NCBI GenBank assembly: GCA_019456075.1
Contig: VRUN01000013.1
Span: 1 to 33,318, forward strand
Length of the DNA: 33,318 nt
From: Candidatus Methylomirabilota bacterium
GTDB lineage: Bacteria > Methylomirabilota > Methylomirabilia > Methylomirabilales > CSP1-5
Direction: 5' to 3'
A program made the translations under genes and the position numbers. Shown here one piece after another: positions 1-33,318 of this stretch (position 1 is its first letter; every line of letters begins with the position of its first letter). The notes under the pieces were generated by a model. That model did not search any database, was not told the origin of the DNA, and saw only the letters and a program-made list of their open reading frames with translations.

Positions 1-223
1 CCTTCACGGTCCTCCTCCCACTCCATTCCTGAGCCTGGCTTTCCCCATCCTCCGCTCCAATCATCGGCCGCCTCAATTCCCCTCGCATGAGCGAATTTTA
101 ATCCTGCATTAATCTCCCTCTAATGGTCGCCCTCTATATTTTGGGGTAGCGAAGCCAAAAAACCGTCCATCAAGGCAACAGATTATTCGCCCTCTCCATG
201 ACAGAGGGAAAGGAGGATCACAA

Positions 224-1717
224 ATGGTGCATCGGATGAGGCAGTCCTCAGTCAACAGGCGGTTTGGGGCAACGAGCGTAGCGGCTGTCGCGTTGTCCTT
301 TCTGGTGATCGGCCTCGGGGTGGCGCCGGACCTTTACGGAACACGCCCCGCAGCGGCTCAGGGGCTCGGCACCGGAACCCCGGCATCGACGGTGGCGCCG
401 GCCAATCCCCGGTCCTTCGCCGACCTCGTGAAGACGTTGGGCCCGACGGTCGTCAATATCAAGGTGACCACAGTTCAAAAAGTTGGAGCTTTTCAATGGC
501 CCCAGGGTCTCGAAGAGCCCTTCACCAACTTCTTCAAACGATTTTTCAGGGAGATGCCACAGCGCCCTGAAGACTTTCATACCCAAGGGGCGGGGTCAGG
601 AGTCATCATTAGCCAGGAGGGTTACATCCTGACCAATAACCACGTGGTAGAGGACGCCAAGGAGGTCACCGTCACCCTGGCCAACAACCAGGAGTACAGA
701 GCGCAGATCGTGGGACGCGATTCCAAAACGGACCTGGCGCTGCTAAACATCGATGCCACCCAGCCTCTCCCCGTCGCGACCCTAGGCGACTCCGATCACC
801 TCAAGATTGGGGATTGGGTCCTCGCCATCGGAAACCCATTCGGCTTGAGTAATACCGTGACGGCGGGGATCGTGAGCGCCAAAGGGCGCGTCATTGGCGC
901 CGGCCCCTACGACAACTTTATCCAGACCGATGCTTCTATAAACCCGGGTAACTCGGGCGGCCCTCTTTTCAACGTAAAGGGAGAGGTGGTCGGGATCAAC
1001 ACCGCCATCATCCCCTTTGGGCAAGGGATCGGATTTGCCATCCCGATCAATACAGCGAAGCCCTTGATTCCCCAACTAGTGGCCACAGGCGAGGTGACCC
1101 GTGGCTACCTCGGGGTGAGCATTCAGTCGATCACTGCTGAGTTAGCCAGGGCACTCGAGCTGAAGGACAGGAAGGGGGCCCTCGTGGGGGATGTCGTGTC
1201 GGGAAGTCCCGCCGAGGAAGCCGGGATCCGCCGGGGCGACGTGATCGTCACCTTTAACAACACGGCGGTCAAGGATTCCCGGGATCTTGCCTCTCTCGTT
1301 GCGCAAACCCCGGTGGGCCAGCAGGTTACCGTAATCATCCTTCGGGATGGTGTAGAACGCGAGCTCTCCCTCACAGTCGGAAAGCTCTCGTCCGGAACGG
1401 CCAAAACAGAGGAATCTCGCTCACCCGCTCACGGTAAGCTGGGCCTGCTGCTCCAGGATGTAAACCCTCAGATGGCAGGTCAGCGAGGCCTCACAGCTAA
1501 CCACGGCGTGGTGGTCGTTGGAGTGCAGCCCGGGAGCCCTGCGGACCGGGCAGGCATCCATAAGGGTGACGTCATTCTGGAGGTCAATCACCAACCGGTG
1601 AATTCGGTCACAGAGGTCAAGGGGGCAATCACCAAGGCCAATGACGAAGGAACCCTCCTGCTGCTGGTGAAGCGGGAACGGGGAAGTTTCTTCATCGCCC
1701 TGGAGAAGAAAGCATGA
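224..1717 (+). CDS. degP: DegP/HtrA-family periplasmic serine protease with two PDZ domains
   Basis: This 497-residue protein is a trypsin-like envelope protease/chaperone of the Do (DegP/DegQ/MucD) family, which degrades misfolded periplasmic proteins. An N-terminal hydrophobic stretch (about residues 17-46, ending in an Ala-rich AAAQ) looks like a signal peptide. The catalytic triad is visible as His140 (TNNHVVEDA), Asp170 (SKTDLALL) and Ser244 (GNSGGP). Two PDZ domains follow, at about 290-385 and 405-495, each with a GSPAxxAGIxxGDVI core. A strong ribosome site, AAGGAGG (about 209-215), fixes the ATG at 224. The stop codon overlaps the ATG of a small ORF (ATGA), suggesting translational coupling. 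Length and domain order are typical for the family. A second, shorter HtrA lies at 18460-19614. Family assignment is very secure; the choice among degP, degQ and mucD is not. Confidence 0.96.
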   Translation: MVHRMRQSSVNRRFGATSVAAVALSFLVIGLGVAPDLYGTRPAAAQGLGTGTPASTVAPANPRSFADLVKTLGPTVVNIKVTTVQKVGAFQWPQGLEEPFTNFFKRFFREMPQRPEDFHTQGAGSGVIISQEGYILTNNHVVEDAKEVTVTLANNQEYRAQIVGRDSKTDLALLNIDATQPLPVATLGDSDHLKIGDWVLAIGNPFGLSNTVTAGIVSAKGRVIGAGPYDNFIQTDASINPGNSGGPLFNVKGEVVGINTAIIPFGQGIGFAIPINTAKPLIPQLVATGEVTRGYLGVSIQSITAELARALELKDRKGALVGDVVSGSPAEEAGIRRGDVIVTFNNTAVKDSRDLASLVAQTPVGQQVTVIILRDGVERELSLTVGKLSSGTAKTEESRSPAHGKLGLLLQDVNPQMAGQRGLTANHGVVVVGVQPGSPADRAGIHKGDVILEVNHQPVNSVTEVKGAITKANDEGTLLLLVKRERGSFFIALEKKA

Positions 1718-1893
1718 GCCCGAGACCAGCCGTTACGTTGAGCATTCAGAACCTCCAGCAAAAAAACCTCCTCCTCTTGAAGCGGGCAAAACGTGGAGAC
1801 CGGACAGCCAAGAAGAAGCTCCGGAATATGGGCCTGCTATATTGGGAGCATAAGGGGAGAGTGATCCTGAAGACGGCTATGGGCGAAGGATAG
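1714..1893 (+). CDS. Small basic hypothetical protein coupled to the DegP gene
   Basis: A 59-codon ORF starts at the ATG that overlaps the TGA of the upstream protease gene (ATGA at 1714-1717), the same junction type used repeatedly elsewhere in this window. The product starts MSPRPAVTLSIQNLQ and is strongly basic, with Lys/Arg-rich stretches (LLKRAKRGD, TAKKKLRNM) followed by GLLYWEHKGRVIL. There is no signal peptide or membrane segment. I do not recognise a family. The overlap and sensible codon use favour a real gene; its short length and lack of a recognised homologue argue for caution. Confidence 0.5.
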   Translation: MSPRPAVTLSIQNLQQKNLLLLKRAKRGDRTAKKKLRNMGLLYWEHKGRVILKTAMGEG

Positions 1894-2044
1894 TGAAAGA
1901 ATGAACCGAGTGCCGTGGTCACTTTCCCGACTCTCACGCACCTCCGGGAGGAAGATTAACCGGGTATGAGAAATTTCTCTTGGAAGGCATTCGCGGAGGA
2001 AGGTGAGCACATGAGAGGCAATACGCTAGAAGAGGAGGTACGGA

Positions 2045-4693
2045 CTAGCGAGGCAAGGCTGGAGTCTCGTGGGCGACCCACCGCTCGAGGATTTTCTGGA
2101 GTCTGTCGGGCCTGATTGGCTTCGAGGCATAGTCATCCATGCCGGCCGCGAGACACTTTTCGCGGTCCCCTTCCATGTTGTGAGCCGTCATGGCGATGAT
2201 CGGCGTATGTTGTGTCGGCGCTTCACGCCTGCGGATCTCAATCGTCGCCTCGTAGCCGTCCATCTCAGGCATCTGGCAGTCCATGAAGACGAGGTCATAG
2301 GGAAGCTGCTCGAACCGCTCGACCGCCTCGCGACCATTGGTGGTCACGTCCACGCGGCAGCCGAGTTCTTCCAGCATCCCCGCGGCAACTTTTTGGTTCA
2401 CGATGTCGTCCTCGACTACCAGCACGTACGCGCGGATGTGGCGGCTGGTCTCCGGAGGCGGGGGCGTTTTCGCAGCGCGGGACTCCGCCAGCGTGTGGCG
2501 CGTGACCAACTCCGTGGGCATGTCCAGCGTCCTGGCCCCCCACACGGTGGCGAGCGCGTCCATGAGCTGCGACGGGCGAACCGGCTTGACCAGATACGCA
2601 GCAAATCCAGCCTCTTGCAAGCGCCGCGCGTCGCCCCGCCGGCCCACTGGCGTGAGCATGACCAGGACAGTCTCCCGGAGGGCGGGATCGGCTTTGATGG
2701 CGTGCCCCAGGCCTTCGCCATCGATCTCTGGCATTTGCGACGCGAGGATGGCGATCTGGAACGGGTTGCCCGAGTCGGAGGCCTCATGCAGCCTCTCCAA
2801 CGCCTCCGTGGTCGAGGAGCACCCGGTACTAGACAGGCCCCAACTTGTCGTTTGTTCTTGCAGCAAAAGCCGGTTGATGTCGTTGTCGTCCACGATCAAC
2901 ACGCGCGCCCCCGCCAAATCGGCTGTCGGCAGCCGCGCAGGGATTGCCTGAAGATCCAAGGGGAGGCACAGGTTGACCCAGAAGGTCGATCCTTCGCCCG
3001 GACGACTCGTCGCCCCGACGGTCCCTCCCATCAACTCCACCAGTTGCCTCGAGATTGTCAGCCCAAGCCCGGTTCCACCATACCGACGGGTCGTCGAGGC
3101 GTCGGCCTGGGTGAACCTCTCGAAGATCTGCTCGAGTCGGTCCTCGGAGATACCGATGCCGGTGTCTTCAACCGCCAGTCGGAACTGTCCTTCGCGTTCG
3201 GTCTGTTCCTGGCACTCCACATTGATCAACACATGCCCCTGGTGCGTGAACTTAATGGCGTTGCTCATCAGATTGGTGAGCACCTGGCGAATACGACCCG
3301 GGTCGCCGATGACGCGGCGCGGGGCGTTCGGATCATACCGTACCATAAGCTCGAGGCCTTTCTCACCCGCCCGGATGGCCAACAGCTCCGCCACCTCTTC
3401 CACGGCCACGCGAAGATCGAAGGGGATCGATCCAATGGCCAACCTTCCCGCCTCAATCTTAGAGAAGTCGAGGATATCATTGAGGATCGAGAGCAGCGAG
3501 TCTGCACTGGATTCCACAGTTTCGGCGAATTGCCGCTGCTCAGCTGTCAATTCCGTCCCTAACAGAAATCGTGTCATGCCGATAATGCCGTTCATCGGGG
3601 TGCGAATCTCGTGGCTCACCGTCGCCAGAAACTCACCCTTCACACGGTTGGCCACCTCGGCCGCCTCTTTGGCCCTTTGGAGTGCTGCCTGGGTCTGCTT
3701 GAGCTCAGAGACATCAACCCCCGCAAAGACCGCCGCCTCGCCCTCAAGGTACTTCTGGGCGACGATAAGAAAACTCCGGTCAAAGCCTTTTACGGATTCA
3801 GTGATTTCATATGAAGATCTCAAAGTCGGGTTGGCGAAAAATTGCTGCGCAAATTCGGTAAATTTCGGGCTGGTCCCCATAAATCCGACCTCTTTTCCGA
3901 CAAAGGCCTCTGAGGACACGTTGAGCACCGACGCCATGTAGTGATTGACCCCGAGGTATGTCAAATCCGAATTGACCCAGGATACCCACGCCGGCACCGC
4001 GTCCAAGACCGCTCGGAGTTGGTCCCTGGCGTGCCGGAGCGCTTCCTCGACCCGCCTGCGTTCCGAGATTTCGCGAGCCAGATCCTCATTTGCCTGTTCC
4101 ACTTGCCGGGCGTGTTCTTCGAGCTTTCGCTGGATTTCTTGCAGGCGCGCCACCGCAGCCGCCTCCTCACGCGCGCGCTGTCGCTCGCGACGCACGCGGT
4201 CAACGAGGTAGACGGAAAACGCGGCCGCCGTGAGGAGAAACGGGATGCGGATCAGCACCCGCGAACTCCAGAGTGATCCCGTGCTTCCGGTCGCTGAGAC
4301 TGCGAAGACGTACTGTATGCACACGGCGAGGGCGCCGACGACGATTAGCCCCACATTCTCGCCGATCGCGGCGAGGAGCAGTAATAAGAAGTACAGATAG
4401 AAGAACTCGGCGCGGGACAGACCACTGTACAGTAAAGCTGCCGTGATCCAAATGGTATCGCCAATGATGACCCCCCCATAGAAGGCCATCGAGTCGGTGA
4501 TCCGCGCAGGGAGCTTGGCCAGCACCACATTTGACGCCAGGGTGCCGATGATCAGGAAGATGAAGGCGCTCGGGAGAGATGAGAAATCGTGCTCCGCCAG
4601 CAGCAGGAGGGCCATGGCGATGATAAGGGCGAAGCGCAAGAGCACAAATGCCTGGTTTCTTGAGAGTTTTTCCAGGATGCTTGATACGTTCAT
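2045..4693 (-). CDS. Membrane hybrid sensor histidine kinase with PAS and two receiver domains
   Basis: An 882-residue two-component hybrid kinase. Residues 15-165 form a membrane sensor of about five or six hydrophobic segments. A coiled coil (about 165-220) leads to a PAS domain (about 222-335). HisKA carries the phospho-acceptor His361 in [13 protein letters not shown], and the ATPase domain shows NLMSNAIKF (N box, about 474-482), DTGIGI (about 510-515) and GGTGLGL (about 539-545). Two receivers follow. Receiver 1 (about 597-715) keeps the acidic pocket (VDDND) and the conserved Lys703 (LVKP), but its acceptor Asp is Ala651 (ILASQMP). Receiver 2 (about 755-875) is intact with Asp805 (FMDCQMP). 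No output gene adjoins it, so the phosphorelay partner is unknown. BarA-like architecture is the closest well-known comparison, without the Hpt domain. Identification is secure; the signal sensed is unknown. Confidence 0.95.
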
Positions 4694-5047
4694 GACCCGT
4701 CCCGCGCGAAGGTTTCTTTACGCCCCAGGCTCACATTCACCCGCCAACCTTGCGGCATCACCCGGCGGGTGACAAGCGGGGCGAGGTGGTTAGTAGCAAA
4801 ACCGGTGCCAAAGGAAGGCATTTTTTTTCGGGCCACTTCTAGCTTCCTAACATGTTGATTTTTATGCGCTTCCGGCTCAATTACCCCTTCTCCCCGTTAG
4901 GACCCCCCTCTCCGCCCCGGATGCGATAGTGCCCGAGGAGGGGTCTCCGCTCTTGATAAGGCACCGAAGGTGGGGTAATGTCCCGCCATCATTGTGATGT
5001 GCGCGTTCGTGAGGACCTAAAGCGATGGCGATTTCCAGGGGGGAGCG
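4694..5047. other. 354-bp divergent intergenic region with a strong hairpin
   Basis: This is the spacer between the divergent sensor kinase (-) and glycosyltransferase (+) genes, so it should hold both promoters. I could not pick a convincing sigma-70 promoter. It contains an imperfect inverted repeat at 4901-4945: GACCCC pairs with GGGGTC and CCTC with GAGG, with one bulged A and a loop of about 24 bases. The hairpin lies about 100 bases before the glycosyltransferase start and could be part of its leader or a terminator-like structure without a T tract. No coding region is supported here. Confidence 0.45.
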
Positions 5048-5740
5048 ATGTTGAGCATTATTATCCCCGTCCTGAATGAGGCACCCAACCTCCAGCGGCT
5101 CCTTCCGATCCTGCTGCAGAAATGTCCCAGGGCGGAGGTCATCGTGGTCGATGGAGGATCGTCAGATGGGACCCGAGAGGTGCTGCAGCAGTTCCCCTTG
5201 GCCCGACTTGTCGCGAGCACGCGGGGAAGGGCAAGGCAGATGAATGCCGGCGCCCGCGAAGCACGAGGGGAGATCCTCCTGTTTTTGCATGCCGATACAT
5301 TCTTACCGGACGGGGCGGAACAGGCCATCCTCATGGCCCTGGGTGACCCCCGGATCGCGGGTGGGCGATTTGATGTCCGCTTCGACAGCTCCCGTGTCAT
5401 CTTCCAGGCCATTGCCTTTTTGATGAATTTCCGGTCCCGCCTGACATGGATCGTAACCGGCGATCAGGCTCTCTTTGTCCGGCAGACCATCTTCGCCGAG
5501 ATGGGTGGCTACCCTGATATTCCCTTGATGGAGGATGTAGAGTTTTCGAAACATCTCAGGCGACACGGTGGCATCGCCTGCCTCCGGCTCCCGGTGACCG
5601 CCTCGCCCCGGAAGTGGGAACGGGAAGGCGTCGTCAGGACGGTACTCCTGATGTGGACGCTGCGCCTCTTGTACTTTTTCGGGGCGAGCCCCGCTCGACT
5701 CCACCGGTTCTATTATGGCCATCCCCCATCGATAGAGTGA
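5048..5740 (+). CDS. Family 2 glycosyltransferase (TIGR04283-like)
   Basis: A 230-residue GT-A-fold glycosyltransferase. It opens with MLSIIIPVLNEAPN, the classic GT2 nucleotide-sugar-binding strand, followed by VIVVDGGSSDGT (about 33-44) and LFLHADTFLP (about 78-87) as the metal/donor-binding acidic motifs. GDQALFVRQTIFAEMGG and PLMEDVEFSKHLRR (about 135-170) form the acceptor side. The pattern matches the family named 'rSAM/selenodomain-associated transferase 2' (TIGR04283), whose substrate is not known to me. A GGGGGAG ribosome site a few bases upstream supports the ATG at 5048. The C-terminus (WTLRLLYFFGAS) is hydrophobic and may touch the membrane. The TPR gene downstream runs in the same direction but 270 bases away, so an operon is possible but not shown. 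Confidence 0.88.
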   Translation: MLSIIIPVLNEAPNLQRLLPILLQKCPRAEVIVVDGGSSDGTREVLQQFPLARLVASTRGRARQMNAGAREARGEILLFLHADTFLPDGAEQAILMALGDPRIAGGRFDVRFDSSRVIFQAIAFLMNFRSRLTWIVTGDQALFVRQTIFAEMGGYPDIPLMEDVEFSKHLRRHGGIACLRLPVTASPRKWEREGVVRTVLLMWTLRLLYFFGASPARLHRFYYGHPPSIE

Positions 5741-6010
5741 TCTTCCCTGAAACCCCGCCCCCAGAATCGATGAGCAGTAAGCACAAGACATTCCCTCACC
5801 CGCTGGGCCTCGCGAGCAGCACAAGAACGCTAGGCGAACAAAGGGGCCTAAGTGGGCACGGAGATTGCACTTCCCTTGTCCGGTTCCGGAATCTGGAAAG
5901 ACCTCCTTGACAAGACAGGCATCAGCCGAGATCAACAGGGGGTGCCATCGAGATTTTCTGCGCCAGGGTTTCCTCAGAAGACCCCGGGCACCAAACAGGG
6001 TAATTACGCG

Positions 6011-6877
6011 ATGTTATTCACGCGGCACAAATCCTACGACCGTTTCACTATCCTCGCAGCTGCCGAGCAGGCGCGAGGGAGGGGGAAAACCCGGAAGGCC
6101 ATCGCCGCGTATCGGAAGATACTGGAGGTCGATCCCCAGGACCATGAAATCCATGGAAAGATCGCCCCCCTGCTCGCAAAGTGGAGGCAACGGACCGAGG
6201 CCTGGTCGAGCTTCGTCATCGCCGGTGAAGGGTACCTTCGCGAGGGTTATAGCGACAAAGCTCTGAGTATCTACTTGCAGGCGGCACGCACCATGCCGCG
6301 TCAGATCGAAGTCTGGGAGATTATCGCCAAGTTACAGGTCGATCGGGAACGACGCCCAGACGCGATACAGGCCCTCCTCGATGGAAGCCGTCATTTCCGC
6401 CGTCGGAAGGTGCGAGTGCAGGGACTCCGCCTGCTGCGCCAGGCATGCCAAATTGAATCGGGGCATTTCGAGGCAACATTTGAACTGGCACGGCGCCTCG
6501 CGAAGGCCGGCGAGAAGCAGGAAGCGCGGTGGCTGCTCGACGGACTCGCCACCTGGACGGGCGGCCGCAACCGCCGGCGTGTTCGCACGCGACTTTTCTG
6601 GATGTCCCCCACCCCTGCCGTGGCAGGGCGGTGGTTGGTTGCGGCAATAGCTGCCCGTGAAATACCCTTTCCTCGAAGGCCACCATGGGCAAGTCCGTGG
6701 ATAAAGCGGGGCAGGAGGGGACGCACGCCACGCATGATCTGCCTGACTATGGCCTTCGTGGGGATAATCGCGGTGGGCGTGTCCTTCAGCGTCGACCTCG
6801 GCCCATACGCCATCCATGTCCTCATTGGAGGGAGCAGTTTGGCCGCGGTCGGCTTCGGGTTTTTCCTATTCTATTGA
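6011..6877 (+). CDS. TPR-repeat protein with two C-terminal membrane helices
   Basis: A 288-residue protein starting MLFTRHKSYDRF. Residues 15-185 are helical repeats of TPR type: ARGRGKTRKAIAAYRKILEVDP, then YSDKALSIYLQAARTMP, then RPDAIQALLDGSRHF and so on. A basic linker follows (about 195-240, rich in Arg/Pro), then two hydrophobic segments at the C-terminus (about 245-262 and 265-288), so the protein is probably membrane-anchored by its tail with the TPRs in the cytoplasm. The open frame extends upstream to a GTG at 5852, but that extension has no domain character, so the ATG at 6011 is preferred despite only a weak AGGG ribosome site. No specific function can be assigned; TPRs usually mediate protein contacts. 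Confidence 0.7.
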   Translation: MLFTRHKSYDRFTILAAAEQARGRGKTRKAIAAYRKILEVDPQDHEIHGKIAPLLAKWRQRTEAWSSFVIAGEGYLREGYSDKALSIYLQAARTMPRQIEVWEIIAKLQVDRERRPDAIQALLDGSRHFRRRKVRVQGLRLLRQACQIESGHFEATFELARRLAKAGEKQEARWLLDGLATWTGGRNRRRVRTRLFWMSPTPAVAGRWLVAAIAAREIPFPRRPPWASPWIKRGRRGRTPRMICLTMAFVGIIAVGVSFSVDLGPYAIHVLIGGSSLAAVGFGFFLFY

Positions 6878-6900
6878 AGCAGTCACAGGAGAGCGGGGAA

Positions 6901-6931
6901 TCACTTGGGCAAATGAAAGTGCCCCAAGTGA
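6901..6931. other. Perfect 9-bp inverted repeat between convergent genes
   Basis: TCACTTGGG (6901-6909) pairs perfectly with CCCAAGTGA (6923-6931) over a 13-base loop. It begins 24 bases after the TPR gene stop and faces the end of the DUF4126 gene, a normal place for a shared terminator. There is no T tract on either side, so intrinsic termination is uncertain. Confidence 0.45.
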
Positions 6932-7129
6932 CCCATCGGTTTCCCGGCTCCCGTTGGCCTTCATCCCCATCCTGCTCCGAATCCGGCTCCACTTGCCTTT
7001 CGGCTCATAGCCCGGTCTCCGGTTCAGCACAGGTTTACGACCCTCGGGTTCCGCTACTTCCTTTGAACCCCTTGGGGCACGGTATACATAACCCCTGCGC
7101 ATTCCGTTGTCAAGAACATTTTTTCCGAA

Positions 7130-7723
7130 TCACCTCCGGGATTCCTCACTCACGGGGACCTGCGAGGGACAACCGTGCTCCTTTCCAAATACCTTGTCCA
7201 CCGCAAAACCGAGAAGACCGAGAACCACAAGACCCGCAAGGACAGGCCACCCAATTGCCAGCAGAGATAGGATCATCGCTCCACTCACTTCCATAGTCGC
7301 TACAAGCGGGTTCCCTAAGCCGGCTGTTGTCAGGGTGGAGACCCCTCGCGTCATACCAGTGGCGACCTGAACCGTCGCAGCAACCCCACCCCCCGCTATG
7401 ACCGCAAGGGCCCACTGGAGAAAAGGGGTCATCCCGGAAACTGTTGAGGCCATCACAATGGTGCCGGCAACAACCGCGGCCGGCGTGGCAATGGTATCCA
7501 ACAGATTGTCCACCCACGGGACATAGTACCCAGCGATTTCGAGACCGGTTGCTATGGCCAAGGCCGCCAGCGCAGGATAGGTCCCAATCCATTCGAAGCC
7601 AGGGGAGAGCGTGAGGTGTCCCGCCATCGATGCAATACTCATGGCGAGAAGAGGGACAAACACCCGAAAGCCACAGGCTGCACTTAAGCCAATGCCGATA
7701 CAAATGCTTAGGAGGGTTTCCAT
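7130..7723 (-). CDS. DUF4126 family membrane protein
   Basis: A 197-residue, almost entirely hydrophobic protein with about five or six membrane segments. The N-terminus METLLSICIGIGLSAACGFRVF, followed by a motif near WIGTYPALAALAIATGLEI and the YYVPWVDNLLDTIATPAA segment (about 66-83), is characteristic of DUF4126 proteins, whose function is unknown. A GAGGAAG ribosome site lies in the 11-base gap after the ATP-grasp gene, making it the third gene of a metallopeptidase/ATP-grasp/DUF4126 operon. The Gly- and Ala-rich segments from about 85 to 185 suggest tightly packed helices. The C-terminal tail is polar. Family call is fairly secure; role unknown. Confidence 0.85.
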   Translation of the reverse strand: METLLSICIGIGLSAACGFRVFVPLLAMSIASMAGHLTLSPGFEWIGTYPALAALAIATGLEIAGYYVPWVDNLLDTIATPAAVVAGTIVMASTVSGMTPFLQWALAVIAGGGVAATVQVATGMTRGVSTLTTAGLGNPLVATMEVSGAMILSLLAIGWPVLAGLVVLGLLGFAVDKVFGKEHGCPSQVPVSEESRR

Positions 7724-7734
7724 GGTTCTTCCTC

Positions 7735-8757
7735 CTACCCCAACCTATCGGGTCTCCATTGCAGGCCGAGATCCAGGACGCGCTGCAAGAGCACTTCGTA
7801 TGAGACGCCTGCTTTTTCGGCCGATTCGGCAAAGTCCTCACCGTAGGCAACCTCAGGGTTGGGATTCGCCTCCAGGACGTAGACCTTTCCGGTCGGGTCA
7901 AGCCGGATATCGATGCGTGCGTAGCCGCTGAGATTGAGGACGCGGTAGACGCGCTTGGCCACGTGCTGAATCGCCTCTACCATCCCCTCGGGTAGCCCTT
8001 TCGCCTCACCGGACTTGATCCCGTGCTTCTTTCGGTAGTTGAGGCTCCACTTGACTCTCGCCGTGGCGATATGCCGCACTTCGTCGGGCATCCCCCCCAA
8101 GAACAGCTCCCAAACCGGAAACACCTTGAGCCGCATATTGCCGAGGACTCCCACGTACAGCTCGCGTCCCTCAATATAGCGTTCAGCAATGGCATCGGTA
8201 CCTACGTTCGTGTGGATGAAGGCCACGCGCTCCCGAAGCTTATCGTCATTGTCCACTATGGAGGCCTGAGAGATGCCAAGCGAGGCTTCCTGTGAAATAG
8301 ATTTGACAATCACGGGAAAGGAGAGCCGTTTGCGGCTCTTCACCTTTCGCCCAACGGGGAAAACGGCGAACTCGGGGACGGAAATGCGGTGATAGGAAAG
8401 GACCTTCTTGGACAGGGCCTTATCTCGAGCCAGCATCAATCCCCGCGGGTTGCAACCGGTGTACGGAACCCGCAACAGTTCGAGGTAGGCGACAACGTTT
8501 TGGTCGTAGACCGCGACACCGTCGAACTCTTCGAGAAGGTTGAAGGCGATGTGAGGCTTCCACGCATCGATAACGTTGCGGATCGCGGTCAGATCGCTGC
8601 GCACACCGACCATCTGGACTTCGTGTCCCATCTCGCGCAGCGTGGTAACAACGTCGAACTCGGTTTTCCACTCCACGGTCGCGAGATCGACACCCGTGGT
8701 CTCCTCTGGAGGAACCAGGGCCTCATGCATCAAGACCGAAACGCGTCGCTTCCTCAT
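7735..8757 (-). CDS. ATP-grasp ligase related to D-Ala-D-Ala ligase
   Basis: A 340-residue ATP-grasp enzyme resembling D-alanine-D-alanine ligase. It shows an N-terminal Rossmann-like part (MRKRRVSVLMHEALVPPEE), the central VPYTGCNPRGLMLARDKALSKK (about 97-118), the ATP-grasp Lys strand FPVIVKSISQEASLGIS (about 146-162), AERYIEGRELYVGV (about 190-203) and the metal-binding end YARIDIRLD ... VYVLEANPNP (about 283-305). ATP-grasp enzymes of this class join a carboxylate to an amine via an acyl-phosphate. Its start overlaps the stop of the metallopeptidase gene by four bases (ATGA), and no murein genes are nearby. A specialised peptide or amide ligase is therefore as likely as a housekeeping Ddl. 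Substrate is unknown. Confidence 0.85.
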   Translation of the reverse strand: MRKRRVSVLMHEALVPPEETTGVDLATVEWKTEFDVVTTLREMGHEVQMVGVRSDLTAIRNVIDAWKPHIAFNLLEEFDGVAVYDQNVVAYLELLRVPYTGCNPRGLMLARDKALSKKVLSYHRISVPEFAVFPVGRKVKSRKRLSFPVIVKSISQEASLGISQASIVDNDDKLRERVAFIHTNVGTDAIAERYIEGRELYVGVLGNMRLKVFPVWELFLGGMPDEVRHIATARVKWSLNYRKKHGIKSGEAKGLPEGMVEAIQHVAKRVYRVLNLSGYARIDIRLDPTGKVYVLEANPNPEVAYGEDFAESAEKAGVSYEVLLQRVLDLGLQWRPDRLG

Positions 8758-9821
8758 AGCGCCACTCGGTGACGACCGCTGTGGAGATAGTTCATCGTTT
8801 GCACCGTGAGGAGGACCGTGAAATCTAGCTTCGCCTGGTCCTCGGTCACGGCGAGCCGCAAATTGAGCTCACGGCACCGCTCGATCATATCTTCAAGGAC
8901 TTGATCGATTGTGTACTGGTATTCTCCTGTCCAGTCCGAGACTTTGCGGCGGACCCCCTTCCGAATCCGCTTCAAAAAGCTCGCGGCAGTCACGTTGCCA
9001 GTGAACTCCGATGTATCGGAGAAAAGCCGCCTGAGGTCCCGATCGTAAAAGTTCGGGTATTCAAGACCGTAGTGCTCGCGCTTCCGTTTGTAATGGACCC
9101 GCAAGGTTTTGCGCAGACGGGGAAGGCGATCCATGCGCTCTTTCGAGGTCACCAGCGGCTGCTTTCCTGCGACCTCTCGCATGAGCTCGTCCATGTACTC
9201 GAGTTTTTTGAGTGCCGGCCAGCCCGCGTAGCGCTCTCTCCACCTCGATTCGGGACTCATCCACACCGCGAAGGTCTCGGCAAAATCCTCATCGGGGTGG
9301 CTTTGCGCGTACCATGTATCAAGGTGCAGAACAAAGCTCTTACTGTACGGTTTTGGCGTGTAGTATTCGGGATAGGGATCAGAGGACTTGCCGAATAGCT
9401 GCTGTCGGCGCCGCCTTCGCCGTAAAAGGAACGCGTGATCGATGGCGTGCCCGGTCTCGTGGCGAAGAATACGCATACACCACTCAGGGGTCCCGCCCTC
9501 GACCTCGAGCATTTGACTTAATTCAAGCCGTGCCAGGCGGGGATGGGCCAAGTAGAAGGGGATGGCGATCCCAGGGACATCATCCGGTGTAAACCACTCG
9601 TCCGAAAGCCAGAAGTGGGGTCGAAAGCGGAGGCCACTGTCCTTCAGCTCTCCATAGAGGTGCGCGATCCGACCCTCGAGGTCGCCCCCCTCGATCCTTA
9701 CATCGAGATTACACATCCTGAGATCGAGGAGCTTCTCGTCTGGCCAATCCGCCCATGCCGGCTCCGGCGAACGGCGGGACCCCCCCGACGGGTCTGATGA
9801 GGTTCTCATCTCTCCTGACAT
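8754..9821 (-). CDS. Putative zinc metallopeptidase (HETGH), first gene of ligase operon
   Basis: A protein of about 355 residues with a zincin signature, LRHETGHAIDHAF (His121, Glu122, His125), followed about 57 residues later by DEDFAETFAVWMSP, where Glu182 is the likely third zinc ligand or stabilising acid. This combination resembles Pfam 'putative zinc-binding metallopeptidase' proteins of unknown substrate. No signal peptide or membrane segment is seen, so it is probably cytoplasmic. A basic helical region follows (about 205-260). Starts are possible at TTG 9824, ATG 9821 and ATG 9809; 9821 is chosen for the GAGGGGGG just upstream. It overlaps the ATP-grasp gene by four bases, so the two are translationally coupled: a peptidase with an amide-bond-forming enzyme. 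Metallopeptidase call is strong; substrate unknown. Confidence 0.8.
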   Translation of the reverse strand: MSGEMRTSSDPSGGSRRSPEPAWADWPDEKLLDLRMCNLDVRIEGGDLEGRIAHLYGELKDSGLRFRPHFWLSDEWFTPDDVPGIAIPFYLAHPRLARLELSQMLEVEGGTPEWCMRILRHETGHAIDHAFLLRRRRRRQQLFGKSSDPYPEYYTPKPYSKSFVLHLDTWYAQSHPDEDFAETFAVWMSPESRWRERYAGWPALKKLEYMDELMREVAGKQPLVTSKERMDRLPRLRKTLRVHYKRKREHYGLEYPNFYDRDLRRLFSDTSEFTGNVTAASFLKRIRKGVRRKVSDWTGEYQYTIDQVLEDMIERCRELNLRLAVTEDQAKLDFTVLLTVQTMNYLHSGRHRVAL

Positions 9822-10031
9822 CAAGCCCCCCCCTCACAATCAGGTAGCAGTATACCTACTCCCGAATCGGTGGGCAACAGGGCACCAGATGAGCTTTGCC
9901 TGGTCCACATTCGGCCAAACAGTCTGTACCCCAGGCCGGCCCTGGGGCCTCAGATTGCGTGGACTGCCCCACGGGGTATCTGGTCTGGATCTTGCGGCCC
10001 CGGCCGAGGCTCCTGGCCCGTAGACCTGGAA

Positions 10032-10047
10032 CGAAATGTGCATTTCG
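10032..10047. promoter_or_regulatory. Perfect palindrome upstream of the SPOR gene
   Basis: CGAAATG and CATTTCG are perfect 7-base arms separated by TG. The site is 70 bases upstream of the SPOR-protein start, in the 295-base region shared with the divergent metallopeptidase operon. Size and symmetry suit a dimeric regulator's operator. No regulator can be named. Confidence 0.35.
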
Positions 10048-10116
10048 CATGAGTGTCGAAGAGGAACGGGAGATGGAAAGCAGAGGCCTGGTTTCTGGGG
10101 GGAAGGAGGCTGTATC

Positions 10117-11031
10117 ATGAGCAAGCGCCTGCTGATCATTATCGGATTGGGAATTGTCCTTATCGGCGGTGCCTACTGGTATTTCACTCGTTCGGAGGCC
10201 CCGCCAAAACCGCCTGCCCTTCCCCGCCGGGTAGCGAGGCCTCGACCGCCCCAGCCTCCGACTCCGACCAAGCCTCCCCAGGCGAAACCCCAGGCCGTCA
10301 AGCCGCCAGTTGCAATACAGAGCCCTGGGCGAGAACAGAATCCACCGGCAGGACCTCCCGAGGCGCAGGGTCCCAAAGCGGAGGTTCCTTCCGAGGTCCC
10401 CCCGAAGATCGGCCCAGAGGTTCCTTCGCAGGCTGCGCCCGAAGTCCCCGCGGAGATAGCCAGACCAGCCGAGACCCCGCGGGAGATCCCCAAGCCAGCA
10501 GAGCCTCAGCCTAAAGCCGTGAAGCCAGCCTCAGAGCTGGTGGCGAAGGCGACGGTGCCCGAGGGTGAAGAGGAAGGGCGGTTCAGCGTCCAGGTAGCCT
10601 CCCTGGTCGCTAAGCGGAACGCCACCTCCCTCAAGAAGCGACTGGAAAAGCTGGGGTACGACCCGATCATCCAAAAGACCACTGTCCGCATCACCCGCCA
10701 TCGGGTCTACGCGGGTGAGTTTCGTGACCGAGAGGCAGCAAACCAGACCGCGCAGACCCTCAGCGCGGAAGGATTTTCCCCGCGGTTGGTCGAGGGGGAG
10801 CACGGGCAGTTCGCGGTCGAGGCCGGGAGGTTTTTCAATCAGAACGCCGCCATTGATCTGGCGCGCCGCCTCCAGAAGAAGGATTACAGCTCTAAGATCG
10901 TCTCGAAGACTGCCCCTACCCCTGTGCACGTCGTGCGGGTTGGAGCGTATCAAGACAAAGCAGAGGCCCGTCAGGTGGTCAAAGCCCTCAAGCAGAAGGG
11001 GTTCTCCCCCTTTGTGGTTGTACGGCGCTGA
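10117..11031 (+). CDS. SPOR-domain membrane protein (FtsN-like layout)
   Basis: A 304-residue protein with a short cytoplasmic start (MSKR), one membrane helix (about 4-22), a long Pro/Ala/Lys-rich linker (about 28-145) and two SPOR-like domains (about 153-228 and 231-304). SPOR domains bind denuded glycan strands of septal peptidoglycan. The first contains RFSVQVASLVAKRNATSLKKRL and the second FAVEAGRFFNQNAAIDLARRL plus HVVRVGAYQDKAEARQVV. The layout resembles FtsN, DedD or DamX, so a role at the division site is likely. The start is set by AAGGAGG (10103-10109) before the ATG at 10117; an upstream in-frame ATG at 10036 adds only low-quality sequence. Which division protein it corresponds to cannot be decided. 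Confidence 0.88.
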   Translation: MSKRLLIIIGLGIVLIGGAYWYFTRSEAPPKPPALPRRVARPRPPQPPTPTKPPQAKPQAVKPPVAIQSPGREQNPPAGPPEAQGPKAEVPSEVPPKIGPEVPSQAAPEVPAEIARPAETPREIPKPAEPQPKAVKPASELVAKATVPEGEEEGRFSVQVASLVAKRNATSLKKRLEKLGYDPIIQKTTVRITRHRVYAGEFRDREAANQTAQTLSAEGFSPRLVEGEHGQFAVEAGRFFNQNAAIDLARRLQKKDYSSKIVSKTAPTPVHVVRVGAYQDKAEARQVVKALKQKGFSPFVVVRR

Positions 11032-11070
11032 TTCATTGAGACACCCCTCATCCTTCTCTGAAAGGTGAAA

Positions 11071-11105
11071 CGCCCTCCGGGGGATATGGAGGCCCCGCGA
11101 GGGCG
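11071..11105. terminator. Hairpin between convergent SPOR and CBS genes
   Basis: CGCCCTC (11071-11077) pairs with GAGGGCG (11099-11105), and an inner GGGG/CCCC stem extends it. It starts 40 bases after the SPOR gene stop and is followed on the + strand by a short TATTTT run. That is consistent with a terminator for the SPOR gene, though the T run is short and some distance from the stem. Confidence 0.4.
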
Positions 11106-11160
11106 CCTGCTATTTTCGGCCGACAACGATTCGTCCTGGAAGGAGACTGGGGGGGTGCCG

Positions 11161-11598
11161 TTATCGGCTTCCTGTAATGTAGTTTTCAAGCTGCTTTATC
11201 AAGAAGTTCTTTTCAGCGATTTCGGCCTTGACCACGTCGCCGATGGAAACGACACCAATCACCTCGTCACCTTGAAGTACGGGCAGATGTCGGATATGTT
11301 TATCTGTCATTAGGGCCATGCATTCTTCAATGGTCTGTTCTGGGCGGACACAAATCACGTTTTCGGTCATGATCTCCTTGACGGGAGTGTTCAAGGAGGA
11401 TTTTCCGTGAAGAATCACCTTCCTGGCGTAATCCCGTTCCGAGATGATCCCAACCAACTTCCCCGCCTCAAGAACCAGCAGCGCTCCCACCCCTTTATCG
11501 GCCATCAGTTTCAGGGCATCATACACGAGTGAATCGGGTGTTGTGGACCAGGTGCCATGCCCTTTATCCTGCAAAAGATGCTTGACGGTTATCATCAC
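11161..11598 (-). CDS. Tandem CBS-domain protein
   Basis: A 145-residue stand-alone Bateman module. CBS 1 covers about 5-70 (MMITVKHLLQDKG ... VGALLVLEAGKLVGIISERDYARKVI) and CBS 2 about 75-135 (VKEIMTENVICVRPEQTIEECMALMTDKHIRHLPVLQ ... VIGVVSIGDVVK). These paired domains usually bind adenine nucleotides or S-adenosylmethionine and act as energy sensors. Both show the GxxSxxD signature (GIISERD and GVVSIGD). There is no attached enzyme or transporter domain. The gene is single, convergent with the SPOR gene. Adjacent ATGs (residues 1 and 2) make the exact start uncertain by one codon. The regulated partner is unknown. Confidence 0.92.
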   Translation of the reverse strand: MMITVKHLLQDKGHGTWSTTPDSLVYDALKLMADKGVGALLVLEAGKLVGIISERDYARKVILHGKSSLNTPVKEIMTENVICVRPEQTIEECMALMTDKHIRHLPVLQGDEVIGVVSIGDVVKAEIAEKNFLIKQLENYITGSR

Positions 11599-11962
11599 TT
11601 AACCTCGCTTCCATTCTCTCGCGGCCATATCATCAATGCATTGGCAATCCAGCGATCTTGTGCTGCCACGGCGCGGATGCCGAAGGCGCGGCATGGCCTG
11701 ACCGTATGCGAATTCCATCGCTTGGGGCTTGGAGAACCTTAGTATCCCTAACTGCACCAGGGGTGTCAAGTCCCTGCGACCGGCAGGTGAGGTCTTTCGC
11801 AGACAGCCCGGCTGTGAGTGAATTTTGTGACAAAAAAGTTCCCATTTCAGGACGACTCGGCTAGAATAAGGCTATTCCAAATCACGTCTGGTAAGGAATC
11901 ACTGGAATCCTCGAAGTTGGACGCGTCTCACGGTAGACCTTCATGGGCGAAAGGAGGGACAT
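11599..11962. other. 364-bp divergent intergenic region
   Basis: This is the spacer between the CBS gene (-) and the selenoprotein gene (+). It holds a candidate + strand promoter (listed separately) and a small inverted repeat ATGCCG/CGGCAT at about 11677-11694. I see no supported coding region. Confidence 0.5.
11839..11867 (+). promoter_or_regulatory. Candidate sigma-70 promoter for the selenoprotein gene
   Basis: TTCCCA (11839-11844) and TAGAAT (11862-11867) are separated by 17 bases. The -10 box is good and the -35 weak. It would give a leader of about 90 bases before the start at 11963. Confidence 0.35.
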
Positions 11963-12550
11963 ATGGCGGCCATTGGTTGGCTCACGCAAATGGACGCAGC
12001 GATAGAGGAGGCAAAGCGGACTCACAAGCCAGTGTTGGTCGATATTTACAAGATACCTGGGTGAGGCGGCTGCATCGCAATGGATGCCGTGACGTATCCA
12101 ATCGCCAATGTCATCAGCTTCCTCACGGACAACTTCGTTTGCGCCCACTTCAACACGGCCGAACCCACGCCCGAGATAAAACAGATTCAACGGTCGCTCC
12201 GTCAAGTCTGGACGCCGACGTTGGTCTTCTTTGACCACCACCAGATCGAGACCCGGCGCTTGGTGGGTTATTTTCCTCCCGAAGAGTTCCTGGCTGAGCT
12301 CCGCTTTGCGCTCGGGACGGTCGATATGCTGCATGCGAAGTACGCGGACGCGTTTACCCGATTCCGCAGCGTCGTGGACGGGTATCCCCAGGCGAAGGTG
12401 GCTCCTGAAGCAGTCTACTGGGCAGGGGTTGCAGCCCTGCAGCGGGATGGAAAGCCTGACCCGCTATTGGACCAATGGCGGGAGCTCCGGGACCGATTTC
12501 CTGAAAGCAGCTGGTGGTCGCGGGCGTCTTTCGTCGCCGAAAAGCTCTGA
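11963..12550 (+). CDS. Thioredoxin-like selenoprotein (UGGC motif) with in-frame UGA at codon 34
   Basis: A predicted 195-residue selenoprotein. From the ATG at 11963, preceded by a strong AAGGAGG (11951-11957), the frame runs MAAIGWLTQMDAAIEEAKRT, then KPVLVDIYKIPG, meets TGA at 12062-12064, and continues GGCIAMDAVTYPIANVISFL to a TGA at 12548-12550. Reading codon 34 as selenocysteine gives U34-G-G-C37, exactly where thioredoxin-fold proteins have CxxC. Sequence on both sides of the UGA belongs to one thioredoxin fold: the beta strand KPVLVDIY before it, and the MDAVTYP helix and cis-Pro strand WTPTLVFFD after it. The C-terminal third (YADAFTRFRSVVDGYPQAKVAPEAVYWAGVAAL) is TPR-like. A hairpin lies immediately after the UGA. 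Ordinary gene calling would start at the internal ATG 12080 and lose the active site. The role is probably a thiol-disulfide/selenol oxidoreductase. MsrB is convergent, 8 bases away. A nonsense mutation or sequencing error is the alternative. Confidence 0.85.
12067..12089 (+). promoter_or_regulatory. Candidate bacterial SECIS hairpin after the Sec UGA
   Basis: Bacterial selenocysteine insertion needs a hairpin just 3' of the UGA, inside the coding region, to bind SelB. Here CGGC (12067-12070) pairs with GCCG (12086-12089), a UGC bulge follows, ATC pairs with GAT, and the apical loop is GCAATG (12077-12082). An alternative fold pairs GCATC (12072-12076) with GATGC (12083-12087) around the same loop. 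The loop starts with G, as in most bacterial SECIS elements, and lies 12 bases after the UGA, slightly closer than usual. Folding was done by eye. Confidence 0.6.
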
Positions 12551-12558
12551 GGGCTGTT

Positions 12559-12960
12559 TCATGAATCCTTTTTCATGAGGTTCAGCGAGACAGAATTGAT
12601 ACAGTATCGCTGACCTGTCGGTGGCGGTCCATCGTTGAACAGGTGGCCGAGGTGGGCGTCACACGCGTCGCACACCACCTCCACCCTTCGCATGCCCATG
12701 TTGTGATCGGGCTCCGTTCGTATGTACTCTGGCGCGATAGGCTCCCAGAAGCTCGGCCACCCTGTGCCTGAATCGAATTTCGTGTCCGAACTGAACAGGT
12801 CGTTACCGCAACACACGCATTGGTAGATCCCATCCTCTTTGCAGTTGTGGTATTCTCCCGAGAACGGCCTTTCCGTCCCCTTCTGCCTGCAGACCTTGAC
12901 CTGCTCTGAGGTGAGTTCCTGCTTCCACTCTTTTTCGGATTTGGATATCTTCTTTCCCAT
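12559..12960 (-). CDS. msrB: Peptide-methionine (R)-S-oxide reductase MsrB
   Basis: A 133-residue MsrB, which reduces the R form of methionine sulfoxide in proteins. All diagnostic parts are present: RPFSGEYHN (about 31-39), the zinc ligands Cys48/Cys51 (CVCC) and Cys97/Cys100 (CDAC), SGTGWPSF (about 64-71), GHLFNDGPPPTGQRYCINS with catalytic Cys120, and the C-terminal SLNL. It is the Cys, not Sec, form. There is no signal peptide, so it is probably cytoplasmic. The ATG at 12960 has a GGGAGGG ribosome site nine bases upstream; an open frame extends further upstream but the extension is not MsrB-like. It converges on the thioredoxin-like selenoprotein, with 8 bases between stop codons. MsrB enzymes are normally recycled by thioredoxin-type proteins, so a functional link is plausible but unproven. 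Confidence 0.97.
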   Translation of the reverse strand: MGKKISKSEKEWKQELTSEQVKVCRQKGTERPFSGEYHNCKEDGIYQCVCCGNDLFSSDTKFDSGTGWPSFWEPIAPEYIRTEPDHNMGMRRVEVVCDACDAHLGHLFNDGPPPTGQRYCINSVSLNLMKKDS

Positions 12961-12979
12961 GGGAAATCCCTCCCCCACA

Positions 12980-13231
12980 CTACGCGAAACGCTTCGTGAG
13001 CTCGTGATCGATGTGCCACATGGCGCGGCAGTCGTCCTCGTTATACAGAAGGGTCTTCTCAATAATGGCCTCATCCCCGCCGTCCAGATAATCCCAGTAG
13101 CAGACCATCGAGTCAAAGGCATCGAAGCCTTCCTGGCGCCACGTGAAGCCGAGCGCAGGTGCCACGGAGTTCCCGCCCTTCAAACAGAGATGGAGCAGAC
13201 AGACCCGGTGTGCTGCCAGCTCTGGAGGAAT
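12980..13231 (-). pseudogene. C-terminal remnant of a RecB-like (TM0106-type) nuclease gene
   Basis: An open stretch reads IPPELAAHRVCLLHLCLKGG, then VAPALGFTWRQEGFDAFDSM ... DYLDGGDEAIIEKTLLYNEDDCRA and a final HELTKRFA. The LGFTWR ... YNEDDCRA combination is typical of the C-terminal RNase H-like domain of TM0106-family putative RecB-like nucleases, which are several hundred residues long. Only about 84 codons remain. There is no plausible start beyond a TTG at 13183, and two in-frame TAA codons (13232-13237) precede it. This is best read as a truncated, decayed gene. Expression of a short peptide cannot be excluded. Confidence 0.6.
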
Positions 13232-13234
13232 TTA

Positions 13235-13384
13235 TTAGCGTCTTTTCTCCAATTTGGCGCTGGGCTTGGTGATTTCAACCTTGATCCAGTCGGCGGGACC
13301 TTTGCTCTTGCGCTTGCTCCCTTCGTACTTGACCTCGATAATCCAAGTTTTGCTCCAAGAGCTCAACGCGCGTGGACTTGGTAG
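13235..13384 (-). pseudogene. Short coding-like remnant upstream of the nuclease fragment
   Basis: In the same frame as the nuclease remnant but ended by TAA at 13235-13237, a 49-codon stretch includes WSKTWIIEVKYEGSKRKSKG and ADWIKVEITKPSAKLEKRR. It looks protein-like (alternating hydrophobic strands and basic residues) but has no good start codon and an in-frame TGA at 13385-13387. I do not recognise it. It may be the tail of another lost gene or part of the same decayed locus. Confidence 0.35.
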
Positions 13385-13409
13385 TCAAGCATTCCCCAGC
13401 AGCTCAGAA

Positions 13410-13444
13410 TGTAAGGCTTACACGGTAGGGGTGTAAGGATTACA
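13410..13444. promoter_or_regulatory. Tandem 13-bp palindromes, operator-like
   Basis: TGTAAGGCTTACA (13410-13422) and TGTAAGGATTACA (13432-13444) are two near-identical palindromes (TGTAA-N3-TTACA) whose starts are 22 bases apart, about two helical turns. The second overlaps the stop codon of the HugZ-like gene. On the minus strand they lie upstream of the nuclease remnant and MsrB. The geometry fits cooperative binding by a dimeric repressor. No regulator is identified. Confidence 0.5.
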
Positions 13445-14255
13445 TCTTGACGATGGTCGGATCCCGTTTTTTCGCCTCGTGGACCATTGCCACCAGAACG
13501 GCCCGAATTTCTTGTGGACTGATCACCTCCTGGGTGAACGGAATACGAATGCCCTGAACCTGGTCCCCTTTTCTCAGCCGCACATGAAAGCCGAGGCGGT
13601 CCACCACTGTCATTGCCGCCTCGTCGGCGTCGAAGCCACCGAAAACCCGTGCAAAGAGAAGCAGCGCATCCGTGTGGTCGGCATTCATGTGCTCGAGAAT
13701 TCCCGGCGCCGCATCGGCGAGCGGGTCGGGTGCGGCGAGAGCGTATTCCTCAGCCGACACCCAGCCCATCACGCCAAAGCCGCCCACGAAATAGGCATCG
13801 AGGACCTCCAAACGGTAAAAGCCAAAGTCTTTATAATCGACCCAGTACTTCGCGTTCTCGTATCGAGCCAGGTAGAGCTGACGTACGTGCTCCCGCTCCT
13901 CCATTGGGACGGGGGATACTTTGCCCATGAGGGTCACACGAGCACCCCCCAGCGGGTCACCAACCCAATCGGGCTGAGTCACCAGCAGACTGGCACGGGG
14001 ATTCGTACTGATGTTCTGGGTATGGACGGCCATGTCGCTTATAAGGAAGAGAGGCAGCCCGCTTCCGTCGAGTCCGTACGGCATCACAGAGCCAAACGGC
14101 CACCCTGCATGCTTTCGGGAAACGGTCGAGAGGCTCCCGACACGGCCAATATACAGCAGCGTTCGGGCCCGTTCGGCGTACGTCGGTTCAGGGACTGCGG
14201 GCAGGTCAATCCCGGGTTCACCCCCCGCGTGATGCCCATGAGATTGGTCGGACAC
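13440..14255 (-). CDS. HugZ-like pyridoxamine-5'-phosphate-oxidase-fold protein with DUF2470
   Basis: A 271-residue protein with an FMN-binding split-barrel domain (about 22-165: RTLLYIGRVGSLSTVSRKHAGWPFGSVMPY, SDMAVHTQNISTNPRASLLV, GARVTLMGKVSPV) and a C-terminal DUF2470 domain (about 175-268: ILEHMNADHTDALLLFARVFGG ... VDRLGFHVRL). This pairing is that of HugZ/HutZ-type haem-utilisation proteins and related uncharacterised flavin or haem binders. The EHMNADH stretch, with its two His residues, is the typical conserved DUF2470 motif. The start is GTG at 14255 with AGAGGA about 8 bases upstream. The N-terminus is His-rich (SHGHHAGGE). No haem-uptake gene adjoins it, so haem degradation is a family-based guess. 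Confidence 0.85.
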   Translation of the reverse strand: MSDQSHGHHAGGEPGIDLPAVPEPTYAERARTLLYIGRVGSLSTVSRKHAGWPFGSVMPYGLDGSGLPLFLISDMAVHTQNISTNPRASLLVTQPDWVGDPLGGARVTLMGKVSPVPMEEREHVRQLYLARYENAKYWVDYKDFGFYRLEVLDAYFVGGFGVMGWVSAEEYALAAPDPLADAAPGILEHMNADHTDALLLFARVFGGFDADEAAMTVVDRLGFHVRLRKGDQVQGIRIPFTQEVISPQEIRAVLVAMVHEAKKRDPTIVKM

Positions 14256-14477
14256 TCGACGTTCCTCTTACGCTCTTACGCCTCACCGGCCACGCCGGGC
14301 CCGAGGTATCATCCCTTCGGCCAGACCTGACAATCTCCACACAGTTGCACATGGCGATGTACGAGGAACGCTTTCTGAACTGCCGATCTATTCTAAATCC
14401 CAGCCGCACCGTTGATCGCTGGTCGTCTCACCCGGCCCCATCCAGTGTCAGGGTGGGATCTGGCACCCCCGCGCTTG

Positions 14478-15125
14478 CTAGTTGAGGAGCTGCCGAAGGA
14501 GGGTGCCAATGAGGAATAGCTCCTTACCCATATCGCTTGCGAGAAAACGCAGACCGTGGACCACGCCGTGTACCGCGGGATTGGCCCGCGTCCAGATGAC
14601 TTCCGCTTCGACCGGGGGAAGGATGAGCCATGCGGGGACCACCACGCTCACGCGCGTCTGAGGCGTCACCGGCTGTGGGAGGACAATCATCATGCCACCG
14701 TCGCTCAAATTCTCGACCCGGCCGTGCAGGCTGGTATCCGAAGAGAGCAGGCAGGTAACCTCCAGATCAATAGGAATCCGGAGGGAGGCCCGAGGCGTCG
14801 GCCCTGCCTGGAAGGTGATGAGGTGCTCCCAGGCGAGGCGGTCGACACCGGTCAAATCGGTCAGCCGCAGGCCCATGAGACCGGGAGACTTGTCGGCGGC
14901 CCAGATGACCCCCGCCTCGGCCCTGGCAATGCGATCCCCCGTGAGCAGACGAAGGTTCATCGCGGTTCCCCGGACGGCGAGCCGCGGAACCACAAGCAGA
15001 AGCCCGCTCTGGCTCACATTTTGGGTGAGGCCGAGGGTGCGGTACTCAGAGCCCACCGCGCCCTCACACAGGACCGGCATCCGAAGTGGGAACCGCGAAT
15101 GGTAACGGTTCTCATGCTGGCTCAT
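14478..15125 (-). CDS. Tandem PilZ-domain protein, putative c-di-GMP receptor
   Basis: A 215-residue protein made of two PilZ domains. PilZ 1 (about 5-95) has the arginine motif RYHSR (RxxxR) and NVSQSG (D/NxSxxG). PilZ 2 (about 107-215) has RASLR and NLSDGG. Both motif pairs needed for cyclic-di-GMP binding are therefore intact in both domains, so the protein should bind the dinucleotide twice. There is no output domain, signal peptide or membrane segment, so it probably works by protein contact in motility, biofilm or envelope control. It stands alone; the ATG at 15125 follows a GGGGGA. Neither a GGDEF nor an EAL protein lies in this window. Confidence 0.88.
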   Translation of the reverse strand: MSQHENRYHSRFPLRMPVLCEGAVGSEYRTLGLTQNVSQSGLLLVVPRLAVRGTAMNLRLLTGDRIARAEAGVIWAADKSPGLMGLRLTDLTGVDRLAWEHLITFQAGPTPRASLRIPIDLEVTCLLSSDTSLHGRVENLSDGGMMIVLPQPVTPQTRVSVVVPAWLILPPVEAEVIWTRANPAVHGVVHGLRFLASDMGKELFLIGTLLRQLLN

Positions 15126-15327
15126 GATTCCCCCATCACACTACGATCCCGACCACTCCCCTTTTTCTCCGTCTTCCGGACTCGTTGACGGAGTGGGTCA
15201 GGCATGGGCAATGTGTATTGTCGAGAGGATATGACCGCACCGTATCATGGCCTCCGTGAAGCGGCCCGTAATCTATCCCTTCTCGCTCCCCTTGTCAACG
15301 GGCCCCTTGCGCAAGGTGTGGGTTGAA

Positions 15328-16683
15328 TTAAAAGGCGAGCTTGGCCTTTTCCAGATCGGCGACCACCACGAGGATGCCTTGATCCGGGTGGAGGTATTTG
15401 CGGGCAACCCTGAGGACATCCGCCCGGGTCACCGCGCGGATAAACTCGGGGTACCGGTCGGGGTAGTCCATCCCTAAACCGTAATACTCAATGGCGGTCA
15501 GGAAACTCACCACGTCCCGATTGGTGTCGATCCGCAGGGGGAAGCTCCCGGTCAAGAAGCCCTTGGCCTCCTCGAGCTCTTCCGGTGTGACCCCCGTCTC
15601 CCGGATCCTCCGGATCTGCCGCAGCACCTCGTCAATGGCGGGGTTCGCCGTCTCATTCTTGGTCTGAAGGCCCACCACAAAGGGCCCGGGCAGGAGACGG
15701 GCGCTAAAGAAGCTGTGCACATCATAGGCCCAACCCCTCTCCTCGCGGATCGCCCGCATGAGACGAGAGGTCAAGCCCCCGCCACCCAGGATAAAATTCA
15801 TCACCGAGAGCGCGTAATAGTCCGGATTCCTTCGCGCGATCCCCAGATGCCCCCAAACGATGTTGGCCTGGGTCACCCCCCGATTGATCTTGAGCACCTG
15901 CCGGCCCGCAGGGGCAGCCGCATTCCCCGGATTGACGGTGGGAACGGCCGCTCTCGCCCACCCCGTAAAATATTTGTCGACGTAGCCTCGGAATTCCTTG
16001 AGCGTGACTTCCCCCGCGACGGCCATGATGCTGTTATTGGGGACATAATAGCGCCGATGAAAATTGACGAGGTCTTTCCGCGTGATCCGGTTCAGACTTT
16101 TCTCGGTTCCTTCCACCGGTCGACCGTACGGATGGTCGCCAAAAAGGGCCGCCGCAAAGGCCTCGCGGGCCACCGTGCCGGGATTCTCTTGCTTCTGGCG
16201 GATGTAGCCCTTGAGTTCCCCGATCTTGCGCGCAATCTCATCCTCCCGAAAGGCCGGATGCAGGAGCACATCTGCGAGAAGTTCCAGGCCGATATCGAGG
16301 TCCTTTTTTAATACCGTCACCGACAGGGTGCTGTGGTTCCTCGACGCATCGGCGCCGAGACCACCCCCCACGAACTCGATCGCCTCACTGATCTCAAGGG
16401 CCGTCCGGCTGACTGTTCCCTCTGGAAGGAGCACCGCGGTGAGATTGGCAAGCCCCGCCTTTTCCCTGGGCTCCTCCGTAGATCCGGTCCTGACCAGGAT
16501 CTCGACCGTCACCATGGGGAGCGTGGGTCGCTCGGCCACGAGGAGAATCAGACCGTTGTCCCGTTCCACGCGATGCCCGAGCGGCACCGCCTCCACCAGC
16601 CTCGGAAGCACGATGCCGAGCAGAAGGAGGACCAGGCCAGTCCGCATCCGAGGTCTTATCAATCTCCACTCTTCATTCTTCAT
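15328..16683 (-). CDS. M16-family peptidase homologue lacking the zinc site
   Basis: A 451-residue M16 (pitrilysin/insulinase-type) protein. The fold is clear: NGLILLVAERPTLPMVTVEILVRTGS (about 43-68), the central FHRRYYVPNNSIMAVAGEV, and REERGWAYDVHSFFSARL in the C-terminal half. The HxxEH zinc motif is replaced by Asn80-Leu-Thr-Ala83-Val84 (GLANLTAVLLPEG), so it cannot bind zinc in the usual way. It follows the active homologue with an ATGA overlap, as in two-subunit M16 proteases where the inactive partner shapes the chamber. A hydrophobic signal (about 15-32) sends it to the envelope. The annotated ATG sits inside a 7-base repeat; the ATG at 16647 (MRTGLVLLLLG), right before the signal, could be the original start. 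Confidence 0.92.
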   Translation of the reverse strand: MKNEEWRLIRPRMRTGLVLLLLGIVLPRLVEAVPLGHRVERDNGLILLVAERPTLPMVTVEILVRTGSTEEPREKAGLANLTAVLLPEGTVSRTALEISEAIEFVGGGLGADASRNHSTLSVTVLKKDLDIGLELLADVLLHPAFREDEIARKIGELKGYIRQKQENPGTVAREAFAAALFGDHPYGRPVEGTEKSLNRITRKDLVNFHRRYYVPNNSIMAVAGEVTLKEFRGYVDKYFTGWARAAVPTVNPGNAAAPAGRQVLKINRGVTQANIVWGHLGIARRNPDYYALSVMNFILGGGGLTSRLMRAIREERGWAYDVHSFFSARLLPGPFVVGLQTKNETANPAIDEVLRQIRRIRETGVTPEELEEAKGFLTGSFPLRIDTNRDVVSFLTAIEYYGLGMDYPDRYPEFIRAVTRADVLRVARKYLHPDQGILVVVADLEKAKLAF

Positions 16684-16689
16684 TTTTCA
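16662..16689 (-). repeat. 7-base tandem repeat spanning the M16/M16 gene junction
   Basis: On the minus strand four heptads follow one another with consensus TGAAGAA (TGAAAAA, TGAAGAA and two variants). The array supplies both the TGA stop of the upstream M16 gene (16680-16682) and the ATG start of the downstream one (16681-16683), and encodes its first residues. Similar 7-base-period arrays occur at 20829-20896 and 29960-30051. Confidence 0.7.
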
Positions 16690-18014
16690 CTCGGGTCCCG
16701 CCCGGGGACCAGGATTCCCACCGTCCGATTCTCGGCCACAAGGTACTTCCTCGCCACGCGCCGGAGATCCTCACGGGTCACGGCCCGGATCCCGGGCAGG
16801 TAGGCATTCACGGACCGCCACCCGGCCACAATCTCATACGAGGCCAGCTGCCGAGCCAGGCTAAAGATCGAGTCCTGACTAAAGATAAAGGAAGCCTCGA
16901 TCTGGTTCTTGGCCTTCTGAAGCTCTCGGGACGAAATCAACTTGGACTTGAGTTGTTCGATCTCGGCGAACAATGCTTCTTCCATCTCCCCGACGGACTT
17001 GCCTGGAGCCACGGTGCAGTAGAGACTGAAGAGGTCGGGGTCTGCGGAGACCCGGGAATAGTAGGCACCAGCATTCAGGGCGAGCTGCATCTCGTAGACC
17101 AGGTGCCGGTGCAGCTGGGCACTCTTGCCGCCGGCCAGGACGACCTCCAGGACCTCGAGGGCGTAGCTATCTGAATCCGTGAGGGTGGGGACGTGATAGG
17201 CGGCAACGATGGAGGGAAGCTGCGCATCCGGTCGCGTGAGGACCACCCGGCGCTGTCCGTTTTGAGGCGGCTCGACACTGCGGACCGACGGGGGATTGAG
17301 ACCTCGGGGAATCGAGCCGAAGGCCTTTTTGATCTTCGGAAGAAGTTTCGCACGGTCAAAGTCTCCAACCACCACGACGACGGCATTGTTCGGGGAATAG
17401 TAGGACTTGTAAAAGGCCGCAAGATCTGCCTGGTGAAGCTGCCGAAGATCCTCCATCCAGCCAATGATCGGATTGCCGTAGGGGTGGGCCTTAAAGGCGG
17501 CCGCCTGAATCTCTTCCCATAATGCGCTCGACGGGTCGTCCTCCGTGCGCAGCCGCCGCTCTTCCATGACCACGCTGCGCTCCCGCTTCACCTCGTCGGT
17601 ATCCAAGCGAAGGTTCACCATCCGATCGGACTCGAGCTGCAAGGGAAGGTGAATCCGATCCGCCGCGAGGGTCACAAAGTACCCGGTATAATCCTGGCTG
17701 GTAAAGGCATTGTCCCGCCCCCCGTTCCGTTTGATGATCCGGCTGAACTCCTGGCCACCGATCGTTGGGGTCCCCTTGAACATCATGTGCTCCATGAGAT
17801 GTGCGAGACCGGTGTGACCGACCTGCTCGTTTCGGGATCCGACTCGGTACCATATATGAAAGGTGACCACAGGCGCCTTGTGCTCTTCGAGGAGCAGTAC
17901 CTTGAGCCCGTTGTCCAACGTGGTCTCGAAGGCTTCCAGCTCCCAGGCCTCAACCCCCCGGGCGCCGAGACCGAGGATCAGGAATCCCAGGATGACCCAG
18001 CTCGTGCGCCTCAT
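16680..18014 (-). CDS. M16-family zinc peptidase (catalytic subunit)
   Basis: A 444-residue M16B metallopeptidase. A signal peptide (MRRTSWVILGFLILGLGARGVEA) places it in the periplasm. The inverted zinc motif is His72-Leu-Met-Glu75-His76 (GLAHLMEHMMFKGT), and the third ligand lies in ERSVVMEERR (about 145-154). The C-terminal half carries the substrate-side LALNAGAYYSRVSADPDLFS. The start is set by the signal peptide and AAGGAAGG just before the ATG at 18014; a longer frame reaching 18485 is only low-complexity shadow of the DUF192 gene. It overlaps DUF192 upstream by 4 bases and its inactive partner downstream by 4 bases. Together the two M16 proteins probably form a heterodimer that degrades small peptides in the envelope. 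Confidence 0.95.
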   Translation of the reverse strand: MRRTSWVILGFLILGLGARGVEAWELEAFETTLDNGLKVLLLEEHKAPVVTFHIWYRVGSRNEQVGHTGLAHLMEHMMFKGTPTIGGQEFSRIIKRNGGRDNAFTSQDYTGYFVTLAADRIHLPLQLESDRMVNLRLDTDEVKRERSVVMEERRLRTEDDPSSALWEEIQAAAFKAHPYGNPIIGWMEDLRQLHQADLAAFYKSYYSPNNAVVVVVGDFDRAKLLPKIKKAFGSIPRGLNPPSVRSVEPPQNGQRRVVLTRPDAQLPSIVAAYHVPTLTDSDSYALEVLEVVLAGGKSAQLHRHLVYEMQLALNAGAYYSRVSADPDLFSLYCTVAPGKSVGEMEEALFAEIEQLKSKLISSRELQKAKNQIEASFIFSQDSIFSLARQLASYEIVAGWRSVNAYLPGIRAVTREDLRRVARKYLVAENRTVGILVPGRDPSEK

Positions 18015-18463
18015 CGTTCCTTCCTTTCCCCTAGGCGGATTTCCACCGGAGCGTTGGAGACGATCCCGTAACGCTGCGCAAAACCGGCAGGAACCTCGAG
18101 GACGTACTGGACTTCTTCTGGAGGCGCAAAGATCTGGGGTGCTTCGCCCGGGGCTGGCGGCTTGGCTTCCTGTACGAGACCCACTACCCGCCCGTCCCGA
18201 ATCCAGAGGATATCGAGCGAGAAGCGCATGCCCCGCATCCAGATCAGCGGTCGAACCGGGTCCTCGTAGACGAAGAGCATGCCCCCGCCGGGCGCCAGCC
18301 CGTCCCGACCGCTGAGCCCGCGGATTTTCTCCGCCTCGGTCCGGGCCACCTCGACCGTCACCGCCACCCGGTCCCCAATCCGAACCTGGCCTGCGCCGGC
18401 CGCCACAGCCACCGCCGTGAACGCGCACAGGAGAACCCAGGCGAGAGCGTGGCGAGCGATCAT
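18011..18463 (-). CDS. DUF192 family secreted protein
   Basis: A 150-residue protein with a signal peptide (about 1-22, ending AVAAGAG) and a DUF192 domain (about 28-145). The recognisable core is VEVARTEAEKIRGLSGRDGLAPGGGMLFVYEDPVRPLIWMRGMRFSLDILWI as a whole, with the RGLSGR and MRGMRFSLDI motifs most typical, and a C-terminal VQYVLEVPAGFAQRYGI. DUF192 proteins are small beta-barrel proteins of unknown role. It is the second gene of the HtrA-DUF192-M16-M16 operon, joined on both sides by ATGA overlaps, which suggests it may serve the proteases, for example as an adaptor or inhibitor. That role is inference only. Confidence 0.92.
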   Translation of the reverse strand: MIARHALAWVLLCAFTAVAVAAGAGQVRIGDRVAVTVEVARTEAEKIRGLSGRDGLAPGGGMLFVYEDPVRPLIWMRGMRFSLDILWIRDGRVVGLVQEAKPPAPGEAPQIFAPPEEVQYVLEVPAGFAQRYGIVSNAPVEIRLGERKER

Positions 18464-19614
18464 GTGAGCCGCTCCGGCAGCTCACCCAATGTCACCGTCA
18501 CCTTCAACCGTTGCCCGTCCCGGAGAATGCCGAGCTCTACGGTCTCGCCAACCTTCTTATTGTCTTCGAGGTATGCGATGAGACTATCCAGACTCTGAAT
18601 TTTCCGGCCATCGACCTCCACGATCAGATCGCCCCCGACTGGAAGGATCCTATTACCGATCCGCATCGGGCGTCGTCCACCCCGAATGCCTGCCCGGGCT
18701 GCCGGAGATCTCGACTCCACACTGATGACCAGCACCCCCTGCTGGACGGGGAGATTCAACACCCGACTCATCTCTGGGGTCACGTCGAGCCCGCCGATCC
18801 CCAAGTACGGATGACTCACCCGACCTTTCGCGATCAATTCGGGAACAATGCGTTTGGCCGTGTTGACGGGAATCGCAAAGCCAATGCCTACGGACCCCGC
18901 GATCGGGCCGATGATGGCCGTGTTGATCCCAATCACTTCTCCGCGGGAATTCAGCAGAGGCCCGCCACTATTCCCGGGGTTGATGGCGGCATCGGTCTGA
19001 ATCAGCCCGCGGATCTCTCGCTGCGTGTCACGCCTCTTCAGCGTCCGCCCGAGCGAGCTCACCACGCCACTGGTCACCGTGCGGTCGAGGCCGAAGGGAT
19101 TGCCGATGGCGATGGCCATCTGACCGACCTGGAGCCGCGCGGAGTCCCCAAGCCGGACGACGTGGAGCTTCTCGCCCGGCACTTCAATCTTGATCACGGC
19201 AAGATCATTTAACGGATCCCGGCCGATGAGCTTCGCTGGAACCTTCCTGCCATCGGCGAGCGTGACCTCCAGGCTTTTGGCATCCTCGACCACGTGATTG
19301 TTGGTAACGACGTGCCCCTCTTTGTCGATGATGAAGCCCGAGCCGGCTCCGCGCTGGGGGACCACATTAAAAAGGAAGTCGTAGACCAGGGCGGTACTCG
19401 TGATGTTGACCACCGCCGGGCTCACTTCTCGATAGATCCGGATAATGTCCTGCTCGGCTCTGCTGAGCCCCTCCACCGGGGCCGATGCTAAAACTAGAGG
19501 AAGGGACGGGGGGGCTTCGCGCGGCCAGCGTCCAAGAGGGCTGAGTTCGAGGTAGACGATCACGAGCACCGCGGCGATCACGGCGCTCAGACTGATCGTC
19601 ACGAACCTTCGCAT
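18460..19614 (-). CDS. HtrA-family serine protease with one PDZ domain
   Basis: A 384-residue S1C protease. A single N-terminal hydrophobic segment (about 5-22) is a membrane anchor or signal peptide, followed by the protease domain with His107 (TNNHVVEDA), Asp137 (DPLNDLAVI) and Ser216 (GNSGGP), and one PDZ domain (about 278-380). This is a DegS/HtrA-type layout, shorter than the two-PDZ DegP at 224-1717. The ATG at 19614 is preferred: MRRFVTISLS begins the hydrophobic segment and AAGGGG lies upstream, whereas the longer frame to 19872 adds unrelated low-quality sequence. It is the first gene of a four-gene proteolysis operon. A regulated-proteolysis (DegS-like) role is possible, but no anti-sigma factor is seen nearby. 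Confidence 0.93.
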   Translation of the reverse strand: MRRFVTISLSAVIAAVLVIVYLELSPLGRWPREAPPSLPLVLASAPVEGLSRAEQDIIRIYREVSPAVVNITSTALVYDFLFNVVPQRGAGSGFIIDKEGHVVTNNHVVEDAKSLEVTLADGRKVPAKLIGRDPLNDLAVIKIEVPGEKLHVVRLGDSARLQVGQMAIAIGNPFGLDRTVTSGVVSSLGRTLKRRDTQREIRGLIQTDAAINPGNSGGPLLNSRGEVIGINTAIIGPIAGSVGIGFAIPVNTAKRIVPELIAKGRVSHPYLGIGGLDVTPEMSRVLNLPVQQGVLVISVESRSPAARAGIRGGRRPMRIGNRILPVGGDLIVEVDGRKIQSLDSLIAYLEDNKKVGETVELGILRDGQRLKVTVTLGELPERLT

Positions 19615-19745
19615 CGAATTGAACCCCTTCACGCTTTTAAACACTGCGAGACAGCCGATCAAACCTTTCTTATGTACCCCATGCTGCATTCGCTTGTCAA
19701 TGGAGCCGTGTGGTGATGGCCACACTCCTCCAGATCCCCCCGAGC

Positions 19746-19777
19746 AAAAAAGGGACCACCCGAAAATGGGTGGTCCC
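19746..19777 (-). terminator. Intrinsic terminator of the copper operon
   Basis: On the minus strand a perfect 10-bp stem (GGGACCACCC/GGGTGGTCCC) with a 6-base loop is followed directly by six T residues (19751 down to 19746). It lies 13 bases after the stop of the small desulforedoxin-like gene and before the HtrA operon. Confidence 0.93.
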
Positions 19778-19790
19778 TGCTCTCGCCGCG

Positions 19791-19907
19791 TCACGCCTTG
19801 AGCCGCATCTCCTGGCCGCAACATTGGGGGGTGCAGTGACCCGCCTTGAGCACCTGCACCTCCAGGCCGCATCGTTCACAGACATAGACTTCGTTCACCG
19901 CTGGCAT
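19791..19907 (-). CDS. 38-residue desulforedoxin-like metal-binding protein
   Basis: A very small protein too short for routine gene finding. The sequence MPAVNEVYVCERCGLEVQVL continues to HCTPQCCGQEMRLKA. It has CxxC at Cys10/Cys13 and an adjacent CC pair at Cys29/Cys30 followed by GQEM, the pattern of desulforedoxin and of the N-terminal domain of desulfoferrodoxin (a four-Cys iron site), here with an extra Cys25. The ribosome site is excellent (AGGAGG, 9 bases before the ATG). The gene lies 26 bases downstream of copA and just before a strong terminator, so it is the last gene of the copper operon. It may carry Fe, Zn or, given the context, Cu. Reality of the gene is well supported; its metal and role are not. 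Confidence 0.8.
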   Translation of the reverse strand: MPAVNEVYVCERCGLEVQVLKAGHCTPQCCGQEMRLKA

Positions 19908-19933
19908 GATCCCTGCCTCCTCTTGACCGCGTT

Positions 19934-22501
19934 TTACTCGGCGATGTTGGGACGAAATGCTCTGAGTCGGAGGGAGTTCGAGACGACTGAGACCGAGGAG
20001 AGCGCCATGGCCCCACCGGCCAAGACCGGACTCATGAGCAAGCCGAACAAAGGGTAGAGGACCCCTGCGGCTACTGGGATCAGGATGGTGTTATAGGCCA
20101 TGGCCCAGAAGAAATTCTGTTTCATGGTTCGCATGGTGCGTTTCCCGAGGGCGATGGCAGTCCACACCCCCCGGAGGTCATCGGTAATCAGCGTGACGTC
20201 TGAGGCCTCAATCGCCACGTCGGTCCCGGTCCCGATGGCGATGCCCACATCCGCCTGAGCCAGGGCGGGGGCGTCATTGATGCCATCCCCAACCATGGCT
20301 ACCACCTTTCCCTCGCCCTGCAGTGTCCGCACCTCGGTAGCCTTCTCTTCCGGTAAGACCTCGGCCATCACGCGATCAATCCCCACCTCTTTTGCGATGG
20401 CCTCGGCGGTCCTGCGATTATCGCCGGTGATCATCACCACCTGAAGTCCCAGACGGTGAAAGGCAGCCACCGCCTCCCGGGCATGCGGTTTGAGCGTATC
20501 GGCCACTGCGATCATTCCCGCGACCGCCCCGTCAATCGCGAGGAACATCGGCGTCTTCCCTTCGCCGGCGAGCCGCTCTGCCTCTTGGGCCAAACCGTCA
20601 AGGGCAAGCCCCTGCTCCTGCATGAGCTTTCGATTCCCGAGCAAGAGGTGTCGCCCGTCCACGACCGCCTGGATGCCGTGACCGGGGATAGCCTCAAAGC
20701 TCTCAGGGGGAACCAGCTCGAGGCTCTCTCCCTTTGCCCGAGCCACGATCGATTCCCCCAAGGGGTGTTCGGAGCCTCGTTCCGCGCTCGCGGCTAATCG
20801 AAGCAGCTCCCGCTGCCCCCCGTTCAGGGTTGATGGTTCACGGTTCACGGCAAGGGCCGCATGCTCTTGTGAACGGTGAACGGTGAACGGTGAACCGACA
20901 ATGATGTCGGTCACCGACGGCTCTCCCCGGGTCAGCGTCCCGGTCTTATCCAGCACGACCGTGGTCAGCTTCGAGGTCATCTCTAACGCCTCAGCGCCTC
21001 GGAAGAGCACCCCCTGCTCCGCCGCCTTGCCCACGCCCACCATGACCGCCGTCGGGGCGGCGAGCCCAATCGCGCAGGGACAGGCAATCAGGAGGACGGC
21101 CATGAAGTTACTGAGCGCGAAGATGAAAGCCGGTGCCGGACCCCAAATCAGCCAAACGCCGAAGGTCACAAGCGCGATGCTCACCACAGCGGGGACAAAG
21201 ACTGCAGCGATCCGGTCGGCCAGTTGCTGAATCGGCGGCTTTGAGGCGTGGGCCCGCTCCACCAGCTGAATGATCTGGGCCAGGGCAGTCTCCTTTCCAA
21301 CCTTGGTTGCCTCAAAGGTAAAAGAGCCCGTTTTGTTCAAGGTGGCACCGAAGACTTCGTTCCCCGGCCGCTTCTCGACCGGGAGACTCTCGCCGGTCAG
21401 CATCGACTCATCCACCGCCGAGGCCCCCTCCGAGACAACACCATCCACCGGGATCTTCTCCCCGGGGCGCACCAGGATTCGGTCCCCAGCCTGGACCTCT
21501 GCAATCGGGACGTCCGCCTCCACGAGGTCGGGACCGATCCGGCGGAGAACGCGGGCGGTCTTTGCCTGAAGGCCCATCAGCTTCTTGATCGCCTCGCTGG
21601 TCCGACCCCGCGCCCTCGCCTCGAGCCAGCGGCCGAGGATGATCAAGGTATGCAGAACCGCCACCGCTTCAAAGTAGATCGCGGGCTGCCCTTCCGTCGC
21701 GAAGAAGGAAGGCGAGACGGTGGCAATTACACTGTAGAGATACCCCGCGTTCGTCCCCAAGGAGACCAGGGTGTTCATGTCGGCGGTCCGGTGCCGTAAC
21801 GTGATGAGAAAGCCGCGGTGAAACTGCCAGCCGACCCAGAGGTGCACCGGGGTGGTGAGAAGAAGCTGGGTCCAGGGACTCGAGAGGAGAGGCGGGATCC
21901 AGGCGCTGAGGGCGGTCAGCCCCATATGAGGAAGGGCCCCAATGACGACCAGGGTACTGAGCACGGCGCCTACCAGAAACTTTCGCTTCAGGGCCCGCAT
22001 CTCTTCTTCCCGGATGGCCTTTTCCCGATCCGCCGCGGCCTCCGACGTTGCGATCTCGAGCGGGGTATACCCTGACTCCTCGACCGCCCGTCTGAGATCC
22101 GTAAGCGTCGTGGGCCCGGGCATGTAGGAGACAACCGCCTGCCCCGTGGCGAGATTCACGCTCGCCCGGATAACACCGCGGACCGATCTGAGACCCTGCT
22201 CAATTCGGTGGACGCACGAGGCGCAGTGCATTCCCTGAATGGGAATGACGACCTCTTCCTGAGGGACCTCGTACCCCAAGTTCTGAACAGCACGGTGCAG
22301 CGCCTCGAGCGAGGTCTGCGACGGATCGAAGCGTACCTCAGCCCGCTCCGCGGCAAAGTTGACCGCGGAGTCCTCAACGCCGGGTACCGCCCTGAGGCCC
22401 TTCTCGATCCGGCTCGCGCAGCTCGCACAGTGCATGCCCCGGATGGGAAAATCGATCGTGAGCCCCTGTACCGCGTCCTCTTCTCCCTGCACTTTCACCA
22501 T
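19934..22501 (-). CDS. copA: Copper-exporting P1B-type ATPase CopA
   Basis: An 855-residue Cu(I) exporter. Two N-terminal heavy-metal-binding domains carry GMHCASC (Cys25/Cys28 and Cys93/Cys96). Eight membrane segments are expected; the transport motif CPC is at 474-476, with YN (AMAYNTI) and MALSS in the last two helices, the Cu(I)-type signature. TGES is at 369-372, the phosphorylated DKTGT at 518-522 and the SEHP nucleotide-binding motif at 577-580. CsoR is encoded upstream and a desulforedoxin-like protein downstream. Oddity: residues about 537-562 ([20 protein letters not shown] and so on) form an unusual linker just after the phosphorylation domain start, encoded by 7-base inverted repeats that look like an in-frame insertion. 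All catalytic motifs remain, so the pump should work. Confidence 0.97.
20829..20896. repeat. 7-base inverted-repeat element inserted in frame in copA
   Basis: The left arm repeats GGTTCAC with a 7-base period (about 20829-20850). The right arm has GTGAACG three times then GTGAACC (20869-20896). The arms are roughly inverse complements around an 18-base spacer, so a long hairpin can form. The whole lies in the coding region between the DKTGT and SEHP motifs. The same design, GGTTCA-type arm, spacer, TGAACC-type arm, recurs at 29960-30051. Confidence 0.75.
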
Positions 22502-22723
22502 GGCGGTAGCTTTCCTTTCTCTCCGAACTCAGGCAGCCAGCATAAGCTTCCTAAAACCGTGAGAAAAACCCCCCGTGCCACCTTCTGAAGGAAGGCCACA
22601 TCGCTTATCGTTGCCGTGAGGACGTTGGTGAACGCCCCAATGGCCCCCGGATGCTTGCACAGGGCCAGAAACAACCACTGAGGGGCCGGTGAATGACGAT
22701 GCCATCGGCATCCATCCGCCACC
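22502..22723. other. 222-bp spacer between csoR and copA
   Basis: No convincing gene, promoter or second CsoR operator was found. Open frames here overlap csoR and look non-coding. copA has a GGAAAG ribosome site about 8 bases before its ATG. The two genes are probably co-transcribed from the csoR promoter, but a separate copA promoter cannot be excluded. Confidence 0.4.
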
Positions 22724-23011
22724 TCACCGACCCGGGCGGCCAAAGCGGGAAAAAACCCCGAGGAGTTCCTCGATCTTTCGCTCTCGCTCCCGTTCATTTC
22801 CCGAGGTGAAAGCGTCCGCCACGCAGCTCTCGATGTGCCGACCGAGGAGACGCTTGCTTACTTGCTCGAGCGCCCCTTGGACCGCCGAGACCTGGAGGAG
22901 GATATCGACGCAATACTTCTCTTCTCCCACCATCCGCTGAATTCCCTGGACCTGTCCCTCAATCCGCTTCAGCCGGTTCAAAACCTCTCGCTTGGTCTCC
23001 TCATCGACCAT
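22724..23011 (-). CDS. csoR: Copper-sensing repressor CsoR
   Basis: A 95-residue all-helical repressor of the CsoR/RcnR/FrmR family. The Cu(I) ligand set is Cys34 (EKYCVDIL), His59 and Cys63 (LLGRHIESCVADA), the C-H-C pattern of true CsoR rather than the His-rich Ni/Co sensor RcnR. The N-terminal RLKRIEGQVQGIQRM helix is the family hallmark. Binding of Cu(I) normally releases the DNA. AGGAGG lies 8 bases before the ATG. It is the first gene of the copper operon, and its own promoter overlaps a CsoR-like operator, so autoregulation is expected. Confidence 0.94.
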   Translation of the reverse strand: MVDEETKREVLNRLKRIEGQVQGIQRMVGEEKYCVDILLQVSAVQGALEQVSKRLLGRHIESCVADAFTSGNERERERKIEELLGVFSRFGRPGR

Positions 23012-23042
23012 TCTTCAACCTCCTGGAAAAAAGAGCCGTACA

Positions 23043-23062
23043 CCATACCCCTGTATAGTATT
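23043..23062 (-). promoter_or_regulatory. CsoR-type operator
   Basis: On the minus strand the sequence AATACTATACAGGGGTATGG closely resembles known copZA/CsoR operators, in which a G tract is flanked by TA-rich inverted ends (TAC ... GGGGGTATGG in Bacillus subtilis, from memory). It begins at the -10 box and covers the expected start site, so bound CsoR would block RNA polymerase. Confidence 0.7.
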
Positions 23063-23087
23063 TTATGCCATCACGATCTCTTGTCAA
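23060..23087 (-). promoter_or_regulatory. Sigma-70 promoter of the csoR-copA operon
   Basis: On the minus strand a consensus -35 TTGACA (23087-23082) and a -10 TAAAAT (23065-23060) are separated by 16 bases. Transcription should start about 23053, some 40 bases before the csoR ATG and inside the CsoR-like operator. Confidence 0.8.
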
Positions 23088-23145
23088 GAGAATCTTGTGG
23101 CTTGCTCTGCTTCAGGAAGGGGACCAACGCACGATGGAGGAAGGG

Positions 23146-23817
23146 TTACGTGGGGGTCACATAAATCCGGGCGGCCACATCCCGCCCAATCGCCTGCTCC
23201 ATATCCCCGATGCGGAGAAAGATGGGGCCGTGATACGGGGCAATCCGTTTCACCTGAAGATTCACATGCGGCAACAGGCCGAGTTCTGCGAGGTATAGCA
23301 GCAATTCCGGATCTTCTTCGGGAACGCAGAAGACCGTGGCCATCGTCCCCTCTTTCAGCTCACCCAGGGTCGTGCCTGGATAGTCAAACGGAAGCCGACC
23401 GCGGCCATCAGGGATCGGGTGACCGTGGGGACAGCTCAACGGATCTTTGAGGAACTGAATCAACCGCTCTTCCACCTCTCCGCTGAGGACATGTTCAAAC
23501 TTACAGGCCTCATCATAGACCTTCTCCAAAGACAACCCCAGCACATCGGTGAGGAAGCGTTCGGCGACCCGGAGCCGACGAACCACCTGAAGCGCGATCT
23601 GCAGCCCATCTGCGGTGACGCCGACTCCCCCATCGGTTTCGGTCAACACGAAGCCCTTCTGCATCAGTCGCTTCAGCATGTCTGAGGCGGCTGGAACCGA
23701 GATCTTCAAAAAATCCGCGACCTTGGAGGTCGTTACCGGTGGAGTCGACTGCTGAAGAACAGTAATCGCCTTCAGGTACATTTCCGTCTTTTCCATCAAA
23801 CCAATGTCGTGAGTCAT
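23146..23817 (-). CDS. DtxR/MntR-family metal-dependent regulator
   Basis: A 223-residue iron- or manganese-dependent repressor. An N-terminal winged helix (about 8-75: TSKVADFLKISVPAASDMLKRLMQKGFV) is followed by the metal-binding dimerisation domain (about 78-145, with AERFLTDVLGLSLEKVYDEACKFEHVLS containing the expected Glu, Cys and His ligands) and a C-terminal FeoA/SH3-like domain (about 152-223). The ligand layout (CKFEH) suits DtxR or MntR type. It is divergent from the ferric iron importer operon, which is its likely target. GGAGAAGGG precedes the ATG. Whether it senses Fe or Mn cannot be told from sequence alone; the neighbouring iron importer favours Fe. Confidence 0.9.
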   Translation of the reverse strand: MTHDIGLMEKTEMYLKAITVLQQSTPPVTTSKVADFLKISVPAASDMLKRLMQKGFVLTETDGGVGVTADGLQIALQVVRRLRVAERFLTDVLGLSLEKVYDEACKFEHVLSGEVEERLIQFLKDPLSCPHGHPIPDGRGRLPFDYPGTTLGELKEGTMATVFCVPEEDPELLLYLAELGLLPHVNLQVKRIAPYHGPIFLRIGDMEQAIGRDVAARIYVTPT

Positions 23818-23927
23818 ACCCTTCTCCGCACCTCTGCGTCGTCAACCATGATGCCAAGTTATCTTAATTTGCTGACAAACGCCTGTCAAGACTTTCCATT
23901 GCAGTAGGCAAAATTATTCAAAAAGTC

Positions 23928-23956
23928 TTGACATTGGATACGACTAAGCTTACCTT
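23928..23956 (+). promoter_or_regulatory. Candidate promoter of the iron importer operon
   Basis: A consensus TTGACA (23928-23933) is followed after 17 bases by TACCTT (23951-23956), a weak -10. The stretch ACTAAGCTTACCTTAAGT (about 23943-23960) overlapping it is AT-rich and partly symmetric, resembling a degraded DtxR-type box, so the divergent regulator could bind here. The leader would be about 100 bases. Confidence 0.45.
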
Positions 23957-24060
23957 AAGTTCAGCAGTATAGCCTCCGTATAGAGTTATATTCATTAGTC
24001 TTTTTAGGCTTACCCGACAATTTCTTGGCCATTCCCACGGGGCATCGAACACCAAACATC

Positions 24061-25107
24061 ATGACGGATCGGAAAAGAGGGATGCGACGGCCCACGTCAA
24101 GGATAATTACCGTGCTGGCCTTAGCACTCACCCCGATATTGGTCCAATCGATATACACCCCCGAGGCCCGCGAGCCCGGCTCGGTCGTGGTCTACACTGC
24201 CCGGATCGAGAAATTGATCAAACCGATGTTCAATGCCTTTACCACCAAGACAGGCATCAAGGTCACATATTTTACGGCCAAAGCACCCGAACTCTTCGAG
24301 CGCTTGAGGGCGGAGGGCCCCCACACGCCGGCGGATGTTCTCATTACGGTGGATGCAGGGAACCTCTGGATCGCCGACCATGCCGGCTACCTGCAGGGGT
24401 TCGAATCCCCCATCATCGAGAAAAACATCCCCGCCCATCTGAGGGCCAAAGATAACGCGTGGGTAGGGCTATCGGTACGCGCCCGGCCGATCATGTACAG
24501 CACCGAGCGGGTCAAGCCGTCTGCATTGTCCACCTACGAGGCGCTCGGCGATTCCAGGTGGAGGGGACGGTTATGCCTTCGAACCTCCCGGAAGGTCTAC
24601 ACCCAGTCGCTGGTCGCCACGATGATCAAGACGCTCGGGGAGCAGCAGACCGAAGCGGTGCTCCGCGGGTGGATGAAGAACCAGCTACGCATCTTCAACA
24701 GCGACACCCAGATCCTCAAGGCCATCGCCGCCGGCCAGTGCGACGTGACGATCGCCAACACGTATTACCTTGCACGGCTCCAGGCGAAGGACCCCGGATT
24801 CCCAGTGACCGTGTTCTGGCCAAATCAAAATGGCCGCGGCGTCCATGTCAACATCTCCGGCGCCGGCGTGACGAAATACGCCACACACCGGGCGGAAGCG
24901 ATCCAACTGATCGAATTCCTCAGTTCACGCGCAGCACAGAACCTGTACGCCGATGCCAACTACGAGTACCCAGCCAACCCGGCGGCCGAGCCGGATGGGC
25001 TGATTGCCGCCTGGGGATCATACAAAGCCGACTCGGTCGACGTGGCCGCTGCCGGCGCCCTGCAGGCGGCTGCGGTCAAGCTCATGGACCGGGTCGGCTA
25101 CAAGTAA
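24061..25107 (+). CDS. fbpA: Ferric iron ABC transporter substrate-binding protein (FbpA/FutA type)
   Basis: A 348-residue periplasmic iron-binding protein. A signal segment (about 14-30, IITVLALALTPILVQS) is followed by the mature start GSVVVYTARIEKLIKPMFNAF, typical of class II ferric-binding proteins. GIKVTYFTAKAPELFERL and ADVLITVDAGNLW follow, and the paired tyrosines Tyr235-Tyr236 (ANTYYLARL) are the usual Fe(III) ligands. It should deliver Fe(III) to the permease encoded next. The ATG at 24061 is used; an ATG at 24082 is also possible, and a TTG at 24025 extends the frame without support. The ribosome site is unclear. Only about 25 bases separate it from the permease gene. Confidence 0.9.
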   Translation: MTDRKRGMRRPTSRIITVLALALTPILVQSIYTPEAREPGSVVVYTARIEKLIKPMFNAFTTKTGIKVTYFTAKAPELFERLRAEGPHTPADVLITVDAGNLWIADHAGYLQGFESPIIEKNIPAHLRAKDNAWVGLSVRARPIMYSTERVKPSALSTYEALGDSRWRGRLCLRTSRKVYTQSLVATMIKTLGEQQTEAVLRGWMKNQLRIFNSDTQILKAIAAGQCDVTIANTYYLARLQAKDPGFPVTVFWPNQNGRGVHVNISGAGVTKYATHRAEAIQLIEFLSSRAAQNLYADANYEYPANPAAEPDGLIAAWGSYKADSVDVAAAGALQAAAVKLMDRVGYK

Positions 25108-25131
25108 TGTGAGAGGGGAGTCGGTTCTGGC

Positions 25132-26856
25132 ATGGCGAGAAGCCACGTGCGGTCCATCCCACATCGCCTCCGGCTGCTAAGATCGGGGGCCCCCCGCGAC
25201 CTGTGGCCGGTGGCCGCCGGAGCGGTGGCGCTTGTCGTCGCCACCCCGATCCTCGTCGTCGTCTCTTCCATTCTGACGCCAAGTCTCGAGGTCTGGAGCC
25301 ACCTGTGGGAGACGCAGCTTGCCGAACTCGCGTGGAACACGATTGCGCTGATCACGGGTGTGGGGCTCGGGGTAGTGGTCGTGGGGACCGGCCTGGCCTG
25401 GCTGGTGACCATGTACCGCTTCCCGGGCCGAGGGATTTTCGAATGGCTGCTCATCCTCCCGCTGGCCATGCCTGCCTATGTGATCGGGTTTGTCTTTCTC
25501 GCACTCTTCGACTACGCCGGACCCGTGCAGAGCTGGCTCCGCCAAGTCTTCGGGCCGGGAGTCTGGTTTCCAGACTTCGCCTCATATGGTGGCGTCGTGT
25601 TAGTCATGACCCTCGTCCTGTACCCTTACGTGTACCTCCTCGCACGCGCCGCGTTTCTTGAGCAGTCGGAGACGACACTAGAGGCCGCCCGCGCCCTCGG
25701 GGCGAGCAGGTTTCGGGCCTTCTGGAAGGTGATGATACCCCTCGCCCGACCCTCCATCGTGGCCGGGGTGACGCTCGCCCTGATGGAGGCCCTATCGGAC
25801 TTCGGCACAGTGGCCATCTACGGCTTCGACACCTTTACGGTGGCCATCTACCGCATCTGGTTTGGCCTGTTTGACCGGGGGGCCGCGACGGAGCTGGCGA
25901 GCGTGCTTCTCTTTTTCACGCTCACCCTGTATCTCCTCGAGCGGGCCCTGCGCGGTCGCGCCCGTTTCTATCAGACCGATGGCAAGGTCCGGCCTCCGAC
26001 TCCGAAAAGACTCACCGGCTGGAAGGCCTGGACCGCCAGCGGGGCGGCCAGCCTTGTCGTTGGGGTGGCGCTCGGTTTGCCGGTCGCCCAACTCCTCTAC
26101 TGGACCGTGACGGCGCTGGGTGGCCCGGACTACGATGACCGCTACCCGGCATTCATGTTCAATACCTTGACCCTCGGGACCATCAGTGCGATCCTGGCGG
26201 TGGGCGCCGCCGTGGTGGTGGCCTACGGCCTCCGTCTCAGCCGGAACCGGATCGTGACCACCTTTGGCCGCATCGCGAACATGGGATACGCCCTTCCAGG
26301 CTCGGTCATCGCCGTTGGAGTCCTGGCGCCGCTCGCCTTCGTGGACCACGGCCTAGACGCCTTCCTGCAAGCCACCTGGGGCATCTCGAGCGGCCTCGTC
26401 CTCACCGGGTCGATGGTTGGCCTGCTGTTTGCGTACTTGGTCCGATTCCTAGCAGTGAGCTGCCAAACCGTGGAGGCCAGCCTCATCAAGGTGACCCCAA
26501 GTATGGACATGGCGGCTCGCTCGCTTGGGGCAAGTAAAGGCGAAGTGCTTTGGCGGGTCCATCTCCCCCTGATCCGCGGCGGCCTGTGTACCGCCGCCAT
26601 CCTCGTATTCGTGGATGTCATCAAGGAGATGCCGGCCACCCTGCTTTTAAGACCCTTTGGATACGAAACCCTCGCGGTCAGAATTTGGCAGCTCACTTCC
26701 GAGTCCCTGTGGGAAGCCGCGGCGCTCCCGGCACTCACTATCGTGGCAGCAGGGATATTACCGGTTCTGTTCCTTGCACGGAGCAGCGCGCGTCCCCGGG
26801 TGGGAGAATGGGACGACGGGACAGGGGGTGAGGGGAAACATTCGAGGATGCCATGA
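25132..26856 (+). CDS. fbpB: Ferric iron ABC transporter permease, two-domain (FbpB type)
   Basis: A 574-residue inner-membrane permease made of two fused BPD-transport halves, as usual for FbpB/AfuB/FutB, with about twelve helices. The first half includes LPLAMPAYVIGFVFLALFDY, then the ATPase-contact EAA loop EAARALGASRFRAFWKVMIPLARPSI (about 183-208). The second half includes NMGYALPGSVIAVGVLAPLAF and the second EAA-type loop AARSLGASKGEVLWRVHLPLIRGG (about 462-485). A GAGGGGAG lies upstream of the ATG at 25132. Its stop overlaps the start of the ATPase gene by 4 bases (ATGA). Iron specificity is inferred from the binding protein and the family. Confidence 0.93.
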   Translation: MARSHVRSIPHRLRLLRSGAPRDLWPVAAGAVALVVATPILVVVSSILTPSLEVWSHLWETQLAELAWNTIALITGVGLGVVVVGTGLAWLVTMYRFPGRGIFEWLLILPLAMPAYVIGFVFLALFDYAGPVQSWLRQVFGPGVWFPDFASYGGVVLVMTLVLYPYVYLLARAAFLEQSETTLEAARALGASRFRAFWKVMIPLARPSIVAGVTLALMEALSDFGTVAIYGFDTFTVAIYRIWFGLFDRGAATELASVLLFFTLTLYLLERALRGRARFYQTDGKVRPPTPKRLTGWKAWTASGAASLVVGVALGLPVAQLLYWTVTALGGPDYDDRYPAFMFNTLTLGTISAILAVGAAVVVAYGLRLSRNRIVTTFGRIANMGYALPGSVIAVGVLAPLAFVDHGLDAFLQATWGISSGLVLTGSMVGLLFAYLVRFLAVSCQTVEASLIKVTPSMDMAARSLGASKGEVLWRVHLPLIRGGLCTAAILVFVDVIKEMPATLLLRPFGYETLAVRIWQLTSESLWEAAALPALTIVAAGILPVLFLARSSARPRVGEWDDGTGGEGKHSRMP

Positions 26857-27905
26857 GGCTTCTCTGTCTTGAAGGATTGACGAAGCGGTTTTCGCTTCAG
26901 GATCTGCCCGCACTGGACAACCTGTCGCTGCAAGCAGGGCCGGGCGAGATCATTGCGCTCCTCGGGCCCAGCGGCAGCGGCAAGACCACCGTACTCCGCC
27001 TCATCGCTGGCTTTGAGAAGCCGGATACCGGCGTGGTCGAGATCGGCGGTGAGATTATGGCGAATCACAAGGTCTTTGTCCCACCCGAAGTCCGGGGGGT
27101 CGGCATGGTCTTTCAGGAATACGCCCTCTTCCCACATCTCACCGTCGAGGACAATATCGCCTTTGGCCTCCAGCAACCGGACCCTCTGACCCGGACTCAA
27201 CGGGTCACGGGGATGCTCGAGACCGTAGGCCTCGGCCCCTTTGCCAGGCGCTACCCCCACGAACTGTCTGGGGGCCAGCAACAGCGGGTCGCACTGGCGC
27301 GTGCCTTAGCCCCCCGTCCTTCGGTCCTCCTCCTCGACGAACCCTTTAGCAACCTGGACACCGACCTGATGGCGCAGATGCACCAAGAGGTGTACACCAT
27401 CCTCCGGGAGCTTGGAACCACCGCTCTCTTCGTGACCCACGATCAGGAAGAGGCCTTTATGATTGCGGACCGGGTTGGGATCCTGAATCAGGGAAGATTG
27501 GAGCAGTTCGGCGGGCCCGAGGAGATCTATCACCGACCAGCGACCCGATTCGTCGCCCGTTTTGTGGGAAAGGCTGACTTCCTCCCTGGCCGGGTGACAG
27601 CAGAGGGGATCGAGACCGAAGTCGGCTACCTCCCCAACACCCCAAAGTTCCCCACAGGGACTCGGGTGGAGGTTATGATCCGCCCCGACCACATCGAGCT
27701 GATCCCCGACCCGATGGGCAGCGGCATGGTTCTTTCGCGACAATTCCGAGGGCAGGACTATCTCGTCGCGGTCCAGCTCCCCTCAGGAGCAACCATTCAT
27801 AGTCACCAACCATCCACCCTCACCTTTTACCCAGGACATCGGGCTAAAGTCATAGCGCGGCCCACCCACGTGGTGGCTTTCTTAGCGACCAAACCGTGGC
27901 TCTGA
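26853..27905 (+). CDS. fbpC: Ferric iron ABC transporter ATP-binding protein (FbpC type)
   Basis: A 350-residue ATPase. Walker A GPSGSGKTT (about 38-46), the Q loop in MVFQEYALFPHLT (about 85-97), signature LSGGQQQR (about 139-146), Walker B VLLLDEPFSNLD (about 159-170) and switch His in FVTHDQEEA (about 193-201) are all intact. The C-terminal part (about 240-350) is a TOBE-type regulatory domain, as in FbpC, PotA and related importers. It is coupled to the permease gene by an ATGA overlap. The next gene follows 41 bases on, so the periplasmic Ftr1-like protein is probably in the same transcript. Confidence 0.95.
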   Translation: MRLLCLEGLTKRFSLQDLPALDNLSLQAGPGEIIALLGPSGSGKTTVLRLIAGFEKPDTGVVEIGGEIMANHKVFVPPEVRGVGMVFQEYALFPHLTVEDNIAFGLQQPDPLTRTQRVTGMLETVGLGPFARRYPHELSGGQQQRVALARALAPRPSVLLLDEPFSNLDTDLMAQMHQEVYTILRELGTTALFVTHDQEEAFMIADRVGILNQGRLEQFGGPEEIYHRPATRFVARFVGKADFLPGRVTAEGIETEVGYLPNTPKFPTGTRVEVMIRPDHIELIPDPMGSGMVLSRQFRGQDYLVAVQLPSGATIHSHQPSTLTFYPGHRAKVIARPTHVVAFLATKPWL

Positions 27906-27946
27906 GACACGAGCCCGGAGCCTGCGAGCAAGGAGGAACGAAAGTC

Positions 27947-28879
27947 ATGCGGCAGGCAGCAACAGCTCTCTCACTCCTTGCGATCCTCCTGAGCCCTTCT
28001 TCATCTGCCGCGCAGGTCGCCGAGGCTACGTTTTCTGCCCACTACTTGCGTTGGGCGGTCAATATCGAGCTGATGAAAGGGCATCTTGTCTCGTCCCTTG
28101 AAAACCTCCGTGTAGGAGAGAAAGCTTTATCCCTCGTGCACGCGAGTCATCCGGTTTCAGAACAGTTCGATTTCGTTGCGCCCCCTCTCAGGGCTCGCAG
28201 CCCTGGCTTTGAGATTCGAGTCCAAAGGCTTCTGATCGGGCTGCAGGAGAAATTGGACGGGGGCGTACAGGCGATGGAGTACGAGCGCATACTCGCACAG
28301 ATGTTCGCCGTTCTCGACCAGGCACTGAAAATGCTTGTCCCGGGGGACATCCTGGCCGAGCCGGGTTTCCAGGCCGCGGTCATCTCACACCTGTGCCAAA
28401 TTGCAAGCCAGGAGTATCACGAGGGCGTGCACGACGGGCGTGTAGTGACCGTCGTCGAGTATCAGGACGCGTATGGGTTCGTCCAGCGGGCACAGGCCCT
28501 GGCCAACAATAATTTGAAAGGACAGCTGCCGGCAGCGGTATTCGACCTGCTCTCTCAGATGGCAGAAGCTTTTCCTTCCGTGACCCCACCAGAGCGCCCC
28601 CTCCCGCCAGCGAAGGTCTCTGCCGCCGCCCAACATCTTACTCAGGCCATCTCAGGTATGGCCGGTGAGCACCTGAGCGCTGAGGTGGAGCCGGAGCGGG
28701 AAATCGCGGCAATTCGAAACCTTCTTGGCCAAATCCAGCAGGCCTATCGCATCGGGGAGGTCCGGCGTGCGAAGGAGCTCACCGCACTGATGTATCTGGA
28801 TCACTTCGAGAAGATCGAAGGCGACCTGATCGACAAGGCGCTGGAGCTGAATAATACGCTGGAACCCATACTGGGATGA
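27947..28879 (+). CDS. Secreted protein resembling the periplasmic domain of Ftr1 iron permeases
   Basis: A 310-residue exported helical protein: signal peptide MRQAATALSLLAILLSPSSSAAQ, then helical repeats. The segments HEGVHDGRVVTVVEYQDAYGFVQRAQAL (about 158-185) and IQQAYRIGEVRRAKELTALMYLDHFEKIEGDL (about 260-292) resemble the N-terminal periplasmic domain found fused ahead of the membrane part of bacterial Ftr1-type iron permeases. The membrane part, with its REXXE motifs, is absent. The frame stops inside what looks like the end of this domain, and the next overlapping ORF supplies the rest. AAGGAGG about 11 bases before the ATG at 27947 sets the start. Following fbpABC, it may be a periplasmic iron-handling partner. 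Homology is from pattern memory and is moderate. Confidence 0.65.
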   Translation: MRQAATALSLLAILLSPSSSAAQVAEATFSAHYLRWAVNIELMKGHLVSSLENLRVGEKALSLVHASHPVSEQFDFVAPPLRARSPGFEIRVQRLLIGLQEKLDGGVQAMEYERILAQMFAVLDQALKMLVPGDILAEPGFQAAVISHLCQIASQEYHEGVHDGRVVTVVEYQDAYGFVQRAQALANNNLKGQLPAAVFDLLSQMAEAFPSVTPPERPLPPAKVSAAAQHLTQAISGMAGEHLSAEVEPEREIAAIRNLLGQIQQAYRIGEVRRAKELTALMYLDHFEKIEGDLIDKALELNNTLEPILG

Positions 28880-29004
28880 AGATCCGTCAGTTAATCATTG
28901 CCAAGGCTCCTCCGGAGGAGGTAGAGAGCGTGATCGCCCAGGCGCTCCCAGCCCTGGCCGAGGCCGAGAAGGTCCTCAGCAAGAGATCCAGCGACCGCCA
29001 GTAG
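28876..29004 (+). CDS. Small ORF continuing the Ftr1-like domain in another frame
   Basis: A 42-codon ORF starts at the ATG overlapping the stop of the upstream gene (ATGA, 28876-28879). It reads MKIRQLIIAKAPPEEVESVI then ALPALAEAEKVLSK, a helical hairpin. In Ftr1-linked periplasmic domains the YLDxFE helix is normally followed by a helix and a segment of the form GAPxEEVExxIxxL, which this ORF resembles. The two ORFs therefore look like one domain split by a single-base frame change. It could be a separately translated subunit, a programmed frameshift, a mutation or a sequence error. Confidence 0.5.
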   Translation: MKIRQLIIAKAPPEEVESVIAQALPALAEAEKVLSKRSSDRQ

Positions 29005-29147
29005 GAGAGGCGATAAGGTTTCACGAAGGCGAGAAGAGATGAAATGAGGGACCCCGGACGTCTGTAACTCAGGGAGAGAGAACACGTCTAAGCGTCTTTC
29101 GAGCTTCGAAAGCAGCCTGTCGGCGAAAGAGGCAGAGTCAAGCTGGT

Positions 29148-29954
29148 TTAGGGCAGTTCGGCCGTGGGGGGTACCTCGGTAGGCAGGTGGATGTCACGAA
29201 CGACCTGTCCGGGCTCCCCCAGCGGGGGCAGCGACCGCCCATTTAGGGTCAGCTCTACGCCGCCTGCGTTCCCAACCGTCACGACAAATCCATCCTGAGC
29301 ACGCCACTCCCAGGTCTCTCCAGCCTGGAGAAGGACGTCCCGGGTCTCCCGGCCGTCAATCGTGACGAGCATCCAGGTCATTTCCTGCGTCTTGGCGCGT
29401 AACGTGTAGGTCGCCTTCGGCGCATCGGATGGCACGGATTCTTTGGGCGGGGTCGGGGTCACCTTGGCAGGTCGATCCGCTGGAGCTGCAGAGGTCTCCC
29501 GAGTCCTGGGGAGCGTCCTGACGGGTGGCTCCACCCTCACTGATTCAGGTTTTTCGGCACGCTCGGGACGATTGGCCAGCAGGGAAAGCGCGATGAAAAC
29601 GGAGGGGACCAAAAAGGCCAGCACGAGGAGCGCCGGAAGGAGCCGACGGACGGAGAGGGTGACGGTCCGTTTCACCGGAAAGACCGCCAGCGAACCACGG
29701 TCGCGGGAGATCTGCTGCACGAAGCGGCGCTTCACTTCCTGGATATCTAGGTCGAGAAAGGTCGCGTATTCCCCGAGGAAGCGGATAAGGTAGTGCTCAT
29801 CCGGGAGGAGGCGGTAGTCGTCCTCTTCCATAGCCGCAAGGAAGACGGCTTTAATTCGGGTGGCCGCCGCTGCCTCCTCCCGGCTGATTCTACGGGCCTC
29901 TCGGGCCGCCCGCAGCAACTCGCCAACCGTCTTTTTCTCGTCCTGCTCCATCAC
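29148..29954 (-). CDS. rodZ: RodZ-like helix-turn-helix membrane protein
   Basis: A 268-residue single-pass membrane protein. An N-terminal HTH_25 domain (about 8-78: TVGELLRAAREARRISREEAAAATRIK, then DEHYLIRFLGEYATFLDLD) lies in the cytoplasm, followed by a basic stretch, one membrane helix (about 105-128), a Pro/Arg-rich linker (about 130-180) and a C-terminal DUF4115-type beta domain (about 183-262: TYTLRAKTQEMTWMLVTIDG). This is the layout of the cell-shape protein RodZ, which anchors MreB. Adjacent ATGs leave the start ambiguous by one codon. A 7-base repeat array begins 5 bases upstream of the start and occupies the place of the ribosome site. No mreB is in the window. Confidence 0.88.
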   Translation of the reverse strand: MMEQDEKKTVGELLRAAREARRISREEAAAATRIKAVFLAAMEEDDYRLLPDEHYLIRFLGEYATFLDLDIQEVKRRFVQQISRDRGSLAVFPVKRTVTLSVRRLLPALLVLAFLVPSVFIALSLLANRPERAEKPESVRVEPPVRTLPRTRETSAAPADRPAKVTPTPPKESVPSDAPKATYTLRAKTQEMTWMLVTIDGRETRDVLLQAGETWEWRAQDGFVVTVGNAGGVELTLNGRSLPPLGEPGQVVRDIHLPTEVPPTAELP

Positions 29955-29959
29955 GACCC

Positions 29960-30051
29960 ATGGTTCATGGTTTATGGTTCATGGTTCAGAGAAAAACGAT
30001 TTCATCATGGCTATGTCGCAGCCCTGAACTCTGAACGCTCACCCCTGAACC
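29960..30051. repeat. 7-base inverted-repeat element between the HAD and RodZ-like genes
   Basis: The left arm is four ATGGTTC-type heptads (29960-29987). The right arm is four heptads of CTGAAC(C/T/G) type, one diverged (30024-30051). They face each other across 36 bases. The right arm supplies the TGA stop codon of the HAD gene (30039-30041), and the left arm abuts the RodZ-like start. The design matches the element inside copA at 20829-20896. Confidence 0.75.
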
Positions 30052-30815
30052 TCTTCGAGGATCTGGGGAAGCTCCCCAAGGGCCTCCATAGCGCGCACTC
30101 GCCCGTCTTTGGGAAGGGAGACCTCCGATGAACCGAGGTGCACCGCCCACATCCCCACCCCCCGTGCTCCGTGGATGTCGGTGGAGACGGTATCCCCTAC
30201 ATGAAGGGCATGATCCGGGGAGATTCCCAGAGGCTCGAGGGTCAGATGGAAGATCTTTGGGTCGGGTTTCCGGATCCCCACCACGTCAGAAAAAGTCAAC
30301 ACATCAAAATGTTCAAGGATCCCCAGGCGACGGAGAATGATCTTGAGCATCGTCCCCGGGACCCGGCCGGTGTTACAGATGAGGCCCAATCGGTACTGCC
30401 CCGTGAGCCCGCTGAGGAGCTCTATGGCTCCATGGTTCAGAAGAGGCAGTGCTTGAAGAACGGCGGAGACATACGCCCACTCCAGGTTGGCCAGGGCCAT
30501 GCGATCCTGGGGCATTTCCCACCCATCATCCAGTGCCTCGAGGAAGAACCGCACCTGTTCCTCAGCACCCGCGTCCTCATGCCGCGCCCAGACCTCCTGG
30601 AGCCGTTCTCCCACCTTGTCATGGGCTCTCTCGACCTGGTCAAGGGTACCCGGGTACTCCTGACTTTGGAGGAACACATAGAGGTTCCGGATCCTGGCCT
30701 CTTTGACCCTCCGGGCCGACTCGGAGGTCTCCCGGATCAACGTATCCCACAAATCAAAGGTAATTGCTTGAATCACGGCTATCTTCTCTGCCCCGGGCCA
30801 ACAACACGCTAGCAT
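30039..30815 (-). CDS. HAD-superfamily hydrolase
   Basis: A 258-residue haloacid-dehalogenase-type phosphatase. Motif I is FDLWDTLI (about 20-27) with the nucleophile Asp and the Asp two turns on; motif II lies near LGLICNTG (about 141-148, Thr in place of the usual Ser is allowed); motif III Lys is in FSDVVGIRKPDPKIFH (about 174-189); motif IV is ALHVGDTVSTDIHGARGVG (about 201-219). A helical cap lies between motifs I and II. The substrate is unknown. The ATG at 30815 has AAGGAGG close upstream; the longer frame to 30902 and a GTG nearer the domain are less likely. The stop codon lies inside a 7-base repeat array, so the C-terminus (EEVQG) may have been altered by the repeat. Confidence 0.9.
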   Translation of the reverse strand: MLACCWPGAEKIAVIQAITFDLWDTLIRETSESARRVKEARIRNLYVFLQSQEYPGTLDQVERAHDKVGERLQEVWARHEDAGAEEQVRFFLEALDDGWEMPQDRMALANLEWAYVSAVLQALPLLNHGAIELLSGLTGQYRLGLICNTGRVPGTMLKIILRRLGILEHFDVLTFSDVVGIRKPDPKIFHLTLEPLGISPDHALHVGDTVSTDIHGARGVGMWAVHLGSSEVSLPKDGRVRAMEALGELPQILEEVQG

Positions 30816-31103
30816 ACCCCTCCTTCTAACTAAAGACAACTCTGGAGGGATATTGGGCAATCTTAACCGGCATTGTCTCGAGCCATCCTTTCGACTCAGC
30901 ATTCCAAGCCCTTAAAAAACCGGGGTATAGGGATGCAAGAACGGCCCCGCTCTGGCACGATGATTGCTAGTCATCCCGTAAGGCACATCCCGGGAGTGGA
31001 AAATCCGTCCCCAAAGAGATTGGGGGGGCGATCGTCCGACCGAAAGAGTCCCCTCCCCGGGGGAATTTCCTGTCACCACAGAGAAAAAAAGGGAGAGAAA
31101 ACT

Positions 31104-32969
31104 GTGGCCTTCGTAGGGCGGTTAGAGTTGAGCGTCGCCGATATTCTCCAGACCCTGAGCCTGAGTCGGAAGACGGGGAAACTGCGGCTCAGCCGGATGG
31201 GAAACACGGGCGAAATCGTCTTCAAAAATGGCACAGTGATCTACGCCGCCTCTGCCTCGCCGCGGAACACGCTGGGCCAGATTCTGGTGAAGCAGAAGCA
31301 TATCACCGAACAAACCCTGATGGCCGCCCTTGAGGTCCAGCACCTGTCGCCGAAAAGTAAACGGCTCGGCGTGATCCTGGTCGAGAAAGGCGTCATCACC
31401 CCCGCGGTGCTCCAGGAGGCGATTCGCCACCAGCTCGAGGAGGTCATCTCCGAATTCCTTATATGGGAGATCGGCTTTTTCAGATTCGAGCCGGCGGAGA
31501 TTTCCGCTGATGACGGGATCATGCTCGACGTGCAAGAACTCCTCGTCAAAGTGGGAATGGCTCCAGAGCACCTTCCCCTCGAAGGGACGCGCCGCCTCGA
31601 CGAAGGGCGGGAGGCTGAAAAGGACGCGCAACCGGCACCCGAGGTCGCCCCGCCCCCGACTCCCGAGCCGCCGCCCGGCGGCTGGCTCGAGGAGGCGCTT
31701 GAAGCTGCTAAGAATGCACCCTCCATACCCGAGGTCACACCCCCCTCCTCTGCCGGCACGCCGGCCGGAGGCCGGCTCGACGGACAACCGGAGGGCGAGC
31801 AGCACGGACAAACTATACCCGAGGTGACACCACCTCCCTCTCCCGACCTGCCCCCCGACTGGCTCGAGCAAGCGCGCGAGACTGAGAAGCATACACCAGC
31901 CACACCCGAGGTGACTCCGGTCTCCCCTCCCGGTCCGCCAGCCGGAGGCCGGCGCGACGGACGCGGGGAAGCTGAGAAACCCAAACAACCGAAACCCGAG
32001 GCCACACCACCTTCCAGTCCCGATCCACCGCCCGCAGCCCAGCGCGACGCACGGGGAGAAGTCCAGAGGCCCACTCGATCCAAACCCGAGGCCACACCAC
32101 CTTCCAGTCCCGATCCACCGCCCGCAGCCCAGCGCGACGCACGGGGAGAGGCCGAGAAATCCACACAACCCACACCCGATCAGCCGCCCCCAGGCCGACC
32201 CGACGAACGGCGGAAGGCCTGGAGGCCCACACGACCCAGGCCCGAGGGCACAGCCCCCCCTGCTCCCGATCTGCCGACCGTAGGGCGGCCTGACGGAAAG
32301 GGGGAAGCCCAAGGGCCCACACGACCCAAGCCCGAGGTCGCACCCCTGCCTGCCGATCTGCCGGCCGAGGAGACCCCCAAGCCTTGGATCCCGGCGGGCA
32401 GGGAAAAGCAGCCAGTTCCCGCCGACTCACCCTCTTCCCCCGCAACCGTCGAGGGGAAACAAAATGAGATCCAGTTCTCTGACGTCGTCGACGAGATCAT
32501 GCTCAACTCGCCCATTGCCCCATGGGTTCCCATGATGCTCTCTGCCGCCGACGTGGTCGGCCGAGGCATCCTCCTTTTCGAGCGGGAAGGCCGGATCACC
32601 GGGTACGACCAGTTCGGCGTGGAGGGTGGCATAGAGGGGGGAGACGCGCAAATCCGCAATATCAAGATCCCCCTCAATGAACCCTCCATTTTTGCCGGGG
32701 TTTCAACTCGCCGCAAGGTTTACCGGGGCAAGATCGAACCGGGGAAATGGAACGAATACTTCGTGGGACTCATAGGAGGGAGTAAACCTCAGGAGGCGGT
32801 GATCATTCCCATCATCATGGCTGGGAAGGTTGTGGGCATCTTTTACGGCGACGACGCCGGAACGGGCTCGCCCTTGGGAGATGTCAAACAGCTCGAAGCC
32901 ATGATTCTCAAGACATTTTCAGCCATCGAGTTGTCACTCGTGGAAAAGAAGAGCAAGAGCCCCGCGTAG
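31104..32969 (+). CDS. DUF4388 protein with about nine 30-residue proline-rich repeats
   Basis: A 621-residue protein. Residues 1-160 are a DUF4388/PATAN-type domain (MAFVGRLELSVADILQTLSL, then KTGKLRLSRMGNTGEIVFKNG and LGQILVKQKHITEQTLMAAL), found in signalling proteins of Deltaproteobacteria and relatives. Residues about 164-424 are imperfect 30-residue repeats of the type RRDARGEAEKPTQPKPEATP followed by PSSPDPPPAA, probably a stiff, disordered spacer. Residues about 453-621 form a globular alpha/beta domain (QFSDVVDEIML ... ILLFEREGRITGY ... IIPIIMAGKVVGIFYGDD) resembling a GAF domain. The GTG at 31104 with GGGAG upstream is chosen because DUF4388 domains normally start here; an ATG at 30873 adds a low-quality extension. 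Function is unknown; gliding or motility signalling is a family-based guess. Confidence 0.85.
   Translation: MAFVGRLELSVADILQTLSLSRKTGKLRLSRMGNTGEIVFKNGTVIYAASASPRNTLGQILVKQKHITEQTLMAALEVQHLSPKSKRLGVILVEKGVITPAVLQEAIRHQLEEVISEFLIWEIGFFRFEPAEISADDGIMLDVQELLVKVGMAPEHLPLEGTRRLDEGREAEKDAQPAPEVAPPPTPEPPPGGWLEEALEAAKNAPSIPEVTPPSSAGTPAGGRLDGQPEGEQHGQTIPEVTPPPSPDLPPDWLEQARETEKHTPATPEVTPVSPPGPPAGGRRDGRGEAEKPKQPKPEATPPSSPDPPPAAQRDARGEVQRPTRSKPEATPPSSPDPPPAAQRDARGEAEKSTQPTPDQPPPGRPDERRKAWRPTRPRPEGTAPPAPDLPTVGRPDGKGEAQGPTRPKPEVAPLPADLPAEETPKPWIPAGREKQPVPADSPSSPATVEGKQNEIQFSDVVDEIMLNSPIAPWVPMMLSAADVVGRGILLFEREGRITGYDQFGVEGGIEGGDAQIRNIKIPLNEPSIFAGVSTRRKVYRGKIEPGKWNEYFVGLIGGSKPQEAVIIPIIMAGKVVGIFYGDDAGTGSPLGDVKQLEAMILKTFSAIELSLVEKKSKSPA
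31593..32376 (+). repeat. 90-bp in-frame tandem repeats in the DUF4388 gene
   Basis: About nine imperfect 90-base units encode the Pro-rich linker. Two neighbouring units (about 31992-32059 and 32082-32149) are nearly identical over some 68 bases, pointing to recent duplication; the unit after them is shortened to about 22 codons. Copy number may vary between strains. Confidence 0.85.
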
Positions 32970-33014
32970 TTCTACCCCCTCTCCCGTACATTGCTCTGTT
33001 ACAGAAGAGGATTT

Positions 33015-33092
33015 ATGAACCTTTTAGTCGTCGCGGATGTCGATCTTCAAGGCGAGGTCAGCGGAACCGAGTTCTTCGGCCACCGGAGATAG
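33015..33092 (+). CDS. Possible 25-residue leader ORF before asparagine synthetase
   Basis: ATG at 33015 with AGAGGA close upstream, reading MNLLVVADVDLQGEVSGTEF and ending FGHRR. It stops 2 bases before the asnB ATG. It is unrecognised and may be fortuitous; tight spacing to the next gene is the only real support. Confidence 0.25.
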   Translation: MNLLVVADVDLQGEVSGTEFFGHRR

Positions 33093-33094
33093 TC

Positions 33095-33318
33095 ATGTGC
33101 GGGATCGCAGGGTACGTCGGATCGGAAGCATCGGGACTCCTACCCGCAATGCTGCGCGTCCTCAAGCACCGAGGCCCGGACGACATGGGATCCTACGAGG
33201 AGCCGGGCGTGGGGCTCGGCATGACTCGTCTGGCTATCATCGATCTCGCCGGGGGGCGCCAACCCATGACCAATGAGGACGGCTCCCTCTGGATCGTCTT
33301 CAACGGGGAAATCTACAA
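33095..33318 (+). CDS. asnB: Asparagine synthetase (glutamine-hydrolysing), N-terminal part
   Basis: The first 74 codons of an AsnB-type enzyme, cut by the window end. It begins MCGIAGYVG, where Cys2 becomes the N-terminal nucleophile of the class II glutamine amidotransferase domain, and continues with LKHRGPDDMGSY, LGMTRLAIIDL, GRQPMTNEDG and FNGEIYN, all standard glutaminase-domain motifs. GGAG (33085-33088) sets the start. The ATP-dependent synthetase half is outside the window, so a paralogue in exopolysaccharide or lipopolysaccharide gene clusters is also possible. Confidence 0.93.
   Translation, partial: MCGIAGYVGSEASGLLPAMLRVLKHRGPDDMGSYEEPGVGLGMTRLAIIDLAGGRQPMTNEDGSLWIVFNGEIY

Follow-up and report, generated by a model that had tools for sequence, protein, structure and literature searches.

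Within the 33,318-nt stretch of contig VRUN01000013.1 analysed here (hereafter the window; Candidatus Methylomirabilota bacterium, assembly GCA_019456075.1), a TGA codon breaks a thioredoxin-like reading frame at the very spot where the active site would lie, which raises the question of whether this codon terminates translation or is read as selenocysteine (Sec). Read through, the frame (MAAIGWLTQ...KIPG-U-GGC...VAEKL-stop, with the final stop at 12548-12550; Table 1) has this TGA as its only internal stop (residue 34 of 195), and the codon opens a UGGC active-site motif (U34/C37), in keeping with the first-pass annotation, which had described one thioredoxin-fold frame with a UGA at the start of its CxxC. 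A plain table-11 call starts at ATG 12080 and gives a 156-aa ORF from which the active site is missing, as that annotation had warned; no AGGAGG-like site precedes this inner start, whereas the strong ribosome site claimed for the longer frame is indeed there, and purine-rich sites also precede the equivalent start in relatives. The truncated ORF matched half of the Pfam Thioredoxin_2 profile (PF13098; 27.9 bits) and the read-through product the whole of it (positions 1-104 of 104; 44.5 bits, E 2e-11, gathering cut-off 27), and this rise in score indicates that homology spans the TGA. An in-frame UGA with homology on either side, one of the marks by which bacterial selenoproteins are recognised, is therefore in place, together with the UxxC motif (U34-G-G-C37) looked for in Thioredoxin_2 selenoproteins; the CGPC of a PDB thioredoxin was likewise aligned onto the UGGC site.

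Table 1. Features of the putative selenoprotein gene (positions in the window).
Feature	Position	Strand	Basis
Predicted selenoprotein CDS, 195 aa, thioredoxin-like domain and TPR-like helices, stop TGA	11963..12550	+	frame, profile, alignment, structure
AGGAGG ribosome-binding site, 5 bases 5' of ATG	11952..11957	+	sequence itself
In-frame TGA, putative Sec 34	12062..12064	+	column TGA in 23/25 sequences, TGC in 2/25
Cys37 codon, predicted resolving cysteine of U-G-G-C motif	12071..12073	+	invariant in family alignment
Candidate bacterial SECIS hairpin UGGAUGC-CGUGAC-GUAUCCA	12081..12100	+	folding, conservation, rules of PMC13188914
Thioredoxin-like domain, residues 4-113, DsbD-gamma/DsbH-like	11972..12301	+	profile, alignment, structure
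C-terminal TPR-like helices, residues 106-192	12278..12538	+	profile, structure

Homologues with Sec or Cys aligned at residue 34 had been suggested as a check on the Sec reading, and homology searches supplied them. These covered the host's own phylum, 388 genomes drawn from across the bacteria (with a profile) and the phyla of four hits, and they gave 24 relatives that can be read through the active site, share the thioredoxin and TPR-like layout and align across the UGA, 22 as Sec forms and two as Cys forms. With the window's gene included, the 25 sequences have TGA in 23 cases and TGC (Cys) in two (G136 and G680), all in one alignment column, a Sec to Cys ratio that is biased upward by a search profile built mostly from Sec forms and by strict cut-offs. 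The 388-genome search itself yielded one Cys form and, outside the host's phylum, four further TGA forms, and in it Cys relatives matching across the thioredoxin domain alone were common. Such pairing of Sec with Cys at the UGA is another mark of bacterial selenoproteins; moreover, the TGA forms are spread over five phylum-level groups, and the recurrence of the same TGA column in 22 other sequences from five phyla places the observation far beyond chance. The host's order contributed a full-length relative (G014: 36-38% identity, TGA at the same position) and its phylum a C-terminal half at a contig end (G017), while G650 and G470 each hold two copies of the family. Residues U/C34, C37, W83, P85, G102, L168 and W184 are invariant in an 18-sequence alignment, and Pro85 (in WTPT) is expected to be the cis-proline. 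The first-pass annotation had assigned the protein to a selenoprotein class known from Deltaproteobacteria and related groups; the class stood, with one adjustment: the Sec clade with the best sampling belongs to a large phylum that is not the host's, and nothing in the analysed relatives specifically links the Trx-TPR family to Deltaproteobacteria. No family member turned up in the viral contigs, phages and plasmids searched, a match in a chlamydial MAG from the genome-contig scan was discarded as one chance hit (i.e. no homologue), and the read-through frames across the window, judged by eye, gave no convincing second Sec candidate. Separately, we observed a related but distinct TGA-interrupted protein (L062, G103:C77:48996-49304; RPG-U-KWC, about 300 aa), whose N-terminus is longer and whose TPR-like sequence is more extensive; its genome encodes a tRNA-Sec.

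Lack of selB or selC in the host had been named as evidence that would speak against Sec. All four sel genes were found in its draft genome (1.78 Mb, 93% complete, 102 contigs): selA (600 bits), selB (391 bits), selD (406 bits) and, on the same contig as selB, a tRNA-Sec (76.6 bits, anticodon UCA); the co-occurrence of SelA, SelB, SelD and tRNA-Sec in one genome is also used to recognise bacterial selenoproteins. The selD gene (L014; host contig C101:1915-2838, minus strand) is itself interrupted by an in-frame TGA where one is usually found (HGAG-U-ACK), and this, together with the machinery, indicates that UGA is very probably read as Sec at other sites in this organism as well. Across the 16 genomes tested, 15 have a tRNA-Sec above the Rfam cut-off (67-78 bits), including all five tested TGA-form genomes (G014, G118, G126, G155 and G358) and genus mates that are devoid of the Trx-TPR gene; G136, the only Cys-form genome in the tested set, has no tRNA-Sec above this cut-off (best 43.9 bits).

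Published rules for bacterial SECIS elements ask for a loop of 3-9 nt, a stem of 4-16 bp, a G in the first two loop positions, a distance of 16-37 nt from the UGA and an energy of -7.5 kcal/mol or lower (PMC13188914). The candidate hairpin downstream of the window's TGA satisfies every one of these constraints (7 bp; 6-nt loop CGUGAC with GU at loop positions 2-3; 23 nt from UGA to loop; -7.6 kcal/mol), the bare hairpin lying barely within the energy limit. As its stability is not unusual taken alone (z -0.28 against dinucleotide shuffles), the case for this candidate SECIS is carried by conservation, not folding energy; 4% of synonymous recodings match it. Genes of the window's own type have a GGAURC-NGUNAC-GUAUCC hairpin starting 16-17 nt past the UGA (weaker in G738 and G498), and the large clade has a differently placed one (CUCGGC-UGGAU-GCCGAG, 16 nt past the UGA); loop and spacing of both types fit the published rules, and some own-type hairpins miss the energy limit when folded without their surroundings (PMC13188914). 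In a six-sequence alignment, one member of which (G155) comes from the other clade, pairing within the own hairpin is kept in 97% of cells, as compared to 19-61% with the partner strand slid; the changes are of wobble type only, and this alignment contains no two-sided compensatory change. Furthermore, identity at synonymous codons is highest directly behind the UGA, both in own-type genes (0.66, mean 0.40) and in the large clade (0.89, mean 0.52): the former retain ACG for Thr in 8/8 and TAT for Tyr in 7/8 sequences, even at a GC3 of 0.91, and in the latter GCT CGG CTG and GCC GAG GTG are invariant (13/13). Thirteen sequences from the phylum of G155 (L084-L101), in which codons +4 to +10 past the UGA are near-frozen at synonymous sites, would be well suited to training a model of bacterial SECIS elements. 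The Cys gene of G680 has no such hairpin and that of G136 a weak one elsewhere; an alternative hairpin in the window's gene (GCAUC/GAUGC) was dropped, as it is not kept in relatives.

It could be argued that the UGA encodes Sec by way of some other structure, or of a relaxed SelB, and that the candidate hairpin is no SECIS. The unremarkable stability of the hairpin and the different placement of its counterpart in the large clade would agree with this, but the other own-type genes retain the stem-loop with its loop G and its distance from the UGA, and the peak of synonymous conservation falls across it, which makes such a reading rather unlikely. A more basic objection is that the TGA is an ordinary stop, the real gene being the 156-aa ORF and the 33 codons upstream a product of chance; in its favour, TGA closes 15 of the window's 26 genes, more than any other stop codon, and the selenoprotein gene also ends in it. 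This we consider highly improbable, since alignments to thioredoxin profiles take in the upstream part and those to relatives run from the start codon onwards, AGGAGG precedes that start with nothing comparable before the inner one, and the TGA is kept in 22 relatives and replaced by Cys in two.

The same abundance of genes ending in TGA, the alignment of the position with Cys (not Gly or Trp) and the complete Sec machinery leave a genome-wide reassignment of UGA (e.g. to Gly or Trp) with a vanishingly small probability, even though such codes occur in some bacterial lineages. A TGC or TGT that decayed in a pseudogene, or was misread as TGA, might be suspected, given that the assembly is a draft in 102 contigs and that TGC forms occur in the family (G136 and G680); nevertheless, the same TGA in 22 other sequences makes a sequencing error very unlikely, and its presence in independent assemblies from five phyla, flanked by conserved sequence on either side and directly followed by a stretch of added synonymous conservation, renders this explanation extremely improbable for the window's gene and effectively refutes it for the family. 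Machinery, hairpin and conservation argue strongly for Sec insertion, and we consider that TGA 12062-12064 almost certainly encodes the active-site Sec of a thioredoxin-like protein.

AlphaFold2, supplied with the 18-sequence alignment, predicts a thioredoxin fold followed by TPR-like helices (pLDDT 94.0, pTM 0.90) and has U34 where the active-site helix begins; the C-terminal part gave profile matches to the TPRs of CpoB/YbgF and BamD, and profile and model thus agree with the fold and with the TPR-like extension proposed at first pass. From fold and motif we hypothesize a redox role, a client and a function for the helices: the protein would be a thiol-disulfide oxidoreductase, probably cytoplasmic (it has no visible signal sequence), acting as a reductase in which Sec34 would be the nucleophile and Cys37 the resolving residue. 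During translation, SelB with Sec-tRNA-Sec(UCA) would recognise the hairpin after the UGA, and Sec would be inserted where termination would otherwise occur. The fold and the UxxC motif suggest that the selenolate would attack an oxidised group of the client to give a mixed selenide-sulfide, that Cys37 would resolve it and that a general thiol system would then re-reduce the protein, the TPR-like helices probably holding the client or a partner. We regard this redox mechanism as a whole as probable.

Convergent with the selenoprotein gene, and with 8 bases between the two stops, lies msrB (12559-12960, minus strand; SelR 178 bits, Cys form), whose product is a possible client of the Trx-TPR selenoprotein. 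This neighbourhood was not seen in relatives (by eye), and no conserved gene neighbour pointing to a pathway was seen among them. Located 5' of msrB, an open stretch without a proper start (13000-13270, minus strand; WDYLDGGDEAIIEKTLLYNEDDCRAMWHI) resembles a nuclease/RNase H-like tail and is a probable gene remnant; a selenoprotein MsrA at this place was rejected, as the stretch reads as a nuclease-like remnant.

Among known systems, the window protein shares its Pfam domain and UxxC motif with a catalogued class of thiol:disulfide interchange selenoproteins (PF13098, Thioredoxin_2; example WP_011366075.1; PMC13188914 Table 1), a class binned by domain and motif only (PMC13188914). The best PDB fold matches are DsbH (2ju5) and DsbD-gamma (1uc7, 2fwe and 1vrs; TM by target 0.69-0.80), which are also strong sequence-profile matches; DsbD-gamma, however, is the CxxC domain of a large membrane protein, whereas the window protein has Sec for the first Cys, no membrane part and TPR-like helices behind the domain. 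The chaperedoxin CnoX/YbbN is likewise built of a thioredoxin domain followed by TPR helices and occurs among the PDB fold matches (3qdn and 3qou), but superposes poorly overall on the window model (rmsd about 11-12 A, 12-15% identity), and the CnoX family models did not match the window protein, so it was not counted as a chaperedoxin. Related thioredoxin domains around a Sec site are found in TsoB (NF045694), VPGUxxT (NF041382 and NF041383) and Trx7/PDZ (NF041199); their partner domains differ, as do their Sec motifs (UxxxxU, VPGU and CxxU; PMC13188914 Table 1). Their models match most or all family members weakly; the window protein scores 18-39 bits against TsoB, VPGUxxT types 1 and 2 and Trx7/PDZ (cut-offs 275-805), which places it outside these families. 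No NCBIfam model exceeded its cut-off for the window protein, and the other family members gave the same models only (best E-values 1e-16 or weaker). Within the part of the recent literature that was covered, the 2026 catalogue names no Trx-TPR family, the words 'TPR' and 'tetratricopeptide' being absent from it (PMC13188914). On these two grounds we call the protein a variant of the known UxxC class: Thioredoxin_2 UxxC selenoproteins are already known, and the full-length Trx-TPR form would be a new variant among them.

In the phylogenetic tree the window's gene falls into one group (support 99/97) with G680 (Cys), G738 and G498, which belong to a different phylum; G014, the relative from the host's own order, lies outside this group on a long branch, and none of the genus mates (G008-G013) yielded a family member at E <= 1e-8. 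Given this tree position and the genus mates without the gene, horizontal acquisition is the simplest reading, and the gene was probably acquired in this way. The two Cys forms stand apart on the tree, which indicates that Sec and Cys were exchanged at least twice. More tentatively, and with some doubt, we suggest that these proteins may constitute a distinct stand-alone Trx-TPR oxidoreductase family, hitherto without a name, whose members would normally carry Sec and only exceptionally Cys, which spread horizontally between phyla with two SECIS placements and which might be a selenium-dependent counterpart of the chaperedoxins that reduces particular clients. The Trx-TPR layout is an addition to the known Sec proteins, and one protein family served by two SECIS positions would offer a clean case. 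As full-length Cys forms look rare, a Cys-guided selenoprotein search could overlook the family; moreover, since standard gene calling truncates or misses the Trx-TPR selenoprotein, the family, which occurs in at least five phyla, is likely mis-annotated.
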